Below, piece by piece: positions 1 through 64,000 of a DNA stretch of 64,000 bases (position 1 is its first letter; every line of letters begins with the position of its first letter). This DNA comes from Streptococcus infantis ATCC 700779 (GTDB lineage: Bacteria; Bacillota; Bacilli; Lactobacillales; Streptococcaceae). The notes beneath the pieces were generated by a model that ran no database searches, was not told where the DNA came from, and saw only the letters and a list, made by a program, of their open reading frames with translations. The stretch spans positions 459,341 through 523,340 of the forward strand of contig NZ_GL732439.1 in assembly GCF_000187465.1 (NCBI RefSeq). The letters run 5' to 3'. A program made the translations under genes and the position numbers.

Positions 1-2
1 AA

Positions 3-707
3 GACTTTGTCGAAGAAGATGTGAAACTCTACGTTCTCTGTAATCCTCATAATCCTGGTGGACGCGTTTGGGAAAAGGAAGTCTTAAAGAAGATTGGACA
101 ACTTTGTCAAAAACATGGAGTCTTGCTGGTATCTGATGAGATTCACCAAGATTTAGCTCTATTTGGAAACAAGCACCAGTCATTCAACACGGTAAATGAA
201 GATTTTAAAGAATTTTCACTGATTTTAAGCAGTGCTACCAAGACCTTTAACATTGCTGGGACGAAGAATTCCTACGCTATTATCGAAAATCCTAAGTTGA
301 GACTTGCTTTCCAAAAGCGCCAGCTGGCTAATAATCAACATGAAATCTCAGGTTTGGGATATTTGGCAACAGAAGCTGCCTATCGATATGGTGAAGATTG
401 GTTGACAGAACTCAAAGAACTGATTGAGACACACATCAATTATGTAGTGGATGTATTTGGCAAAGAAACTAAAATCAAGGTCATGAAACCTCAAGGGACC
501 TATCTCATTTGGCTTGATTTTTCAGCCTATGATATTAGCGATGAAGAGCTAAGAAAGCTTTTAAGAGACGAAGCCAAAGTTATCCTGAACAGAGGCTTGG
601 ACTTTGGTGAAGAAGGAGCCCTCCACGCTCGTCTCAATGTAGCCATGCCAACATCTATTTTGGAAGAAGTCTGCCAACGAATCATTGCCACTTTTTCAAA
701 TCTTTAA
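3..707 (+). CDS. PLP-dependent aminotransferase / C-S lyase, MalY-PatB type (5' end outside window)
   Basis: C-terminal part of a fold-type I PLP enzyme. The frame is open to the window edge, so the GTG at 21 is internal and not a start. Visible motifs are NPHNPGG, SDEIHQD and the Schiff-base region SATKTFNIAGTK, whose lysine should bind PLP. This combination is typical of MalY/PatB cystathionine beta-lyase-like proteins, which cleave C-S bonds of cystathionine or cysteine; a plain aminotransferase role cannot be excluded. A hairpin terminator follows directly. The missing N-terminal part would carry the substrate loop that could settle the activity. Confidence 0.85.
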   Translation, partial: DFVEEDVKLYVLCNPHNPGGRVWEKEVLKKIGQLCQKHGVLLVSDEIHQDLALFGNKHQSFNTVNEDFKEFSLILSSATKTFNIAGTKNSYAIIENPKLRLAFQKRQLANNQHEISGLGYLATEAAYRYGEDWLTELKELIETHINYVVDVFGKETKIKVMKPQGTYLIWLDFSAYDISDEELRKLLRDEAKVILNRGLDFGEEGALHARLNVAMPTSILEEVCQRIIATFSNL

Positions 708-711
708 AAAC

Positions 712-750
712 TAGCCTTTTAGGAGAAAAGTCTTCCTAGAAGGCTATTTT
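712..750 (+). terminator. Rho-independent terminator after the PLP enzyme
   Basis: Inverted repeat TAGCCTT / AAGGCTA with an inner AGGA/TCCT pairing, followed by TTTT. It separates the PLP enzyme from the SNF2 gene. Confidence 0.7.
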
Positions 751-764
751 CATAGGCGAAAATA

Positions 765-773
765 TGGTATAAT
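765..773 (+). promoter_or_regulatory. Extended -10 promoter for the SNF2 gene
   Basis: TGGTATAAT is an extended -10 element 25 nt before the start codon. The -35 region is poor. Confidence 0.5.
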
Positions 774-798
774 TAAGAGATAAAGTAAAGGGGAAATT

Positions 799-3700
799 AT
801 GGCTAAATTGATTCCAGGAAAGCTTCGAATGGAGGGAGTGGAACTCTATGAAACTGGTCAGATTGAAATCATTAAAGAACAAGACCATCGCATCTATGCG
901 CGTGTAGCGGAAGAAGAAATTCGTTATAGTTTAGACGATGACTTGATTTTTTGTGCATGTGATTTTTTCAAAAAAAGAGGTTACTGTGTTCATTTAGCAT
1001 CTCTAGAATATTACTTGAAAAATGACCAGCTAGGACAGGAAATCTTACTCAATCTGGAGGCTAATCAGGAAGAGAAGGAAACTGTTGAGACACAGGTGAC
1101 TTTTGGAGGAGAATTCTTGAAGTCTATCCAAGTTCCGCGTCAATCCAACATCTATCGGCTTTCTGCTCAAGGGCAGGTGGAAGCAGGAACCAATCGCATT
1201 ATCTGGACTTTAAGAATTGGTCTTTCTCAGCAAGACAAGTTTTATGTGATTAGGGATATCCCTCTTTTCTTAAAAGTCATAGAGTTTTCCAAACCTTACA
1301 TGATAGGAAAGCATTATGAGACTTCATTAAGACTTGAACAATTTGATAAAGCCAGTCAAGAAGTTTTGAATTTTTTACTTGGATTAGTTGAGGAGAAAAT
1401 AGACAATTCTATTTTTTTCCCAAATCAAGGACGACATCTCTATTTCCCTAAAACCTTTTTTGAGCAGGGGGCTAGTCTACTGATGGGATTAGAAGCCTTT
1501 CAGTTTGACCACCAACTTTCGAGTTATCATCGTCTTCTCTTCCAAGACTTTGATGGCCAAGCAAGTTTGTTTTCATTTAGAATTGAAGAAAAATCCAACT
1601 ATTTTGAAATGGAAATTTTCGAACAGGCAGGGCTTAATTTCTTTTACAGAGGACAAGTATTATTCTACAAGGGGAATTTTTTCCTGATGACGAAAAAACA
1701 GGCTAGTTTATTAGATGCGCTTAGAAAAGTTCCTTTAGATAATGGTGGCAGAAAGATCTTACAGTTTGATACTCGTGATCGAGATCTTTTAGCTTCGACC
1801 TTGTCACAGTTTAAATGCCTAGGAAAAGTAGAAGCTCCTGATTCACTACAAATTCAATCCTTCCGTCCGTCTTTTTATATGGATCGTGAAGAGGATGGTT
1901 CTATTCGATTAGATATGCAATTTCAATATGAAACTTGCCTAGTAACCAATCGTAATGAACTAGAGAAACTTCCTTTTGCTAGTGACATTCAATTGGAAAA
2001 ACAGATTTTTCAGTTGGCCTTATCTGCTGGGTTTGAAGCGGATTTTCGTTCATGGCGTCAAAGTTTGAAAGCTGAAGTAGTCCATACATTCTTTCAGGAA
2101 GTATTACCAGCCTTTTCAGCGCTAGGAGAATTAAAGATTTCAGAGAGCATGCAAGATCTTTATCAGATTCAAAAACCTCAAGTTCAGATATCATCTAAGG
2201 GAAGTCTTTTAGAAATTCAATTTGATTTTCAGGATATTGATCAAGAAGAAATCAATCGAGCAATGAAAGCTCTCGTTGCCAAGCAGGACTATTATATTAG
2301 CTCGTCTAATCAGGTCTATTATTTTGATGAACAGACAAAACGTATTCGACAAGATTTAGAAGACTTAGGAATTGATGAGATAGAGAGTGCTGCTTTTCAG
2401 GCTCGCAAGTCTTTGGCTTATACCTTATCTCATCTGTTTAAGGACCAGGATCAAGTTACTTTTACTGATGAATTTCGTCATTTGGCGCATCATTTAACGC
2501 ATCCAGAGGATTTTCCGATGAAATCCCTAGATATTCGAGCCCAACTCAGGGATTATCAGAAAAAAGGGATTCAATGGCTTCAGATGTTAGACCATTATGG
2601 ATTTGGTGGAATTTTAGCTGATGATATGGGACTTGGAAAAACCTTACAAGCCATCGCCTTTTTAAGTAGCCAACTTCAGGAGAATAGCCGTGTCTTGATT
2701 CTTGCTCCATCTGGTCTCATCTATAATTGGGCTGATGAATTTAAAAAATTTGCACCAAATTTGGATGTGGCTGTCGTACATGGATTGAAACCTTATCGCG
2801 AGACTATTTTAGCAGAAAAACATCAGGTCTATGTAACCAGTTATGCCACTTTCCGTCAGGATAGTGAAATCTATCGAAATTTATCTTTTGATTTTCTATT
2901 TCTAGATGAAGCCCAAGTGATGAAAAATGCCCAAACCAAAATTGCTAAGATTTTGAGAAAGTTTGTGGTTCCATCAGTCTTTGCTCTTTCCGGAACACCA
3001 ATTGAAAATAATCTAGGGGAATTATGGTCTATCTTTCAGATTGTATTGCCAGGACTTTTGCCAGCAAAAAAAGACTTTATGAAATTGCCTGCTGAGAGAG
3101 TGGCACAGTTTATCAAACCATTTGTCATGCGTCGAAAGAAAGAGGATGTTCTTACAGAGTTACCTGATCTGATAGAAGTCGTTTATAAAAATGAACTGGA
3201 GGACCAGCAAAAAGCTATCTATCTAGCTCAACTTCAACAGATGCAAGAGCGTTTGGGACAAGTGACCGATGCAGAATTTCAACGAAATAGAGTTGAAATT
3301 TTAACAGGACTCATGCGTCTTCGCCAGATTTGTGATACTCCAGCTCTATTTATGGAAGATTATAAGGGAGATAGCGGGAAGCTTGATAGTTTACGAGATC
3401 TACTAAGTCAAATTGCTGAGGGAAATCATCGTGTACTCATCTTCTCTCAGTTTAGGGGAATGCTTGATCGCATCGAAAAGGAGTTGCCTCAGCTTGGCTT
3501 AACTTCCTTTAAGATTACTGGCTCTACACCATCACAGGAGCGTCAAGAAATGACCAAGGCTTTTAACCAAGGTGAGCGCGATGTGTTTTTGATTTCTCTA
3601 AAAGCTGGTGGAGTTGGTCTCAACCTTACTGGTGCGGATACAGTTATTCTGGTAGACTTATGGTGGAATCCGGCAGTTGAATCACAGGCTATTGGCCGGG

Positions 3701-3897
3701 CCCACCGTATGGGACAAGACCAAGCTGTTGAGGTTTATCGTCTGGTAACTAGAGGCACAATCGAGGAGAAGATTCAAGAGTTGCAGGAAGAGAAAAAGAA
3801 TCTGGTCTCAGAAGTATTGGATGGAACAGAGTCTCGTGGAAGTCTCACACTTACTGAAATTCAAGAAATATTAGGAATTTCTGAAGCCAAGACTTGA
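799..3897 (+). CDS. SNF2-family ATPase with N-terminal SWIM zinc finger
   Basis: A 1032-residue Swi2/Snf2 superfamily-2 ATPase. The N-terminus has a SWIM finger (C52, C54, C63, H65; CxC-x8-CxH). A long middle region without a recognised motif precedes the ATPase core: motif I in DDMGLGKT near residue 610, DEAQ box near 702, and the helicase C-terminal lobe with motif VI in AIGRAHRMGQ near 970. Such proteins move along double-stranded DNA and remodel protein-DNA complexes; the bacterial SWIM-SNF2 members have no agreed substrate. It lies upstream of a small unknown gene and murC, as I recall from pneumococci. SD AAAGGGG precedes the ATG. Confidence 0.9.
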   Translation: MAKLIPGKLRMEGVELYETGQIEIIKEQDHRIYARVAEEEIRYSLDDDLIFCACDFFKKRGYCVHLASLEYYLKNDQLGQEILLNLEANQEEKETVETQVTFGGEFLKSIQVPRQSNIYRLSAQGQVEAGTNRIIWTLRIGLSQQDKFYVIRDIPLFLKVIEFSKPYMIGKHYETSLRLEQFDKASQEVLNFLLGLVEEKIDNSIFFPNQGRHLYFPKTFFEQGASLLMGLEAFQFDHQLSSYHRLLFQDFDGQASLFSFRIEEKSNYFEMEIFEQAGLNFFYRGQVLFYKGNFFLMTKKQASLLDALRKVPLDNGGRKILQFDTRDRDLLASTLSQFKCLGKVEAPDSLQIQSFRPSFYMDREEDGSIRLDMQFQYETCLVTNRNELEKLPFASDIQLEKQIFQLALSAGFEADFRSWRQSLKAEVVHTFFQEVLPAFSALGELKISESMQDLYQIQKPQVQISSKGSLLEIQFDFQDIDQEEINRAMKALVAKQDYYISSSNQVYYFDEQTKRIRQDLEDLGIDEIESAAFQARKSLAYTLSHLFKDQDQVTFTDEFRHLAHHLTHPEDFPMKSLDIRAQLRDYQKKGIQWLQMLDHYGFGGILADDMGLGKTLQAIAFLSSQLQENSRVLILAPSGLIYNWADEFKKFAPNLDVAVVHGLKPYRETILAEKHQVYVTSYATFRQDSEIYRNLSFDFLFLDEAQVMKNAQTKIAKILRKFVVPSVFALSGTPIENNLGELWSIFQIVLPGLLPAKKDFMKLPAERVAQFIKPFVMRRKKEDVLTELPDLIEVVYKNELEDQQKAIYLAQLQQMQERLGQVTDAEFQRNRVEILTGLMRLRQICDTPALFMEDYKGDSGKLDSLRDLLSQIAEGNHRVLIFSQFRGMLDRIEKELPQLGLTSFKITGSTPSQERQEMTKAFNQGERDVFLISLKAGGVGLNLTGADTVILVDLWWNPAVESQAIGRAHRMGQDQAVEVYRLVTRGTIEEKIQELQEEKKNLVSEVLDGTESRGSLTLTEIQEILGISEAKT

Positions 3898-3943
3898 AAA
3901 ATCAAGACTTTACGTTATAATGGAGTATTGAAAGGGAATAAAA

Positions 3944-4537
3944 ATGAAACAAGTACGATTTCCAATAGTGTCAGATGATGAGATCATGCTGACAGAAATG
4001 CCATTTATGGATTTATATGATGAGTCGGATCTCATTAGTAATATCAAGGGAGATTACCAGGACAAAAACTACTTGGAATGGTCACCAATTACTACCGAAA
4101 AAAAGCCACTGGTTCAAGCATCAGATAAGCTACCTGAAAAGAAGGAAAAATCCTATGCTGAACTTGCTCGTGAAGAAGCAAGAGCTGATCTAAAACGGAA
4201 ACGTTCAGCAAAATATTTGACTCAAGATGTTAGTTTTACGAAACGTTATAAATCTTCAAATAATGTAGTAAAACAGGCAAATAAGCCAACAGCTCCTTTC
4301 CAAAAGGAAAATCCTGGGGAGCTAGCAAAATTTAGTGACAAACTAACTCAGAACCATTATATTTTGGCTGAAATGGCTCCACAGACGCAGGAGACAAGCA
4401 AAGAAGAGCATCTTGGACCAAAGAAAAATAATTATGATTTTTTAAAGAAAAGCCAAATTTATAACAAAAAAGAAAATCAATCAGAAAAAGAACGTAAAAT
4501 TGCTCAAGAGTTGAACTTGACAAATATGACAGAGTAA
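3944..4537 (+). CDS. Conserved hydrophilic protein of unknown function, between snf2 and murC
   Basis: A 197-residue protein with no membrane segment, no signal peptide and no motif I recognise. The first third is acidic; the rest is rich in Lys, Glu and Ala with basic stretches (for example around KRKRSAKY, residues 85-95), suggesting a largely disordered cytoplasmic protein. It begins 46 bp after the SNF2 stop behind GAAAGGG, and a possible TTGAAA-16-TATAAT promoter overlaps the end of the SNF2 gene. It ends 11 bp before murC, so it is probably co-transcribed with it. No function is proposed. Confidence 0.8.
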
Positions 4538-4548
4538 AGGGGAAAAAG

Positions 4549-5883
4549 ATGGCAAAAACCTATCATTTTATCGGAATTAAAGGATCAGGGATGAGTGCCT
4601 TGGCCTTGATGTTGCACCAAATGGGGCATAAGGTCCAAGGGTCTGATGTAGAGAAATACTACTTTACACAACGTGGACTGGAGCAAGCAGGTATCAAAAT
4701 TTTGCCTTTTGATGAGAAGAATCTTCAAGGGGATTTAGAAATCATCGCTGGGAATGCCTTTCGTCCAGACAACAATGTTGAAATTGCCTATGCAGACAAG
4801 AATGGACTAAGCTATAAACGTTATCATGAGTTTCTTGGTAGCTTTATGCGTGACTTTATCAGCATGGGTGTTGCCGGAGCACACGGTAAGACTTCAACAA
4901 CAGGTATGCTTTCTCACGTTTTGTCACACATCACTGATACAAGCTATCTAATCGGAGATGGTACAGGTCGTGGTTCTGAAAATGCTAAGTATTTTGTCTT
5001 CGAATCAGACGAGTACGAACGTCATTTCATGCCATATCACCCAGAATACTCTATTATTACGAATATCGACTTTGACCATCCTGACTATTTCACAAGCTTA
5101 GAGGATGTCTTCAACGCCTTCAATGATTATGCTAAACAAATCACCAAAGGTTTGTTTGTCTACGGTGAAGATGCTGAGTTGCGTAAGATTACGGCAAATG
5201 CCCCAATCTATTATTACGGTTTTGAAGCAGACAACAATGACTTTGTAGCTAGCGATTTGCTTCGTTCAACAACTGGTTCAACTTTCACAGTTCACTTCCG
5301 TGGTCAAGAGTTGGGTCAATTCCACATTCCAACCTTTGGTCGCCACAACATCATGAATGCAACAGCAGTAATTGGTTTACTTTATACTGCTGGATTTGAC
5401 TTGAATTTAGTGCGTGAACACTTGAATACTTTTGGAGGCGTTAAACGTCGCTTTACCGAAAAGATTGTTAACGATACAGTCATTATCGATGATTTTGCTC
5501 ATCACCCAACTGAAATCATTGCAACTCTAGATGCTGCACGTCAAAAATACCCAAGCAAGGAAATAGTTGCTATTTTCCAACCGCATACTTTTACTCGTAC
5601 AATTGCTTTGTTGGATGATTTTGCACAAGCTTTGAACCAGGCTGATGCAGTTTACTTAGCACAAATCTATGGATCTGCTCGCGAAGTTGACCATGGTGAT
5701 GTTAAAGTTGAGGATTTAGCAGCTAAGATTGATAAAAAACATCAAGTTATCACTGTTGAAAATGTGTCTCCACTCTTAGACCATGACAATGCTGTATACG
5801 TCTTTATGGGAGCAGGTGACATTCAATCATATGAATACTCATTCGAACGTCTCTTGTCTAATTTGACAAGTAATGTTCAGTAA
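4549..5883 (+). CDS. murC: UDP-N-acetylmuramate--L-alanine ligase
   Basis: A 444-residue Mur ligase that adds L-alanine to UDP-MurNAc, using ATP, in the first peptide step of peptidoglycan precursor synthesis in the cytoplasm. It shows the N-terminal Rossmann motif GIKGSGMS, the ATP-binding GAHGKTSTT (residues about 108-117), a central [10 protein letters not shown] stretch, and DDFAHHPTE with FQPHTFTRT in the C-terminal domain, all typical of MurC. Length is normal for the family. SD AAAGGGG precedes the start; two acetyltransferase genes follow closely and may share the transcript. Confidence 0.97.
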
Positions 5884-5891
5884 GGAACACC

Positions 5892-6407
5892 ATGGAATTT
5901 CCAATTAAAATAAGGGAAGTTCAGCAATCTGATATTGAGCAGGTTTGCTTGATACAGGAGAGTAGTCAAAACTTCCAAGAAACAGTTAATAGAGAAATAA
6001 TAGAAGAACGTATCCGTAATTTTGCGGATACGTTTCTCTTAGCTAGTTTAGATGATCAGGTGATTGCTTATATTTCAGCGACAGATTTTGCTACGTCCTC
6101 AGTAAGTAGATGGATAATAGAGATGGCAGATGGAGAAGCTATTAGTAATGGAAATCTTGTTATTGATGCTTTATCTGTTCATCCGAATTATCAAGGGCAA
6201 GGATTTGGAACCTTGTTGCTCGCAACCATGAAACAAGTTGCTCTTCAACAAAATAGCCCCGGTATTTATCTGGTCTGTAAAGATGAATTCCTGTCTTATT
6301 TTGAGATGAGTGAATTTATAGAGCAAGGAATAGTAGATCTGGGAGTCGGAAATGAAGTTAATTTTCTCATGTGCTGGAAGAATCCCTTTTATCAGGAGGA
6401 ACTATGA
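5892..6407 (+). CDS. GNAT family N-acetyltransferase
   Basis: A 171-residue GNAT protein. The acetyl-CoA motif A is visible as SVHPNYQGQGFGTLLL (residues about 95-111). The gene starts 8 bp after murC with SD AAGGA and overlaps the next acetyltransferase by an ATGA junction, so translation of the two is probably coupled. The acyl acceptor cannot be read from sequence. Confidence 0.85.
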   Translation: MEFPIKIREVQQSDIEQVCLIQESSQNFQETVNREIIEERIRNFADTFLLASLDDQVIAYISATDFATSSVSRWIIEMADGEAISNGNLVIDALSVHPNYQGQGFGTLLLATMKQVALQQNSPGIYLVCKDEFLSYFEMSEFIEQGIVDLGVGNEVNFLMCWKNPFYQEEL

Positions 6408-6898
6408 TTATTCGACAAGCTAGACTGAGTGATTTAGACCGTATTTTAGAGATTGAATTAGAGAATTTTTCTATTGAAGAAGCCATACCTCGATCTGTCT
6501 TTGAAGCACATTTAAAGGAAATAAAAACGAGCTTTCTAGTGGCTGAAAAAGATGGAGAGATACTTGGTTATATCGAAGGTCCGGTAATCCCTCATCGTTA
6601 TTTACAAGACCTGTCTTTCACTGAAGAAATAAAAGACCACAGTCATAAGGAAGGTGGTTATATTTCTGTGACTTGTCTTTCTATAGCAAAAAAAGCTCAA
6701 TCTCTAGGACTAGGAAAAAAACTCCTGACCGCATTGAAAGAAGTGGCTCTTAAGCATGAACGAGAGGGGATCAATCTGACCTGTCATGACTACCTTATTG
6801 AATACTATGAGAAGCATGGTTTTGTCAATGAAGGAAAGTCTAAGTCCCAATTTGCGGGAGAAGAATGGTATGATATGGTCTGGGAAAACAAGAATTAG
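6404..6898 (+). CDS. GNAT family N-acetyltransferase (second of a pair)
   Basis: A 164-residue GNAT protein starting MIIRQARLSDLDRI. I choose ATG 6404 over the upstream in-frame start because it has SD AGGAGG and forms an ATGA overlap with the preceding stop. Motif A appears as KKAQSLGLGKKLLTAL (about residues 99-114). It resembles its neighbour in fold but not closely in sequence, so this looks like an old pair rather than a recent duplication. Substrate unknown. Confidence 0.85.
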   Translation: MIIRQARLSDLDRILEIELENFSIEEAIPRSVFEAHLKEIKTSFLVAEKDGEILGYIEGPVIPHRYLQDLSFTEEIKDHSHKEGGYISVTCLSIAKKAQSLGLGKKLLTALKEVALKHEREGINLTCHDYLIEYYEKHGFVNEGKSKSQFAGEEWYDMVWENKN

Positions 6899-6919
6899 TG
6901 AGTAGAAAGGCTTCTAAGG

Positions 6920-6948
6920 TTGCTTTTCTTTAGTTTTTAAGATATAAT
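6920..6948 (+). promoter_or_regulatory. sigma-A promoter for mltG
   Basis: TTGCTT, a 17-nt spacer, then TATAAT. It lies 32 nt before the mltG start. Confidence 0.6.
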
Positions 6949-6980
6949 ATTAAGGATTATCAACAAGGAGGTAAATACCT

Positions 6981-8648
6981 TTGAGCGAAAATTCAAATGA
7001 AGAAAAGTTGAGTTTTAAAGAGCAAATTTTGCGAGATTTAGAACGACTAAAAAAAGAGGCAAATGAAGTTGAACAAACGGATGATCTTTTTTCAACTTTA
7101 GCAAAACCTTCTGAAGCAACTTCAGAAAAAAAGGAACCAAGTATTTCGGAAGAGGAGTTGATTGCAAAATCAGTTGCAGCTGTTGATCAATTGATTGATA
7201 ATGCCCCAACTGTTCCTGAGCGTCCTGTTCTTGTAGAAGAAGTTCCAGAAGAAGCTGCAGAGGAAGTACAAGAAGAAATTCCAGAAGCAGTACGAGAAGA
7301 AGTAGTTGAGTCATCTCAATCAATTCCGGAAAAAGAAGAGAATAATTCAATTCCAACTAGAGTTTCAGTTTCTTATCGTGCATTTGATACTGTTCCAGAA
7401 AAAGAAACAGTAAACCTTGCGTCACACAATGAAGAATTGACAAGTCAAGAAGCTACTGAAGAAGCAGACCTTCCTAGAAGAAGTCGGAGAGAGACTGTGA
7501 AACCAGCCAAGAAAAAGAAGAAATCCCGCTTAAAAGGATTTTTAGTAACAGTTTTGGTATTATTGATTCTAATTGGTGCTGGTGGATTCTTTGGCCTACG
7601 CTATGCTGAATCAGCTCTACAACCAGTAGATCCAAGTTCTAAACAATATATGTCAGTTCAGATTCCAGATGGTGCTAATACTCAAGAAATTGGCTCAGTT
7701 TTGGAAAAATCTGGTGTTATTAAGAACGGTTTGGTCTTTACACTTTATGCCAAGTATAAAAACTACACTGGATTGAAGTCTGGTTATTACAACTTGCAAA
7801 AGAGTATGAGTGTTGAAGATGTCATTAAAGAGTTGCAAAAGGGTGGTACACCTGAACCTCAGGAAGTTGCTCTTGCAGACTTGACTATTCCTGAAGGCTA
7901 TACTTTGGAACAAATTGCTCAAACTGTTGGCCAACTTCAAGGTGACTTTAAGGAACCTTTGACAGCGGAAGCATTCTTGGCTAAGGCCCAAGATGAGACC
8001 TTTATTGCTCAAGAGGTTGCCAAATATCCAAACTTGCTTGAAAGCTTGCCAGCAAAAGATAGTGGTGTTCGTTACCGTTTAGAAGGTTATCTTTTCCCTG
8101 CGACTTATACAATCAAAGAAAGTACAACTGTTGAAAGTTTAATTGATTCAATGCTTGCAGCTATGGATAAGAACCTTTCTTCACACTATGCTGCGATCAA
8201 AGAAAAGAACTTGACCGTAAATGAGCTCTTAACAATTGCATCACTTGTTGAGAAAGAAGGGGCAAAAACAGAAGATCGTAAGCTGATTGCAGGAATCTTC
8301 TATAACCGCTTAAACCTCGGTATGCCACTTCAAAGTAATATCGCTATCCTTTACGCAGAAGGAAAACTTGGTCAAAACATCAGTCTCTCTGATGATGCAG
8401 CCATTGATACATCTATTGATTCACCATATAATGTCTATACAAAAGTAGGTCTAATGCCTGGACCAGTTGATAGTCCAAGCTTGGATGCTATCGAATCAAG
8501 TATCAATCAGACAAAGAGTGAATATCTCTATTTTGTAGCCAATGTTCAAGATGGTAAAGTTTACTATGCAACAACACTAGAAGAACATGATCGTAACGTT
8601 CAAGAACATATCAATAGTAAATTACCTCAATCAAATAGCACAAACTAA
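6981..8648 (+). CDS. mltG: Endolytic murein transglycosylase MltG
   Basis: A 555-residue YceG/MltG protein. It has a long Glu-rich cytoplasmic N-terminus (residues about 1-180), a KKKKK stop followed by one membrane helix (about 187-208), a LysM-like part, and the extracellular catalytic domain with SLVEKEG (likely catalytic Glu near 424) and IFYNRLNLGMPLQS. In streptococci MltG cuts nascent glycan strands during peripheral wall synthesis. The start is TTG, supported by AAGGAGGT at good spacing. Promoter upstream and hairpin terminator downstream suggest a single-gene transcript. Confidence 0.95.
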   Translation: MSENSNEEKLSFKEQILRDLERLKKEANEVEQTDDLFSTLAKPSEATSEKKEPSISEEELIAKSVAAVDQLIDNAPTVPERPVLVEEVPEEAAEEVQEEIPEAVREEVVESSQSIPEKEENNSIPTRVSVSYRAFDTVPEKETVNLASHNEELTSQEATEEADLPRRSRRETVKPAKKKKKSRLKGFLVTVLVLLILIGAGGFFGLRYAESALQPVDPSSKQYMSVQIPDGANTQEIGSVLEKSGVIKNGLVFTLYAKYKNYTGLKSGYYNLQKSMSVEDVIKELQKGGTPEPQEVALADLTIPEGYTLEQIAQTVGQLQGDFKEPLTAEAFLAKAQDETFIAQEVAKYPNLLESLPAKDSGVRYRLEGYLFPATYTIKESTTVESLIDSMLAAMDKNLSSHYAAIKEKNLTVNELLTIASLVEKEGAKTEDRKLIAGIFYNRLNLGMPLQSNIAILYAEGKLGQNISLSDDAAIDTSIDSPYNVYTKVGLMPGPVDSPSLDAIESSINQTKSEYLYFVANVQDGKVYYATTLEEHDRNVQEHINSKLPQSNSTN

Positions 8649-8676
8649 AATTATGTGGTTTTCCACATAATTTTGC
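8648..8676 (+). terminator. Terminator after mltG
   Basis: 11-bp perfect stem (AAATTATGTGG / CCACATAATTT) and a T-rich tail. Confidence 0.8.
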
Positions 8677-8722
8677 TTTAAAGCATATATTTATTAATTA
8701 AATCAAAAGAAAGTTGAGAAAA

Positions 8723-9205
8723 ATGGTAGAAAAAACATATCCAATGACCTTGGAAGAAAAGGAAAAACTCGAAAAAGAATTAGAAGAATTGAAACTAGTA
8801 CGTCGTCCAGAAGTTGTAGAACGTATCAAGATTGCTCGTTCATATGGTGATTTGTCAGAGAACAGTGAGTATGAAGCAGCGAAAGACGAGCAAGCTTTCG
8901 TCGAGGGACAAATCTCAAGTCTAGAGACTAAGATTCGTTACGCAGAAATCGTTAACAGTGATGCCGTTGCAAAAAATGAAGTTGCTATCGGAAAAACTGT
9001 AACAATCCAAGAAGTTGGAGAAGACGAAAAAGAAGTATACATTATCGTTGGTTCAGCTGGAGCAGATGCTTTTGCAGGAAAAGTGTCAAATGAAAGCCCA
9101 ATTGGTCAAGCATTGATTGGTAAGAAAAAAGGTGATGTTGTTACAATCGAAACACCTGCTGGAAGCTATGATGTTAAGATCTTGAAGGTTGAAAAAACCG
9201 CTTAA
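8723..9205 (+). CDS. greA: Transcript cleavage factor GreA
   Basis: A 160-residue GreA, the RNA polymerase secondary-channel factor that rescues backtracked complexes by stimulating RNA cleavage. The N-terminal coiled coil carries the conserved tip region [16 protein letters not shown] (about residues 38-53), and the C-terminal globular domain is of FKBP-like type. ATG 8723 ([12 protein letters not shown]) gives the usual family length; the TTG at 8714 would add three residues and is less likely. It is flanked by terminators on both sides. Confidence 0.96.
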
Positions 9206-9211
9206 TAGGAT

Positions 9212-9262
9212 AAAAAGAAGGAGTGGGATTTAGGGAAAGCGTTTTCTATCACTCCTTTTCTT
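9212..9262 (+). terminator. Terminator after greA
   Basis: Stem AAGGAGTG / CACTCCTT with a 24-nt loop and TTTTCTT tail. Confidence 0.7.
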
Positions 9263-9287
9263 AATTCTAAAAACTTAAGGAGACTAG

Positions 9288-10661
9288 ATGAATTCAGAAA
9301 ATAAACATAAAAAGAAAAGTAAAATGGAGCGTGGCTTAACAAACCGCCACGTTCAGGTTATGGCCATTGCGGGAACAATCGGGACAGGATTATTTCTCGG
9401 GGCAGGTCGCTCGATTAGTTTAACAGGGCCCTCGATTGTTTTGGTATATATGATTACGGGTGGCTTCATGTATCTTATGATGCGTGCTATCGGTGAAATG
9501 TTGTACCAGGACCCAGAGCAACACACCTTTATCAATTTTATTACTCGCTATCTTGGAAAGGGATGGGGTTACTTCTCAGTCTGGTCTTACTGGCTCTCAG
9601 TAGTCTTTATCGGTATGGCTGAGATCACAGCTATCGCTCATTATGTTCAGTTTTGGTTTCCATCCTGGCCATCTTGGTTGATTCAGGTTGTATTCCTAAC
9701 GATTTTGGGCTTGGTCAATCTGATTGCTGTTAAAATCTTTGGTGAAGTAGAATTTTGGTTTGCTATGATTAAAATTGTGGCCATCCTTGCCATGATTGCA
9801 ACAGGGGTCTTTCTAGTCTTGACTGGCTTTGAAACGCCATATGGTTCAGCAAGTCTCACCAATATTAGTGAGCAATTCTCCCTTTTCCCAAATGGAGGAA
9901 TGAACTTTGTCATGGCCTTTCAAATGGTTTTCTTTGCTTACTTGATGATTGAATTTATCGGCGTTACAACATCTGAAACCAAAGATCCTCGAAAAGTCTT
10001 ACCCAAGGCGGTTAAGGAAATTCCTTTGCGAATTATCTTTTTCTACGGTGGAGCTCTCTTAGCCATCATGTCTATTATTCCTTGGCATGAGCTTTCTGCG
10101 ACGGATTCACCATTTGTAACGGTATTTGAACTTGTTGGTCTTAAGTGGGCGGCGGCCTTGATTAACTTTGTTGTCTTGACTTCAGCAGCGTCAGCCTTGA
10201 ATTCAACTCTTTACTCAACAGGTCGTCACTTGTACCAAATTGCCCATGATTCACCAAATCGTTTCTTGAAAGCTATTAAGGCAGATACACTTTCACGCCA
10301 CAACGTTCCTCAGAATGCTATCATTGCTTCTGCGGTATTGATTGGTTTTGCAGCCTTCATCAATGTCCTTCCAGGAGTATCAGATGCCTTTGCTTTGATT
10401 ACAGCTTCTTCATCAGGTGTTTATATCGCCATCTACATCTTGGTTATGGTAGCCCATCTCAAATATCGCAAGTCAAAAGACTTTATGGCAGATGGCTATC
10501 TCATGCCCCAATATCGCTTGCTAAATCCTCTGACTATGCTCTTCTTCATCTTTGTATTCGGAACTCTCTTTTTACAGGAATCAACTGTAATGGGAGCAAG
10601 AGGTTCAGCTATCTGGATTGTTGCTTTTGGTATTTATAGCCAATGGAAATTTAGAAAATAA
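9288..10661 (+). CDS. Amino acid permease, APC superfamily (AAT type)
   Basis: A 457-residue protein with about 12 membrane helices. The AAT signature is at the N-terminus: MERGLTNRHVQVMAIAGTIG and GTGLFLGAGRSI (residues about 13-43). Such permeases import amino acids in symport with protons. The nearest characterised types are CycA/LysP-like, but the exact substrate is not readable. The gene stands alone between two terminators, with SD AAGGAG. Confidence 0.88.
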   Translation: MNSENKHKKKSKMERGLTNRHVQVMAIAGTIGTGLFLGAGRSISLTGPSIVLVYMITGGFMYLMMRAIGEMLYQDPEQHTFINFITRYLGKGWGYFSVWSYWLSVVFIGMAEITAIAHYVQFWFPSWPSWLIQVVFLTILGLVNLIAVKIFGEVEFWFAMIKIVAILAMIATGVFLVLTGFETPYGSASLTNISEQFSLFPNGGMNFVMAFQMVFFAYLMIEFIGVTTSETKDPRKVLPKAVKEIPLRIIFFYGGALLAIMSIIPWHELSATDSPFVTVFELVGLKWAAALINFVVLTSAASALNSTLYSTGRHLYQIAHDSPNRFLKAIKADTLSRHNVPQNAIIASAVLIGFAAFINVLPGVSDAFALITASSSGVYIAIYILVMVAHLKYRKSKDFMADGYLMPQYRLLNPLTMLFFIFVFGTLFLQESTVMGARGSAIWIVAFGIYSQWKFRK

Positions 10662-10669
10662 GTTATAAG

Positions 10670-10697
10670 CTCATCAACTCAGGTTGATGAGTTTTCT
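10670..10697 (+). terminator. Terminator after the permease
   Basis: Perfect 9-bp stem CTCATCAAC / GTTGATGAG with a TCAG loop and TTTTCT tail. Confidence 0.85.
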
Positions 10698-10700
10698 AGT

Positions 10701-10729
10701 TTGACAGCTCTTGGTAATAAGACTATAAT
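10701..10729 (+). promoter_or_regulatory. sigma-A promoter for the acetyltransferase at 10760
   Basis: TTGACA-17-TATAAT, an exact consensus promoter directly after the terminator. Confidence 0.85.
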
Positions 10730-10759
10730 CAAGCTATAAGTATCTTCGAGGAGGTTTGG

Positions 10760-11170
10760 ATGCAGGTAAGATTGGAAAATACAGAATCTCAGAAATCGCA
10801 AATTATAGGAGACTTGATTCGCTCCTATAATCGTTCAAAAAGAGAAGTTGCTGAAAGTGAGCCACTAAACCTTTATGTCGAAGATGAACATGGTGAAATC
10901 ATGGCTGGATTAGTAGCAGAGACTTTCGGGAATTGGTTAGAAATTGAGTATTTGTTTGTGAAGGAGGACTTGCGAGGGCAAGGAATCGGCTCCCAACTAT
11001 TGCAGCAAGCAGAAAGTGAAGCTAAAAAGAGAAACTGTCGCTTTGCTTTTGTGAATACCTATCAGTTTCAAGCACCAGGCTTTTATCAAAAGCAAGGCTA
11101 CAAGGAAGTTTTTACCTTAAAAGATTATCCCTACACTGGACAAAGGCACTATTATCAAAAAGATTTGTAA
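10760..11170 (+). CDS. GNAT family N-acetyltransferase
   Basis: A 136-residue compact GNAT enzyme. Motif A is VKEDLRGQGIGSQLL (residues about 68-82), followed by a Cys-Arg-Phe strand and a C-terminal Tyr-rich segment with YQKQGYKEV. It has its own consensus promoter, SD GAGGAGG and terminator, so it is a one-gene unit. Substrate unknown. Confidence 0.88.
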   Translation: MQVRLENTESQKSQIIGDLIRSYNRSKREVAESEPLNLYVEDEHGEIMAGLVAETFGNWLEIEYLFVKEDLRGQGIGSQLLQQAESEAKKRNCRFAFVNTYQFQAPGFYQKQGYKEVFTLKDYPYTGQRHYYQKDL

Positions 11171-11174
11171 ACAG

Positions 11175-11209
11175 AAAACTCTCTATCATGTAAGTGGTAG
11201 AGTTTTTTT
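11175..11209 (+). terminator. Terminator after the acetyltransferase
   Basis: Stem AAAACTCT / AGAGTTTT followed by further T residues. Confidence 0.75.
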
Positions 11210-11242
11210 GTAAAAAAAATCTCACAAAATGACAGATATATA

Positions 11243-11270
11243 TTGCATAATGTAAAATATATGATATAAT
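11243..11270 (+). promoter_or_regulatory. Promoter of the XRE/membrane gene pair
   Basis: TTGCAT-16-TATAAT, 50 nt before the GTG start. Confidence 0.55.
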
Positions 11271-11319
11271 AAAGTTGAAAAAAGAAGCGCAACTTTTAAA
11301 ATAAAGGAGGAGGTAACAA

Positions 11320-11529
11320 GTGGCTAAGAATTTAAAATTAAAGTTAGCTCGAGTGGAGCTTGACATGACACAAGGTGATTTGGCAGAAGCTGTGGGTGTC
11401 ACTCGGCAGACTATCGGCTTGATAGAAGCTGGCAAGTACAATCCTTCGCTTTCACTTTGCCAATCCATTTGCAGGTGCTTAGGGAAAACGCTGGATCAAT
11501 TATTTTGGGAGGAAGAAGATGAAAAATAA
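11320..11529 (+). CDS. Small XRE-family transcriptional regulator
   Basis: A 69-residue single-domain Cro/C1 helix-turn-helix protein (MTQGDLAEAVGVTRQTIGLI and following, residues about 15-50), of the short YozG-like type that is mostly DNA-binding domain. The start is GTG behind a very strong AAAGGAGGAGGT. It overlaps the following membrane-protein gene by 11 bp. In firmicutes such small regulators are often paired with a membrane protein that may modulate them or be controlled by them; that relation is inference here. Confidence 0.88.
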   Translation: MAKNLKLKLARVELDMTQGDLAEAVGVTRQTIGLIEAGKYNPSLSLCQSICRCLGKTLDQLFWEEEDEK

Positions 11530-12007
11530 ATTTTTTTATTATCAATTATTGGATGAAAGAGAAGAACAACTGATGAATAAAGCAGGAGCAGAAAGTTTCC
11601 ATATCACTATCGTTTTCTTGCTTTTATCTTATATGATTGCTATATTAGCACCAAGTCTTTTTAATCCGACTATGGTTCTCAGCATTAACATTATTGGACT
11701 TTTTTACTTCTTCAACCGGGCGAGAAACCTCGGTGCGACCTACTATAGTCGTTTTCATTTTACGATTTTGGGATGTCTATTAATGACACTACTAATCACA
11801 ACTATTATAATGTTGCAAAACTACCAGTTCAATATAGAGATTTATCAGCACAATCCATTAAACTTCAAATACCTTTTTGCTTGGTGCTTTACCTATCTCT
11901 TTTATCTTCCTTGGGTCTTTCTTGGAAACCTAGGTTTAAAGAGTTATGGTGAATGGGCTCAGAAAAAGTTTGAGAAAGATATGGATGAACTTGAGAGTAT
12001 GGAATAG
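11519..12007 (+). CDS. Four-helix membrane protein partnered with the XRE regulator
   Basis: A 162-residue protein with four predicted membrane helices (residues about 27-47, 51-69, 85-104, 120-142) and a charged C-terminal tail ending in Asp/Glu. No family name is assigned. Its start lies inside the end of the XRE gene, so the two are translationally coupled. It may sense a membrane signal for the regulator or be its regulated product. Confidence 0.75.
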   Translation: MKNKFFYYQLLDEREEQLMNKAGAESFHITIVFLLLSYMIAILAPSLFNPTMVLSINIIGLFYFFNRARNLGATYYSRFHFTILGCLLMTLLITTIIMLQNYQFNIEIYQHNPLNFKYLFAWCFTYLFYLPWVFLGNLGLKSYGEWAQKKFEKDMDELESME

Positions 12008-12039
12008 CTTGTTAGCTTTTTATCCATCTTGGTAAAATG

Positions 12040-12048
12040 TGTTATAAT
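12040..12048 (+). promoter_or_regulatory. Extended -10 promoter of pncB-nadE
   Basis: TGTTATAAT, 67 nt before the pncB start. No clear -35. Confidence 0.5.
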
Positions 12049-12114
12049 AGTACTAATTTATGAGAAAAGAAGAAGCATTTTCATCTTTTTACAAATAAGG
12101 AAGAAGGACAGTAT

Positions 12115-13575
12115 ATGTACCAAGATGACAGTTTAACATTGCACACAGATTTGTATCAGATTAACATGATGCAGGTTTACTTCAACCAAGGAATTCATAA
12201 CAAGAAAGCGGTTTTTGAAGTTTATTTCCGCCAACAACCTTTTAAAAACGGCTACGCTGTTTTTGCAGGTTTGGAACGAATTGTGAACTACTTAGAAAAC
12301 CTGCGCTTTTCTGATAGCGATATTGCTTATTTAGAATCACTGGGTTATCATGGTGCCTTCCTGGAATATCTCCGTAATCTCAAGTTGGAATTAACTGTGC
12401 GTTCTGCTCAAGAAGGGGACTTAGTATTTGCTAATGAACCGATTGTTCAAGTGGAAGGCCCTTTGGCGCAGTGTCAATTGGTTGAAACAGCCCTCTTGAA
12501 TATTGTCAACTTTCAAACCTTGATTGCGACCAAGGCAGCTCGTATTCGCTCGGTCATTGATGATGAACCTTTGATGGAGTTTGGTACACGTCGTGCGCAA
12601 GAAATGGATGCAGCTATCTGGGGAACTCGTGCCGCCGTCATTGGTGGTGCCAATGGAACTAGTAATGTGCGTGCTGGTAAGCTCTTTGGAATTCCGGTTT
12701 TAGGGACTCACGCTCATGCCTTGGTTCAAGTCTATGGCAATGATTACCAAGCTTTCAAGGCTTATGCCTCAACTCACCGTGATTGTGTCTTTCTTGTTGA
12801 TACTTATGATACTCTTCGTATCGGTGTTCCTGCTGCCATTCAGGTTGCAAGAGAATTAGGTGACAAGATTAACTTTAAGGGTGTTCGTATTGACTCTGGT
12901 GATATCGCCTATATTTCTAAAAAAGTTCGTCAACAACTGGACGAGGCAGGATTTACGGATGCTAAGATTTATGCATCCAATGACCTTGATGAAAATACTA
13001 TCCTTAACCTCAAAATGCAAAAAGCTAAGATTGATGTCTGGGGTGTCGGGACTAAGCTCATTACAGCTTATGACCAACCAGCTCTAGGAGCAGTTTATAA
13101 GGTTGTTGCCATTGAAGATGAAAATGGTCAGATGCGCAATACTATCAAACTTTCAAACAATGCAGAGAAGGTGTCAACACCAGGTAAGAAACAAGTTTGG
13201 CGTATCACCAGCCGTGAAAAAGGCAAGTCTGAAGGTGACTACATTACTTACGATGGTGTAGATGTTACTAGTATGACGGAGATTAAGATGTTCCATCCGA
13301 CCTATACTTACATCAAGAAAACTGTCCGTAATTTTGATGCCGTTCCTCTCTTGGTAAACATCTTCAAGGACGGTAAGCTAGTCTATGATTTACCAAGTCT
13401 TCCTGAAATTCAAGCTTATGCTCGTAAGGAATTTGATAAGCTTTGGGACGAATACAAACGCGTACTTAATCCACAACATTATCCTGTTGACTTGGCTCGT
13501 GATGTATGGCAAGACAAGATGGACTTGATCGATAAGATGCGTAAGGCAGCTCTGGGCGAAGGAGAAGAAGAATGA
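12115..13575 (+). CDS. pncB: Nicotinate phosphoribosyltransferase
   Basis: A 486-residue enzyme that joins nicotinate to PRPP with ATP to give nicotinate mononucleotide, the entry of NAD salvage. Characteristic stretches are [15 protein letters not shown] at the N-terminus, [20 protein letters not shown] (about residues 155-175), [21 protein letters not shown] and [13 protein letters not shown]. Length fits the firmicute form. It overlaps nadE by ATGA, so nicotinate capture and the last NAD step are made together. PncA, which feeds it from nicotinamide, is at 22989. Confidence 0.97.
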
Positions 13576-14396
13576 GTTTGCAAGAGACCATTATCCAACA
13601 ATTAGGGGTTAAACCTGTCATCAATCCGCAAGAAGAAATCCGTCGTTCCATTGACTTTTTGAAAAAATACCTTAAAAAACATCCCTTCCTTAAAAGTTTT
13701 GTATTAGGAATTTCTGGTGGTCAAGACTCGACTTTAGCTGGTCGTCTTGCCCAACTAGCTATGGAAGAAATGCGAGCTGAAACCGGTGATGATTCTTATA
13801 AATTTATAGCAGTTCGCCTACCTTATGGAATTCAAGCAGATGAGGATGATGCCCAAAAAGCCCTAGCTTTTATCCAGCCAGATGTGAGTTTGGTGGTCAA
13901 TATCAAGGATTCTGTAGATGCAATGGCAGCGGCAGTAGAGGCTACTGGTAGTCCAATGTCAGACTTTAATAAAGGGAATATCAAGGCTAGAAGCCGGATG
14001 ATTGCCCAATATGCACTCGCAGGAGCTCATAGTGGAGCAGTTATTGGTACTGACCATGCTGCAGAAAATGTCACAGGTTTCTTTACCAAGTTCGGTGACG
14101 GCGGTGCAGATATTCTTCCTCTCTATCGCCTCAATAAACGCCAAGGGAAACAACTATTGAAGGAGCTCGGAGCTGATCCTGCTCTCTATGAAAAAGTACC
14201 GATTGCCGATCTAGAAGAAGAGAAACCAGGATTGGCAGATGAAGTTGCACTCGGTGTAACCTACGCAGAGATTGATGACTACCTGGAAGGTAAACAAATC
14301 AGCCAAGAAGCCAAAGCAACCATTGAAAAATGGTGGCACAAAGGCCAACACAAACGCCACCTACCAATCACAGTGTTTGATACGTTTTGGGAGTAA
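13572..14396 (+). CDS. nadE: NAD synthetase, ammonia-dependent
   Basis: A 274-residue N-type ATP pyrophosphatase. The PP-loop [14 protein letters not shown] (residues about 47-60) is clear, as are [20 protein letters not shown] (about 157-176) and the C-terminal [13 protein letters not shown]. There is no glutaminase domain, so it should use free ammonia to convert nicotinate adenine dinucleotide to NAD. Its stop codon lies in the first of three related hairpins. Confidence 0.97.
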
Positions 14397-14417
14397 AAAG
14401 GTCCGGGGGACCTTTTT
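14395..14417 (+). terminator. Terminator after nadE (hairpin copy 1)
   Basis: AAAAAGGTCC / GGACCTTTTT, a perfect 10-bp stem with a GGG loop; it includes the nadE stop codon. Confidence 0.85.
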
Positions 14418-14446
14418 AGCCCGAGCCTGAAAATAGAAAAGCGAGG

Positions 14447-14467
14447 AAGGTCCGGAGGACCTTTTTT
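14447..14467 (+). repeat. Related terminator-like hairpin, copy 2
   Basis: AAGGTCC-GGA-GGACCTT followed by TTTT. Same stem as copy 1, 50 bp downstream, with a matching spacer (CCGAGCCTGAAAATAGAA... against CTGAGTCTTGAAACAGGAA...). Confidence 0.7.
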
Positions 14468-14507
14468 GGCTGAGTCTTGAAACAGGAAAACGAGGAAGGT
14501 CGGTAAC

Positions 14508-14562
14508 TCGAAGAGTTCGATTTCGTAGTCACACCCCCGCAAGCCAGACAGCTACTGCGTCA
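14508..14562 (-). repeat. Intergenic repeat family, short copy A
   Basis: On the minus strand this reads GACGCAGTAG, then TTGCGGGGGTGTGAC, then TACGAAATCG and a small hairpin. The longer copy at 56404-56640 carries the same blocks in the same order, so this looks like an internally deleted member of one family. Confidence 0.55.
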
Positions 14563-14643
14563 TAAAATTAGAGGAAACTGTTGTTTTCTCAATGTTTATG
14601 AGTAAAGTGTTTTTACCCTGATCCTAGAAATAAGAAAACTAAG

Positions 14644-14663
14644 AAGGTCCAGTGGACCTTTTT
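14644..14663 (+). repeat. Related terminator-like hairpin, copy 3
   Basis: AAGGTCC-AGT-GGACCTT then TTT, the same stem as copies 1 and 2. The rest of 14397-14698 holds no gene. Copy 3 is followed by AAATAGAAAGCGAG, like the spacers of the other copies, and that spacer supplies the weak SD of the next gene. Confidence 0.65.
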
Positions 14664-14698
14664 AGCTTGAACATTCAAATAGAAAGCGAGTTACGATT

Positions 14699-15241
14699 AT
14701 GAAAGCACTAGGTACACAAATTATAGAAACTGAACGATTGATTTTGAGGAGATTTGTGGAAGGTGATGCTCGAGCCATGTTTGATAATTGGGCTTCACGC
14801 TCAGAAAATCTGACCTATGTGACTTGGAATCCACACCTGAATGTCGAACAGACTCGAAATTCTATTGGCAATTGGGTAAAATCCTATGACAATCCAAATT
14901 ACTACAAATGGGCCATTAGTCTCAAAGAAAATCCAGACTATGTCATTGGAGATATTAGTCTGGTCAGTGTGGATGAAGAAAACTCTAGCTGTGAGATCGG
15001 ATATATCTTAGGAATGGACTACTGGGGACGAGGAAGCATGACAGAAGCCTTGAAAGCAGTTTTATCATACTGTCTGGATGAGATTGAATTTAAAGAGGTT
15101 AATGCCTGCTATGCAAGTTTAAACCCAGCATCTGGTCGTGTGATGGAAAAGGCTGGTATGACTTTTTGGAAGACGATTCCAAATGCAGTTGAACGAAAAG
15201 GTTATATCGCTGATAAAATTTATTATCAAATCAAAAAATAA
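14699..15241 (+). CDS. GNAT acetyltransferase, RimJ/RimL type
   Basis: A 180-residue acetyltransferase. IIETERLILRRFVEGDARAM at the N-terminus and GYILGMDYWGRGSMTEALKAVL (residues about 100-121) are typical of the RimJ/RimL branch, whose members acetylate protein N-termini or small amines. The terminal part NPASGRVMEKAGM is also family-like. SD is weak (AAAGCGAG). It ends in a terminator shared with pepQ on the other strand. Confidence 0.87.
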   Translation: MKALGTQIIETERLILRRFVEGDARAMFDNWASRSENLTYVTWNPHLNVEQTRNSIGNWVKSYDNPNYYKWAISLKENPDYVIGDISLVSVDEENSSCEIGYILGMDYWGRGSMTEALKAVLSYCLDEIEFKEVNACYASLNPASGRVMEKAGMTFWKTIPNAVERKGYIADKIYYQIKK

Positions 15242-15275
15242 GATGGAAAGTTAAGCTTTTCCATCTTATTTTTTG
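15240..15275. terminator. Bidirectional terminator between the acetyltransferase and pepQ
   Basis: AAGATGGAAAG / CTTTTCCATCTT with T-rich tails on both strands (one bulge). Confidence 0.75.
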
Positions 15276-15286
15276 TAATATACTTT

Positions 15287-16369
15287 TTAATCAAAATAAA
15301 GCAAATCTTTGCTGGTGTTTGTAAAGAGGTCGAAGCCATCCTTCGTAACAACACCGCAATCTTCGATACGGACACCGACTTTACCAGGGATGTAGATACC
15401 AGGCTCAACTGAGAAGCACATGCCTTCTTCGATAACCATGTCGTTTCCTTCCATGATAGATGGGAATTCGTGGACATCCATACCGATACCGTGACCGAGA
15501 CGGTGATTGAAGTACTCACCGTAACCAGCTTTTTCAATCACTTCACGAGCTGCACGGTCAACTTCATGAGCTGTCACACCAGGTTTGATAAAGTCAAGGG
15601 CAGCTTGTTGGGCTTCAAGAGTCAAGTTGTAAATATCTTTCTTAAATTGGTCTGGTTTACCAACAGCGACTGTACGAGTCATATCTGATGCATAACCATT
15701 GACCATCACACCAAGGTCAAAGAGGAGAAGTGCATTGTTTTCAACCTTGTTAGCTCCAGGAATACCATGTGGATTCGCAGCATTATCACCAGTCAAAACC
15801 ATGGTGTCGAAGCTCATTTCATAGCCTTCACGTTTCATAGCAAAATCGATTTGCGCAATGATATCAGTTTCCGTATTATCAAGAGAGATATTGTCAAAAC
15901 CAACTTTAACAGACTTGTCGGCGTAAATACCCGCTACCATCATCTTTTGCACTTCGTCTGCTGATTTGATCAAGCGCATCCGTTGGATCAATGGAGTCAA
16001 GTTCTCAAACTCAGCACTTTCAAAGACAGTTTTCAAACCGTGGTATTTAGTCAAGATGAGATTGTCAAACTCAACTGCTACACGTTTGAAATCAAGCTGT
16101 GGCAAGGCGTTTTGAATCTTCTTCCAAGGGTTTTCAGAGTCCACATAACCGACGACTGGGAATGAAACAGTGCTAGTTGCACGCTCAACCTCAAGGGCTG
16201 GCACAAAGAGAAGTGGTTCCTGGTCTCCAAGGACAAAGAGGAACATTTGGCGTTCGTGTGGATCACTGTAAAAACCAGTGAGGTAATTGATAGTGACGGG
16301 GTCAGATACGACAGCGACGTCTAACTTTTCAGATTCGAGATATGTTACAATTTGTTGTAATTTAGACAT
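15287..16369 (-). CDS. pepQ: Xaa-Pro dipeptidase (M24 metallopeptidase)
   Basis: A 360-residue pita-bread peptidase that cleaves X-Pro dipeptides in the cytoplasm. The N-terminal creatinase-like domain includes DPVTINYLTGFYSDPHERQ. Metal ligands can be read as D and D in LFDLGVMVNGYASDMTRTV, H in HRLGHGIGMDVHE, E in EGMCFSVEPGIY and E in GVRIEDCGVV. SD GAAGGTAAC lies before the ATG. It is transcribed in the same direction as murT-gatD but separated from it by a terminator. Confidence 0.95.
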   Translation of the reverse strand: MSKLQQIVTYLESEKLDVAVVSDPVTINYLTGFYSDPHERQMFLFVLGDQEPLLFVPALEVERATSTVSFPVVGYVDSENPWKKIQNALPQLDFKRVAVEFDNLILTKYHGLKTVFESAEFENLTPLIQRMRLIKSADEVQKMMVAGIYADKSVKVGFDNISLDNTETDIIAQIDFAMKREGYEMSFDTMVLTGDNAANPHGIPGANKVENNALLLFDLGVMVNGYASDMTRTVAVGKPDQFKKDIYNLTLEAQQAALDFIKPGVTAHEVDRAAREVIEKAGYGEYFNHRLGHGIGMDVHEFPSIMEGNDMVIEEGMCFSVEPGIYIPGKVGVRIEDCGVVTKDGFDLFTNTSKDLLYFD

Positions 16370-16442
16370 ATGTTACCTTCTTTCTACCCTCTATTTTTGC
16401 AAAAAATAGTAGAAAATGCAAGAGAGAAGAGGAAAAGAGCCT

Positions 16443-16476
16443 AAAAAAATTCCAACAGCTAATAGCATGTTGGAAT
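16443..16476 (-). terminator. Terminator after gatD
   Basis: ATTCCAACA / TGTTGGAAT, perfect 9-bp stem, followed on the minus strand by TTTTTTT. Confidence 0.85.
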
Positions 16477-16483
16477 AGAAAGA

Positions 16484-17266
16484 TTAGTTGAATTCTGCCT
16501 TACTTTTCACATCGCTGTATTCTTCAGCGACTTCTTGGCCAAGGATATCCTCATAAGCTGGAAGGTCGATGTCCTGACCATATTTTTTCTTAAGAGCAGT
16601 AGTGACCAAGCGATAGGCTAGATTTGCATTACGAGATAAGATAGGCCCGTGGAAATAAGAACCGAAAACATTTTTATAGTGGACACCTTCACCGACCTTT
16701 TCTTCGTTGTTTCCATTTCCGTAAACAACCTGTCCCAGTGGTTTTTGGTCATCTGAGAGGAAGGTGCGACCTTGGTGGTTCTCAAATCCATAGTAGGTTT
16801 CATCGAATTCTTCATTATGAATTTTAATATCACCGATAAAGCGGTTATTGGTTTGGTTGAGTGTGTAGTGTCCCATAACACCGAGGCCTTCGATGCGTCT
16901 TCCGGAAGCCTCTATATAATATTGTCCCAATAGTTGAAAACCACCACAGATAGCAAGAACGACACCATCATTTTGGATAAAGTTATCGATACTTTCTTTT
17001 TTGGCAGGCAAATCACCAGCAATGATACTTTGTTCAAAGTCTTGGCCACCGCCGAAAAAGGCAATATCGTAATGATGTTCATCGAAATTATCATGAAGCG
17101 AAACGATATCAACTGTTACATGTGCACCCAGCTTTTCAGCGACGTACTTGAGCATGAGGATATTCCCATTATCTCCGTAGGTGTTCATGAGATTCCCATA
17201 GAGGTGGGCGATATTTAGTTGGTAAGGATAATTGCCGTCTTTTGAGGAAAGTGAAGTATAAACCAT
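16484..17266 (-). CDS. gatD: Lipid II isoglutaminyl synthase, glutamine amidotransferase subunit GatD
   Basis: A 260-residue class I glutamine amidotransferase of the CobB/CobQ-like type. The nucleophile region is [13 protein letters not shown] (Cys near residue 105) and the later [16 protein letters not shown] holds a probable catalytic His. With MurT it amidates the alpha-carboxyl of D-Glu2 in lipid II to D-isoglutamine, needed for wall cross-linking in pneumococci. Its ATG overlaps the murT stop by one base (TAATG), so the subunits are made together. Confidence 0.95.
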
Positions 17267-18609
17267 TAGTTCATCTCCTTTCTAACAATCTGACGATTTG
17301 CTAGTAATTCTCTGAATTCCAGCATAGCCGTATATGTCGCAAGGATATAGGCATGCTTGCAGTCTTGGGCTTTGATCGTTTTGAGAACTTGTTCCAGGCT
17401 ACTTGTTTCAGTGATCTTGTCAGCTGGATAGCCAGTAACACGTAGACGACGAGCAATTTCAGAATGACGAACTCCACCCGCATTGATCTCAGGAATGTCC
17501 ATACCAGTAATTTGCTCAAAGTCAGCATCCCAAATCCAGCTGGTATCAATCCCGTCTGCATAATTTGCATTGAGGAGAACAGATAGACTAAATGGGTAAG
17601 GAGCTAGTTTGATCATTTCGATGGCCTGGGTAGCACCAACAGGATTTTTAATAAGAACCAGTGTGCATTCCTTGTCACCGATATGGAAAGTTTCTTGGCG
17701 ACCGAAAACAGCTCGACTCTTGTCAAATCCTTGTTTAATCAGTTGAGAATCAGCGCCTAGGTAACGAGCGATAGCAACTGCAGCCAGAGCATTGTAGATG
17801 TTGTAGAGACCACCGATTTGAATACCATATTCCTGACCATCAATAACAAAGCGAGAACGATTGTTGGTCAACTCAACCAATTCTGTCAGACGGTAGTCCA
17901 AGTCAGGACGTTTACATCCACAATTTTCACAGATATAAGCTCCCAAGTTAGCATAAGTATTGAGTTCATATTTCAGAATACTTTGACATTCAGGGCAGAG
18001 AATACCTTCAGTATTGTAGTGAGCAAGTTGCGCTGGACCTTTTTCTAGATCAAAACCAAAATACTGAACAGGATTTGAAATTGCAGGCTTGTAGAAAAGC
18101 GGACTATCACCGTTTAGCAGAACAGTAGCAGTAGGAACTTTTCGAATAGCGTCCAAAATCATCTTGTAGGTCGTATAGATCTCACCGTATCGGTCCATCT
18201 GATCGCGGAAGATATTAGTGATAACGAAAAGACTAGGCTGGATATAGTCACAGATATGTGAGAGACTAGCTTCGTCGATTTCAAGTACTGCTATATTTTT
18301 TCCAGTTTTTGAAGATTTTGCAGTCAAGAAAGTAGTCGTAATCCCTGTGATCATGTTGGCACCACTTGGATTGGTTAACACTTGACCATAAATTTCCTTT
18401 AGGATACCGACAGTGAGAGCGGTTGTCAAGGTTTTTCCATTGGTACCAGTTATCACAACAATCTCGTAGTTCTTCGCTAAATTTTGTAGAATATCTTTAT
18501 CAAATTGAAGGGCAAGTTTTCCAGGCAGCGTACTTCCACGTCCAAGACGACTCAAAATAAAATGAGAAGAACGCCCAGCAAGAAGGCCCAAAGTAGTTTT
18601 TAATTTCAT
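17266..18609 (-). CDS. murT: Lipid II isoglutaminyl synthase, Mur-ligase-like subunit MurT
   Basis: A 447-residue protein with the Mur-ligase ATP site [20 protein letters not shown] (about residues 51-70). Inserted in the central domain is a four-cysteine zinc ribbon (CPEC ... CENC, residues about 205-230), the hallmark of MurT. It activates D-Glu of lipid II for amidation by ammonia channelled from GatD. The start codon lies 6 nt after an extended -10 box on the minus strand, so the transcript may have no leader. Confidence 0.95.
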
Positions 18610-18615
18610 GTTTCT

Positions 18616-18624
18616 ATTATATCA
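18616..18624 (-). promoter_or_regulatory. Extended -10 promoter of murT-gatD, immediately before the ATG
   Basis: Minus-strand TGATATAAT with 6 nt (AGAAAC) to the murT ATG at 18609. The -35 is weak. No SD fits between the -10 and the start. Confidence 0.6.
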
Positions 18625-18660
18625 TAAATGCTGGAAAAGACAGATTTGAGATTTTAGAAA

Positions 18661-18690
18661 AAGAAAAACAGCCCGCTATCGGACTGCTTT
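18661..18690 (-). terminator. Terminator after the disulfide oxidoreductase
   Basis: Minus strand CAGTCCG-ATAG-CGGGCTG followed by TTTTTCTTTTT. Confidence 0.8.
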
Positions 18691-18696
18691 CTATAA

Positions 18697-20013
18697 TTAA
18701 ATCGCAAACAAGTCATTCAAGTTTTCAGCCAATGTTGGGTGAGTGAAGATTTGTTTTGTGAAATAAGTGTATGGGATTTTGTTGTCCATAGCAACAGTAA
18801 TGATATTGATGATTTCTTGTGATCCTTCTGAAAAGATAGTTGCACCTAGAATTTCTTTAGTTTCAGTGTTGACAACAGCTTTGAAGGCTCCACGAAGGTC
18901 ACCATTTACATGACCACGAGGCATAGCAGCAACAGGGATTTCCTTAACAGCGTATGGAAGTTTCAAATCAGCTGCTTGGCTTTCAGTCAAACCAACTTGT
19001 GAAAGTGCTGGTGTGATGAACATGGTGTTTGGAACATTGAGACGGTCTTCAAGTGTGTAACTGCCATCACCAGCAAGGTAGCTGTAAACAACACGGAAGT
19101 CATCTAGTGAAATGTAGGTAAATTGAAGTCCACCGTTGACATCTCCAACTGCAAAGACACCAGGAACGTTTGTTTGACAATGTTTGTCTACCTTGATAGC
19201 ACCACGTTCAGTTAGTTCAATATCCGTATTTTCCAGTTGAAGTGGCTCTACGTTTGGTTTACGTCCAGTTGCGTAGAGAAGGGCGTCAAAACGGTAGGTT
19301 TCATTCTCTGTCACGACAAGAACTTGGTCACCATCGTTTTTGATTTCAGTAGTATGGATATTTTGAAGGAGTTCAATGCCGTCTTCTTCCATGTATTGTT
19401 TAGCAAGAGCAGCAATAGAAGGTTCTGCGCGAGGTAGGAAAGTATCTAGAGCGTCCAAGACTGTTACCTTGCTTCCGAGTTTATTGTAGAGACCAGCAAA
19501 CTCAAGACCGATATTTCCACCACCTAGAATTCCGAGTTTTTCTGGTAATTGTTCCAAGTTTTGGATACCAGTTGAATCAAAGACATTCTTGCTAGTAGAC
19601 AGTCCTGGAATAGGCAAAACGTTTGAAACAGCACCAGTGTTGATGACGATTGTTTCAGCAGTTAGTTCTTGTTTTTCATCACCGGCTTGAATTTCGATGA
19701 CTTTGTTTGAAACAAAGTGGGCTTCGGCATCAATGATATCAACTCCAGTACCAGCAATCGTAGCATAGTTTTTACCATTGAGGCGGCTGGTAATTGTATT
19801 TTTTGTTGCCATAACCTCGTCAAATGACAAGTTCTTTTCTGCGGCAACTAACAAGGTTTTAGTTGGAATACAACCGATGTTGATACAAGTACCACCGTAC
19901 ATTGCTTTGTTGCGTTCGATAAGGGCAACTTTTTTACCAGCTGAAGCTAGTTTGGCAGCAAGAGTTTTACCTGCCTTACCAAATCCAATAACAATTAAAT
20001 CGTATGTTAACAT
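18697..20013 (-). CDS. FAD-dependent pyridine nucleotide-disulfide oxidoreductase, RclA/Har-like
   Basis: A 438-residue class I flavoprotein disulfide reductase: FAD-binding GFGKAGKTLAAKLA at the N-terminus, redox pair in GGTCINIGCIPTKTL (Cys near 43 and 48), NAD(P) site GILGGGNIGLEFAGLY (about 160-175), second FAD motif FAVGDVNGGLQFTYI and C-terminal THPTLAENL. From memory, the pneumococcal orthologue next to murT-gatD has been reported as a hypothiocyanous acid reductase (Har), related to RclA of E. coli. That would protect a mouth or airway streptococcus from the host lactoperoxidase product. Family is certain, substrate likely but not proven here. Confidence 0.9.
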   Translation of the reverse strand: MLTYDLIVIGFGKAGKTLAAKLASAGKKVALIERNKAMYGGTCINIGCIPTKTLLVAAEKNLSFDEVMATKNTITSRLNGKNYATIAGTGVDIIDAEAHFVSNKVIEIQAGDEKQELTAETIVINTGAVSNVLPIPGLSTSKNVFDSTGIQNLEQLPEKLGILGGGNIGLEFAGLYNKLGSKVTVLDALDTFLPRAEPSIAALAKQYMEEDGIELLQNIHTTEIKNDGDQVLVVTENETYRFDALLYATGRKPNVEPLQLENTDIELTERGAIKVDKHCQTNVPGVFAVGDVNGGLQFTYISLDDFRVVYSYLAGDGSYTLEDRLNVPNTMFITPALSQVGLTESQAADLKLPYAVKEIPVAAMPRGHVNGDLRGAFKAVVNTETKEILGATIFSEGSQEIINIITVAMDNKIPYTYFTKQIFTHPTLAENLNDLFAI

Positions 20014-20196
20014 TTTTTAATCCTCCTGTTTGATTTCATTCTAGCACAAGAAAAAAATTTTTTCACAATTCTGCTACGGGAAAAAATATTGGACTAAATT
20101 AGTCTCACGAAAGCTTTTGAGAATCAAGTTCAAAAAATAGAAAAATCGTTTACATGATTTAATCAAGTGGTTAGACTATCTTTTGGCCCTCTCTTG

Positions 20197-20352
20197 TGTT
20201 ATACTAGATAAGTTGCAAAGAAAGCAGTACTTTTCTTTAGTGGAAAAGAAGCAACACGGTCTTTCATAAAAACTGAAAGTACGTCATGACAAGAAAAGTA
20301 TAAACTAAGCGCTATAGGATGGCTTCGCACCATCTTTAGAAAGAAGAATAAC
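20197..20352 (+). promoter_or_regulatory. cshA promoter and long structured 5' leader
   Basis: Extended -10 TGTTATACT at 20197-20205 is followed by about 140 nt without a reading frame. Visible foldings: GTACTTT (20227) with AAAGTAC (20276), which competes with the local hairpin CTTTTC / GAAAAG (20230-20248); and a hairpin GATGG-CTTCGCA-CCATC (20318-20334) just before the GTG start. The region 20014-20196 shows no gene. The leader probably controls helicase synthesis, but the mechanism is unknown. Confidence 0.55.
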
Positions 20353-21927
20353 GTGAAATTTAATGAATTTAATCTTTCTGCTGACCTTTTAGCAGAAGTT
20401 GAAAAAGCAGGATTTGTAGAAGCAAGTCCTATCCAAGAGCAAACTATTCCTTTGGCTCTTGAAGGAAAAGATGTTATCGGTCAAGCACAGACTGGTACAG
20501 GGAAAACAGCGGCCTTTGGCTTGCCAACCCTTGAAAAAATTCGTACAGAAGAAGCAACTATTCAAGCTTTGGTGATTGCCCCAACTCGTGAACTGGCTGT
20601 TCAAAGTCAGGAAGAACTCTTCCGCTTTGGCCGTAGTAAAGGTGTGAAAGTCCGTTCAGTCTATGGTGGTTCAAGCATTGAAAAACAAATCAAGGCTCTT
20701 AAATCAGGGGCTCATATCGTAGTAGGAACACCAGGTCGTCTTCTAGACTTGATTAAACGCAAGGCTTTGAAATTACATGATATTGAAACCTTGATCTTAG
20801 ACGAAGCAGATGAAATGCTGAACATGGGATTCCTTGAAGATATCGAAGCAATCATCTCTCGTGTACCAGAAAATCGTCAAACCTTGCTCTTTTCAGCGAC
20901 TATGCCAGATGCTATCAAACGTATTGGTGTTCAGTTCATGAAAGAACCTGAGCATGTGAAGATTGCTGCCAAAGAATTAACTACAGAATTAGTAGACCAG
21001 TACTATATCCGCGTTAAGGAACAAGAAAAATTTGACACCATGACTCGTCTTATGGATGTTGATCAACCTGAGTTGTCTATTGTCTTCGGTCGTACCAAAC
21101 GTCGTGTGGATGAATTAACTCGTGGGCTGAAAATCCGTGGTTTCCGTGCAGAAGGGATTCATGGAGATTTGGACCAAAACAAACGTCTTCGTGTCCTTCG
21201 TGATTTTAAAAATGGCAATCTTGATGTCCTCGTTGCAACAGACGTGGCTGCTCGTGGTTTGGATATTTCAGGTGTGACTCATGTCTACAACTATGATATC
21301 CCACAAGACCCTGAGAGTTATGTTCACCGTATTGGTCGTACAGGACGTGCAGGTAAGTCAGGTCAGTCTATTACCTTCGTTTCACCTAATGAAATGGGTT
21401 ATCTACAAATCATTGAGAACTTGACTAAGAAACGTATGAAAGGTCTCAAGCCTGCAAGTGCAGAAGAAGCCTTCCAAGCTAAGAAGCAGGTTGCACTGAA
21501 GAAAATTGAACGTGATTTTGCGAATGAGGAGATTCGTAGTAACTTTGAGAAGTTTGGCAAGGATGCTCGTCAATTGGCCTCAGAATTCAGCCCAGAAGAA
21601 TTGGCCATGTATATCCTCAGCTTAACTGTTCAAGACCCAGATAGTCTTCCTGAGGTTGAGATTGCACGTGAAAAACCGTTACCATTTAAACCATCTGGTG
21701 GTGGCTTCGGTGGCAAAGGCAAGGGTGGTCGAGGAGGCCGTCGTGGGGATGACCGTCGAGACCGTGATCGCCGTGGCAATGGACGTCGTGATGACTATCG
21801 TAAAGGTGGACGTTCAAAGGATCGCTTTGATAAAGAAAAGCGTTACCGCAAGGATACTAAAAAACCACGCAATACTTCAAGCGAGAAGAAAACAGGCTTT
21901 GTTATTCGTAACAAAGGAGATAAATAA
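20353..21927 (+). CDS. cshA: DEAD-box ATP-dependent RNA helicase CshA
   Basis: A 524-residue DEAD-box helicase: Q motif FVEASPIQEQT, AQTGTGKT (about residues 44-51), PTRELA, DEADEML (about 150), SATMP, and HRIGRTGRAG in the second lobe. The C-terminal 80 residues are rich in Gly, Arg, Asp and Lys and should bind RNA. CshA works in RNA turnover and ribosome assembly, especially in the cold. The start codon is GTG with only a weak SD (GAAAGAAG), which fits tight control by the leader. Confidence 0.96.
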   Translation: MKFNEFNLSADLLAEVEKAGFVEASPIQEQTIPLALEGKDVIGQAQTGTGKTAAFGLPTLEKIRTEEATIQALVIAPTRELAVQSQEELFRFGRSKGVKVRSVYGGSSIEKQIKALKSGAHIVVGTPGRLLDLIKRKALKLHDIETLILDEADEMLNMGFLEDIEAIISRVPENRQTLLFSATMPDAIKRIGVQFMKEPEHVKIAAKELTTELVDQYYIRVKEQEKFDTMTRLMDVDQPELSIVFGRTKRRVDELTRGLKIRGFRAEGIHGDLDQNKRLRVLRDFKNGNLDVLVATDVAARGLDISGVTHVYNYDIPQDPESYVHRIGRTGRAGKSGQSITFVSPNEMGYLQIIENLTKKRMKGLKPASAEEAFQAKKQVALKKIERDFANEEIRSNFEKFGKDARQLASEFSPEELAMYILSLTVQDPDSLPEVEIAREKPLPFKPSGGGFGGKGKGGRGGRRGDDRRDRDRRGNGRRDDYRKGGRSKDRFDKEKRYRKDTKKPRNTSSEKKTGFVIRNKGDK

Positions 21928-21930
21928 CAA

Positions 21931-21964
21931 AAAAAGCGGTTCACTGAGGTGGATCGCTTTTATA
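21931..21964 (+). terminator. Terminator after cshA
   Basis: AAAGCGGTTCAC / GTGGATCGCTTT (two mismatches) followed by TTATAT. Confidence 0.7.
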
Positions 21965-22108
21965 TATAAGGAGACCGAGAGTCATATGAAAAAGTAATAC
22001 GAGAAGTTTGTATTTATATATTTGTTATCTTGTAATATTATTCTATCAAAAAATCAGGAAGCTGTCAATAAGAAATTTATAAAAAATAGGAAAAATTTTC
22101 GAATACAC

Positions 22109-22124
22109 TTGAATTGCAATTCAA
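22109..22124. promoter_or_regulatory. 16-bp perfect palindrome upstream of codY
   Basis: TTGAATTGCAATTCAA reads the same on both strands and sits just upstream of the CodY box. A possible second operator; the binding protein is unknown. Nothing else is seen between the cshA terminator and this point. Confidence 0.5.
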
Positions 22125-22129
22125 TAAAC

Positions 22130-22144
22130 AATTTTCAGATAATT
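22130..22144 (+). promoter_or_regulatory. CodY box before codY
   Basis: AATTTTCAGATAATT differs at one position from the CodY consensus AATTTTCWGAAAATT. It ends one base before the -35 hexamer, so CodY probably represses its own gene. Confidence 0.75.
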
Positions 22145-22145
22145 G

Positions 22146-22174
22146 TTGAAAAAGTCAGAATTTTATGATATAAT
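22146..22174 (+). promoter_or_regulatory. codY promoter
   Basis: TTGAAA-17-TATAAT with an extended TGA before the -10. Confidence 0.75.
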
Positions 22175-22200
22175 GAAAGCGATTATATGCGAGGTAAAAA

Positions 22201-22989
22201 ATGGCACATTTATTAGAAAAAACAAGAAAAATCACATCAATTTTAAAGCGTTCGGAGGAGCAATTACAAGATGAGCTTCCTTATAATGCCATTACACGTC
22301 AATTAGCAGACATTATTGACTGTAACGCTTGTATTGTGAATAGCAAGGGTCGTTTGTTGGGCTACTTTATGCGCTACAAAACTAATAATGACCGAGTAGA
22401 GCAATTCTTCCAATCAAAGACTTTCCCAGAAGATTATGTGCAAGGTGCGAACATGATTTACGATACGGAGGCCAATCTTCCAGTAGAGCATGATTTGACA
22501 ATTTTCCCAACTGAGAGTCGTTCTGATTTCCCGGATGGTTTGACAACGATTGCTCCAATCCATGTCTCTGGTATTCGCTTGGGTTCATTGATTATTTGGC
22601 GCAATGATAAGAAGTTTGAAGAAGATGATTTAATTCTTGTTGAAATTGCCAGCACAGTAGTAGGAATTCAACTCTTAAACTTCCAACGTGAAGAAGATGA
22701 GAAAAATATTCGTCGTCGTACGGCTGTAACTATGGCGGTCAATACACTTTCTTACTCTGAACTTAGAGCAGTATCGGCTATTCTAGCTGAATTAAATGGT
22801 AATGAAGGTCAATTAACAGCTTCAGTCATTGCAGACCGTATCGGTATCACTCGTTCTGTAATTGTTAATGCCCTTCGTAAACTTGAATCGGCAGGGATTA
22901 TTGAGAGTCGTTCTCTTGGTATGAAAGGAACTTATCTCAAAGTTCTAATTCCAGATATTTTTGAAGAAGTGAAAAAGAGGAACTATTAA
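22201..22989 (+). CDS. codY: Global nutritional repressor CodY
   Basis: A 262-residue CodY: N-terminal GAF domain (residues about 1-155) that binds branched-chain amino acids, a linker helix, and a C-terminal winged helix with [22 protein letters not shown] (about 213-234). It represses amino-acid uptake and biosynthesis genes when nutrients are plentiful. SD GAGGT lies 6 nt before the ATG. Its stop overlaps the pncA start (TAATG). Confidence 0.97.
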
Positions 22990-23564
22990 TGGCTAAGGCT
23001 TTAATTTCTATTGACTATACAGAAGATTTTGTAGCGGACCATGGGAAACTGACTGCGGGAGCTCCAGCTCAAGCAATATCTGATGATATATATGGGGTGA
23101 CCCAAAAGGCTTTTGAACGTGGAGATTATATCTTTTTTACCATCGATGCTCATGAAGAAAATGATGTTTTTCATCCTGAAAGTAAGCTGTTCCCGCCTCA
23201 TAATATTATTGGGACTAGTGGACGAAACTTGTATGGCAAGTTAGCAGACTTTTATCAGGAGCATGCTAGAGATAGTCGTGTTTTCTGGATGGACAAACGT
23301 CACTATTCGGCCTTTTCTGGAACAGATTTGGATATCCGTCTCAGAGAGCGTAGAGTAGATACAGTCATTTTGACAGGAGTTCTTACAGATATCTGTGTCT
23401 TGCATACGGCCATTGATGCTTATAATCTTGGTTATCAGATAGAAGTTGTCAAACCAGCAGTTGCATCCATTTGGCCTGAAAATCATGCCTTTGCACTTGG
23501 ACATTTTAAGAATACACTTGGTGCGAAATTGGTTGATGAAAATTTGCTTGAAATTACAGAATAA
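22989..23564 (+). CDS. pncA: Nicotinamidase (isochorismatase-like hydrolase)
   Basis: A 191-residue cysteine hydrolase converting nicotinamide to nicotinate. The triad can be read as Asp in SIDYTEDF (near residue 9), Lys in WMDKRHYSAF (near 103) and Cys in GVLTDICVLHTA (near 136); DAHEENDVFHPES holds likely metal ligands. It is translationally coupled to codY, tying salvage to nutrient status. With pncB-nadE at 12115-14396 it supplies most of an NAD salvage route. Confidence 0.93.
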   Translation: MAKALISIDYTEDFVADHGKLTAGAPAQAISDDIYGVTQKAFERGDYIFFTIDAHEENDVFHPESKLFPPHNIIGTSGRNLYGKLADFYQEHARDSRVFWMDKRHYSAFSGTDLDIRLRERRVDTVILTGVLTDICVLHTAIDAYNLGYQIEVVKPAVASIWPENHAFALGHFKNTLGAKLVDENLLEITE

Positions 23565-23597
23565 TACATTTCAAGATGAAAAAATCTGAAAAAAGTC

Positions 23598-23626
23598 TTG
23601 ACAATTTTTTTCAAAGTTGATATACT
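23598..23626 (+). promoter_or_regulatory. Promoter of tRNA-Leu
   Basis: TTGACA-17-TATACT, 15 nt before the tRNA. Confidence 0.85.
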
Positions 23627-23641
23627 AGTAAAGTAATCGAC

Positions 23642-23727
23642 GCGGGGATGGCGGAATTGGCAGACGCGCAGGACTAAGGATCCTGTGACCGCTTTAGGTC
23701 GTGAGGGTTCAAGTCCCTCTCTCCGCA
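23642..23727 (+). tRNA. tRNA-Leu (anticodon AAG)
   Basis: An 86-nt class II tRNA. Acceptor GCGGGGA / TCTCCGC, anticodon stem GGA / TCC around loop CTAAGGA (anticodon AAG, reads CUU), a long variable arm (TGACCGCTTTAGGTCG) and T-arm GAGGG-TTCAAGT-CCCTC. Discriminator A; CCA is not encoded. Confidence 0.93.
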
Positions 23728-23736
23728 TAGCAGATG

Positions 23737-23763
23737 AGCTAGTTTGACTAGCTTTTTATTTTT
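23737..23763 (+). terminator. Terminator after tRNA-Leu
   Basis: AGCTAG-TTTGA-CTAGCT followed by TTTTATTTTT. Confidence 0.8.
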
Positions 23764-23766
23764 CAT

Positions 23767-23799
23767 AAAAAAGAGCAAAAATATTTTTGCTCTTTTTTT
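23767..23799 (+). terminator. Second terminator before vex1
   Basis: AAGAGCAAAAA-TA-TTTTTGCTCTT followed by TTTTT. It isolates the vex operon from upstream reading. Confidence 0.8.
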
Positions 23800-23861
23800 G
23801 GTATTTCATAAACATTTCATATTTGAATATTATAATGGTTTTACAAATATGGAGGTGCTAT

Positions 23862-25139
23862 ATGAATCCCACTCAAAGAGCTTGGGCTTACGTCAGCAGA
23901 AAACGACTGAGAAGTCTCATATTATTCTTGATTCTATTTGTTTTATTGGCTGGAATATCAGCTTGTTTGACGCTCATGAAGTCCAACAAAACAGTAGAAA
24001 ATAATCTCTATCGCTCATTGAATACGTCTTTTTCTATTAAAAGAGTAGAAGCAGATCAGACCTTTCAACTGTCTCAACTAGATGACCTTAAAAACATAAA
24101 GGGACTTGAGAAGATTTCACCTGAGCTAGAAACAATAGCCAAGTTAACTGACAAAGAAGTCGTTACTGGAGAACAAAGTATCCAAAGGGATGATTTGACA
24201 GAGGCTGAAAAAAATCTTATCAGTTTGATTGCTTTGGAAGATTCTTCCAAGGATGTTTCTTTTACAAGTTCCGCCTTTAGTCTTAAAGAAGGAAGACACC
24301 TCGAAAAAGGAGATAGTCAGAAAATCTTAGTCCATGAAGAATTAGCTAAGAAGAATAACTTAAAACTTGGGGATAAGATTAGTTTAAATCCTGCTCAAGT
24401 TGAAGGAAATAGTGGACAAAGGCTAGACTATGAAATCGTAGGTATTTTCTCAGGTAAGAAGCAAGAGAAATTCACTGGTCTTTCGTCAGATTTTAGTGAA
24501 AATACGGTCTATACAGACTTCGAAAGTAGCCAAACTCTTCTTGGAAATAAGGAAGCTCAAGTTAGCGCCGCTCGTTTTTATTTAGAAAATCCAAAAGATA
24601 TGGATAGTATTATTCAAGAGGTTGAAAAGTTATCCCTGGAAAACCAAGGCTATCAAGTTGAAAAGGAAAATAAGGCTTTTGAACAAATTAAGGATTCAGT
24701 TTCGACCTTCCAAACCTTCCTACAGATTTTCCTCTATGGCATTATGATCGCTGGTGTGGGAGCACTGGTTTTGGTCTTGTCCCTTTGGTTACGAGAGCGA
24801 GTCTACGAGGTTGGTATTTTATTGGCACTAGGTAAAGGGAAAATAGCAATCTTTAGCCAATTCTGCCTGGAAGTCATCCTAGTTTCATTGGCAGCTATTC
24901 TGCCAGCATTTGTGGCTGGGAATGCCATTACTTCCTATCTCTTGAAGACTGTACTAGCAAGCAGCGACCAAGCTGCACTACAAGATACGCTAGCAAAAGC
25001 AACGAATCTTTCAACAAGTCTTTTATCATTTGGAGAATCTTATATCTTCCTACTTATAATCAGCTGCTTGTCAGTTGCACTTTGTTTCCTATTTTTATTT
25101 AGAAAATCACCGAAAGAAATTTTATCATCCATCAGTTAA
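23862..25139 (+). CDS. vex1: ABC transporter permease Vex1 (FtsX/MacB-like)
   Basis: A 425-residue permease: one N-terminal membrane helix (about 20-40), a large extracellular domain, then three helices near the C-terminus (about 290-415), the FtsX/MacB layout. I choose ATG 23862 because GGAGG lies 8 nt upstream; the longer in-frame start begins inside the terminator region. The gene order vex1-vex2-vex3-vncR-vncS-fba matches the pneumococcal vex/vnc locus as I recall it. Substrate not firmly known; older links with vancomycin tolerance are disputed. Confidence 0.9.
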   Translation: MNPTQRAWAYVSRKRLRSLILFLILFVLLAGISACLTLMKSNKTVENNLYRSLNTSFSIKRVEADQTFQLSQLDDLKNIKGLEKISPELETIAKLTDKEVVTGEQSIQRDDLTEAEKNLISLIALEDSSKDVSFTSSAFSLKEGRHLEKGDSQKILVHEELAKKNNLKLGDKISLNPAQVEGNSGQRLDYEIVGIFSGKKQEKFTGLSSDFSENTVYTDFESSQTLLGNKEAQVSAARFYLENPKDMDSIIQEVEKLSLENQGYQVEKENKAFEQIKDSVSTFQTFLQIFLYGIMIAGVGALVLVLSLWLRERVYEVGILLALGKGKIAIFSQFCLEVILVSLAAILPAFVAGNAITSYLLKTVLASSDQAALQDTLAKATNLSTSLLSFGESYIFLLIISCLSVALCFLFLFRKSPKEILSSIS

Positions 25140-25152
25140 TAAAGGAGAAATC

Positions 25153-25800
25153 ATGACTTTACTACAATTACAAGATCTTACTTATCGTTATAAAAACACT
25201 GCAGAAGCAGTATTATATAAAATCAATTACGATTTTGAACCTGGTAAGTTTTATAGTATTATCGGAGAATCAGGAGCTGGGAAGTCAACACTCTTATCTC
25301 TATTAGCAGGACTTGATAGCCCAGTCGAAGGAGCTATCTTATTCGAAGGCAAGGATATTCGTGAACAAGGTTATTCTTATCATCGCATGCACCACATCTC
25401 GCTAGTTTTCCAAAACTATAACTTGATTGATTATCTTTCTCCATTGGAAAATATCCGCTTGGTTAATAAAAAAGCTAGCAAGGATACCCTTCTTGAACTT
25501 GGTTTAGATGAAAGTCAAATCAAGAGGAATGTTCTCCAATTATCAGGAGGGCAGCAACAACGTGTTGCCATTGCTCGTAGCCTTGTATCGGAAGCACCAG
25601 TGATTTTAGCAGATGAACCAACAGGAAACTTGGATCCTAAGACTGCTGGGGATATCATCGATTTGCTCAAATCTCTCGCTGAGAAAACAGGCAAGTGTGT
25701 GATCGTTGTGACCCACAGCAAGGAAGTAGCACAGGCGTCAGATATTACACTTGAATTGAAGGATAAGAAACTGACTGAAACAAGAAAAAATAGTAACTAA
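25153..25800 (+). CDS. vex2: ABC transporter ATP-binding protein Vex2
   Basis: A 215-residue ATPase: Walker [10 protein letters not shown] (about residues 36-44), signature [15 protein letters not shown] (about 131-145), Walker [13 protein letters not shown], and the switch His in VVTHS. It is of the MacB/LolD type that pairs with FtsX-like permeases. Start 25153 has SD AAAGGAG; it lies 13 bp after vex1 and precedes vex3. Confidence 0.93.
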
Positions 25801-25847
25801 AACATTTAAACATATTAAAAACTGAAGTAAATCTAGAAAGGAATCTT

Positions 25848-27227
25848 ATGTTACACAACGCATTTGCCTATGTCACAAGAAAATTTTTTAAGTCGCTTGT
25901 GATCTTTCTTATCATTCTCTTGATGGCTAGTTTGAGTTTGGTCGGCTTGTCTATCAAGGGAGCGACAGCCAAGGCTTCTCAAGAAACCTTTAAAAATATC
26001 ACCAATAGTTTCTCCATGCAAATCAACCGCAGGGTCAATCAAGGAACTCCACGTGGTGCGGGGAATATCAAGGGTGAAGATATCAAAAAAATTACTGAGA
26101 ATAAGGCCATTGAATCCTACATCAAACGGATTAATGCTATCGGTGATTTGACAGGCTATGAACTGATTGAAACGCCTGAAACCAAGAAAAATCTAACTGC
26201 AGATCGAGCTCAACGTTTTGGAAGTAGCTTGATGATAACAGGGGTTAATGACTCTTCTAAAGAAGACAAGTTTGTGTCAGGCTCTTACAAACTAGTCGAA
26301 GGTGAGCATTTAACAAAAGATGACAAATACCAGATTCTCATGCACAAAGACTTGGCTGCTAAACATGGCTGGAAAGTTGGCGACAAGGTCAAACTGAACT
26401 CCAATATCTACGATGCAGATAATGAAAAAGGAGCCAAGGAAACAGTAGAAGTAACGATCAAAGGACTTTTTGATGGGCACAACAAATCTGCTGTAACCTA
26501 TTCACAAGAACTCTATGAGAATACAGCTATCACAGATATTCACACAGCAGCCCAACTCTATGGTTATACAGAAGATACAGCTATTTATGGAGATGCTACC
26601 TTCTTTGTGGCTGGAGATAAGAACCTAGATACTGTCATGCAAGAATTAGGGTCTATCAACGGCATCAACTGGAAGATGTATAGCTTGATTAAGAGTTCAT
26701 CTAACTATCCTGCCCTCGAACAATCTATCTCAGGCATGTACAAGATGGCTAATCTTCTCTTCTGGGGTAGCTTGAGCTTCTCAGTTCTTCTACTCGCTCT
26801 CTTACTCACCCTATGGATTAACGCTCGTCGTAAAGAGGTTGGAATTCTCCTTTCAATTGGTCTAAAACAAGCAAGTATTCTAGGACAATTTATCACAGAA
26901 GCAGTTATGATTGCAATTCCAGCACTAATTTCAGCTTACTTCTTGGCTAACTATACTGCTCGTGCCATTGGAAATACAGTTCTTGCAAATGTCACATCAG
27001 ATGTGGCTAAGCAAGCTAGTAAGGCAGCCCAGGCCTCTAATCTTGGTGGTGGTGCAGAAGTTGATGGCTTTAGCAAGACTCTTTCAAGTTTGGATATTTC
27101 CATTCAACCTTCTGACTTTGCTATCATCTTTGTACTTGGCTTGGTTCTAGTAGTACTAGTTATGGCACTTGCTTCAAGTAATCTCCTCTTTAAACAACCA
27201 AAAGAACTTTTGATAGATAGTGAATAA
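25848..27227 (+). CDS. vex3: ABC transporter permease Vex3 (FtsX/MacB-like)
   Basis: A 459-residue permease with the same layout as Vex1: one N-terminal helix (about 15-35), an extracellular domain of about 250 residues, and three C-terminal helices (from about 305). The first extracellular helix region is followed by NRRVNQGTPRGAGN. Vex1 and Vex3 probably form a heterodimer on Vex2. SD GAAAGGA. It ends in a hairpin that also holds the vncR -10 box. Confidence 0.92.
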   Translation: MLHNAFAYVTRKFFKSLVIFLIILLMASLSLVGLSIKGATAKASQETFKNITNSFSMQINRRVNQGTPRGAGNIKGEDIKKITENKAIESYIKRINAIGDLTGYELIETPETKKNLTADRAQRFGSSLMITGVNDSSKEDKFVSGSYKLVEGEHLTKDDKYQILMHKDLAAKHGWKVGDKVKLNSNIYDADNEKGAKETVEVTIKGLFDGHNKSAVTYSQELYENTAITDIHTAAQLYGYTEDTAIYGDATFFVAGDKNLDTVMQELGSINGINWKMYSLIKSSSNYPALEQSISGMYKMANLLFWGSLSFSVLLLALLLTLWINARRKEVGILLSIGLKQASILGQFITEAVMIAIPALISAYFLANYTARAIGNTVLANVTSDVAKQASKAAQASNLGGGAEVDGFSKTLSSLDISIQPSDFAIIFVLGLVLVVLVMALASSNLLFKQPKELLIDSE

Positions 27228-27232
27228 AAAAC

Positions 27233-27281
27233 ATGCTACCTATTCTCATTCAAATGAGATATAATATAGGTAGCATTTTTG
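27233..27281 (+). terminator. Nested hairpin terminator after vex3 containing the vncR -10
   Basis: Outer perfect 11-bp stem ATGCTACCTAT / ATAGGTAGCAT with inner stem TCTCATT / AATGAGA, then TTTTT. TATAAT (27260-27265), the probable vncR -10, lies between the inner and outer 3' arms. Confidence 0.75.
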
Positions 27282-27297
27282 ATAGAAAAGGATTTAT

Positions 27298-27954
27298 ATG
27301 AAAATTCTAATTGTAGAAGATGAAGACATGATCCGTGAGGGAATTAGTGATTATTTGACGGATTGTGGCTATGAAACCATTCAGGCAGCAGATGGCCTTG
27401 AGGCTTTAAAACAATTTTCCAATCACCAAGTTGCCTTGGTTCTCTTAGATATTCAAATGCCGAAACTCAATGGTTTAGAGGTTTTGTCAGAAATCCGTAA
27501 AAGCAGTCAAGTTCCGGTCTTGATGTTGACAGCCTTTCAGGACGAAGAATATAAGATGAGTGCCTTTGCTGCATTAGCAGATGGATATTTGGAAAAGCCT
27601 TTTTCCCTATCTTTATTAAAGGTACGAGTGGATGCCATCTTTAAGCGTTATTATGATACTGGTCGTATTTTTACCTATAGGGACACCCAGGTAGACTTTG
27701 ACAGTTATAGCGCTAAAGTAGCAGGTCAAGAAGTTGCAGTGAATGCAAAAGAACTAGAAATTTTAGACTATCTGGTTAAAAATGAAGGTCGAGCCTTAAC
27801 ACGGTCGCAGATTATCGATGCTGTATGGAAGATGACAGATGAGGTTCCTTTTGACAGAGTGATCGATGTCTATATCAAGGAACTACGGAAAAAATTGGAT
27901 TTAGACTGTATTCTTACCGTGCGCAATGTTGGTTATAAATTGGAGAGAAAATGA
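27298..27954 (+). CDS. vncR: Response regulator VncR (OmpR/PhoB family)
   Basis: A 218-residue regulator. The receiver domain has the acidic pocket EDED at residues 7-10, the phospho-acceptor Asp in VLLDIQMPK (near 51), Thr in LMLTAF and Lys in YLEKPFS. The C-terminal winged helix includes RVIDVYIKELRKKL and VRNVGYKLERK. It is translated together with vncS (ATGA overlap). Targets are unknown; the neighbouring vex operon is the obvious candidate. Confidence 0.94.
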   Translation: MKILIVEDEDMIREGISDYLTDCGYETIQAADGLEALKQFSNHQVALVLLDIQMPKLNGLEVLSEIRKSSQVPVLMLTAFQDEEYKMSAFAALADGYLEKPFSLSLLKVRVDAIFKRYYDTGRIFTYRDTQVDFDSYSAKVAGQEVAVNAKELEILDYLVKNEGRALTRSQIIDAVWKMTDEVPFDRVIDVYIKELRKKLDLDCILTVRNVGYKLERK

Positions 27955-29270
27955 GACGTTCAGGTTTATTTAAAAAAATTTTTATCTATACCTTCTCGGT
28001 ATTTTCTACCTTGGTCATTTGTTTGCATTTGGCCATCTATTTCCTCTTTCCTCCGACCTATCTCAGTCACCGTCAGGAGAGCATAGGGCAAAAGGCTACA
28101 GAAATTGCCCAGTCTCTCCAAGGCAAAGATAGTCAAGCTATTCAGGAAGTCCTTGAACTTTATTCTAAAAGCAGTGATATTAAGGGAGCTGTTAAGGGAG
28201 AGATGACTCAGGATAAGTTGGAAGTCAATGATAATCTTCCCATTGATAAACAACGACAGACGGCCTCCTTAGTTATTGAGGAAAGAGAAGTTCAAACTAA
28301 GGATGGTCAGACGATGACCTTGCAGTTTTTAGCTTCTATGGATTTGCAGAAAGAAGCAGAAGACATCAGTCTTCAATTTCTACCTTATACTTTATTAGCG
28401 TCTTTCATCATTTCGCTCCTCATCGCCTTTATCTATGCTAGAACCATTGTTGCTCCTATTTTGGAAATCAAACGAGTGACTCGACGGATGATGGATTTGG
28501 ATGCAGAAGTGAGGTTGCGCGTGGATTCTAAGGATGAAATTGGAGATCTTAAAGAACAAATCAACAGCCTTTATCAGCATCTCTTGACTGTGATTGCAGA
28601 TTTGCATGAGAAAAACGAGGCCATTCTCCAGCTGGAAAAGATGAAGGTTGAGTTTTTACGAGGAGCTTCCCACGAACTGAAAACGCCTCTAGCTAGTCTA
28701 AAGATTCTTCTGGAGAATATGAAAGCCAATATTGGACGCTATAAAGATCGGGACCATTATCTGGGAGTTTCTTTGGGGATTGTGGATGATTTGAGTCACC
28801 ATGTCCAGCAAATCTTATCCCTTTCTTCAGTGCAAGAATTGCGAGATAAGAAAGAAGAAATCAACCTTTTTGAAATGACAGATTTTCTCTTAAAGGATTA
28901 TGATTTATTAGCTAAAGAGAGGGAAATATCAGTTGTGAATCAACTGACTGACCAACAAACTTATCTAAATCCTTCGGTACTCAAGCTGATTCTTTCCAAT
29001 CTTATCAGTAATGCTGTGAAACACTCTGTTCAAGGTGGTTATTTAAAAATTGGGACAGAAGATGGCTGGGTTTTCATTGAGAACGCCTGTACACCTGAGG
29101 AGCAAGATAAGTTTGAACAATCCTTTACAGTATCTAGTCGACAAAGTAAGGGAGCTGGTTTGGGACTATTTGTAGTTAAAAGTTTATTGGAAAACGAAGA
29201 AATTGACTATCGATTTGAACGCTATGAAGACCACTTAGCCTTTTATATGAACCTACCCAAAGACCTGTAA
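27951..29270 (+). CDS. vncS: Sensor histidine kinase VncS
   Basis: A 439-residue kinase with two membrane helices (about 10-32 and 145-167), an extracellular loop of about 110 residues, HAMP region, phospho-acceptor His in FLRGASHELKTPLASLKI (near residue 240), and an ATP-binding domain with N box LILSNLISNAVKHS and G box GAGLGLFVVKSL. Its sensed signal is not known with certainty. It is followed by about 145 bp of leader before fba. Confidence 0.94.
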   Translation: MRRSGLFKKIFIYTFSVFSTLVICLHLAIYFLFPPTYLSHRQESIGQKATEIAQSLQGKDSQAIQEVLELYSKSSDIKGAVKGEMTQDKLEVNDNLPIDKQRQTASLVIEEREVQTKDGQTMTLQFLASMDLQKEAEDISLQFLPYTLLASFIISLLIAFIYARTIVAPILEIKRVTRRMMDLDAEVRLRVDSKDEIGDLKEQINSLYQHLLTVIADLHEKNEAILQLEKMKVEFLRGASHELKTPLASLKILLENMKANIGRYKDRDHYLGVSLGIVDDLSHHVQQILSLSSVQELRDKKEEINLFEMTDFLLKDYDLLAKEREISVVNQLTDQQTYLNPSVLKLILSNLISNAVKHSVQGGYLKIGTEDGWVFIENACTPEEQDKFEQSFTVSSRQSKGAGLGLFVVKSLLENEEIDYRFERYEDHLAFYMNLPKDL

Positions 29271-29378
29271 GATTAGGACTTTGAGGAGAGTTCCATATTT
29301 TTAGATAGAAGAAATTCAATCTAAACTACAGGAAAAACTAGATTTTTTTGTCAAAAAGTGATAAAATGAACAATGTAA

Positions 29379-29392
29379 ATGGGATATCCCAT
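29379..29392. promoter_or_regulatory. 14-bp perfect palindrome in the fba leader
   Basis: ATGGGATATCCCAT, 11 nt before the AGGAGG site of fba. Role unknown; it could form a small hairpin in the mRNA or be an operator. Confidence 0.4.
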
Positions 29393-29417
29393 AAAAATAT
29401 ACAGGAGGCCTGATAAA

Positions 29418-30299
29418 ATGGCAATCGTTTCAGCAGAAAAATTTGTCCAAGCAGCTCGTGACAACGGTTATGCAGTTGGTGGATTTAACACAAACAACCT
29501 TGAGTGGACTCAAGCTATCTTGCGCGCAGCAGAAGCTAAAAAAGCTCCAGTTTTGATCCAAACTTCAATGGGTGCTGCTAAATACATGGGTGGTTACAAA
29601 GTTGCTCGCAACTTGATCGCTAACCTTGTAGAATCAATGGGTATCACTGTACCAGTAGCTATCCACCTTGACCACGGTCACTACGAAGATGCACTTGAGT
29701 GTATCGAAGTTGGTTACACTTCAATCATGTTTGACGGTTCACACCTTCCAGTTGAAGAAAACCTTAAATTGGCTAAAGACGTAGTTGAAAAAGCACACGC
29801 TAAAGGTATCTCAGTAGAAGCTGAAGTTGGTACTATCGGTGGTGAAGAAGACGGAATCATCGGTAAAGGTGAATTGGCTCCAATCGAAGACGCTAAAGCA
29901 ATGGTTGCAACTGGTATTGACTTCTTAGCAGCTGGTATCGGTAACATCCACGGTCCTTACCCTTCAAACTGGGAAGGTCTTGACCTTGACCACTTGCAAA
30001 AATTGACAGAAGCTCTTCCAGGCTTCCCAATCGTATTGCACGGTGGATCAGGTATTCCTGATGACCAAATCCAAGCAGCTATCAAACTTGGTGTTGCTAA
30101 AGTTAACGTTAACACTGAATGCCAAATCGCATTCGCTAACGCAACTCGTAAATTTGCTCGTGACTACGAAGCAAACGAAGCAGAATACGACAAGAAGAAA
30201 CTCTTCGACCCACGTAAATTCTTGGCTGACGGTGTAAAAGCTATCCAAGCATCAGTTGAAGAACGTATCGACGTATTCGGTTCAGAAGGTAAAGCTTAA
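29418..30299 (+). CDS. fba: Fructose-1,6-bisphosphate aldolase, class II
   Basis: A 293-residue zinc aldolase of glycolysis. AIHLDHGHYED carries the catalytic Asp and a zinc His; EAEVGTIGGEEDG, IGNIHGPYP and LHGGSGIPDDQIQ complete the family pattern. ATG 29418 has SD AGGAGG and matches the family start MAIVSAEKFVQAA. Codon usage is strongly biased, as expected for a highly expressed gene. Its terminator is the left 27-bp copy that bounds the islet. Confidence 0.97.
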   Translation: MAIVSAEKFVQAARDNGYAVGGFNTNNLEWTQAILRAAEAKKAPVLIQTSMGAAKYMGGYKVARNLIANLVESMGITVPVAIHLDHGHYEDALECIEVGYTSIMFDGSHLPVEENLKLAKDVVEKAHAKGISVEAEVGTIGGEEDGIIGKGELAPIEDAKAMVATGIDFLAAGIGNIHGPYPSNWEGLDLDHLQKLTEALPGFPIVLHGGSGIPDDQIQAAIKLGVAKVNVNTECQIAFANATRKFARDYEANEAEYDKKKLFDPRKFLADGVKAIQASVEERIDVFGSEGKA

Positions 30300-30322
30300 T
30301 CTAGCTGAACAATACAAAACGA

Positions 30323-30349
30323 AACCCGCCTGTGAAGGTGGGTTTTTTG
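30323..30349 (+). repeat. fba terminator, left copy of a 27-bp direct repeat
   Basis: AACCCGCC-TGTGAA-GGTGGGTT followed by TTTT. An identical 27-bp stretch occurs at 32051-32077, and the flanking bases differ on both sides, so the match is exactly 27 bp. Confidence 0.95.
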
Positions 30350-30378
30350 TGTTTACAGAAAACTTCTTTTATCGCACA

Positions 30379-30416
30379 TAAAAAAGCAAAAACAACTAGA
30401 AGTTTTTTGCTTTTTG
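30379..30416. terminator. Terminator of the islet XRE gene
   Basis: AAAAAGCAAAAAC / GTTTTTTGCTTTTT; T-rich on both strands, so it may stop transcription from either side. Confidence 0.75.
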
Positions 30417-30432
30417 TTTTAAGAACTAAATA

Positions 30433-30894
30433 TTATTTCTTGTCATTTGAGTTCATTAAGGCTGCAACAACTGTTGCCCCAATAATTGGTGCAAGAGAAC
30501 CAATTATTCTAGAAGCATTTTTAACAGTAGAAGTGGTTGCAATTAATGAAGATGCTTCACTAATTTGTTCAAAATCTACTGATTTATTCTCAGACACCGC
30601 ATATTTTTCTGATTCATCAAAAAAATTTAGCAACAACTCTGCTCTATCAGCTCTGTCTTGATCAGTAGTTTTTAAATTTTCAATTTCAAAATCTATTACG
30701 GTACGTAATGCAATATAGTGGAGTTTTGTTAATCTACTTTTTTGAGTTTCAAGATTACTGATGGTTTGTTTAGTAACTCCTATAAGATTGCTGAGATCTG
30801 AACTTGTCCAATTCAAAATTTCTCGAATAGCTTTTAAGTTATTTTGTAGAATTGCTCTTGTATCTTCTGTTGATGGATATTTTTCTTTTAACAT
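30433..30894 (-). CDS. XRE-family regulator with a C-terminal hydrophobic helix
   Basis: A 153-residue protein. Residues about 18-70 form a helix-turn-helix (LSNLIGVTKQTISNLETQKS). The middle is charged. Residues about 126-147 (ASRIIGSLAPIIGATVVAAL) are a Gly/Ala-rich hydrophobic segment long enough to enter a membrane or bind another hydrophobic helix, which is unusual for a Cro/C1 regulator. It is transcribed away from the three small genes, which it probably represses. SD is modest (AGGT); a -10 TATAAT lies at 30922-30927 on the minus strand. Confidence 0.8.
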   Translation of the reverse strand: MLKEKYPSTEDTRAILQNNLKAIREILNWTSSDLSNLIGVTKQTISNLETQKSRLTKLHYIALRTVIDFEIENLKTTDQDRADRAELLLNFFDESEKYAVSENKSVDFEQISEASSLIATTSTVKNASRIIGSLAPIIGATVVAALMNSNDKK

Positions 30895-30921
30895 ATCTTT
30901 TACCTATAATTTTCTACTTCT

Positions 30922-31037
30922 ATTATAACAAAAATAAAATAAAATTTAAATAGTTGACTAATCAAAAATATTTTATTTGATAAAAAATAAAATATTTGTT
31001 AAAAATACTTGACAAGTATAATATTCTATATTATACT
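30922..31037. promoter_or_regulatory. Divergent control region of the islet
   Basis: Leftward -10 TATAAT (30922-30927, minus). Rightward promoter TTGACA (31009-31014), 17 nt, TATACT (31032-31037). Between them lies a perfect 12-bp inverted repeat AAATATTTTATT-N8-AATAAAATATTT (30966-30997), a candidate operator for the XRE protein. After 31037 a 136-nt leader repeats the block AATAAAGAGGA twice, the second copy being the SD of the 31174 gene. Confidence 0.7.
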
Positions 31038-31173
31038 GTATCTAATAAAAGTAGAAGGGATTTAAATTATAAGATTGGTTATTACAAAGTATAAAATAAA
31101 GAGGAATTTATAATATTGTCTTCTTTATGATTAACAGTAAAACTATTTATAAAAAATAAAGAGGAGTTTTTTT

Positions 31174-31413
31174 ATGGATATTCAATTGGCGTTTATCTTA
31201 TTGTTAATTTCTTTGTGTTTCTTTCTATTGGTTAGAAAGAACATAATTACTAAAAAGTTTACGGAATTTTTGATAAAAAATAGATGTCCAGAACTGGACT
31301 TCTTAGAGTCTAGTGAATTCAGTGTTTTAGAATGTGCAAAAATATTGAACAAAAAATATAAAATTGGTTTGATTAATTCATATATTGTGGTTAATTCAAT
31401 AAAAGTAGGTTAA
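31174..31413 (+). CDS. Small membrane-anchored protein of the islet
   Basis: A 79-residue protein. Residues about 5-20 (LAFILLLISLCFFLLV) are a membrane helix followed by basic residues, so the rest is probably cytoplasmic. The soluble part holds two cysteines and no motif I recognise. A strong SD (AGAGGAG) precedes the ATG, and it is first in a three-gene run under a near-consensus promoter. Function unknown. Confidence 0.65.
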   Translation: MDIQLAFILLLISLCFFLLVRKNIITKKFTEFLIKNRCPELDFLESSEFSVLECAKILNKKYKIGLINSYIVVNSIKVG

Positions 31414-31436
31414 TATAAAATAAATGGGTAGTTATA

Positions 31437-31781
31437 ATGGATGAACTTGTAAAAAAAATAGCAGCTTTTGGTTTACCTGGCGTAGTATTAATGATAGCAA
31501 TGAGTGCGACAGGATTAGCAGGTGGGGCAGCATTGACAACAGCCTTAGCTGCACTTGGACCTTTTGGAATGATAGGAGGAATAGTTCTTTTAGCAACTAT
31601 TGGTTTATTAGCCGATAAAATAGCGGAGTTAGGTTATGAAGAAGTTACAAAGCTTGTTCTTAAAGAACATCTTAAAACATCTTCTAAGGAAGAAGCTATT
31701 GAATTGGTTAAAAAATATCCTATTACAAAATCTATGAAATTAAAAATAATTGACTACATTGAAAATTTTAATGAAAATTAA
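31437..31781 (+). CDS. Glycine/alanine-rich hydrophobic protein of the islet
   Basis: A 114-residue protein. Residues about 10-62 are almost wholly hydrophobic and rich in Gly and Ala (GLPGVVLMIAMSATGLAGG, LGPFGMIGGIVLLATIGLL), able to make two glycine-zipper helices. The remaining C-terminal part is charged and helical (KTSSKEEAIELVKKYPITKS). The pattern resembles pore-forming or membrane-associated effectors, but I recognise no family. SD is weak (GGGTAG). It lies 23 bp after the previous gene. Confidence 0.65.
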   Translation: MDELVKKIAAFGLPGVVLMIAMSATGLAGGAALTTALAALGPFGMIGGIVLLATIGLLADKIAELGYEEVTKLVLKEHLKTSSKEEAIELVKKYPITKSMKLKIIDYIENFNEN

Positions 31782-31795
31782 AAAGAGGTAATATT

Positions 31796-32002
31796 ATGGC
31801 AAAACTATACGAATGTAGAGAGTGCTTACAACAGTTTACAAAAAAGGAAATTGATTGGGAAGCTAGTGATGAAAGATATGAAGATTACTACTGTCATGAC
31901 TGTTCAAGGTTTCTAGAACAATGTGGTATTGATGCGATGGATCCTGATGGATTTGGATACGATGATTATGGTAATTGGGATCAAGAACGTTTAGGTTTTT
32001 AG
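31796..32002 (+). CDS. Small acidic protein with a two-CxxC zinc-ribbon pattern
   Basis: A 68-residue protein. CRECLQQF and YCHDCSRF give two CxxC knuckles about 23 residues apart (C7/C10 and C33/C36), fitting a zinc ribbon. The C-terminal third is very acidic and Gly/Tyr-rich (MDPDGFGYDDYGNWD). SD AGAGGT. It is last in the islet operon, 14 bp after the hydrophobic protein. It could be a regulator or a partner that neutralises the upstream protein; this is inference only. Confidence 0.65.
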   Translation: MAKLYECRECLQQFTKKEIDWEASDERYEDYYCHDCSRFLEQCGIDAMDPDGFGYDDYGNWDQERLGF

Positions 32003-32050
32003 ATTTTTTACTTACTACAATAGATATGTTTTTATCTTATTTAACAAACT

Positions 32051-32077
32051 AACCCGCCTGTGAAGGTGGGTTTTTTG
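32051..32077 (+). repeat. Right copy of the 27-bp fba-terminator repeat
   Basis: Identical to 30323-30349 and ends the islet operon. It is followed by TTGCTTTTATAGAG, unlike the sequence after the left copy. Confidence 0.95.
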
Positions 32078-32120
32078 GTTGCTTTTATAGAGAATATACT
32101 TAAGACTACTATATACTAAG

Positions 32121-32149
32121 TTGCTAAAAGAGTCTAATTTGTGTACAAT
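32121..32149 (+). promoter_or_regulatory. Promoter placed 6 nt before the hydrolase ATG
   Basis: TTGCTA-17-TACAAT with TGTG before the -10. The ATG at 32156 begins 7 nt after the -10, where transcription is expected to start. No SD is present. Confidence 0.6.
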
Positions 32150-32155
32150 AATGCT

Positions 32156-33088
32156 ATGAAAATACTGAAAAAATGGTTTCTTGGCTTCCTTAGTCTTATG
32201 CTTTTGTTTTTAGGCGCTACATTTTTCTATCACAGAATCAGTTTACAAAAGGAAAATAAATTTTTAACACCTATGGGGCAAACAGTTCTTGTTAATGGGC
32301 ACAAAATCAATGTTTACGTTGAGGGGGATGGTCCAGAGACAATAGTAGTTCTATCAGGTGCTGGTATTGCTTCACCTATATTAGACTTTAAGAATCTAAC
32401 AGATTCCCTATCAAAAAAATATAAGGTAGTCATCGTGGAGCGGGCTGGCTATGGTTATAGCGAGGATAGCAATTATTCCAGAGATGTGATGGAAGTTTTG
32501 TCTGAGACACGTCAAGCTCTATCACAAGCAAATATATCAGGTCCTTTTATTATTCTGTCTCATTCAATGGCTAGTCTTGAAAGTCTGGCTTGGCAGGAGA
32601 AGTATCCTGATGAAGTGAAAGCCTTGGTTGGTCTGGATTGGGCCTTACCAGCTAGTTATGAGGATTTAAAGGATAATCAAGCCTTGCTTACTGTGGCTTA
32701 TTGGAGCAGTAAGATTGGCTTATTACGCTATTTCCCTGAGTCCTTTTATATAAAAAATCCAACTCTGACTGAAACTGAACGACAACAATATAAATTACTA
32801 GCATATAAGCAATTGATGTCACAAGCCATGCTTCATGAATCCCGTTTGGTAAAGGAAAATGCCAAAAAAGTTCCCTCTAGCATCAATCCGAAAATTCCAG
32901 CCATACTCCTTGTTTCTAACGGTGAAGGCACGACCTTTAGCCAATCCGAATGGCAGCATTATGCAGAGAAATTTTCTAGTGACCAGTCTAATGTTCAAGT
33001 CATCTATATGGATGCGCCTCACGAACTTTATCATTATCAAAGTCATGAAATAGTCTCTCGAATTGAAGAATTTTTAGAGAATAATTGA
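32156..33088 (+). CDS. Alpha/beta hydrolase with N-terminal membrane anchor
   Basis: A 310-residue protein. Residues about 6-24 (WFLGFLSLMLLFLGATFFY) form a membrane anchor or uncleaved signal; the rest is an alpha/beta hydrolase with VVLSGAGIASP (oxyanion region), VERAGYGYSED, nucleophile elbow LSHSMASLES (Ser near 138) and a late DAPHELYHY with a likely catalytic His. Substrate unknown; placement suggests it acts outside the membrane. I choose ATG 32156 over GTG 32141 because the GTG overlaps the -10 box; the mRNA may be leaderless. Confidence 0.85.
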   Translation: MKILKKWFLGFLSLMLLFLGATFFYHRISLQKENKFLTPMGQTVLVNGHKINVYVEGDGPETIVVLSGAGIASPILDFKNLTDSLSKKYKVVIVERAGYGYSEDSNYSRDVMEVLSETRQALSQANISGPFIILSHSMASLESLAWQEKYPDEVKALVGLDWALPASYEDLKDNQALLTVAYWSSKIGLLRYFPESFYIKNPTLTETERQQYKLLAYKQLMSQAMLHESRLVKENAKKVPSSINPKIPAILLVSNGEGTTFSQSEWQHYAEKFSSDQSNVQVIYMDAPHELYHYQSHEIVSRIEEFLENN

Positions 33089-33138
33089 GGGCTTAAAAAT
33101 CCATTGAGACTGATGATAATAATTGAAAGGAATGACTT

Positions 33139-33684
33139 ATGAATAATTCTTATATTTTACTTAGACATGCTCATTCAAGATTTTCAAGTGATGATTTTAA
33201 TAGAACTTTGTCAGAAAAAGGATTTTCATCTCTTGAACAGTTGGAGTTTTTAAATGCTTGTAAAATAGATTACTTTATTTCAAGCCCTTATAAGCGAGCT
33301 TTTGAGACAGTAAATAGTTCTCCCGTTCAATTTGATAAGATAGTACTTGATAATCGTTTACGTGAAAGAAAATTATCCTCAAGATTTATTGAAGATACTG
33401 AGTTTGAAAAAACAATTCAATATTTATGGCAAAACCCAGATAAATCTCTCATTGGAGGCGAGTCCAATCGAGAAGCATTAAATAGAATTTTAGATTTATT
33501 TGCGGACTTGGAAGAAAGGTATTCAGATAAAACCATTTTACTGAGTTCTCATGGAAATTTGCTAGGAATCTTAATCAATCATTTTGATTCCAGTTTTGAT
33601 TATGAAAAATGGGAGCAGATGACCTTTCCAGATTGTTTTCTAATTGATAGAAATGGGATTGTGAAAAGAATTATGAAAGATTAG
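33139..33684 (+). CDS. Histidine phosphatase family protein
   Basis: A 181-residue phosphoglycerate-mutase-like protein. ILLRHAHSRF near the N-terminus holds the phospho-accepting His of the RHG motif (here RHA), SSPYKRAFET a conserved Arg, GGESNREALNR the acid region and LLSSHGNLLGIL the second His. It probably dephosphorylates a small metabolite; the substrate is not readable. SD GAAAGGA. It lies 50 bp after the hydrolase and may share its transcript. Confidence 0.85.
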   Translation: MNNSYILLRHAHSRFSSDDFNRTLSEKGFSSLEQLEFLNACKIDYFISSPYKRAFETVNSSPVQFDKIVLDNRLRERKLSSRFIEDTEFEKTIQYLWQNPDKSLIGGESNREALNRILDLFADLEERYSDKTILLSSHGNLLGILINHFDSSFDYEKWEQMTFPDCFLIDRNGIVKRIMKD

Positions 33685-33743
33685 TTCTTTGATTAAATAG
33701 TGATTCTTATTGATCAAAATAGTTTGCCTTTTTACAATTCGTA

Positions 33744-33772
33744 GCCTACCCCTAATGGCAGGTTTTTTGGTG
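33744..33772 (+). terminator. Weak terminator after the phosphatase
   Basis: CCTACCCCTAATGGCAGG can pair imperfectly and is followed by TTTTTT. The region 33773-33850 shows nothing recognisable. Confidence 0.45.
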
Positions 33773-33851
33773 TTTAAAGGAAACTAATAAACCAGAATTT
33801 CTGACTCAAAAGCATTATTTTAAGAGAGAAATATCTAATTTCATAATCTAT

Positions 33852-33890
33852 AAGCAAACGCTTGCATTCCTTTATTTATTGGATTATAAT
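33852..33890 (+). promoter_or_regulatory. ABC-2 exporter promoter with overlapping cre-like site
   Basis: Promoter TTGCAT (33862-33867), 17 nt, TATAAT (33885-33890). AAGCAAACGCTTGCAT (33852-33867) matches the CcpA cre consensus WTGNAANCGNWWNCAW except for one base and covers the -35, a position suited to repression. Confidence 0.65.
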
Positions 33891-33999
33891 AGGTTGGTAT
33901 GAATCCTTCTGTAATAATATTGAGAAGGTGTAGAAAGTAAGGATTTAGAATATTTGTAGTCAAAAATACAATGTTGTTTCTTACGATAGGGAGATAGAT

Positions 34000-34992
34000 A
34001 TGGCAATGATAGAAGTGCAACATCTTCAGAAAAATTTTGTGAAGACAGTTAAGGAGCCGGGGTTAAAGGGAGCTTTGCGCTCCTTTGTTCATCCTGAAAA
34101 GCAGTCCTTTGAAGCGGTCAAAGATTTGACCTTTGAGGTTCCAAAAGGGCAGATTTTAGGATTTATAGGGGCAAATGGTGCTGGGAAGTCAACCACCATC
34201 AAAATGCTGACAGGGATTTTAAAACCGACATCTGGTTTTTGTCGGATTAACGGCAAGATTCCCCAGGACAATCGCCAAGATTATGTCAAGGATATTGGAG
34301 TCGTTTTCGGACAACGTACCCAGCTATGGTGGGATTTGGCACTGCAAGAGACCTACACGGTCTTGAAGGAGATTTACGATGTGCCAGACTCGCTTTTCCA
34401 TAATCGCATGGACTTTTTGAATGAAGTTTTGGATTTGAAAGAATTTATCAAGGATCCTGTGCGGACTCTTTCATTGGGTCAACGGATGCGGGCGGATATT
34501 GCGGCCTCCTTGCTTCACAATCCCAAGGTTCTCTTTCTAGATGAGCCGACCATTGGCTTGGACGTTTCGGTCAAGGACAACATTCGACGTGCTATCACCC
34601 AGATCAATCAGGAGGAAGAAACAACTATTCTCTTGACCACTCACGATCTGAGTGACATTGAGCAACTCTGTGATCGGATTTTTATGATTGATAAGGGGCA
34701 GGAGATTTTTGATGGGACGGTTGGCCAGCTCAAGGAGACCTTTGGCAAGATGAAGACTCTTTCCTTTGAGCTGACGCCAGGTCAAAGTCAACTCGTCTCT
34801 CATTATGAAGGCTTGTCTGATATATCCATTGATAGACAAGGAAATAACTTGACTATTGAATTTGATAGTTCCCGCTACCAGTCAGCTGATATTATCAAAC
34901 AAACCCTGTCTGATTTTGAAGTCCGTGATTTGAAGATGGTAGATACGGATATTGAAGATATTATCCGTCGCTTCTATCGAAAGGAGCTCTAA
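34000..34992 (+). CDS. ABC-2 transporter ATP-binding protein
   Basis: A 330-residue ATPase: Walker A GANGAGKSTT (about residues 54-63), signature LSLGQRMRADIA (about 153-164; LSLGQ in place of LSGGQ), Walker B VLFLDEPTIGLD, and His in LLTTHDLSD. The C-terminal extension of about 90 residues is typical of drug or polysaccharide exporters of the DrrA type. It is followed at once by two permeases of one transcript. Substrate unknown. Confidence 0.92.
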   Translation: MAMIEVQHLQKNFVKTVKEPGLKGALRSFVHPEKQSFEAVKDLTFEVPKGQILGFIGANGAGKSTTIKMLTGILKPTSGFCRINGKIPQDNRQDYVKDIGVVFGQRTQLWWDLALQETYTVLKEIYDVPDSLFHNRMDFLNEVLDLKEFIKDPVRTLSLGQRMRADIAASLLHNPKVLFLDEPTIGLDVSVKDNIRRAITQINQEEETTILLTTHDLSDIEQLCDRIFMIDKGQEIFDGTVGQLKETFGKMKTLSFELTPGQSQLVSHYEGLSDISIDRQGNNLTIEFDSSRYQSADIIKQTLSDFEVRDLKMVDTDIEDIIRRFYRKEL

Positions 34993-34993
34993 G

Positions 34994-35812
34994 ATGGTCA
35001 AATTGTGGAGACGTTATAAACCTTTTATCAATGCAGGGATTCAGGAGTTGATTACCTATCGAGTCAACTTTATTCTTTATCGGATCGGTGATGTCATGGG
35101 TGCTTTTGTGGCCTTTTATCTCTGGAAGGCTGTCTTTGATTCTTCGCAAGAGTCTTTGATTCAGGGCTTCAGTATGGCAGATATCACTTTCTACATCATC
35201 ATGAGTTTTGTGACCAATCTTTTGACCAGGTCAGATAGCTCCTTTATGATTGGGGAGGAGGTCAAGGATGGTTCCATTATCATGAGATTGTTGAGACCAG
35301 TGCATTTTGCTGCCTCTTATCTCTTTACTGAGCTTGGTTCCAAGTGGTTGATTTTTATCTCTGTTGGACTGCCATTTTTAAGTGTCATTGTTTTGATAAA
35401 AATCTTATCTGGGCAAGGTGTTTTAGAAGTGCTGGGATTAACTATCCTTTATCTCTTTAGCTTAACTCTGGCTTATCTGATTAACTTTTTCTTTAATATC
35501 TGCTTTGGATTTTCAGCCTTTGTGTTTAAAAATCTATGGGGTTCCAATCTACTCAAGACTTCAATAGTGGCCTTTATGTCTGGAAGTCTAATTCCCTTGG
35601 CTTTCTTTCCGAAAATCGTTTCAGATATTCTGTCTTTCTTGCCTTTCTCATCCTTAATTTACACTCCGGTTATGATCATTGTTGGGAAATACGATGCCAA
35701 TCAGGTTATTCAAGCACTTTTGCTTCAGTTTTTCTGGCTTATAGTGATGGTGGGCTTGTCTCAGTTGATTTGGAAACGAGTCCAGTCATTTATCACCATT
35801 CAGGGAGGTTAG
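34994..35812 (+). CDS. ABC-2 transporter permease, subunit 1
   Basis: A 272-residue membrane protein with about six helices, of the ABC-2 family. ATG 34994 is preferred to upstream in-frame starts because it sits one base after the ATPase stop with SD AAGGAG. It begins with a cytoplasmic stretch MVKLWRRYKPFINAGIQE. With the following permease it should form a heterodimeric channel for export. Confidence 0.88.
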   Translation: MVKLWRRYKPFINAGIQELITYRVNFILYRIGDVMGAFVAFYLWKAVFDSSQESLIQGFSMADITFYIIMSFVTNLLTRSDSSFMIGEEVKDGSIIMRLLRPVHFAASYLFTELGSKWLIFISVGLPFLSVIVLIKILSGQGVLEVLGLTILYLFSLTLAYLINFFFNICFGFSAFVFKNLWGSNLLKTSIVAFMSGSLIPLAFFPKIVSDILSFLPFSSLIYTPVMIIVGKYDANQVIQALLLQFFWLIVMVGLSQLIWKRVQSFITIQGG

Positions 35813-35813
35813 G

Positions 35814-36599
35814 ATGAAAAAATATCAACGCATGCATCTGATTTTTATCAGACAATACATCAAGCAAATCATGGAATACAAGGTGGATTTTGTGGTTGGT
35901 GTCTTGGGAGTCTTTCTGACTCAAGGCCTAAACCTCTTGTTTCTTAATGTACTTTTTCAACACATCCCCTCGCTAGAAGGTTGGACCTTTCAAGAGATTG
36001 CCTTTATCTATGGATTTTCCTTAATTCCAAAGGGATTAGATCATCTCTTTTTTGACAATCTCTGGGCTTTAGGTCAACGACTAGTTCGAAAAGGGGAGTT
36101 TGACAAGTATCTGACTCGTCCTATCAATCCTCTCTTTCACATCCTCGTTGAGACCTTTCAGATTGATGCCTTGGGTGAACTTTTGGTCGGTGGAATCTTA
36201 CTAGCGACAACGGCGACTAGCATTACTTGGACTCTTCCAAAATTCCTGATTTTCCTAGTTTGTATTCCTTTTGCGACCTTGATTTATACTTCCTTGAAAA
36301 TTGCGACAGCCAGCATCGCTTTTTGGACCAAGCAGTCAGGTGCCATGATTTACATTTTCTATATGTTTAATGACTTTGCCAAGTACCCGATTTCTATTTA
36401 CAATTCGCTCCTTCGTTGGTTAATTAGTTTTATTGTGCCTTTCGCCTTTACGGCCTACTATCCTGCCAGCTATTTCTTGCAGGATAAGGATGTCTTCTTT
36501 AATATCGGTGGTTTGATTCTGATTTCCCTTGTTTTCTTTGTTATTTCCCTCAAACTTTGGGACAGGGGGTTGGATGCCTATGAAAGTGCTGGTTCTTAA
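35814..36599 (+). CDS. ABC-2 transporter permease, subunit 2
   Basis: A 261-residue protein with about six helices. The N-terminal pattern (HLIFIRQYIKQIMEYKVDF) parallels that of subunit 1, suggesting an old duplication. The gene starts one base after subunit 1 with SD GGGAGG and ends before a terminator. CcpA-type control of the operon suggests a link to carbon status. Confidence 0.88.
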   Translation: MKKYQRMHLIFIRQYIKQIMEYKVDFVVGVLGVFLTQGLNLLFLNVLFQHIPSLEGWTFQEIAFIYGFSLIPKGLDHLFFDNLWALGQRLVRKGEFDKYLTRPINPLFHILVETFQIDALGELLVGGILLATTATSITWTLPKFLIFLVCIPFATLIYTSLKIATASIAFWTKQSGAMIYIFYMFNDFAKYPISIYNSLLRWLISFIVPFAFTAYYPASYFLQDKDVFFNIGGLILISLVFFVISLKLWDRGLDAYESAGS

Positions 36600-36608
36600 A
36601 AATAAATA

Positions 36609-36636
36609 AAGCCTTGTCTCAGGACAGGCTTCTTTT
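36609..36636 (+). terminator. Terminator after the ABC-2 operon
   Basis: AAGCC-TTGTC-TCAG-GACA-GGCTT followed by CTTTT. Confidence 0.7.
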
Positions 36637-36654
36637 AATGAAGATGAAAATTTC

Positions 36655-36682
36655 TTGACATCTATTCTCAGAGTGCCATACT
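36655..36682 (+). promoter_or_regulatory. Promoter of tRNA-Thr
   Basis: TTGACA-16-CATACT, 12 nt before the tRNA. Confidence 0.7.
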
Positions 36683-36694
36683 AAAAGGGTAGCC

Positions 36695-36767
36695 GCCGAT
36701 TTAGCTCAGTTGGTAGAGTAAGGCACTCGTAACGCGTATGTCATAGGTTCAAGCCCTGAAATCGGCA
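36695..36767 (+). tRNA. tRNA-Thr (anticodon CGU) with weak stems
   Basis: A 73-nt cloverleaf with perfect acceptor GCCGATT / AATCGGC and D-arm GCTC-AGTTGGTA-GAGT. Loop CTCGTAA gives anticodon CGT (reads ACG). The anticodon stem AGGCA / CGCGT has two non-pairs (G28-G42, A31-C39), and the T stem ATAGG / CCTGA has an A-A mismatch and a T-G wobble. It has its own promoter and terminator, so it is transcribed, but its folding looks compromised. Confidence 0.75.
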
Positions 36768-36772
36768 GAATC

Positions 36773-36799
36773 AAGAAGTCCAAATGGACTTCTTTTTTG
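36773..36799 (+). terminator. Terminator after tRNA-Thr
   Basis: Perfect 10-bp stem AAGAAGTCCA / TGGACTTCTT with an AA loop and a T run. Confidence 0.85.
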
Positions 36800-36888
36800 T
36801 AAATATAGGAAAGGTGGAACATATGAGATAGGTTCTGTTTAACGTCTGTGATTCCTGTTTATAAGTAAAAACTAAAATTTATATTTTG

Positions 36889-36897
36889 TGGTATAAT
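36889..36897 (+). promoter_or_regulatory. Extended -10 promoter for the 37063 gene
   Basis: TGGTATAAT, leaving a leader of about 160 nt. No gene is seen from 36800 to 37062 except a two-codon ORF with SD at 36823-36831. Confidence 0.5.
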
Positions 36898-37062
36898 GTA
36901 TTGTAATAAATACTTGTTTTGATACCAATCTAGGAACGGTTGAATCTGCAATTATTTTAGAAATTTTTGCTTAGATTTTTTTAAATAGTCATAAAAGTTC
37001 ATAGATAGTAACGAATGAAGTATCGCAAGCTTGGCTGAATATAAATCAAAAAGGAGAAAATT

Positions 37063-37932
37063 ATGAATAAGAAAGAACGGAAAAAACAATTTGAAGAGAT
37101 CAATGGACGTAAGCGGTCTGAATCAAAGTTGACTCCAAATAAAAAAATAAAAATCTATATTGGCATAGCACTCGCTGTTTTAGTTACTCTCATCTTGGTT
37201 AGTATTTTCTTGTATCCTCTGATTGGAAAGAAAGAGTCAAATCAAGCATCGTCTTCAATTTCAACTACAGAGACAACAAATCAAGCGTCTACAAGCCAAG
37301 GAAAAACGGATGGGACTGATAAGGATAAACAAGAGGAAATTCAAAAACTCAAGAATCAACTGACTGATTTGGATACCAAGATTACTGAAGCAGAAGCACT
37401 TGTTAGCAAGCTAAAGAAAGAAACTGCTGTTCCAAAACTAGATATTGAAGCAATCAAGAACAATGATTTGTCTAGTTTAGAAGGTACTTGGCGTAGTCAA
37501 TCTGGTAATGAATATATCATTAATGATTCTGGAGAAGTACGTGCGACTTGGTTTACAAATGATCAAAAGTACGAATCTGTAGTTGGATTAAAGGTATCAA
37601 AAGGACAAGATAGTCGTAACCCTGAGACAGCGTCTATCAGTGCATGGGTAAAAGATTCTGTTGCTGGAGGATTTGTAGTAGTAGCTGTGCCAAGTGGAGT
37701 CGTTATGCAACCTGCTGATGACGGAAAGATTACGGATAAAAGCAATCATGCTGAGGAAAGACTACTTTCAGGACAAGATTATGGGTCTATGTTAATGAAA
37801 CCAGAAGATGTTTATTACCGTGTGAAACCAGATACTAGTAAACTTGAGGAAGAAGAAAAGAATTTAGCTCAACTGCAAGCTGATCGAGAAGCAATCAAAT
37901 CTTCTCTAGAATATAAGGAAAAGAAAAACTAG
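37063..37932 (+). CDS. Membrane-anchored extracellular protein, possible DUF6287-like domain
   Basis: A 289-residue protein: short basic cytoplasmic tail (1-28), one membrane helix (about 30-53), a Ser/Thr-rich linker, a coiled coil (about 88-118, EEIQKLKNQLTDLDTKITEAE), and a domain starting DLSSLEGTWRSQSGNEYIIND (about 140-160), then a second coiled coil at the C-terminus. The GTW...G pattern reminds me of a domain common in streptococcal and lactobacillar surface proteins, but the family name is a guess. It faces the outside of the cell. It is a single-gene unit. Confidence 0.75.
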   Translation: MNKKERKKQFEEINGRKRSESKLTPNKKIKIYIGIALAVLVTLILVSIFLYPLIGKKESNQASSSISTTETTNQASTSQGKTDGTDKDKQEEIQKLKNQLTDLDTKITEAEALVSKLKKETAVPKLDIEAIKNNDLSSLEGTWRSQSGNEYIINDSGEVRATWFTNDQKYESVVGLKVSKGQDSRNPETASISAWVKDSVAGGFVVVAVPSGVVMQPADDGKITDKSNHAEERLLSGQDYGSMLMKPEDVYYRVKPDTSKLEEEEKNLAQLQADREAIKSSLEYKEKKN

Positions 37933-37972
37933 ATTGTATTTGTTCAAAAATACTGTTACAATCGGCAGTGTG

Positions 37973-38000
37973 AAAGAAGTCCTCTAGGACTTCTTTTTTC
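37973..38000 (+). terminator. Terminator after the 37063 gene
   Basis: AGAAGTCCT-CT-AGGACTTCT followed by TTTTT; nearly the same stem as the tRNA-Thr terminator. Confidence 0.8.
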
Positions 38001-38142
38001 TTTTGATAAGATTTTTGACCACATAGTCTATTATGACTACCACATAGGCAAAACCTATTGTTTGCGATTTTTATTTCTGTTATAGTAGTAATTGTCAAGG
38101 GGAGATAAAGCTTCCTAACAAAATAGAAAATGAGGTTATATC

Positions 38143-38457
38143 ATGAAAAAAGTAGTAGGTATCGGTTTTTTAGTCGTTGCAGCAACAGTCTTGTATTTTG
38201 GTTTAGTTAGATGGCCAAGTTTGGATGTTAACATCTGGGCACTATTTCCAGTAGGTCTATTTCTATTTTTCACTCTTGAAAATTTGGTGAAAAAAGATTA
38301 CAAGGCCAGTCTCATGAGCTTGATCATTGCCTTTATCATTGCAAATGCCATTCTTGATATCTTGCCACTTTCAAGTGGTTTGGTTATCGGTGCAGGAGTG
38401 CTAGCTTGCGTGGGAATTGGATTTCTCTTTCCTGACGTTAATAAGAAAGAAGCATAA
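38143..38457 (+). CDS. Small membrane protein, LiaF/DUF5668-like helices
   Basis: A 104-residue protein with about four closely packed hydrophobic segments (residues about 4-22, 29-47, 56-74, 78-97) and little outside the membrane. It resembles the membrane part of LiaF-type proteins, but lacks any soluble sensor domain. SD GAGGT. Function unknown. It faces the amidase gene across a shared terminator. Confidence 0.7.
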   Translation: MKKVVGIGFLVVAATVLYFGLVRWPSLDVNIWALFPVGLFLFFTLENLVKKDYKASLMSLIIAFIIANAILDILPLSSGLVIGAGVLACVGIGFLFPDVNKKEA

Positions 38458-38460
38458 TAC

Positions 38461-38492
38461 AAAAAAGCCTCGAGATTTCTCGAGGCTTTTTC
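38461..38492. terminator. Bidirectional terminator between the membrane protein and the amidase
   Basis: AAAAAGCCTCGAGA / TCTCGAGGCTTTTT, a near-perfect long stem with T runs both ways. Confidence 0.9.
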
Positions 38493-38493
38493 T

Positions 38494-40179
38494 TTATTTA
38501 CCTGCGTAATATTTTTGAATACCTTTGACAATACCTGCCACCAATCTATTTTGGTAAGCATCGCTACGAATTTGTTGGTTTTCGTTGAAATTGTCAATGT
38601 AACCAAGCTCCAATAGAACTGCTGGTTTATCAGTTTCTCGAAGGACAGCAAAGCTACTTTGGAGGAGACCTGCATCCTTAGCACCTGTTTCAGCTAGGAG
38701 TGAAGAGTGGATATCAGCAGCAAGGCGATTACTTTCACTGATACGATCAGGATGGTTATGCCAGTAAGGATTTATCTTAGCGCGATAGCCCGAATCTTCT
38801 TCGTAAGAATAGGTCTGAATTCCAGAACGGTTAGAAGCAGGGTTGCCACTAGCATTGAAGTGGATACTAATGAAAATATCTGAGTTTGTACTATTCACCA
38901 TTTTTGAACGTTCAGTGATAAAGTCGACATAGACATCACTATCTCTCGAAGAAAGAACGGTATAACCAAGCCCCTCGAGTTCCTTGCGAAGTTTCTTGTA
39001 AACTTGCATAGTGAGGTCTTTTTCATTCGTGTTATAGTAAACAGCACCAGGATCTCTACCACCGTGTCCTGGATCTAAGAAAACAGTCTTCGTGTATTTT
39101 CCTTTTTCAAATCCACGACTTACAGGAATTTCGCCAATCCATTTTCCATTACTTTGGAACTGATGTGCTTTTCCATCAATTTTACGAGTTCCTGTGACAT
39201 AGACACCATTTTCATCTAGATAGTAACGGGCATTGTAGTAGCTGTCGTCAATCCATTCACTCTTAGCCATGTAACCACCTGACTTGAGGTAGTATGAGCC
39301 AATCCATTCACGCGCTGCATAAGCACCACCTGATTTTAAATAGAACCAACTATTGTAGTTTTTATCGAAAATCCATTCTTTCTCAGCCATAACTCCGTTA
39401 GCTTTTAGGTAGTAGCTACCTTGCCATTGGTTGTTTGCCATGCTGGCATCTTTATTAAAGTAGTACCAGCTACCACCAATTTTATCCCACTTATTTTTAC
39501 TTAATTGTCCAGAAGCTTGGGCATAGTACCATTTACCATCTTGTTTTATCCAAGTACTCTCAGCCATAGCACCACTATTGGTAAAGATATAACCATCAAA
39601 AATGGTGTTGCTGAGCATGATACCGTCTTTGTCAAAGTAGTACCATACACCACCAACTTTTTCCCATTTTTGCTGAGAGATTTTACCAGATGGCTTTGCA
39701 TAATACCATTTATCTTTGACTTTACCCCAGCCACTATCGACCATAGCACCGCTAGAAGTTAGAATGTATCCATCGAAAATAGTATTATCAAGCATGATTC
39801 CATTCTTATCGAAATAGTACCATTTGCCGTGAATTTTTTTCCAGTTTAGAGCAGGTTTGTTTGCTTCATAGAAGCGCCAGATATTTTCTTCAAATACCCA
39901 ACCATTCTTTTTGACTTCTGGAGCTTTTGTCTCTTCTTTCTTGTCTGAACTTGTAGTTGTAGTTGTAGTAGATGTTGTAGGGAGGCTTGAACTTGTTTCA
40001 GTAGAAGGAGCAATTTCCTTGGTTGAAGGGGTGCTCTTTTTTTCTTTTTCTGTAGTTGTAGTTTCTTGTGTCGTTTCTGCTGTAGTAGTTTGTAGGTTAT
40101 TTTCTTCAGCAAAAGCTGGATTTGTTGCGAATCCTAGAAAAGTAAGCGTGATGGCACTTGCCAAGAGCATTTTTTTCAC
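38494..40179 (-). CDS. Choline-binding N-acetylmuramoyl-L-alanine amidase (Amidase_3)
   Basis: A 561-residue secreted wall hydrolase. A signal peptide ends at about residue 24 (ATNPAFA-EE), then a Thr/Ser/Glu-rich linker (25-90), about eleven choline-binding repeats (about 95-345; units such as GKWYYFDKNGIM), and a C-terminal zinc Amidase_3 domain (about 360-561) with LDPGHGGRDPGA, SIHFNASGNP and LLELGYIDNF. It should anchor on phosphocholine of teichoic acids and cut the MurNAc-L-Ala bond. Binding repeats before the catalytic domain is the LytB/LytC order, unlike LytA, and LytA has a different catalytic domain. Confidence 0.92.
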   Translation of the reverse strand: MKKMLLASAITLTFLGFATNPAFAEENNLQTTTAETTQETTTTEKEKKSTPSTKEIAPSTETSSSLPTTSTTTTTTSSDKKEETKAPEVKKNGWVFEENIWRFYEANKPALNWKKIHGKWYYFDKNGIMLDNTIFDGYILTSSGAMVDSGWGKVKDKWYYAKPSGKISQQKWEKVGGVWYYFDKDGIMLSNTIFDGYIFTNSGAMAESTWIKQDGKWYYAQASGQLSKNKWDKIGGSWYYFNKDASMANNQWQGSYYLKANGVMAEKEWIFDKNYNSWFYLKSGGAYAAREWIGSYYLKSGGYMAKSEWIDDSYYNARYYLDENGVYVTGTRKIDGKAHQFQSNGKWIGEIPVSRGFEKGKYTKTVFLDPGHGGRDPGAVYYNTNEKDLTMQVYKKLRKELEGLGYTVLSSRDSDVYVDFITERSKMVNSTNSDIFISIHFNASGNPASNRSGIQTYSYEEDSGYRAKINPYWHNHPDRISESNRLAADIHSSLLAETGAKDAGLLQSSFAVLRETDKPAVLLELGYIDNFNENQQIRSDAYQNRLVAGIVKGIQKYYAGK

Positions 40180-40232
40180 TTGTTTGATCTCCTATTTTTT
40201 CAATAATCTCTTTTTAAAATGTCATTAGAAAA

Positions 40233-40273
40233 GCACCTCATGTGGAAGAACTAGTCGCCAACTGTTGAGGTGC
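40233..40273 (-). terminator. Terminator after the DUF3397 gene
   Basis: Minus strand GCACCTCA ... TGAGGTGC followed by TTTTC. Confidence 0.65.
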
Positions 40274-40288
40274 TGGCATGATTTATTT

Positions 40289-40642
40289 TTATTTCATCAT
40301 GAAGATTTGAACAATCATAACGATGTAGATGAGCAATGTGAGTAGAAATCCAGCTCTCCAAAAGAATTTAAGGAATTTTGGATAATAAAAGCTACGTTTT
40401 TTGCTCAGGAAGAAAAAAGCTAGAATAATGGCTAGCAAAGATAAGGCTGCCCCCAAAATGGGAAGTTGATTATGGGTAAAAACCTTTGCACTGATTAAAT
40501 AGTATTCAAAAATCAGAAAAGGAAAAGCCAAATCTGCAAAGTTAATCCCCTTTTTCTTTAACTTAAAAAATCTACTAAAGATAATAGCCAAAGCCAAGGT
40601 TAGTACCAAAAGCAAGACGGAAGCGAGTTTCATTAAAATCAT
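40289..40642 (-). CDS. DUF3397 family membrane protein
   Basis: A 117-residue protein with four hydrophobic helices (about 5-24, 38-55, 60-78, 93-115) and a basic loop, matching the DUF3397 family of firmicutes. No function is known. Two starts are possible, ATG 40642 and ATG 40633. The first lies 6 nt after TGATACAAT, with no room for an SD, suggesting a leaderless mRNA. Confidence 0.75.
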   Translation of the reverse strand: MILMKLASVLLLVLTLALAIIFSRFFKLKKKGINFADLAFPFLIFEYYLISAKVFTHNQLPILGAALSLLAIILAFFFLSKKRSFYYPKFLKFFWRAGFLLTLLIYIVMIVQIFMMK

Positions 40643-40648
40643 AACAAT

Positions 40649-40657
40649 ATTGTATCA
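40649..40657 (-). promoter_or_regulatory. Extended -10 directly before the DUF3397 gene
   Basis: Minus strand TGATACAAT, then ATTGTT, then ATG at 40642. The -35 is weak. The rest of 40658-40893 shows no gene; an AGGAG before 40894 belongs to the symporter. Confidence 0.55.
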
Positions 40658-40893
40658 TAAAATTTGAATAAAAGGAAAGCATATTCCTTGATTTAACAGT
40701 GTTTTTCTAAAAATTCTTGTTTAGAAATTGATTTTTTATACTATATCAAACATCAATGTGATTTACTTTGTAAAGTTGGAGTAGTTTGAACCTTCATGAT
40801 AAATCTTTTTTATGGTGACAATAAAAAATATATATTAGTCAGGAGAGAAGAATAGTAGTAGAATGAGTAGCAAATAAAACAAAGGAGTTTCTT

Positions 40894-42144
40894 ATGAAAT
40901 TAGTTACTTTATGGTCAAAACTCTCACTAGGCATTCAATTATTGGTGGCTTTGGTCTTGGGTGTTATCGCTGCCCTTATCTGGCCACAATTTGCAGGCTT
41001 TTATCAATTTTTAGGTCAAGCCTTTATTAAATTGATCAATATGGTTATCATTCCGCTAATCTTCCCAACTATCGTTGTTGCAGTAGCTGGAGTTATCGGA
41101 AAAAAATCTTTTGGAAAAATCTTGACCAAGAGTTTGGTTTACTTTTTTACCGTAACAACTGCCATTACTCTTTTGTTTGTATTTGCTAGTTACTATTTAG
41201 GATTTGGTCAAGGAGTGAACATCGGTCAAACTGGTGGAAACCTTGATGGGATTGCTAACAATGTCAAGTTCAGCGAATTTTTGCTTGGTTTCATTCCATC
41301 AAATATCGTTAAATCTCTTTCAGATGGCGCTCTATTGCCAATTATCGTTTTTGCAATCTTTCTTGGTTACGGAATTGGGAATCTTAAGTCTGATAAATCT
41401 CAGAAGATTATCGAAGGTTTCCAAATCTGGATTGAAGCCATTTACAAGATTGTTACAGTAATTATCAAACTATCACCGGTTGGAATTTTTGGATTTATCG
41501 CTAAAGATGTTGCAACTACGGGTATCGACAAGTTGATTGGGCTTGGTCAGTTTGTAATTGGAACTTATCTGGCTTATGCTGTATTGGTTCTCCTTATTTT
41601 CCCTTTGATCGCCGTCTTCTTTAAAGTGCCGTATTTATCAGCCTTTCGTGAAAATTGGAGTCTCTTGACCCTGGCTTTTGTTACAGGTAGTTCTAGTGTG
41701 GTCTTGCCATCCCTTCTTAAAGATTTGAAAAAACAGGGGCATGACGAACATACAATTGATTTAGTTGTTCCTTTAGGATATACTTTTAATTTAGAAGGAG
41801 CAGCAGTTTATTTCTCAGTAACGACAATTTTTATCGCCCACGCCTATGGTATTCAATTTTCTTTATCAAGTCTCTTGTTTACTGTTTTATTGTTGACCTT
41901 GATTGGAAAAACTGCGGCAACCGTACCATCAGGAGCTATTGTGGTTTTACTTGCTGCAGCACCTCAATTGGGCTTACCAGTTGAAGGAGTAGCCTTGATT
42001 TTTGCAGTTGATTTCTTTGTCAATGCTGGTCGTACAATGATCAATGTTTTGGGTCAAATCTTAACAGTCAGCGTTATCGAAAAAACAGAAGGATATATTT
42101 TAGAAGAAGAAAAAGAAAGCCAATTATCAGTCAGCTTTTCTTAA
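40894..42144 (+). CDS. Dicarboxylate/amino acid:cation symporter (GltP/TcyP type)
   Basis: A 416-residue DAACS transporter with about eight helices and two re-entrant loops. The Ser-rich loop VTGSSSVVLPSLLKDLKKQ (about 265-283) and the later NLEGAAVYFSVTTIFIAHA (about 297-315) are the binding-site signatures. It should import acidic or neutral amino acids, or cystine, with sodium or protons. SD AAAGGAG. It is followed after 13 bp by an ATP-grasp gene, an arrangement that suggests a shared substrate. Confidence 0.88.
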   Translation: MKLVTLWSKLSLGIQLLVALVLGVIAALIWPQFAGFYQFLGQAFIKLINMVIIPLIFPTIVVAVAGVIGKKSFGKILTKSLVYFFTVTTAITLLFVFASYYLGFGQGVNIGQTGGNLDGIANNVKFSEFLLGFIPSNIVKSLSDGALLPIIVFAIFLGYGIGNLKSDKSQKIIEGFQIWIEAIYKIVTVIIKLSPVGIFGFIAKDVATTGIDKLIGLGQFVIGTYLAYAVLVLLIFPLIAVFFKVPYLSAFRENWSLLTLAFVTGSSSVVLPSLLKDLKKQGHDEHTIDLVVPLGYTFNLEGAAVYFSVTTIFIAHAYGIQFSLSSLLFTVLLLTLIGKTAATVPSGAIVVLLAAAPQLGLPVEGVALIFAVDFFVNAGRTMINVLGQILTVSVIEKTEGYILEEEKESQLSVSFS

Positions 42145-42157
42145 GGAGATATAAATA

Positions 42158-43099
42158 ATGAGTGAAGCAAAAGTTTATGTGATTCATGAGAATCTAGAAT
42201 GGACTCAACATTTAGTAAAATGGTTGGAAGAATTAGAAGTCCCTTATGAACTATGGGATTTGTCTAGTGGGATTTTAGATTTGCAAAGCCCACCGCCGCA
42301 AGGTATCTTTTACAATCGTATGTCTGCCTCTTCTCACACAAGAGGACATCGTTATGCGCCAGAATTTACAGAGCAAGTGATTACTTGGTTAGAAGCCCAC
42401 GGACGCAAAGTTGTGAATGGTACCGGTGCTATCAACCTTGAAATTAGTAAAATCAAACAATATTTGAAGTTAAACGAATCTGGTATAGAGACTCCTGCAA
42501 CAGTTGCAGTTTTAGGGCAAGAGAACATCATTGAAGCAGCAAGAAAATTGAACATTTATCCTTTAATTACTAAGCACAATCGAGCAGGTAAGGGATTAGG
42601 CGTTCAACTCTTCCAAAATGAAGAGGAACTTGAAGCTTATGTCAATAGTCCCCTCTTTGAACCTTCAGTGGACGGGATTACCTTGTTACAAGCCTACATC
42701 AAACCAAGTGATGGACGTATCCGTCGTTCAGAGTTTATCAATCAAAAGTTTCTCTATACTGTTTCGATTGATTCTTCAGATGGATTCCAACTGTGTCCAG
42801 CAGATGGTTGCCAAATCGGCAAGAGACCGGAGCAACTAGAAACGTCTGAAAAATTCCAGATTACAGAACCTCTACCAGATGACCGGAGAGAAGCTTATGA
42901 GAATTTCTTGAAAAATGCTCAGATTGAAGTTGCGGCGATTGAATGGGTTCAATCCGAGAGTGGAGACATTTATGTCTATGATGTAAATACCAACACCAAC
43001 TACAATCCTACCGCAGAAAAGAATGCCACTATTTTTGCTCACCAACACTTGGCTCAGTATCTAAAAACAGAATTGCAAGCCGTCACTAGTGGACAATAA
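42158..43099 (+). CDS. RimK-like ATP-grasp ligase
   Basis: A 313-residue ATP-grasp protein. YPLITKHNRAGKGLGVQLFQ (about residues 130-149) has the Lys and glycine-rich loop of the ATP site; DIYVYDVNTNTNYNP (about 270-284) holds the Mg-binding Asp and Asn. Such enzymes join a carboxylate to an amine through an acyl-phosphate, as in RimK and dipeptide or cofactor ligases. It is co-transcribed with the amino-acid symporter, so it may ligate the imported amino acid. Product unknown. Confidence 0.85.
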   Translation: MSEAKVYVIHENLEWTQHLVKWLEELEVPYELWDLSSGILDLQSPPPQGIFYNRMSASSHTRGHRYAPEFTEQVITWLEAHGRKVVNGTGAINLEISKIKQYLKLNESGIETPATVAVLGQENIIEAARKLNIYPLITKHNRAGKGLGVQLFQNEEELEAYVNSPLFEPSVDGITLLQAYIKPSDGRIRRSEFINQKFLYTVSIDSSDGFQLCPADGCQIGKRPEQLETSEKFQITEPLPDDRREAYENFLKNAQIEVAAIEWVQSESGDIYVYDVNTNTNYNPTAEKNATIFAHQHLAQYLKTELQAVTSGQ

Positions 43100-43113
43100 A
43101 GTAGGAAATTCAA

Positions 43114-43147
43114 AAATCCCCCAGTATCAAATGACTGGGGGATTGAT
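43114..43147 (+). terminator. Terminator after the ATP-grasp gene
   Basis: Perfect 11-bp stem AATCCCCCAGT / ACTGGGGGATT, then GATTTGTTT. Confidence 0.8.
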
Positions 43148-43152
43148 TTGTT

Positions 43153-43313
43153 TATACTCTTCGAAAATCTCTTCAAACCACGTCAGCTTCCATCTTCAAC
43201 CTCAAAATAGTATTTTGAGCTGCCTTCGTCAGTTCTATCCACAACCTCAAAACGGTGTTTTGAGCAACCTGCGGCTCGCTTCCTAGTTTGCTCTTTGATT
43301 TTCATTGAGTATT
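43153..43313 (-). repeat. BOX element (boxA-boxB-boxC)
   Basis: On the minus strand: ATACTCAATGAAAATCAAAG at the start (boxA), two copies of the TTTTGAGGTTG block with CTGACGAAG between them (boxB-like), and GTGGTTTGAAGAGATTTTCG near the end (boxC). This matches my memory of the pneumococcal BOX repeats, which are short non-coding elements spread through mitis-group genomes. It fills the gap between converging genes. Confidence 0.85.
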
Positions 43314-43326
43314 AATCGATAAAAAA

Positions 43327-44190
43327 TTATTGATTTGCTTTAAAGTCTGGATCCTTCAAACTTTGAACGCTAGCATTGAGGACAGCGCCGATAATTAATA
43401 TTTTGGCAATGATAATGAACCAGAACATCATGACAACGACGACGATTGAACTGAAAAATCTGACGTCAACGAGATAGTTGACATAATTGTTGAAATAAGC
43501 TGCAAAGATGTTTAATAATGCAATAGTGGTAACTAGTACAAAGAGACTACCAGGTATGACGTAGCGAATCTTACTTACTTTAACATTTGGTAGGAAATAA
43601 TAGAGCATAATCACGGTAGCAAAAAGAAAGGCATAAATCAGGGGACCTGTAAAATCTTGTAGATAAGAAAACAGAGCACTCTCGGATTTCCAGTAGTTTT
43701 TAAGCAAGTCCAATAACATATGGCCGAACATACTGAGGAATAAGGCAAGGGCAAAGAGAATTTGAAGGCCAAAGCTAACCAAGAGACTCATCAGCTGGTG
43801 TGAGATAATTCCTCTATTTTTTGCAACTCCATAGGCTTTATTAAAGGCCTTCTGAAGAAAATCCATGGATTTGGAGAAAGTCCAAAGAGCTGATAAGATA
43901 GCAAAACTTAGTAAACCTGTTGATGGTTGAGTCAGAACTTCTCTGACAATTTTTGCAACAACTTCATAAATTGTATCTGGTAAAAATTCCTTGATTGTTA
44001 AAAGAAAGTTGGAGATGGGAATTTGAAAGTAGGGTAAGATGTTGACCACTATCATGAGTAAGGGGAAGATAGAAATCAACCAATAGTAGGCAACAGCAAC
44101 GCTAGTTAACTCACTATCGGAGGCTTGATAGTAGTGCAAAAAAGCTTTTAATAAGGGTCTATCAGTCAGCTGTTTCCACAACTTTTTCAT
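43327..44190 (-). CDS. YihY/BrkB family inner membrane protein
   Basis: A 287-residue membrane protein with six helices, of the YihY/BrkB family (once annotated as ribonuclease BN). The first helix follows SDSELTSVAVAYYWLISIFPLLM (about residues 23-45), a conserved part of the family. The soluble activity claimed for its E. coli relative was later withdrawn, so its role is unknown; some relatives are proposed transporters. SD GGAGG. The antiporter gene lies upstream on the same strand. Confidence 0.9.
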   Translation of the reverse strand: MKKLWKQLTDRPLLKAFLHYYQASDSELTSVAVAYYWLISIFPLLMIVVNILPYFQIPISNFLLTIKEFLPDTIYEVVAKIVREVLTQPSTGLLSFAILSALWTFSKSMDFLQKAFNKAYGVAKNRGIISHQLMSLLVSFGLQILFALALFLSMFGHMLLDLLKNYWKSESALFSYLQDFTGPLIYAFLFATVIMLYYFLPNVKVSKIRYVIPGSLFVLVTTIALLNIFAAYFNNYVNYLVDVRFFSSIVVVVMMFWFIIIAKILIIGAVLNASVQSLKDPDFKANQ

Positions 44191-44229
44191 GTTACAATCC
44201 TCCAGTTTTTCTCTTGTTTTCTATAGACT

Positions 44230-46284
44230 TTAATTTCTTCGAACTAATTCCATCATATCATAAGGTAAGGTATTAGCAGATTCTTTTAAGGAATAAGTTT
44301 CTAAATTATTGACATTTTGTCGTAGCTTTTTGGCATATTGAGCTGAGATGAGTTTTTGAGCTTCGTATTCAAAGATACACTTACGTTCAAGGTAATAACC
44401 TCTAAGCATTTCATCAATGTTATTGGGTTTGATACGATTGATAACCCGTTCCACAAAGGCACCACTCGTAATATGACTGGTTTCGCGAAGACGAGATTCC
44501 TGCATGAAGCTGATCAGAGAACTCTTATAAATCCCTTTAAGGTTTTCTAAACTCTCGATAATAATTTCCGTATTAGCTAGGTAGAGTTCTGCAATTTGGT
44601 CATAATCAATGGCAAGAAGTCGCTGTTTTTCCTTGTCTTTCCACGAACGGAATGTTTTCCCAAATGTGAGCAATTCATGAAGTAGAAAACGAAGAATGCG
44701 TATGGAGACAAGGAAGTAGTAGGTTAGTCGAGAAGCAAAGTTTCGCTTAATATTTTTCTCCATGTTTTTCAAGTAGCGTTGGTAGACACGATAAGCACGA
44801 TCTCCAATCTTTCCTTCTTCATAGGCTTGTTCCAAGCCATCGCTTTCAACACTGAGAATCAAGAGTTTCAGAGCTTCCCAGTCCTCTTGAATTTCTTTGT
44901 TTTCTTGACTAAGAATAAGATTTTCAATACGTCCATGATAATTGTCAATAGCCGCATAGAGTGGAACCTTGTTTTTTGTGTTCTCTAAATCCTTCTCTAA
45001 TTCCATGGCGACATCGTTTAAGATAGCGATGTGCATGAGTTGATCCTTAGATGGTTCTTTCTCTTCAGAAAGGTGCGGGAGTACTAGTAATCCCGTCAGG
45101 AAACTTACCAGGGTTACGCCAGCTACGAGGAAGAGAAGAAGAGGGTATTCTTGCTCCAGATTAGACGGTATCAAAAGGATAGTGGCAATGGATACAGTTC
45201 CCTTCACACCAGAAAAGGTAAGGAGGAGCATGTCTTTGACATATTTGTCTAAACTTTTATGAAGCTTCTTAATCCGAAATGCGTAAAATCCATAGATCAT
45301 GACAAAGCGGATAACAAAAAGCAGGAAGGTCAAGAGGAAAACACTGAGTAAGAGAAGCACTTTGTTGTAGAAAGCACTCTTAAGAATTGGTTCCGCGATC
45401 ATTTCAAGTTCCATCCCAAGAATGACAAAGACTGAACCATTGAGCATAAAGGTTACAGTCTGCCAAACAGTCTCAGTAACTGTATCAACTTGTGCTTCAA
45501 GCAGATTTATTTTCTTGAAACGACTGGCTTTCAGAATCCCAGCAACAACAACGGCGATGATGCCTGAAACATGAATTTCTTCGGCTATGAAAAAAGTCAA
45601 GAGAGGTAAACTAAGTTCCAATAAGAGCTCACTTGCGATATCTGTTGCTCGGACACTGAGTAGAAAAGTATGGAGGAAGCGATTGATTAGGGCTGTTATC
45701 AAGCCGACTGCAAATCCTCCAACGATGGAAATGGCTAATGAAGATCCGGCTTGGGTAAGGGAGAATGTTCCTGTTGTCCAAGCGATGAGAGCCATACGAA
45801 AGGCTACTAGTCCAGAAGCATCATTCAGAAGACCTTCCCCTTTTAGGATATTAGAGACCCGCTTTGGGAAGGAAAAGCGTTGAGAAAGGGATGCGAAGGC
45901 GACTAGGTCAGTAGGACCTAAAGCAGCACCAACTGCTACACAGGCGGCTAATGGTAGGCTAGCCCAAAGGACATGAGCGAGTCCCCCCATGCTCAGCGCT
46001 GATATAAAGATAACTGGAAAAATCAAGTAGAGGACAATCCGCCAGTGTTTTAGGATAGAAGTAATGTCTGCTTCTTGAGCTTCGCGAAAGAGTAGTGGAC
46101 CAATGACTAAAGCTAAGAATAACTCAGTATCTAAATGATATTGGTTGTTGGGTAAGCAAAGCCCAATTCCAATCCCTAACAAAATTTGAATCAGAGGCAT
46201 GGGTAAAAAGGGCAGAAGCTTATTGGTCGTACTAGAAACAATAAGAACTAGTAAAAATACCAAGAGATAAAAAAGTAAATTCAT
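44230..46284 (-). CDS. Na+/H+ antiporter, CPA1/NhaP-YjcE type
   Basis: A 684-residue cation:proton antiporter. The membrane part (about residues 1-420) has 12 or so helices with the ion-binding GEGLLNDASGLVAF (about 150-163) and LGPTDLVAFASL (about 125-136), giving the ND pair of electroneutral exchangers. The C-terminal 260 residues are hydrophilic and helical, probably a cytoplasmic regulatory domain. It would keep sodium and pH balance. SD GGGAGG. Confidence 0.92.
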   Translation of the reverse strand: MNLLFYLLVFLLVLIVSSTTNKLLPFLPMPLIQILLGIGIGLCLPNNQYHLDTELFLALVIGPLLFREAQEADITSILKHWRIVLYLIFPVIFISALSMGGLAHVLWASLPLAACVAVGAALGPTDLVAFASLSQRFSFPKRVSNILKGEGLLNDASGLVAFRMALIAWTTGTFSLTQAGSSLAISIVGGFAVGLITALINRFLHTFLLSVRATDIASELLLELSLPLLTFFIAEEIHVSGIIAVVVAGILKASRFKKINLLEAQVDTVTETVWQTVTFMLNGSVFVILGMELEMIAEPILKSAFYNKVLLLLSVFLLTFLLFVIRFVMIYGFYAFRIKKLHKSLDKYVKDMLLLTFSGVKGTVSIATILLIPSNLEQEYPLLLFLVAGVTLVSFLTGLLVLPHLSEEKEPSKDQLMHIAILNDVAMELEKDLENTKNKVPLYAAIDNYHGRIENLILSQENKEIQEDWEALKLLILSVESDGLEQAYEEGKIGDRAYRVYQRYLKNMEKNIKRNFASRLTYYFLVSIRILRFLLHELLTFGKTFRSWKDKEKQRLLAIDYDQIAELYLANTEIIIESLENLKGIYKSSLISFMQESRLRETSHITSGAFVERVINRIKPNNIDEMLRGYYLERKCIFEYEAQKLISAQYAKKLRQNVNNLETYSLKESANTLPYDMMELVRRN

Positions 46285-46295
46285 TTTCCACCTCC

Positions 46296-46550
46296 CTATT
46301 TTTGTTTACGACAATTTTCAAAAAGTTCCTTTTGTTCTTGGATTTTTTGATCAATCTTTGAGCAGTCCTTATGTTCTATTTTTTTCTGACAACGCTCCAT
46401 TTCAAGTGAAATCATTTTCTTCTTGATTTTCAGCATTTTTTTACTCATATGTGCTTCATCCAAAATACCAACTGCCCGTTCATGTTGGGTTGACTCGACA
46501 AAGTTGTGACGAAGAGCTTCGATTTTATCTTTTAGGTATTGTTTATCCAT
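46296..46550 (-). CDS. Small coiled-coil protein of unknown function
   Basis: An 84-residue, highly charged, helical protein (KKMLKIKKKMISLEMERCQK and following, about 37-65), with three cysteines and no membrane segment. It overlaps the end of the methyltransferase gene by 8 bp and precedes the antiporter, so it is part of the ytqA-mnmM transcript. I recognise no family. Confidence 0.7.
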   Translation of the reverse strand: MDKQYLKDKIEALRHNFVESTQHERAVGILDEAHMSKKMLKIKKKMISLEMERCQKKIEHKDCSKIDQKIQEQKELFENCRKQK

Positions 46551-47100
46551 GTCGATACCTTTCTAATTTTTCAATCATCACTAAAAATGGTGGATTGTTA
46601 ATTTGGTTGAGAGTTCGATAAATTGTAGCAGTATATTCTTGTTGCGGTAACTGACTGACATAATCCAGGACTGCATCTCGTTCTATATCTCCACCTTCAT
46701 GCCCGTAGTATATCATGATGGCTATCCGTCCGCCCTTAACGAGCATCAGACAGAGTTTTTCTAGTGCCTCAAGGGTTGTCTGAGGTTGAGTGATAATGCT
46801 TTTATCAGCAGAAGGTAGATAACCTAGATTGAAGATGGCGGCCTTGACTTCTGTCACAAATTGATCCACAGTTTCGTGGCCTTGCAGGATTAAGTCTACA
46901 TTGGTCAAACCTGCTTCTTGGATACGTTTACTTGTTTTTTGAAGAGCTTGTTCTTGTATATCAAAAGCGTAGACTTGTTTAGCCAACTTGGCAAGGAAAA
47001 GCGTATCATGTCCATTTCCCATGGTCGCATCTACAACAACATCATCTTTTGTGATGACTTGGGCAAGAAAATCATGCGCCATTTCAAGTGGTTTTTTCAT
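46543..47100 (-). CDS. mnmM: tRNA 5-aminomethyl-2-thiouridine methyltransferase, MnmM (YtqB)
   Basis: A 185-residue SAM methyltransferase. VVDATMGNGHDTLFLAKL (about residues 21-38) is the SAM site, FNLGYLPSADKSIITQP (about 90-106) and IMIYYGHEGGDIE follow. This is the YtqB family, shown in Bacillus to add the final methyl in mnm5s2U at the wobble base of certain tRNAs in bacteria lacking MnmC. Its start overlaps the radical SAM gene by 17 bp; the same pair occurs as ytqA-ytqB in Bacillus. Confidence 0.88.
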   Translation of the reverse strand: MKKPLEMAHDFLAQVITKDDVVVDATMGNGHDTLFLAKLAKQVYAFDIQEQALQKTSKRIQEAGLTNVDLILQGHETVDQFVTEVKAAIFNLGYLPSADKSIITQPQTTLEALEKLCLMLVKGGRIAIMIYYGHEGGDIERDAVLDYVSQLPQQEYTATIYRTLNQINNPPFLVMIEKLERYRHG

Positions 47101-48031
47101 TCATAAACTCCTGTTTTACAGCCTTGCATCCTTGGACACTACCTCGTTGTCTCATTTCAGCTTCTATGCTATTTAGAACTTCCCATTTATTGAGACTCCA
47201 CATAGGACCAATCAGCATATCTCTAGGCGCATCACCCGTAATCCTATGGATGACTATATGTTTGGGAATAATTTCTAGTTGGTCACAGATAACTTTCACA
47301 TAGTCGTCTTGACACATAAGCTGCAGTCTACCCTCGTGATAATCACGTTGCATCCGAGTATTTGTCATAAGGTGAAGTAGGTGAAGTTTAATCCCTTGAA
47401 TATCATTATCAGTCACACAGCGACGAACATTTTCCACCATCATGTCATGAGTTTCACCTGGCAAGCCGTTAATCAAATGGGCAACAATCTCAATCTTTGG
47501 ATATTTCCTCAAGCGTTTAACTGTCTCCACATAAAGTTCATAGGAGTGGGCACGGTTAATCAACTCAGAAGTTTCTTCATAGGTTGTTTGTAAACCTAAC
47601 TCTACAGTAACATGCATTCGTTCTGACAGTTCTGCCAAGTATTCGATAGTCTCATCAGGAAGGCAATCTGGTCGTGTCCCGATATTGATTCCAACAACAC
47701 CAGGTTCATTAATAGCTTGTTCATAGCGTTCGCGAATGACTTCGAGCTTTTCATGAGTATTAGTAAAGTTTTGGAAATAAACCAGATATTTTCTGACATC
47801 TGGCCATTTGCGGTGCATAAAGTCAATTTCCTTGTAAAATTGCTCACGAATAGGAGCATCAGGCGCAACAATAGCATCTCCAGATCCAGAAACAGTACAG
47901 AAAGTACAACCTCCATGAGCTACCGTACCATCACGATTGGGACAATCGAATCCGGCATCGATAGGAACTTTGAAAGTTTTTTCTCCGAATAAATTTCGAT
48001 AATAATCATTCAAGGTATTATAGGATTTCAT
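47084..48031 (-). CDS. Radical SAM protein of the YtqA/YhcC (TIGR01212) family
   Basis: A 315-residue radical SAM enzyme. DCPNRDGTVAHGGCTFC (about residues 24-40) contains the cluster cysteines in the spaced pattern of this family, and GINIGTRPDCLPDE with VELGLQTTYEETSELINRAH follow. It is paired with MnmM, and a role in wobble-uridine modification has been proposed for the pair. I choose ATG 48031 (MKSYNTLNDYYRNLF) over the upstream start because the promoter -10 ends 7 nt before it; the mRNA then has no leader. Confidence 0.85.
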   Translation of the reverse strand: MKSYNTLNDYYRNLFGEKTFKVPIDAGFDCPNRDGTVAHGGCTFCTVSGSGDAIVAPDAPIREQFYKEIDFMHRKWPDVRKYLVYFQNFTNTHEKLEVIRERYEQAINEPGVVGINIGTRPDCLPDETIEYLAELSERMHVTVELGLQTTYEETSELINRAHSYELYVETVKRLRKYPKIEIVAHLINGLPGETHDMMVENVRRCVTDNDIQGIKLHLLHLMTNTRMQRDYHEGRLQLMCQDDYVKVICDQLEIIPKHIVIHRITGDAPRDMLIGPMWSLNKWEVLNSIEAEMRQRGSVQGCKAVKQEFMNEKTT

Positions 48032-48038
48032 AGCTAAT

Positions 48039-48067
48039 ATTATATCAGAAAACCCCAGTAAACTCAA
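48039..48067 (-). promoter_or_regulatory. Promoter of ytqA-mnmM, adjoining the start codon
   Basis: Minus strand TTGAGT (48067-48062), 17 nt, extended -10 TGATATAAT ending at 48039, then 7 nt to the ATG. Confidence 0.7.
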
Positions 48068-48129
48068 AGTTAGTAAACAATTGAAGAGAAGTAAGAAATT
48101 TTTAAAATCAAAAAATCTTATATAAATCC

Positions 48130-48199
48130 TTTACAAAAAAAATTAAAGTGGTATAATAGAGGTGTTGATGGTGCAAACGTTTTCGTAAATCGTTTGCAC
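48130..48199 (+). promoter_or_regulatory. ptsG promoter and downstream inverted repeat
   Basis: TTTACA-16-TATAAT (48130-48157). Just downstream, GTGCAAACG-N11-CGTTTGCAC (48171-48199) is a perfect 9-bp inverted repeat. Its left half extends to GTGCAAACGTTTTCGT, a cre match with two mismatches. This looks like an operator for CcpA or another LacI-family protein in the initially transcribed region. Confidence 0.65.
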
Positions 48200-48222
48200 T
48201 AAAATAAAATAAGGAGATTTGA

Positions 48223-50409
48223 ATGATGAAAGATACATTCAAAAATGTTTTGTCTTTCGAGTTTTGGCAAAAATTCGGTAAGGCTCTAATGGTGGTTATC
48301 GCTGTTATGCCAGCGGCTGGATTGATGATTTCAATCGGTAAGTCACTTGCAATGATTAACCCTAACTTTGCGCCACTTGTTGTTACAGGTGGAATCCTTG
48401 AGCAAATTGGTTGGGGAGTTATCGGTAACCTACATATCTTGTTTGCTCTTGCTATCGGTGGTAGCTGGGCTAAAGAACGTGCTGGTGGTGCTTTTGCTGC
48501 CGGTCTAGCATTTATCTTAATTAACCGTATCACTGGTGCTATCTTTAGTGTTAGTGGTGATATGTTGAAAGATCCTAATGCTATGGTTTCAACAATCTTT
48601 GGTAACTCTATCAAAGTTTCTGATTACTTTATCAGCGTGTTTGAATCTCCAGCACTTAACATGGGTGTGTTTGTAGGGATTATTTCTGGTTTTGTAGGGG
48701 CAACTGCCTTTAACAAATACTACAATTTCCGTAAACTTCCTGATGCACTTTCATTCTTTAACGGAAAACGTTTTGTACCGTTTGTAGTTATTCTTCGTTC
48801 AGCAATTGCTGCAATCCTTCTTGCAATTTTCTGGCCACTTGTTCAAACAGGTATTAACAGCTTTGGTATCTGGATTGCTAACTCTCAAGAAACAGCTCCA
48901 GTTCTAGCACCATTCTTGTATGGTACTTTGGAACGCTTACTCTTGCCATTTGGACTTCACCACATGTTGACTATCCCAATGAACTATACAGCTCTTGGTG
49001 GTACTTATGATGTCATGACTGGTGCAGCAAAAGGTACTCAAGTATTTGGTCAAGATCCACTTTGGCTTGCATGGGTAACTGACCTTGTAAACCTTAAAGG
49101 TACTGACGCGGCTCAATACCAACACTTGTTAGATACAGTACATCCAGCTCGTTTCAAAGTTGGACAAATGATTGGTTCGTTTGGTATCTTGATGGGTGTA
49201 ATTGTGGCTATCTACCGTAACGTTGATCCAGATAAGAAACACCAATACAAAGGTATGATGATCGCAACTGCTCTTGCAACATTCTTGACAGGGGTAACTG
49301 AACCAATTGAGTACATGTTCATGTTCATCGCAACACCTCTTTACCTTGTTTACGCTCTTGTTCAAGGTGCTGCCTTTGCAATGGCTGATGTTGTGAACCT
49401 TCGTGTGCACTCATTCGGTTCAATCGAATTCTTGACTCGTACTCCGCTAGCTATCAATGCTGGTATTGGTATGGATATTGTTAACTTTATCTGGGTGACA
49501 GTACTCTTTGGATTTATCATGTACTTTATCGCTAACTTCATGATTAAGAAATTCAACTATGCAACTCCAGGACGTAACGGTAACTACGAAAATGCAGATG
49601 GTTCTTCTGAATCTTCAGCTGCTGGTGAAACTAAAGTTGCAGAAGCTTCTCAAGCAGTTAACATCATCAACCTTCTTGGTGGACGTGCGAACATCGTTGA
49701 TGTAGATGCATGTATGACTCGTCTTCGCGTTACTGTAAAAGATGCAGAAAAAGTTGGAACAGAAGAACAATGGAAAGCTGAAGGAGCTATGGGACTTGTC
49801 ATGAAAGGACAAGGTGTCCAAGCTATCTACGGACCTAAAGCTGACGTTTTGAAATCAGATATCCAAGATATTCTTGATTCTGGAGAAGTGATTCCTGAAA
49901 CCCTTCCAAGTCAAATGGCAGCAGCTCAAAAAGATACTGTTGTCTACAAAGGTGTAACTGAAGAAGTTTATTCAGTTGCTGACGGTCAAGTCATTGAATT
50001 GGAACAAGTTAAGGATCCAGTCTTTTCACAAAAAATGATGGGTGATGGATTTGCAGTAGAACCAGCAAACGGAAACATTGTATCTCCAGTTTCTGGTACT
50101 GTATCAAGTGTATTCCCAACTAAACATGCTCTTGGCCTTGTAACTGAAGCAGGTCTTGAAGTTCTTGTTCATATTGGTCTTGATACTGTAAGTCTTGAAG
50201 GAAAACCATTTGAAGTGTTAGTTTCAGAAGGTCAAACAGTAGCTGCTGGTGATCTCTTGGTCAAAGCTGACCTCGGAGCAATTCAGGCTGCTGAGCGTGA
50301 AACTACAACAGTAGTAGTCTTTACAAATGGAGATGCCATCAAGTCAGTTAAATTAGAACAAACCGGTTCTCTTGCAGCTAAAACAGCAGTTGCAAAAGTA
50401 GAATTGTAA
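48223..50409 (+). CDS. ptsG: PTS glucose-type permease, EIICBA
   Basis: A 728-residue three-domain sugar permease. EIIC (about 1-430) has the membrane helices and sugar site with TGVTEPIEYMFMF; EIIB (about 480-560) has the phospho-Cys in NIVDVDACMTRLRVTVKD; EIIA (about 590-728) has the phospho-His in EVLVHIGLDTVSLEGK and GTVSSVFPTKHALG. It imports and phosphorylates glucose or a closely related hexose. SD AAGGAG. It is preceded by a promoter with an inverted-repeat operator. Confidence 0.93.
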   Translation: MMKDTFKNVLSFEFWQKFGKALMVVIAVMPAAGLMISIGKSLAMINPNFAPLVVTGGILEQIGWGVIGNLHILFALAIGGSWAKERAGGAFAAGLAFILINRITGAIFSVSGDMLKDPNAMVSTIFGNSIKVSDYFISVFESPALNMGVFVGIISGFVGATAFNKYYNFRKLPDALSFFNGKRFVPFVVILRSAIAAILLAIFWPLVQTGINSFGIWIANSQETAPVLAPFLYGTLERLLLPFGLHHMLTIPMNYTALGGTYDVMTGAAKGTQVFGQDPLWLAWVTDLVNLKGTDAAQYQHLLDTVHPARFKVGQMIGSFGILMGVIVAIYRNVDPDKKHQYKGMMIATALATFLTGVTEPIEYMFMFIATPLYLVYALVQGAAFAMADVVNLRVHSFGSIEFLTRTPLAINAGIGMDIVNFIWVTVLFGFIMYFIANFMIKKFNYATPGRNGNYENADGSSESSAAGETKVAEASQAVNIINLLGGRANIVDVDACMTRLRVTVKDAEKVGTEEQWKAEGAMGLVMKGQGVQAIYGPKADVLKSDIQDILDSGEVIPETLPSQMAAAQKDTVVYKGVTEEVYSVADGQVIELEQVKDPVFSQKMMGDGFAVEPANGNIVSPVSGTVSSVFPTKHALGLVTEAGLEVLVHIGLDTVSLEGKPFEVLVSEGQTVAAGDLLVKADLGAIQAAERETTTVVVFTNGDAIKSVKLEQTGSLAAKTAVAKVEL

Positions 50410-50415
50410 TACACT

Positions 50416-50447
50416 AAGGGGTTGGAAGCTGTTTTCCAACCTCTTGT
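50416..50447 (+). terminator. Hairpin after ptsG
   Basis: AAGGGGTTGGAA / TTCCAACCTCTT pairs almost fully but the T tail is poor. It may be a weak terminator or an mRNA 3' stabiliser between ptsG and the next gene. Confidence 0.5.
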
Positions 50448-50462
50448 TTATAGGAGAAAAAC

Positions 50463-51281
50463 ATGAAGTTTTTAACACTCAATACTCATAGTTGGATGGA
50501 AAAAAATCCTGAAGAAAAATTTCAGCTCTTGTTACAAGATATACTTGAAAACAGCTATGATTTGATTTGTTTTCAAGAGATTAACCAAGAAATTACATCA
50601 ACTCAAGTAGAGTCTGGACCACTTTACAATCCGTTACCTTCAGCAGAACCCATTCACCAAGACCACTATGTTCGTCTTTTGGTAGAGAAGTTGTCTGAAA
50701 AAGGACTGGACTATTATTGGACATGGGCTTATAATCATATCGGATATGACCGTTATCATGAGGGAGTTTCAATTCTATCTAAAACACCGATTAAGGCGCG
50801 TGAGATTTTGGTTTCAGATGTAGATGATCCAACTGATTATCACACTCGTCGAGTTGCACTAGTAGAAACAGTAGTAGAAGGTAAAGAGCTTGCAGTTGCG
50901 AGTGTGCATCTCTCTTGGTGGGATAAAGGATTCCAAGAGGAATGGGCAAGATTTGAAGCAGTTCTAAAAGAGTTGAATAAACCTCTATTACTAGCAGGAG
51001 ATTTTAATAATCCTGCAGGTCAAGAAGGTTACCAAGCTATTCTATCTAGTCCACTAGACTTACAAGATGCATTTGAAGTTGCAAAAGAAAGAAGTGGAAG
51101 CTACACTGTTCCTCCAGAAATTGATGGTTGGAAGGGAAATACAGAACCTCTTCGAATTGATTACGTCTTTATGACAAAAGATCTTCAGGTAGAAAAGTTA
51201 CAGGTAGTTTTTGATGGCCAAGCAAGTCCGCAGGTCAGTGATCACTTTGGTCTTCAAGCAGAACTTTCTTGGAAGAACTAA
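50463..51281 (+). CDS. Endonuclease/exonuclease/phosphatase family protein
   Basis: A 272-residue EEP-fold hydrolase. DLICFQEINQE (about residues 37-47) has the metal Glu, LLAGDFNNPAGQEGY (about 178-192) the Asp/Asn pair and VSDHFGLQAEL the C-terminal His. Members act on phosphodiesters or sugar phosphates; no signal peptide is seen, so it works in the cytoplasm. Its position after ptsG hints at a sugar-phosphate substrate. SD AGGAG. Confidence 0.85.
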   Translation: MKFLTLNTHSWMEKNPEEKFQLLLQDILENSYDLICFQEINQEITSTQVESGPLYNPLPSAEPIHQDHYVRLLVEKLSEKGLDYYWTWAYNHIGYDRYHEGVSILSKTPIKAREILVSDVDDPTDYHTRRVALVETVVEGKELAVASVHLSWWDKGFQEEWARFEAVLKELNKPLLLAGDFNNPAGQEGYQAILSSPLDLQDAFEVAKERSGSYTVPPEIDGWKGNTEPLRIDYVFMTKDLQVEKLQVVFDGQASPQVSDHFGLQAELSWKN

Positions 51282-51306
51282 CAAAGAATTTTACTAAAAT
51301 AAAACG

Positions 51307-51340
51307 AGTCCCCCTTCGGATATGCGAAGGGGGTTCCTTA
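51307..51340 (+). terminator. Terminator after the EEP gene
   Basis: CCCCCTTCG / CGAAGGGGG with an inner GATATG loop and a TTCCTT tail. Confidence 0.75.
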
Positions 51341-51429
51341 TTCAAGGGGTTAATATAGTTAAAGTTTTTAGTTGAATAACTTGTAAAATGAAAAAAAATC
51401 CTTTAAAATAAAATGTGTTGGAGGAATTT

Positions 51430-52155
51430 ATGAATGTAAATCAAATTGTGCGTATGATCCCGACGCTAAAGATAAATAATAGAAGATTAAATGAATTGTT
51501 TTATATCCAAACCTTGGGTATGAAACCCTTGCTTGAAGAGTCGGCTTTCTTATCGCTAGGAGACCAATCAGGCATTGAAAAATTGGTTTTAGAAGAATCA
51601 CCAAGTATGAGAAGCCGTAAGGTTGAAGGGATCAAAAAATTAGCTAGATTGATTGTAAAAGTAGCGAATCCATCCGAGGTTGAAGCACTGCTAGCTAGAA
51701 TGGAACAACTTCCTCAACTCTATAAAGGAAACAAGGGATATGCTTTTGAAATCCTTTCACCAGAAGGGGATCTTGTCCTAATCCATTCAGAAGATGACGT
51801 CAAAGATTTGAGAAAGTTTGATGAAACTGTTACTTTCCCAAAAGATGAGAAACTGCAATATTTAACAGCATTTGATATTTCAGCAGAAATTAACTTGCCT
51901 GCTGAAACGACGAGCCTGCTTGAAAAAGAGGAAATCGAAACTAGCATAACTTTTAAACAAGCTCAAGGTAGTGATTTGCTTGTTGAAAATAATGTAACTT
52001 GGGATTTGTCTATGTTGAAATTCCAAGTAAAAGAACTTGAATTGGCTAGTCTGCGTCAACGTTTTGAAACTGCAGGTTACTTTATTCCTAAGTCTGAGAA
52101 GTTTTTCCTAACCAAGGATGCCAACAATATCGAATTGTGGTTTGAAGAAGTATGA
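51430..52155 (+). CDS. cppA: CppA family protein (VOC/glyoxalase fold)
   Basis: A 241-residue protein matching streptococcal CppA, once described as a C3-degrading proteinase. The N-terminal half looks like a glyoxalase/VOC domain (NRRLNELFYIQTLGMKPL, about 16-33; GYAFEILSPEGDLVLIHSED). No protease motif is seen and there is no signal peptide, so the complement-cleaving role is doubtful on sequence alone. ATG 51430 has SD GGAGGA. It overlaps the next gene by ATGA. Confidence 0.85.
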   Translation: MNVNQIVRMIPTLKINNRRLNELFYIQTLGMKPLLEESAFLSLGDQSGIEKLVLEESPSMRSRKVEGIKKLARLIVKVANPSEVEALLARMEQLPQLYKGNKGYAFEILSPEGDLVLIHSEDDVKDLRKFDETVTFPKDEKLQYLTAFDISAEINLPAETTSLLEKEEIETSITFKQAQGSDLLVENNVTWDLSMLKFQVKELELASLRQRFETAGYFIPKSEKFFLTKDANNIELWFEEV

Positions 52156-53084
52156 AACAAGAAATCATTCAAAAAATAAAGCAACAAATTGAGGCAGGGA
52201 TTTATCCTGGTGCCTCTTTTGCGTATTATCGGGATGGTGAATGGTCTGATTGCTACCTCGGAGAAGCAAATCCTGAAATTGGAGAGCAGACTTGTCAAGG
52301 TTTGGTCTATGATTTGGCAAGTGTGAGCAAGGTCGTCGGAGTTGGGACTGTCTTAACTTTTTTGTGGAAGCAAGGCAAGATTGAGCTCGATCAATCCATA
52401 AAGACCTATCTTCCAGAGGCGGATTATCCAGATATCACCATTCGACAATTGCTAACGCATGCGACGGATTTAGATCCTTATATACCCAACAGAGATCAGC
52501 TCTCAGAGGACCAGCTAAGAGAAGCTATGTTTCATTTGAATCGACGAGAGAAGAGGGCTTTTCTATACTCGGATGTGCACTTTCTCTTGCTCGGTTTTCT
52601 CCTAGAGAATTACTTTGAGAAAGACTTAGACCAGATTTTACAAGAGCAAGTTTTGGATCCATGGAAGATGAAGGAAACTCAGTTTGGACCAGTTAGCAGT
52701 GCTGTTCCTACAGTTCGGGGACAGAAAGCAGGAGTGGTGCATGATCCTAAGGCACGTTTACTAGGTAAACATGCTGGAAGTGCAGGCTTGTTTTCAACTG
52801 TGAAAGATTTAAAAATCTTCCTTGAGCATTATTTACAGGATGATTTTGCTGACGGATTAAGTCAGAATTTTTCAGATTTGAGTGATAAGGAACGCTCCTT
52901 GGCCTGGAATCTTGAAGGTGATTGGCTAGACCATACAGGCTATACCGGAACCTTTATCATGTGGAATCGTAAGAAGCAGGAAGCTGCGATTTTCTTGTCC
53001 AATAGAACCTACGAAAAAGACCAGCGCGCGCAGTGGATCATAGACCGTAATCAGGTCATGGACCTAATTCGTGAAGCAGACTAG
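52152..53084 (+). CDS. Serine hydrolase, class C beta-lactamase-like
   Basis: A 310-residue protein of the beta-lactamase/transpeptidase-like family. The SxxK motif is SVSK in DLASVSKVVGVG (about residues 55-66), the YxN equivalent is YSD in FLYSDVHFLL (about 138-147) and the third box is HTGYTG (about 260-265). There is no signal peptide, so it is probably a cytoplasmic esterase or peptidase rather than a penicillin-binding protein. It is coupled to cppA. Confidence 0.88.
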   Translation: MKQEIIQKIKQQIEAGIYPGASFAYYRDGEWSDCYLGEANPEIGEQTCQGLVYDLASVSKVVGVGTVLTFLWKQGKIELDQSIKTYLPEADYPDITIRQLLTHATDLDPYIPNRDQLSEDQLREAMFHLNRREKRAFLYSDVHFLLLGFLLENYFEKDLDQILQEQVLDPWKMKETQFGPVSSAVPTVRGQKAGVVHDPKARLLGKHAGSAGLFSTVKDLKIFLEHYLQDDFADGLSQNFSDLSDKERSLAWNLEGDWLDHTGYTGTFIMWNRKKQEAAIFLSNRTYEKDQRAQWIIDRNQVMDLIREAD

Positions 53085-53093
53085 GGAGGAAGT

Positions 53094-54005
53094 ATGACAA
53101 AAACTCTTAAAGGAACTCTTTTTACAGTGATTGCTGGTATTGCTTGGGGATTGTCTGGGACCAGTGGTCAGTACCTAATGGTTCATGGGATATCGGCTCT
53201 AGTCCTAACCAATATTCGTTTAATTGTTGCAGGTTTGCTCTTAGTTCTCTTGTCCTATATAAAGTCTAAGGAACAATTTTTGGCTTTTCTAAAAGATAAA
53301 TCAAGTCTGTTTTCTCTCTTACTATTTTCTTTATTTGGCCTCTTTCTGAATCAATTGGCTTATTTATCGGCTATTCAGGAGACAAATGCAGGTACAGCTA
53401 CAGTGCTTCAGTATGTCTGTCCTGTTGGAATCTTGGCTTACACATGTATAAAGGATAAGGTAGCACCTACTATAGCCGAAATCCTTTCTATGATTTTAGC
53501 AATAGGTGGAACCTTTTTAATTGCGACTCACGGTCAAATGGATCAGCTCTCTATGACACCAGCAGGTCTCTTTTGGGGCTTGTTCTCTGCTTTAACCTAT
53601 GCTCTTTATATCATTTTACCCATTAAGCTCATTCAAAAATGGGGGAGCATTCTGGTTATTGGTGTCGGTATGACCATTTCAGGTTTTGTAGCAGTGCCAT
53701 TTACTGGGATTATCGGTGCTAGTCTACTTATGTCTTTTGATATTTTCTTAGCATTTGCTGGAATTATTCTCATAGGGACTGTTTTTGCCTACACGGCCTT
53801 TCTTAAGGGGGCAAGTCTGGTTGGGCCAGTCAAATCTAGTCTCTTGGCCTCTATTGAACCAATCTCTGCTGTATTTTTTGCTTTCATAATTATGGGAGAT
53901 ATCTTTTATCCTGTAGATTTTCTTGGTATGGCAATGATTTTATTGGATGTGACTATTATTTCTTTAAAGGATTTAATGCTAGAAAAGAAACACAAGTCCA
54001 TTTAA
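53094..54005 (+). CDS. EamA/DMT family transporter
   Basis: A 303-residue protein with ten membrane helices and two EamA repeats (about 1-140 and 150-295). GIAWGLSGTSGQYLMVHGIS (about 15-34) is the conserved first repeat start. Such proteins export or import small metabolites; the substrate is unknown. SD GGGAGG; it starts 10 bp after the serine hydrolase and completes the cppA operon. Confidence 0.88.
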   Translation: MTKTLKGTLFTVIAGIAWGLSGTSGQYLMVHGISALVLTNIRLIVAGLLLVLLSYIKSKEQFLAFLKDKSSLFSLLLFSLFGLFLNQLAYLSAIQETNAGTATVLQYVCPVGILAYTCIKDKVAPTIAEILSMILAIGGTFLIATHGQMDQLSMTPAGLFWGLFSALTYALYIILPIKLIQKWGSILVIGVGMTISGFVAVPFTGIIGASLLMSFDIFLAFAGIILIGTVFAYTAFLKGASLVGPVKSSLLASIEPISAVFFAFIIMGDIFYPVDFLGMAMILLDVTIISLKDLMLEKKHKSI

Positions 54006-54010
54006 GAACA

Positions 54011-54040
54011 GAACAACCTTATAAAGAGGTTGTCTTTTTA
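54011..54040 (+). terminator. Terminator after the EamA gene
   Basis: ACAACCT-TATAAAG-AGGTTGT followed by CTTTTTA. Confidence 0.8.
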
Positions 54041-54118
54041 TGCTCTAGTATCAATTTAATTAATTTTAAGATTGAAAGTTTATAATAAAGGTACAAAAAT
54101 AAGCTAAACGGAGGAAAT

Positions 54119-54877
54119 ATGAATTTTATACAAAGTATTCATCCTGCTAAACCTTTAAGATACTTAAAATGGTTCGACATCTTAATCATCACTGTTTTAA
54201 TGTTTGGAGAGTTTATCATCCGTTCTACTCAACAATTTATGGAGAGTCTATCACCTTCAACTCTTGCTAGTGTTGCGGAAACTACAACAAATGTAGCAAG
54301 TGATGGGGCAGCTTATTCTAGTAATTTTACTTTTCAATTGATGATGTTAGGGATTACTTTCCTTTATCTCTTGATTCGAAATTATGATTTTAAACAACTT
54401 CCTATACGCTTTTCCTGGTCTGTTTTCATCTGGGTTCCCCTTATCTTTGCTATTGTTGGTATTTTTGGTGATATTGTAACAACCCTTAGTGGTGAGTACA
54501 ATTATTTTAATCCTCAGTTGATTCCTTTTATAGACCCAATGGAAATCATTAGAAAATTCATGTCCTTAACGCCAATGGCTATTGGCTATGCGCTTTTAAA
54601 TGGTTTTTACGAAGAATTTTTCTTCTTGGGTTTACTGACTTCAGTAAAAGAAAAGCATCAGTGGCTGGTTCTAGTATACTCGGTAATCATACGGATTTCT
54701 TTCCATACCTACCAAGGATTACTCTGGGCCTTGGTTATTGGTCTTGTATACGGACTATTCTATTATTTCTTGTACAAGTATGTAGTCAAGAATTTACTGC
54801 CATTCTTTCTTATGCATGCTCTTGCAGATATGTTTGGTTCAAGTCTCTTGTACCTCTTGATTACTTGGGGAACTTAA
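54119..54877 (+). CDS. CPBP family intramembrane glutamic endopeptidase
   Basis: A 252-residue membrane protein. NGFYEEFFFLGLL (about residues 160-172) has the paired catalytic Glu residues, FHTYQGLLWALVIG (about 196-209) the second motif and MHALADMFGS (about 237) the third. This is the Rce1/CPBP (Abi) protease family; in bacteria some act in bacteriocin maturation or immunity. SD GGAGG. It faces uraA across a shared terminator. Confidence 0.85.
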   Translation: MNFIQSIHPAKPLRYLKWFDILIITVLMFGEFIIRSTQQFMESLSPSTLASVAETTTNVASDGAAYSSNFTFQLMMLGITFLYLLIRNYDFKQLPIRFSWSVFIWVPLIFAIVGIFGDIVTTLSGEYNYFNPQLIPFIDPMEIIRKFMSLTPMAIGYALLNGFYEEFFFLGLLTSVKEKHQWLVLVYSVIIRISFHTYQGLLWALVIGLVYGLFYYFLYKYVVKNLLPFFLMHALADMFGSSLLYLLITWGT

Positions 54878-54879
54878 GC

Positions 54880-54908
54880 AAAAAATCCACTCATTCGAGT
54901 GGATTTTT
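54880..54908. terminator. Bidirectional terminator between CPBP and uraA
   Basis: AAAAATCCACTC-ATTC-GAGTGGATTTTT, perfect 12-bp stem usable from both strands. Confidence 0.9.
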
Positions 54909-54919
54909 TATGAATGCTT

Positions 54920-56203
54920 TTAGTCTTTATTTTCGTATGGCAAGATCAAGTTCAAAAGGATACCTGTCATTGCTGATAGGGCAGTACCTGAAAGTGTAAC
55001 TGGACCAAGTTTAAGGATTGCTCCACCAAGTCCAAGCACGAGCATTGCACTTGCGATGATAAGATTACGCATTTGACCAAAGTCTACACGTTCCTTGATC
55101 AAAACCTTCAAACCGTTGCTGGCGATAACCCCATAAAGAAGGATAGACATACCACCAAGTACGGCGCTAGGGATTGTAGAAATCAAAGCAGTGAATTTAC
55201 CAAGGAAGCTAAGGGCAATTGCGATAAAGGCTGCGTTACGGATGACTGAGACAGAAGCGATACGAGTCATACCGATCACCCCTGTATTTTCACCGTAGGT
55301 TGTATTAGCAGGACCACCAAGGAAGGCAGATACAGATGTTGCGATACCGTCACCAAGAAGGGTACGGTGAAGACCTGGTTCTTTCAAGAATTGACGGCCA
55401 CAAATTTGGCTCAATACTGTATGGTCACCAATGTGTTCTGAGATTGTTACGATCGCGATTGGTAAGATTGCGATTGTCTCTGGGCCGAAGTAAAGGTTGT
55501 ATTCTTTGAAGGCACCACCTGTGCTAAATGGTAGGTAGAAGCCTGGAATTTCGAACCAGTTAGCTTGAAGAACAGGTGTGAAGTCTACTAAACCAAGAAA
55601 GACTGCAAAAATATATCCACCGATAATGGCAAACAAGAAAGGAATGATACGAAGGAATCCTTTTCCTTTTGTATTGATAAAGGCAGCGATGAGGAAGGTA
55701 ACTACAGCTACAAGAGCATTTTTCCAGTTGCCATCAGCAACAAGACCAGCATTTGTTACAGCTGAACCTGCAAGACCAAGACCGATAACGATAATCATTG
55801 GTCCGATAACAATTGGTGGTAAAAGTTTATCAATCCATTTTGTACCAGCAAAGCGGATGCTAGTTGAAACAAGAACGTAGATTAAACCAGTTAAGATAAC
55901 CCCTGTTTGAGCAGCAGAAACATCGCCACCCATTTCCTTCATAGCAAGAGACATTGCAGTGATGAAGGCAAAAGAAGAACCGAGATAGACCGGAACTTTA
56001 AAGCCAGTAGATACCATGTAAATCAGTGTTCCGACACCTGATGCAAACAGGGCAACAGATACAGGCATTCCCAAAATCAGTGGCACCAAGATGGTAGCAC
56101 CAAACATGGCAAACACGTGCTGGAAGCTGAGTAGAATTCCCTTACCAAAAGAAGGACGTTGGTCAACGTCGAGTAACAAATCAACAGTTGATTCTTGTTT
56201 CAT
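54920..56203 (-). CDS. uraA: Uracil permease
   Basis: A 427-residue NCS2 (nucleobase-ascorbate) transporter with about 14 helices. FGATILVPLILGM (about 34-46), the signature YGENTGVIGMTRIASV (about 288-303) and ISEHIGDHTVLSQICGRQ (about 240-257) identify the UraA/PyrP branch, which imports uracil with protons. The PyrR-type attenuator upstream supports a pyrimidine substrate over xanthine. SD GAGGT. Confidence 0.92.
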   Translation of the reverse strand: MKQESTVDLLLDVDQRPSFGKGILLSFQHVFAMFGATILVPLILGMPVSVALFASGVGTLIYMVSTGFKVPVYLGSSFAFITAMSLAMKEMGGDVSAAQTGVILTGLIYVLVSTSIRFAGTKWIDKLLPPIVIGPMIIVIGLGLAGSAVTNAGLVADGNWKNALVAVVTFLIAAFINTKGKGFLRIIPFLFAIIGGYIFAVFLGLVDFTPVLQANWFEIPGFYLPFSTGGAFKEYNLYFGPETIAILPIAIVTISEHIGDHTVLSQICGRQFLKEPGLHRTLLGDGIATSVSAFLGGPANTTYGENTGVIGMTRIASVSVIRNAAFIAIALSFLGKFTALISTIPSAVLGGMSILLYGVIASNGLKVLIKERVDFGQMRNLIIASAMLVLGLGGAILKLGPVTLSGTALSAMTGILLNLILPYENKD

Positions 56204-56210
56204 AAATACC

Positions 56211-56398
56211 TCACTTTTTGGGCATCAAAAAAGAGCCCATTATTTTACAGCAATAGGCTCTCAGAGTAAGACATCTTTAAAACATGGTTATCCCAATATT
56301 TAAAAATTTTCATATATATCTGCGTCTTCGTCACCTCACGGGATGACATTAAAAACCTTTGCTTGTGATAGTATAGCAGAAAAAAATGATTTTGTAAA
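56211..56398 (-). promoter_or_regulatory. uraA promoter and PyrR-type attenuator leader
   Basis: Minus strand: promoter TTTACA-17-TATACT (56398-56370); PyrR-binding loop TCATCCCGTGAGGTGACG (56347-56329 region), with the conserved CCGTGAGG; then a terminator GAGCC-TATT / AATGGGCTC with TTTTTT (56262-56226) just before the uraA SD. High UMP with PyrR should favour termination. Confidence 0.85.
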
Positions 56399-56403
56399 TC
56401 ATT

Positions 56404-56640
56404 TTTTCCCGAGCCAAGAAACAAAAAAGCGAGGTGTGAGTCAATATGGAATATATTTTGTATCAGGATAGAGTTGAATGATAGACGCAGTGGTTGAGTG
56501 GCCCATCTTACGCTTTGATTCTAGCTTTGATGGACCTACTCAACTTTGCGGGGGAGGGACGACGAAATCGTCATTACAAATGGTAATCGATTTCTGTCCC
56601 TCTCCCTTTTCCCGAGCAAAGAAATAAAGACACGAGGTAT
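56404..56640 (+). repeat. Intergenic repeat family, long copy B, with a compound hairpin
   Basis: Two near-copies of TTTTCCCGAGC-N-AAGAAA-N-GCGAGG flank it (56405-56434 and 56607-56637). Inside are GACGCAGTGG (56484), TTGCGGGGGAGGGAC (56546) and a compound hairpin (56550-56606) made of GGGAGGGAC/GTCCCTCTCCC, GAAATCG/CGATTTC and ATTAC/GTAAT. The same blocks occur in reverse near 14508-14562. No gene is seen from 56399 to 56668. Confidence 0.65.
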
Positions 56641-56668
56641 AATCTTGTGAGTATCTATTTAAAATATC

Positions 56669-57382
56669 CTAAAGTGGTCGTTTATTTGGCATACCGGCCT
56701 TACGTGGATATTTGTTTGGAGTTTCTTTTTTCTTTTCTACAATGGTGATGTAGCGAGGGTCTCCATTAGGAAGTGTGTAGCTGATGTTATCTTCAACCTT
56801 ACTAAAGAGAAGGTTGAGAGCATTTTTGGCTTCTGTCAATTCCTCAGGAGCATTACTTGCCTTAAGAGCTAAAAGTTTTCCACCAACTTTAAGGTAGGGA
56901 ATGGTTAACTCTGAGAGAACTTGCATGCGAGCAACCGCACGAGCTGTCACAATGTCGAATTGGGCACGAAAATTCTTGTCTTGGGCAAAGTCTTCGGCAC
57001 GTCCATGGTAGAAATGAACCCCTTCTAAATCAAGCTTCTCAGCCAGAAGCTGAAGGAAGTTAATACGCTTGTTCAGAGAATCAATGATAGTCACATCAAG
57101 CTGAGGGTAGAGAATCTTCATAGGGAGACTTGGGAATCCTGCACCAGCGCCAATATCCAGTAACTTAATTTCTTGGTTTTCTATCAACCCTTGTAGGATA
57201 GGAGCGATAGAATCATAAAAGTGTTTAAGATAAACCTCTTCCTTTTCTGTAATTGCAGTTAGGTTGATTTTTTCGTTCCATTCAACTAAGAGTTCGAAAT
57301 AGCGCTCAAATTGTGCTTTTTGCTGGTCAGTAAGATTAATATTTTGTTGGTCAAGTAATGAGTAAAAAGTTTCTGGTTTCAT
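56669..57382 (-). CDS. rsmG: 16S rRNA m7G527 methyltransferase RsmG (GidB)
   Basis: A 237-residue SAM methyltransferase that modifies G527 of 16S rRNA; loss gives low-level streptomycin resistance in other bacteria. [18 protein letters not shown] (about residues 70-87) is the SAM site and [17 protein letters not shown] (about 137-153) holds the conserved core. I choose ATG 57382 ([13 protein letters not shown]) because it has SD AAGAAGGA and gives the usual length. Basic C-terminal tail. Confidence 0.95.
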
Positions 57383-57473
57383 AGTTATATCCTTCTTGTA
57401 TATCATCTTATTTTACCACAAAAACATGGAAATTTGATATACTTGTACTAATCTAAAAGCAGAAAGGAGCTTT

Positions 57474-58037
57474 ATGATGCAATGGATGTTTTTTGGAGTT
57501 CTTGCTCTAATTATTTTCTTGGTGATTGACTGCTATAATAAATTGGTGAGAAATCGTATGCAGACCAAGGAAGCTTGGAGTCAGATCGATGTTCAGTTGA
57601 AGCGTCGAAATGATCTCTTACCAAACTTAATTGAAACAGTAAAAGGTTACGCTAAATATGAAAGTTCTACTCTTGAAAAGGTGACTGAACTCCGTAGACA
57701 AGTAGCTACAGCAACTACACCTGCAGAAGCTATGAAAGCTAGTGATGCATTGACACGTCAGATATCTGGTATCTTTGCGGTTGCAGAGAACTATCCTGAC
57801 TTGAAGGCTAGTAGCAATTTTGCTCACTTACAAGAAGAACTGACTAACACAGAAAACAAAATATCATATTCTCGCCAACTTTATAACAGTGTCGTTAGCA
57901 ACTACAATGTTAAATTAGAAACTTTCCCAAGTAATCTGGTTGCGGCTATCTTTGGCTTCAAGGCAGCAGATTTCCTTCAGACTCCAGAAGAAGAAAAGGC
58001 TGTTCCTAGAGTTGATTTTAGTGGTTTAGGTGACTAA
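57474..58037 (+). CDS. lemA: LemA family protein
   Basis: A 187-residue membrane-anchored protein: one N-terminal helix (about 3-22) followed by a helical domain with [29 protein letters not shown] (split here as residues about 37-65), the signature of LemA. Function is unclear; in firmicutes it is often next to htpX, as here. SD AAAGGAG. It ends 1 bp before the htpX start. Confidence 0.93.
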
Positions 58038-58038
58038 G

Positions 58039-58938
58039 ATGCTGTACAAACAAATCGCTAGTAATAAACGTAAAACTTGGGTTCTTTTAATTGTCTTCTT
58101 TCTTTTGTTAGCTATTGTAGGTTATGCAGTTGGATATCTTTTCATGAACTCAGGATTTGGGGGCGTGACTATAGCCATGATTCTTGGCTTTATCTATGCC
58201 TTGACCATGATTTTTCAATCTACAGAGATTGTCATGAGCATGAATGGTGCGCGTGAAGTTGATAGGGATGAAGAACCTGTTCTCTATCATGTTGTTGAGG
58301 ATATGGCAATGGTGGCGCAAATTCCTATGCCACGAGTTTATGTAATTGATGACCCGGGTTTGAATGCTTTCGCCACAGGTTCGAATCCTCAAAATGCTGC
58401 TGTTGCAGCGACATCAGGACTTCTAGAAATCATGAATCGTGAGGAGTTAGAAGCTGTAATCGGGCATGAAGTTAGTCATATTCGCAACTTGGATATTCGA
58501 ATCTCTACCATTGCTGTTGCTCTTGCCAGTGCCATTACCCTTTTATCGAGTATGGCTGGTCGTATGATGTGGTGGGGTGGAGCATCACGTAGTAGAAGAA
58601 ATAGTGACCGTGACAGTGGAGGACTTGAAGTGATTCTGTTAGTCATTTCTCTCCTAGCCATAGTTTTGGCACCTCTTGCAGCAACTTTGGTACAGTTAGC
58701 CATTTCTCGCCAACGAGAATTTTTAGCAGATGCTTCAAGCGTGGAATTAACACGCAATCCGCAAGGGATGATCAATGCTTTACAAAAATTAGACAATAGT
58801 CAACCAATGACTCATCATGTGGATAATGCTAGTAGTGCGCTTTATATCAATGATCCTCAAAAACCAGGTTTCTTGAAAAAACTATTTTATACGCATCCAC
58901 CTATTTCAGAACGGATTGAGCGTTTGAAACATATGTAA
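58039..58938 (+). CDS. htpX: Membrane zinc metalloprotease HtpX
   Basis: A 299-residue M48B protease. Two N-terminal helices, then [13 protein letters not shown] (HExxH near residues 145-149) and the third zinc ligand Glu in [11 protein letters not shown] (about 229). It degrades misfolded membrane proteins. ATG 58039 gives the family length; an earlier GTG lies within the lemA end and is less likely. It is coupled to lemA. Confidence 0.95.
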
Positions 58939-58979
58939 AAACATCCAGAGGTTTTCTCTGGATGTTTTATTTCCAAAAG

Positions 58980-60506
58980 TTAAAGATCTTGTAAATCAAC
59001 TACTTCCAAACCATGCTCTGTCAGACTATAGATACTCGTACAGACTTCTTTTAAAAAACGTCGATCATGCGAAACAGTGACAAGACCACCAGAATAATTG
59101 GCAAAGAGTTTTCTGATTTCTGGTTGAGAAGTTGGAGAAAAATTTCGTGTGGGTTCATCCAGAAGGAGAAAGTTTGGTTTTCGCAGAACTAAATTCAAAA
59201 GAAGGAGTTTCCCTTGTTGACCTCCAGATAAGGAGTGGATTTGGTGGTGCATCTCTGGATAGCTGAAATTAAGACTGGCTAAGTGAGATTGGATTTTCTG
59301 TATTTCCTCTTTGTGTCCAGTTTGGCTGAGAAATTCTACTGGGGATAGATTCAATTGTAGTGTTTCTTGGTAATCTTGTGGCATAAATCCAAGCGAAATC
59401 TCTCTTTTGCCGCTTAGTAGTTGATGTAACTTTGCTAAAAGAGTGGATTTGCCAACGCCGTTGGGACCTATAATGCCGATTTTTTCTTGACCACGGATAG
59501 TTAATTGTAGCCCTTGAGACAGAATTCGTTGGCCAATGGATAAAGTCTCATTTTCTAGTCGAACTAAGACTTTTGAAGCCGCTAATGACTCTATGTCTGA
59601 AAAGAAAAGTTGGATGTGTTCCTCTTCAAGTGGTTTTTGGATCATGGACTGAGCTTCCTTTTCAAAGTGTTTTTCTTGAGAAAGAACATTTTTCATCTTT
59701 TTAGCTAATAGGCGACCAGCAGTACTGTCTTTGGTAGCTCGAAGTGCAGTTTCTACATTTTGCTTAACTCGGCGATGTTTTTCCATGGTTTTGTCATAGA
59801 CTCGTTGGTCATTGGCAGCTTGCTGGCTTTGTCTGGCAAAATTAGCCTTTCTCTGGTCACTATAGCTATCGTAGTCTAAATGTTCTACTAGAGTTTCAGC
59901 TTCCTTTCGATGTTTGACTAGTCGCAAGTGGATAATGGTGTTTGCTGTTTGAGAGAGAAAGTCTTCATCATGAGAAATGAAAATAACGGTTTGCCTGGTT
60001 TTATGAATCTGTTTTTTTAGCCAATCAACCATCTCTATATCCAGGTCATTTGAAGGTTCATCTAAAAATAAAATCTCAAAGGGTTTGGCAAATTCATGGA
60101 TGAGCTGTATTTTCAAAGCTTCACCACCCGAGAGACTACCAATTTCTTGGTCGCTAGCAAAACGGTCGCTATCAAAGTGCAACTCCTCAGCCAAACGATA
60201 GAGAATGCTGAAGTCCAAATCTGTAGACTCTAAAAAGAAGTAGTCCTGTAGAGATTTTTTCTTCAGTTCTCCAGGGAGATGTTGGGGAATATAGGCCAGG
60301 GACTGAAGGTCAGATTGGATTTCTCCCCTGATAGAGAAATCAGCTAATTTTTCTCCCATTAAAGTTCGAAGTAAGGTTGATTTTCCATTTCCTTCTTCGC
60401 CTATAATAGCGACCTTTTCTCCGTCTTGGATGATAATGTTTAAATCGGAAACAAGGTCTCTTAAATCTTTGTTTTGTGTAATGGTCAGATGATTGATTTT
60501 TATCAT
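58980..60506 (-). CDS. ABC-F family ATPase, resembling antibiotic-resistance ABC-F proteins
   Basis: A 508-residue soluble protein with two ATPase domains and no membrane part. Walker A boxes are GEEGNGKST (about 37-45) and GPNGVGKST (about 342-350); signatures are IGSLSGGEALKIQ and IHSLSGGQQGKLL; Walker B boxes are ILFLDEPSND and FLLLDEPTRNFSP. The linker between domains is long and charged. The DEPTRNFSP variant recalls Vga/Lmo0919-type resistance factors that free the ribosome from antibiotics. ATG 60506 has SD AAAGGG. A two-hairpin leader precedes it. Confidence 0.88.
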   Translation of the reverse strand: MIKINHLTITQNKDLRDLVSDLNIIIQDGEKVAIIGEEGNGKSTLLRTLMGEKLADFSIRGEIQSDLQSLAYIPQHLPGELKKKSLQDYFFLESTDLDFSILYRLAEELHFDSDRFASDQEIGSLSGGEALKIQLIHEFAKPFEILFLDEPSNDLDIEMVDWLKKQIHKTRQTVIFISHDEDFLSQTANTIIHLRLVKHRKEAETLVEHLDYDSYSDQRKANFARQSQQAANDQRVYDKTMEKHRRVKQNVETALRATKDSTAGRLLAKKMKNVLSQEKHFEKEAQSMIQKPLEEEHIQLFFSDIESLAASKVLVRLENETLSIGQRILSQGLQLTIRGQEKIGIIGPNGVGKSTLLAKLHQLLSGKREISLGFMPQDYQETLQLNLSPVEFLSQTGHKEEIQKIQSHLASLNFSYPEMHHQIHSLSGGQQGKLLLLNLVLRKPNFLLLDEPTRNFSPTSQPEIRKLFANYSGGLVTVSHDRRFLKEVCTSIYSLTEHGLEVVDLQDL

Positions 60507-60546
60507 ATTATTGCCCTTTCTAGAATGTTCATATTGCATAACAAAA

Positions 60547-60570
60547 AGCTCTACTTTATCTAGTAGAGCT
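60547..60570 (-). terminator. Second (gene-proximal) terminator in the ABC-F leader
   Basis: Minus strand AGCTCTAC / GTAGAGCT followed by TTTTTG, 41 nt before the ABC-F ATG. Confidence 0.75.
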
Positions 60571-60639
60571 AATCGTCTATGTCAAAAAAACTCTTTTAAA
60601 AGGGCTGAAAATCCAGCAGAAAAAAGAGCGCACAAAAAG

Positions 60640-60701
60640 AGACAGAAACAAGATCTACTAAATAAAGGTTCTTTATTTGATAGACTTAGTTGTTCATGTC
60701 T
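60640..60701 (-). terminator. First terminator in the ABC-F leader, overlapping a tiny ORF
   Basis: Minus strand AGACATGAACAA / TTGTTTCTGTCT (two mismatches) enclosing AAATAAAG / CTTTATTT, then CTTTTTG. The 5' arm contains the start of the three-codon ORF, so a ribosome stopped there would block this hairpin. Confidence 0.75.
60686..60697 (-). CDS. Three-codon leader ORF (Met-Asn-Asn) before the ABC-F gene
   Basis: ATG AAC AAC TAA on the minus strand, preceded by GGAGG and AAGGGAG, 25 nt after the expected transcription start. Short uORFs of this size are known in attenuators of resistance ABC-F genes in other firmicutes. Translation is inferred, not shown. Confidence 0.55.
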   Translation of the reverse strand: MNN

Positions 60702-60728
60702 CCCTTACCTCCGAGTATTGTTGCAATC

Positions 60729-60757
60729 ATCATACTCTTTTTAAGAAAATTTGTCAA
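60729..60757 (-). promoter_or_regulatory. Promoter of the ABC-F leader
   Basis: Minus strand TTGACA (60757-60752), 17 nt, TATGAT (60734-60729). Confidence 0.8.
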
Positions 60758-60782
60758 GATTAAGCCAGAAAATCCTCTATTT

Positions 60783-61112
60783 TTAAAAACCAAAAACAGG
60801 TCCATAGAGTGTCAACGTATGTTTAACGTGATCGTAGTGAAACTTATCATAGTTTCTCCAAGCAGTGCGGGCTTGGTCATTTAATTTCAGTGAACCAAGT
60901 CCAATCAAAAGACTAGTCCGTTGGTAAAAACTTTCCAGTTCAATTAAGATGGCGTTGTCTAGTTTGTCGGCTTTTTTAAGTGCTCTGAGAACTTCGTCTA
61001 TATTTTGTTGTAAGCGTAGGTCATCTGGTAATCCCTGTTTACAACTTTGTATTGTTTGGTTTAATTTTGAAACGAGTTGATAGGCTTCTGTTAAAAGAGC
61101 TTTGTCTTCCAT
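60783..61112 (-). CDS. Small helical protein, possibly bacteriocin-immunity-like
   Basis: A 109-residue protein predicted to be helical, with no membrane segment. The size and pattern of alternating charged helices (LVSKLNQTIQSC, IDEVLRALKKADKL, ILIELESFYQRTSLL) recall four-helix immunity proteins of class II bacteriocins, but I cannot confirm it. No bacteriocin gene is visible nearby. Its SD AAAGGAGG sits in the loop of a 6-bp hairpin directly before the ATG. Confidence 0.65.
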   Translation of the reverse strand: MEDKALLTEAYQLVSKLNQTIQSCKQGLPDDLRLQQNIDEVLRALKKADKLDNAILIELESFYQRTSLLIGLGSLKLNDQARTAWRNYDKFHYDHVKHTLTLYGPVFGF

Positions 61113-61134
61113 ATGAGCGTCCTCCTTTGCTCAT
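61113..61134 (-). promoter_or_regulatory. Hairpin presenting the SD of the 61112 gene in its loop
   Basis: Minus strand ATGAGC-AAAGGAGGAC-GCTCAT, then ATG. A perfect 6-bp stem with the SD in a 10-nt loop. Confidence 0.55.
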
Positions 61135-61225
61135 GTATTGATGCCTATAGTATAGCACAAAAAATAAATTTGTCATAATAAATATATCAAAAAACAACAG
61201 AAAGATGTTTTAAAAGTTTAGAGGC

Positions 61226-61253
61226 TTTACTTGACCTCCTTTCATGGTATAAT
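61226..61253 (+). promoter_or_regulatory. Promoter of yceD-nth
   Basis: TTTACT-16-TATAAT with TGG before the -10. Confidence 0.65.
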
Positions 61254-61281
61254 CAAGGAAGTAAATCTTTATGGAGGAAGT

Positions 61282-61824
61282 ATGAAATTAAATATTCAAG
61301 AAGTTCGTAAGCAGCCTGAAGGTTTGTATTTTGAGCAAACTCTAGACCTGTCAGCTGACTTACGTAAACGTAATCAAGAAATTATAGATGTAAAAGATAT
61401 TGTAGCAGTAGGGAAGGTTCAGTATGAAGACCGTATGTATTTCCTAGATTACCAACTGTCTTACACCATTGTTCTTGCTTCTAGTCGTAGTATGGAGCCT
61501 GTTGAGTTAGCAGAGTCTTATCCAGTGACAGAAGTCTTCATGGAGGGAGCAACCAATCAACTAGACCAGGAAGTTCTTGATGATGACTTGGTTTTACCTA
61601 TCGAAAATGGTGAAATCGACCTGGCTGAAAGTGTTTCGGATAATATCTTGCTAAACATTCCAATCAAGGTCTTAACAGCAGAAGAAGAAGCTGGTCAGGG
61701 ATTTGTTTCTGGAAATGACTGGCAAATCATGACTGAGGAAGAATATCAAGCTCAACAAGCAGTCAAAAAAGAAGAAAATAGTCCTTTTGCAGGTTTACAA
61801 GGGCTGTTTGATGGAGACGAATAG
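61282..61824 (+). CDS. yceD: YceD/DUF177 family protein
   Basis: A 180-residue acidic protein of the DUF177 family, associated with 23S rRNA accumulation and often next to rpmF; here it is next to nth. Conserved parts are the N-terminal strand region and the stretch DDDLVLPIENGEIDLAESVSDNILL (split, residues about 104-128). ATG 61282 has SD GGAGG; upstream in-frame starts overlap the promoter. Its stop abuts the nth ATG. Confidence 0.88.
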   Translation: MKLNIQEVRKQPEGLYFEQTLDLSADLRKRNQEIIDVKDIVAVGKVQYEDRMYFLDYQLSYTIVLASSRSMEPVELAESYPVTEVFMEGATNQLDQEVLDDDLVLPIENGEIDLAESVSDNILLNIPIKVLTAEEEAGQGFVSGNDWQIMTEEEYQAQQAVKKEENSPFAGLQGLFDGDE

Positions 61825-62454
61825 ATGGTTTTATCCAAGAAACGTGCCCGTCATGTCATTGAGGAAATCATAGCTCTTTTTCCAGATGCAAAACCTAGTC
61901 TAGATTTTCGCAATCATTTTGAACTCTTAGTTGCAGTTATGTTGTCTGCTCAGACGACAGATGCGGCAGTAAACAAGGCGACTCCAGCTCTTTTTGAAGC
62001 CTTCCCTACACCACAAGCCATGGCAGACGCAAGTGAGAGTGATATTGCTAAGCATATTTCTCGTTTAGGTCTGTATCGAAATAAGGCTAAATTCCTTAAA
62101 AAATGTGCCCAACAACTATTAGACGATTTTGATAGTCAAGTTCCTCAGACTCGAGAGGAATTAGAAAGTTTGGCGGGAGTTGGGCGTAAAACAGCTAATG
62201 TAGTTATGAGTGTGGGCTTTGGAATTCCAGCTTTTGCGGTAGATACTCATGTGGAGCGCATTTGCAAACACCATGATATTGTTAAAAAATCAGCTACACC
62301 ATTAGAAGTTGAAAAACGTGTCATGGATGTCTTGCCACCAGAAAAGTGGTTGGCGGCGCATCAGGCCATGATTTACTTTGGTCGTGCTATCTGTCATCCG
62401 AAAAATCCAGAATGCGAACACTATCCACAATTATATGATTTTAGTTCATTATAA
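61825..62454 (+). CDS. nth: Endonuclease III (DNA glycosylase/AP lyase) without a complete Fe-S motif
   Basis: A 209-residue HhH-GPD glycosylase that removes oxidised pyrimidines. ESLAGVGRKTANVVMSVGFG (about residues 110-129) is the helix-hairpin-helix with the catalytic Lys, and FAVDTHVERIC (about 132-142) holds the catalytic Asp. The C-terminus CHPKNPECEHYPQLYDFSSL keeps only the first two of the four cysteines (C-x6-C-x2-C-x5-C) that bind [4Fe-4S] in E. coli Nth. It starts at once after yceD. Confidence 0.93.
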   Translation: MVLSKKRARHVIEEIIALFPDAKPSLDFRNHFELLVAVMLSAQTTDAAVNKATPALFEAFPTPQAMADASESDIAKHISRLGLYRNKAKFLKKCAQQLLDDFDSQVPQTREELESLAGVGRKTANVVMSVGFGIPAFAVDTHVERICKHHDIVKKSATPLEVEKRVMDVLPPEKWLAAHQAMIYFGRAICHPKNPECEHYPQLYDFSSL

Positions 62455-62477
62455 GGTCAAACATTGAATGTTTTTAC

Positions 62478-63185
<708 letters not shown>

Positions 63186-63202
63186 AAGCTAAAGGAGTAG
63201 CC

Positions 63203-64000
63203 ATGTCAGAAAATCAACAAGCACTCAAACATGTGGTGTCCATGGAAGATCTCACTGTAGATCAGGTTATAAAATTGATTAAACGAGGGATCGAGTTTAA
63301 AAATGGAGCCCAGTTGCCCTACGAAGACCATCCCATTGTTTCCAATCTTTTCTTTGAAAATTCGACAAGAACGCATAAATCCTTCGAAGTTGCTGAGGTT
63401 AAACTGGGATTGGAACGACTTGACTTTGATGTGAATACAAGTTCGGTAAACAAGGGTGAGACACTCTATGATACAATCCTGACCTTGTCTGCGCTTGGTG
63501 TAGATATCTGTGTTATTCGGCACCCAGAGGTTGATTACTACAGGGAATTGATTGCGAGCCCAACCATTACGACATCGATTATCAATGGTGGAGATGGCTC
63601 AGGGCAACATCCTAGTCAGAGTCTGCTTGATTTGATGACAATTTACGAGGAATTTGGCCGTTTTGAGGGGCTCAAGGTTGCCATTGCTGGTGACTTGGAC
63701 CATTCACGTGTTGCCAAGTCCAATATGCAGATTTTGAAACGTTTAGGTGCTGAACTTTACTTTGCAGGACCTGAGGAATGGAGAAGTCAAGAGTTTGCAG
63801 ATTATGGTCAGTTTGTAACTATTGACGAGATTGTTGACCAGGTAGATGTTCTGATGTTGCTTCGAGTTCAACATGAACGCCACGAAAGTGGATCAGTCTT
63901 CTCAAAAGAAGAGTATCACGCTCAACATGGCTTGAACCAAGAACGCTATAATCGCTTAAAAGAAGAAGCAATTATTATGCATCCGGCTCCTGTGAATCGG
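63203..64000 (+). CDS. pyrB: Aspartate carbamoyltransferase, catalytic chain (3' end outside window)
   Basis: The first 266 codons of a typical enzyme of about 307. [16 protein letters not shown] (about residues 50-65) holds the carbamoyl-phosphate loop STRT, then [11 protein letters not shown] (about 134) and HPAPVNR at the window end. It joins carbamoyl phosphate and aspartate, the first committed step of pyrimidine synthesis. SD AAAGGAG at 63191. Confidence 0.96.

Follow-up and report, generated by a model that had tools for sequence, protein, structure and literature searches.

A conserved leader with a three-codon upstream ORF, probably a ribosome-mediated transcription attenuator, precedes an ABC-F gene of Streptococcus infantis

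Results

In a 64,000-nt stretch of the Streptococcus infantis ATCC 700779 genome (hereafter the window), an ABC-F gene is preceded by a leader that is probably a ribosome-mediated transcription attenuator, which would sense drug-stalled ribosomes and have the ABC-F protein as its output. The working plan looks like that of the VmlR/Lmo0919 type, a known kind in a new instance. From the elements described below we infer ribosome occupancy of the upstream ORF (uORF), the identity of the drug, read-through and resistance.

Elements of the leader

The leader elements claimed from the sequence were confirmed (Table 1). The promoter, the GGAGG and the ATG-AAC-AAC-TAA named in the initial annotation were all present on the minus strand; the promoter was the top one of 23 sites in a 6-kb scan, where shuffles gave 12.9 sites of any grade, and the start of the SpF43 RNA model lies 7 nt past it. 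The uORF had been placed in the 5′ arm of a terminator hairpin, and it was indeed found in that of the 66-nt SL1 (−22.5 kcal/mol by folding), which is followed by U-runs at 60638-60634 and 60625-60620 of the minus strand. The second terminator proposed just before the gene was recovered by the terminator scan as T2 (60570-60547; entry AGCTCTACTAGATAAAGTAGAGCT-TTTT; −12.3 kcal/mol by folding). SL1 was absent from the output of this simple scan, which is restricted to uninterrupted stems closed by a loop of 3-8 nt; we attribute this to the internal loops of SL1. Between the antiterminator strand in the SL1 3′ arm and the T2 5′ arm, 12 of 13 positions pair, one of them as G-U. Folding of the whole 223-nt leader gave z = −4.9, and none of 200 shuffles folded equally well.

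Table 1. Features of the leader and its gene, in coordinates of the window
Feature	Position	Strand	Basis or remark
Promoter TTGACA-17-TATGAT	60729..60757	−	11/12 consensus match
SpF43 RNA, probable transcription start to T1 termination after SL1	60624..60722	−	Rfam RF02436
GGAGG, Shine-Dalgarno of the uORF	60708..60712	−	10 nt ahead of the uORF ATG; conserved in relatives
Three-codon uORF ATG-AAC-AAC-TAA (MNN)	60686..60697	−	sequence
SL1 hairpin, 5′ arm containing the uORF; both anti-antiterminator and T1, the first terminator	60638..60703	−	folding, partner swap
Antiterminator strand ATTTAGTAGATCT, in the SL1 3′ arm	60651..60663	−	pairing, masking, swap test
T2 5′ arm AGCTCTACTAGAT, partner of the antiterminator	60558..60570	−	pairing, masking, swap test
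T2, second intrinsic terminator with U-run, ahead of the ABC-F gene	60543..60570	−	terminator scan
AAAGGG, weak Shine-Dalgarno of the ABC-F gene	60514..60519	−	sequence
ABC-F protein gene, 508 aa (P0001)	58980..60506	−	ORF

Predicted alternative pairings

When the uORF was masked at positions −15 to +16 in the folding model, T2 of the window leader fell to 0.19, having been 0.88 unmasked, and the antiterminator rose from 0.00 to 0.68. This switch required a footprint reaching +16 and failed at +14. After shuffling of the SL1 3′ region, 3 of 150 sequences reached the T2 loss of the window and none its antiterminator level. Among 25 streptococcal leaders of our own selection, masking lowered T2 by at least 0.5 in just nine and the other 16 gave no clear switch, while a loss of that size was seen in 2 of 12 more distant leaders; the eight leaders of the footprint and shuffle follow-up were drawn from the nine that switched.

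When 15 diverged SL1 segments were aligned with MAFFT, RNAalifold predicted no consensus pairs, probably owing to misalignment of hairpins that differ in length; partner-swap tests were then used. With 13 leaders, also of our selection, the cognate SL1 partner was the better one in 12 and the cognate antiterminator partner in all 13, each at 0 of 20,000 permutations; T2 of two of these leaders (L070 and L073), where the automatic search gave none, had been assigned by eye. That search found no T2 in 7 of 128 leaders, a set in which a species can be represented by both named and unnamed records. In a swap test of 44 leaders, the cognate pair scored worse than the non-cognate average in six (L090, L092, L096, L098, L099 and L104). 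The tests on 13 leaders support that both alternative pairings are kept; folding and partner swap place the uORF inside an anti-antiterminator hairpin, and by computation the antiterminator is predicted to exclude the terminator.

Conservation of the uORF

The ABC-F gene was present in 197 of the 247 genomes of the genus that were searched, and leader DNA matched in 154 of the 247 (E ≤ 0.001), some matches being partial or weak. From the 197 gene-bearing genomes 80 loci were picked, of which 79 could be assessed, and in every one of these a short uORF with a Shine-Dalgarno sequence lay upstream of the ABC-F gene, far above the shuffled controls; conservation of the leader, on which the initial annotation had staked its reading, was thus borne out. 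The strict form (Shine-Dalgarno, ATG, two codons and TAA) occurred in 59 of the 79, while shuffled leaders gave a mean of 0.06 (maximum 1 of 79 over 100 rounds). The loose pattern within ~420 nt occurred in 76 (shuffles: mean 11.3, maximum 20), the uORFs of L094, L102 and L106 being more than 420 nt away and thereby outside this control. Where several candidates existed (e.g. L058, L064, L091, L092, L098, L102), the one at the SL1 position was chosen; the calls in L072, L090, L100 and L104 are weaker, and seven of the 79 uORFs start with GTG or TTG. The codons themselves vary, with MNN in 46 of 79 and MKN, MRN, MDK, MIN, MIH, MYKKSIA and others in the rest, and Shine-Dalgarno and uORF are found even ahead of ABC-F proteins of only 42% identity.

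At the family level, a Shine-Dalgarno-plus-MNN pattern allowing up to two mismatches matched in 42 of 147 genomes, and its backwards control matched in none of the genomes listed; in all 30 places fetched of these 42, the motif stood 141-372 nt before the ABC-F gene. Outside the genus, inspection by eye gave an accepted uORF of 3-4 codons in 15 of 17 fetched leaders, including the Asn-free MYTI, MIII, MLTI and MIKF; the two leaders left without one are L278 and L280, for the latter of which the scan has an MYSC candidate. L285, of the same genus, has a longer ORF only. Five further loci with upstream DNA (L291-L295) were left out of the counts: L295, of the same genus, carries an MNN uORF, L291-L293 a longer possible ORF, and in the fetched upstream DNA of L294 no leader was seen. 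These results support conservation of the leader over the genus and the presence of similar leaders in relatives from the same order.

Correspondence to a pneumococcal RNA

The leader matched the Rfam family RF02436 (SpF43_sRNA) over the complete model (1-99 of 99) at 113.3 bits (gathering threshold 70), and the match ends within the second U-run of T1. The homologous RNA is entered as SpF43_sRNA, srf-19 or Spd_sr63 with the function left blank; here we read it as the terminated leader. In TIGR4, F43 is reported as 99 nt long, with a Northern blot (PMC3395615). A later paper, which discounts most validations of that 2012 study and so weakens this blot, lists srf-19 as 178 nt, of "unknown function" and with an "alternative terminator" (both PMC6212727). 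In the window the U-runs of T1 and T2 fall at +98 to +103 and +176 to +180, and in L178, from a genome named S. pneumoniae, that of T2 falls at +173 to +177. The lengths of F43 and srf-19 thus fit ends at T1 and T2, the RNA data being those of pneumococcus, another species. In the excerpts of the literature covered, srf-19 expression resembles that of late-competence genes, the RNA belongs to a set of sRNAs whose expression differs under blood or CSF conditions, one paper terms it potentially an RNA switch, and a 2025 survey with 385 strains in its table includes it as candidate sRNA M52. In the literature listings and excerpts searched, nothing connects the leader with a uORF or with a drug, and no induction data for it were found there. 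The published Ribo-RET analysis of pneumococcus refers to ORFs of 10-50 aa.

The ABC-F protein

All resistance ABC-F models compared scored the protein below their curated cut-offs: the best NCBIfam model, NF000355, gave 294.8 bits against 380, followed by the models of Sal (210.9/725), Vga (202/725), Msr (186.4/680), CplR (180.3/780) and Lsa (144.7/750). The protein lies below the ribosomal-protection cut-off, and the output may therefore not be resistance. At E ≤ 0.001, Pfam gave no ABC-F linker domain; the predicted structure (pLDDT 89.8) has two ABC domains and linker helices at 212-257 and 261-287, and its top Foldseek matches were VmlR2, PoxtA, EttA and Sal(B). No phenotype of this ABC-F was seen in the excerpts of the literature searched.

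The initial annotation had taken DEPTRNFSP as the variant of the VmlR/Lmo0919 group. This was not supported: the motif was not found in the aligned chains of VmlR and VmlR2 or in five comparison resistance ABC-Fs, and it is a property of this streptococcal ABC-F's own family. In a tree of 20 ABC-Fs, drawn without VmlR, the streptococcal family stands alone on a long branch; Vga(A), Msr(A), OptrA, PoxtA and three paralogues of the same genome lie outside it, and Lsa(E) meets it solely through long branches.

Discussion

The anatomy of the leader, its conservation and the lengths of the pneumococcal RNAs argue for the attenuator of Lmo0919/VmlR working type that had been proposed, its link through DEPTRNFSP having fallen away. 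In the scheme we favor, an unstalled ribosome would leave the three-codon uORF immediately, letting SL1 form behind RNA polymerase, and transcription would stop after SL1 (T1, ~99 nt) or at T2 (~180 nt). A ribosome held at or just past the uORF start codon, most likely by blockers of the first peptide bonds (pleuromutilin, lincosamide, streptogramin A), would cover the SL1 5′ arm and T1 could not form. The proposal that a stall breaks the uORF hairpin is thereby kept and refined, since the SL1 3′ arm (60663-60651), once freed, would also base-pair with the 5′ arm of T2 (60570-60558). With neither terminator working, the ABC-F protein would be made, and it would relieve the stalled ribosomes, a system that would be drug-inducible and might confer resistance.

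The same attenuator could instead answer a non-antibiotic signal, namely ordinary stalls in early elongation or initiation, with the ABC-F protein as an autoregulated core translation factor. Its core-gene-like frequency in the genus (197 of 247 genomes), the scores under the cut-offs of the resistance models shown, and the reported expression of srf-19, late-competence-like and differential in blood or CSF conditions, would suit such a factor; we nonetheless hold it to be unlikely, given terminated-length RNAs reported from growth in accounts whose excerpts mention no such drug, and a plan identical, as those excerpts describe it, to that of drug-induced VmlR, CplR and Lmo0919. A trans-acting sRNA (SpF43/srf-19) with targets elsewhere, its site ahead of the ABC-F gene being incidental, is very improbable. 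Rfam and the pneumococcal papers do label the RNA an sRNA, and the 2025 survey has it as candidate M52, yet the start codon with its Shine-Dalgarno, the second terminator and the antiterminator pairing are conserved, and all 30 places fetched have the motif in front of one and the same gene. Moreover, the srf-19 entry has an alternative terminator, one paper calls the RNA potentially an RNA switch, and the 2012 study (PMC3395615), in its available text, names 8 of 15 mutants as attenuated without the F43 deletion being one of them.

That the two Asn codons sense charged tRNA-Asn would accord with MNN in 46 of 79 assessable leaders. Relatives, however, carry MIH, MKI, MYI or MYKKSIA, and MYTI, MIII, MLTI or MIKF outside the genus; asparagine starvation sensing is disfavored because these uORFs lack Asn, the regulated gene is without a known tie to asparagine, and we give amino-acid attenuation hardly any credence. 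Tandem terminators between genes are common, and a loose uORF pattern arises by chance in ~11 of 79 shuffled leaders, so the leader might be a mere strong double intergenic terminator with a chance ATG and stop. This is the least credible of the alternatives in view of its own promoter, the strict uORF (59 of 79 leaders, where shuffling would give 0.06), Shine-Dalgarno and uORF before ABC-Fs down to 42% identity, and the partner-swap tests. A broader conception seems unlikely: a Lactobacillales-wide ABC-F family below the cut-offs of the described resistance families, with DEPTRNFSP or a near form in the second ABC domain, would be a core translation factor coupled to its own reporter, in which a drifting uORF of 3-4 codons would sense any first-bond halt, whether from a drug or from physiology such as late competence, and SpF43/srf-19 would be its idle output.

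The drug-sensing attenuator that we prefer would give a testable function to a pneumococcal RNA known since 2012 without a role, as was the case with Listeria rli53. Term-seq has reportedly been applied to oral microbiomes (Dar et al. in 2016), in data that may include this leader. The leader would likewise mark an ABC-F gene, chromosomal and possibly drug-inducible, that 197 of the 247 streptococcal genomes searched carry and that lies below the cut-offs of the NCBI resistance models. Because the uORF codons drift and the start, hairpin and stop are kept, one can test whether uORFs of this type respond to stalled initiation rather than to a peptide.

Comparison with known attenuators

The attenuation schemes of VmlR (uORF MIN; PMC9226507), CplR (uORF MRI; PMC10201436) and, according to a review, Lmo0919/rli53 (PMC7154746) were shown by experiment, with B. 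subtilis 168 lacking vmlR as the surrogate host in the CplR work, and the likenesses given here follow the available excerpts of these papers. The Bacillus subtilis vmlR leader shares with the window a three-codon uORF (there MIN, here MNN) in a 5′ anti-antiterminator hairpin, an alternative antiterminator and an intrinsic terminator before the ABC-F gene. It differs in that SL1 of the window itself bears U-runs, making two terminators, and in that the vmlR-like NusG pause motif TTNTTT is not above chance in the leaders compared (8 of 13, against 6.6 expected from shuffles). vmlR also has a hairpin that sequesters the Shine-Dalgarno; concealment of the gene's Shine-Dalgarno by an upstream GCCCTTT appeared in the full fold of the window, was not seen in L178, and was rejected. 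In the Listeria lmo0919 leader (rli53; Dar et al. 2016, as given by the review), a three-amino-acid uORF likewise lies over an anti-antiterminator and the RNA was initially catalogued as an sRNA of unknown function, as the streptococcal RNA still is, whereas the streptococcal ABC-F falls under the Vga model cut-off. The cplR leader of Clostridioides difficile has the same order of three-codon uORF, 5′ hairpin, terminator and ABC-F gene; its terminator hairpin hides the gene's Shine-Dalgarno, whereas the T2 U-run of the window ends 23 nt before a weak one. Within streptococci, msrD too is an ABC-F gene under ribosome-mediated transcription attenuation, in which the msrDL peptide MYLIFM senses macrolides in an operon with mefA (PMC10314930), whereas the gene described here was found across the genus (197 of 247 genomes), behind a uORF that is short and variable.

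Anatomy of the leader

The promoter, Shine-Dalgarno motif, three-codon upstream ORF (uORF) within a hairpin 5′ arm and second terminator claimed in the initial annotation were all present on the minus strand ahead of the ABC-F gene, whose product is termed P0001. The promoter ranked best among 23 sites in the 6 kb scanned, eight terminator-like sites were found, including the second intrinsic terminator (T2), against a shuffle mean of 3.9, and folding of the leader gave z = -4.9, with 0 of 200 shuffles equally good. Below, SL1 is the uORF hairpin, T1 is termination after SL1, and the antiterminator is the SL1 3′ arm paired with the T2 5′ arm.

Features of the ABC-F leader and other leaders in the window
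Feature	Position	Strand	Basis or remark
Promoter, TTGACA, 17 nt, TATGAT	60757-60752, 60734-60729	-	sequence
GGAGG	60712-60708	-	sequence
uORF, ATG-AAC-AAC-TAA	60697-60686	-	sequence
SL1, complete uORF inside 5′ arm	60703-60638	-	sequence/folding
UUUUU just after SL1	60638-60634	-	sequence
UUUUUU, second U-run, few bases beyond first	60625-60620	-	sequence
T2, own U-run extending to 60543	60570-60547	-	terminator scan
AAAGGG before ABC-F	60519-60514	-	sequence
ABC-F start ATG	60506	-	sequence
SpF44_sRNA	56246-56349	-	Rfam; just ahead of permease-like gene 54920-56203
PyrR-binding leader	62520-62652	+	RF00515; 58.2 bits, gathering 54; before ORF 62664-63185

Conservation of the leader and its uORF

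Conservation, on which the initial annotation had made its attenuator claim depend, was found within the genus: leader DNA was matched in 154 of 247 genomes, and the ABC-F protein was found in 197 (E ≤ 1e-120). Leaders were inspected in 80 genomes (30 best matches, 20 for diversity and 30 lower-scoring), one of which was truncated by a contig end, and a short ORF with a Shine-Dalgarno sequence preceded the ABC-F gene in 79/79 assessable leaders, the calls being weaker in L072, L090, L100 and L104. The peptide was MNN in 46 and the three-codon form occurred in 71; the remaining peptides were MYKKSIA (4), MDNNK (2) and MDSNK (2), and seven uORFs started with GTG or TTG. A loose uORF pattern within ~420 nt matched 76 of the 79 leaders (shuffled mean 11.3), and the strict pattern of Shine-Dalgarno, ATG, two codons and TAA matched 59 (shuffled mean 0.06, maximum 1). 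The pattern GGAGGTAANRGAGANATGAACAACTAA, with at most two mismatches, was found in 42 of 147 genomes of the family, all of a single genus, its backwards control giving zero matches among the listed genomes of that search, and all 30 sites fetched of the 42 sat 141-372 nt upstream of the same ABC-F gene.

This spacing variation indicates inserted material in many leaders. L057, L164 and other mitis-group leaders carry ~100 extra bases between T1 and T2, which may resemble the pneumococcal RUP repeat; their uORF-gene distance is 279-295 nt, some 341-385, versus 185-198, and the L057 leader retains both T1 and T2. In six streptococcal genomes (L094, L095, L100, L102, L106 and L108), a small basic ORF of ~48-50 aa with a G-N-R end lies between the attenuator and the ABC-F gene, at ~-175 to -18 from its start, and is presumably co-transcribed with it.

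The uORF-in-hairpin arrangement is also widespread across relatives. An order-wide profile search (E ≤ 1e-90) gave matches in 70 of 295 genomes and 15 of 74 genera. Of 20 upstream regions fetched, 17 came from outside the genus and 3 from inside it; visual inspection led to acceptance of a uORF in 15 and 2 of these, respectively, encoding MYTI (7), MIII, MLTI, MMIQ, LSPN, MRI, MIKF, MKVN, LNNF or MNN (2). The uORF codons were paired downstream with a mean probability of at least 0.5 in 16 of the 17 leaders with an accepted uORF (L283, 0.25), a figure that is description more than test, as the by-eye choice favoured hairpins.

Pairing of the arms and the modelled switch

Because consensus folding of the MAFFT alignment was unsuccessful, a partner-swap test was adopted, in which the fit of each leader's own arms was compared with the mean for other leaders' arms in 13 chosen clade representatives. 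The own partner was better in 12 of 13 for the two SL1 arms (exception L090) and in 13 of 13 for the SL1 3′ part with the T2 5′ arm, L090 by merely 0.1 kcal/mol. Partner permutations equalled the observed sum in 0 of 20,000 for either pairing, counts that are not strict probabilities since some clades are related. The antiterminator pairing had also been favoured in an earlier test of 44 leaders, at a mean of -2.1 kcal/mol; six leaders ran counter to it, five of them with ABC-Fs of 43-48% identity.

By reading, ATTTAGTAGATCT (60663-60651, SL1 3′ arm) pairs with AGCTCTACTAGAT (60570-60558, T2) at 12 of 13 positions, one of them G-U. In the partition-function model, the free window leader formed T2 at 0.88 and the antiterminator at 0.00, and making the uORF region from -15 to +16 unpairable, as a stand-in for a stalled ribosome, shifted these to 0.19 and 0.68. 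A mask edge at +14 gave no switch and edges at +16 and further did; as ribosomes holding the start codon in their P site produce a toeprint 16 nt 3′ of its A (PMC9226507), the edge needed approximates the expected ribosome position. With the SL1 3′ region shuffled, the observed T2 loss was reached in 3 of 150 and the observed antiterminator level in 0 of 150.

Masking lowered T2 by at least 0.5 in 9 of 25 chosen streptococcal leaders (L031, the window's own, L056, L057, L064, L065, L067, L074, L082 and L087) and did not in the other 16. When the shuffle test was extended to seven leaders drawn from those already switching, L056, L064, L065, L067, L082 and L087 resembled the window, and L074 did not (33/150 shuffles). 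Of the leaders accepted in the order-wide sample, T2 was assigned in 12 and clearly lost on masking in two (L274, L283); thus, in the folding model, the latter half of the mechanism does not apply across leaders in general.

Catalogued RNAs and the two terminators

The entire Rfam SpF43_sRNA model matched 60722-60624 at 113.3 bits (gathering score 70). In TIGR4, F43 is a 99 nt RNA lying in the SP1281-SP1282 interval and marked 'Northern' under confirmation, and its deletion is absent from the eight mutants named there as attenuated (PMC3395615). In D39V, srf-19 (1170746-1170923, 178 nt) is listed as 'ncRNA of unknown function' and footnoted 'Alternative terminator present' by an annotation that left out most validation reports of the 2012 sRNA study, citing discrepancies (PMC6212727). 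With the SpF43 start as +1, the second of the U-runs behind SL1 occupies +98 to +103 of the window leader; the U-run of T2 occupies +176 to +180 there and +173 to +177 in the genome L178, named as S. pneumoniae. These offsets, from sequences other than TIGR4 and D39V, agree with the separately reported 99 nt and 178 nt RNAs, which therefore fit T1 and T2. SpF44 is a second catalogued sRNA in the window that is a cis leader, because F44 appears among PyrR-binding sites (PMC12323649).

No uORF or drug was tied to SpF43 or srf-19 in the literature found, the oral Term-seq of Dar et al. 2016 lying outside its coverage; that study, which according to reviews applied Term-seq to oral microbiomes too, may hold an earlier notice of streptococcal leaders. 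The pneumococcal ribosome-profiling study with retapamulin refers to ORFs 10-50 amino acids long (PMC9426450), so that a uORF of three codons probably fell beyond its scope. In D39V, srf-19 (SPV_2317) is expressed like ComX-regulated genes under competence, yet an RpoD promoter is predicted (PMC6560143); such expression would be without explanation if drugs were the sole signal. A pneumococcal non-encapsulated variant, which has six other changes as well, shows an A-to-G substitution in the leader of SP_1282, 61 bp ahead of the gene (PMC4243769) and close to the expected, approximate place of T2.

The ABC-F protein

The best NCBIfam model for P0001 (508 aa) was the general ribosomal-protection ABC-F, at 294.8 bits under a cut-off of 380, and the protein fell far under the Vga, Sal, Msr, CplR and Lsa cut-offs. 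Plasmid Lsa(E) and Msr(A) passed, as did three paralogues of this genome for the general model, so that passing it does not by itself denote resistance. The nearest solved chains by profile (22 relatives) were VmlR2 and VmlR, then YheS and Sal(B), and the predicted structure (pLDDT 89.8) matched VmlR2, PoxtA, EttA, Sal(B) and YheS.

DEPTRNFSP, in the second ABC domain, had been read as a mark of the VmlR group. This link was wrong, as in the proteins compared the motif was absent from Msr(A), Vga(A), OptrA, PoxtA and Lsa(E), from the three paralogues, and from the VmlR and VmlR2 chains in the alignment, where PTNHLD stands at that place. It occurred in 5 of 12 streptococcal proteins compared, including P0001, and the other seven carried variants close to it, DEPTRHFSP and DEPSRNISP among them; on these sequences, it is a mark of the streptococcal family of P0001. 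The closest named ABC-Fs among the matches listed, from which very near records were possibly omitted, were from S. timonensis (96%) and S. infantis (95%), which fits a commensal.

Comparison with known attenuators

Collectively, the leader is a real and conserved feature, and very probably a ribosome-mediated attenuator. By analogy, we infer with good reason that antibiotics would be the signal and the ABC-F a ribosome protector. The VmlR leader, whose SL-1 contains the uORF (MIN) and which also has an antiterminator and a terminator, was demonstrated by toeprints, mutants and immunoblots (PMC9226507); other uORF peptides are MRI for CplR, MK[L/Q] for VmlR2 and MAGN for LsaA (PMC10201436); and the three-amino-acid uORF of Lmo0919 overlaps an anti-antiterminator in an RNA originally listed as the sRNA rli53, according to a review (PMC7154746). 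The window leader shares the plan of the VmlR, CplR and Lmo0919 leaders, but differs from it in that its uORF hairpin has U-runs of its own and seems to act as a terminator.
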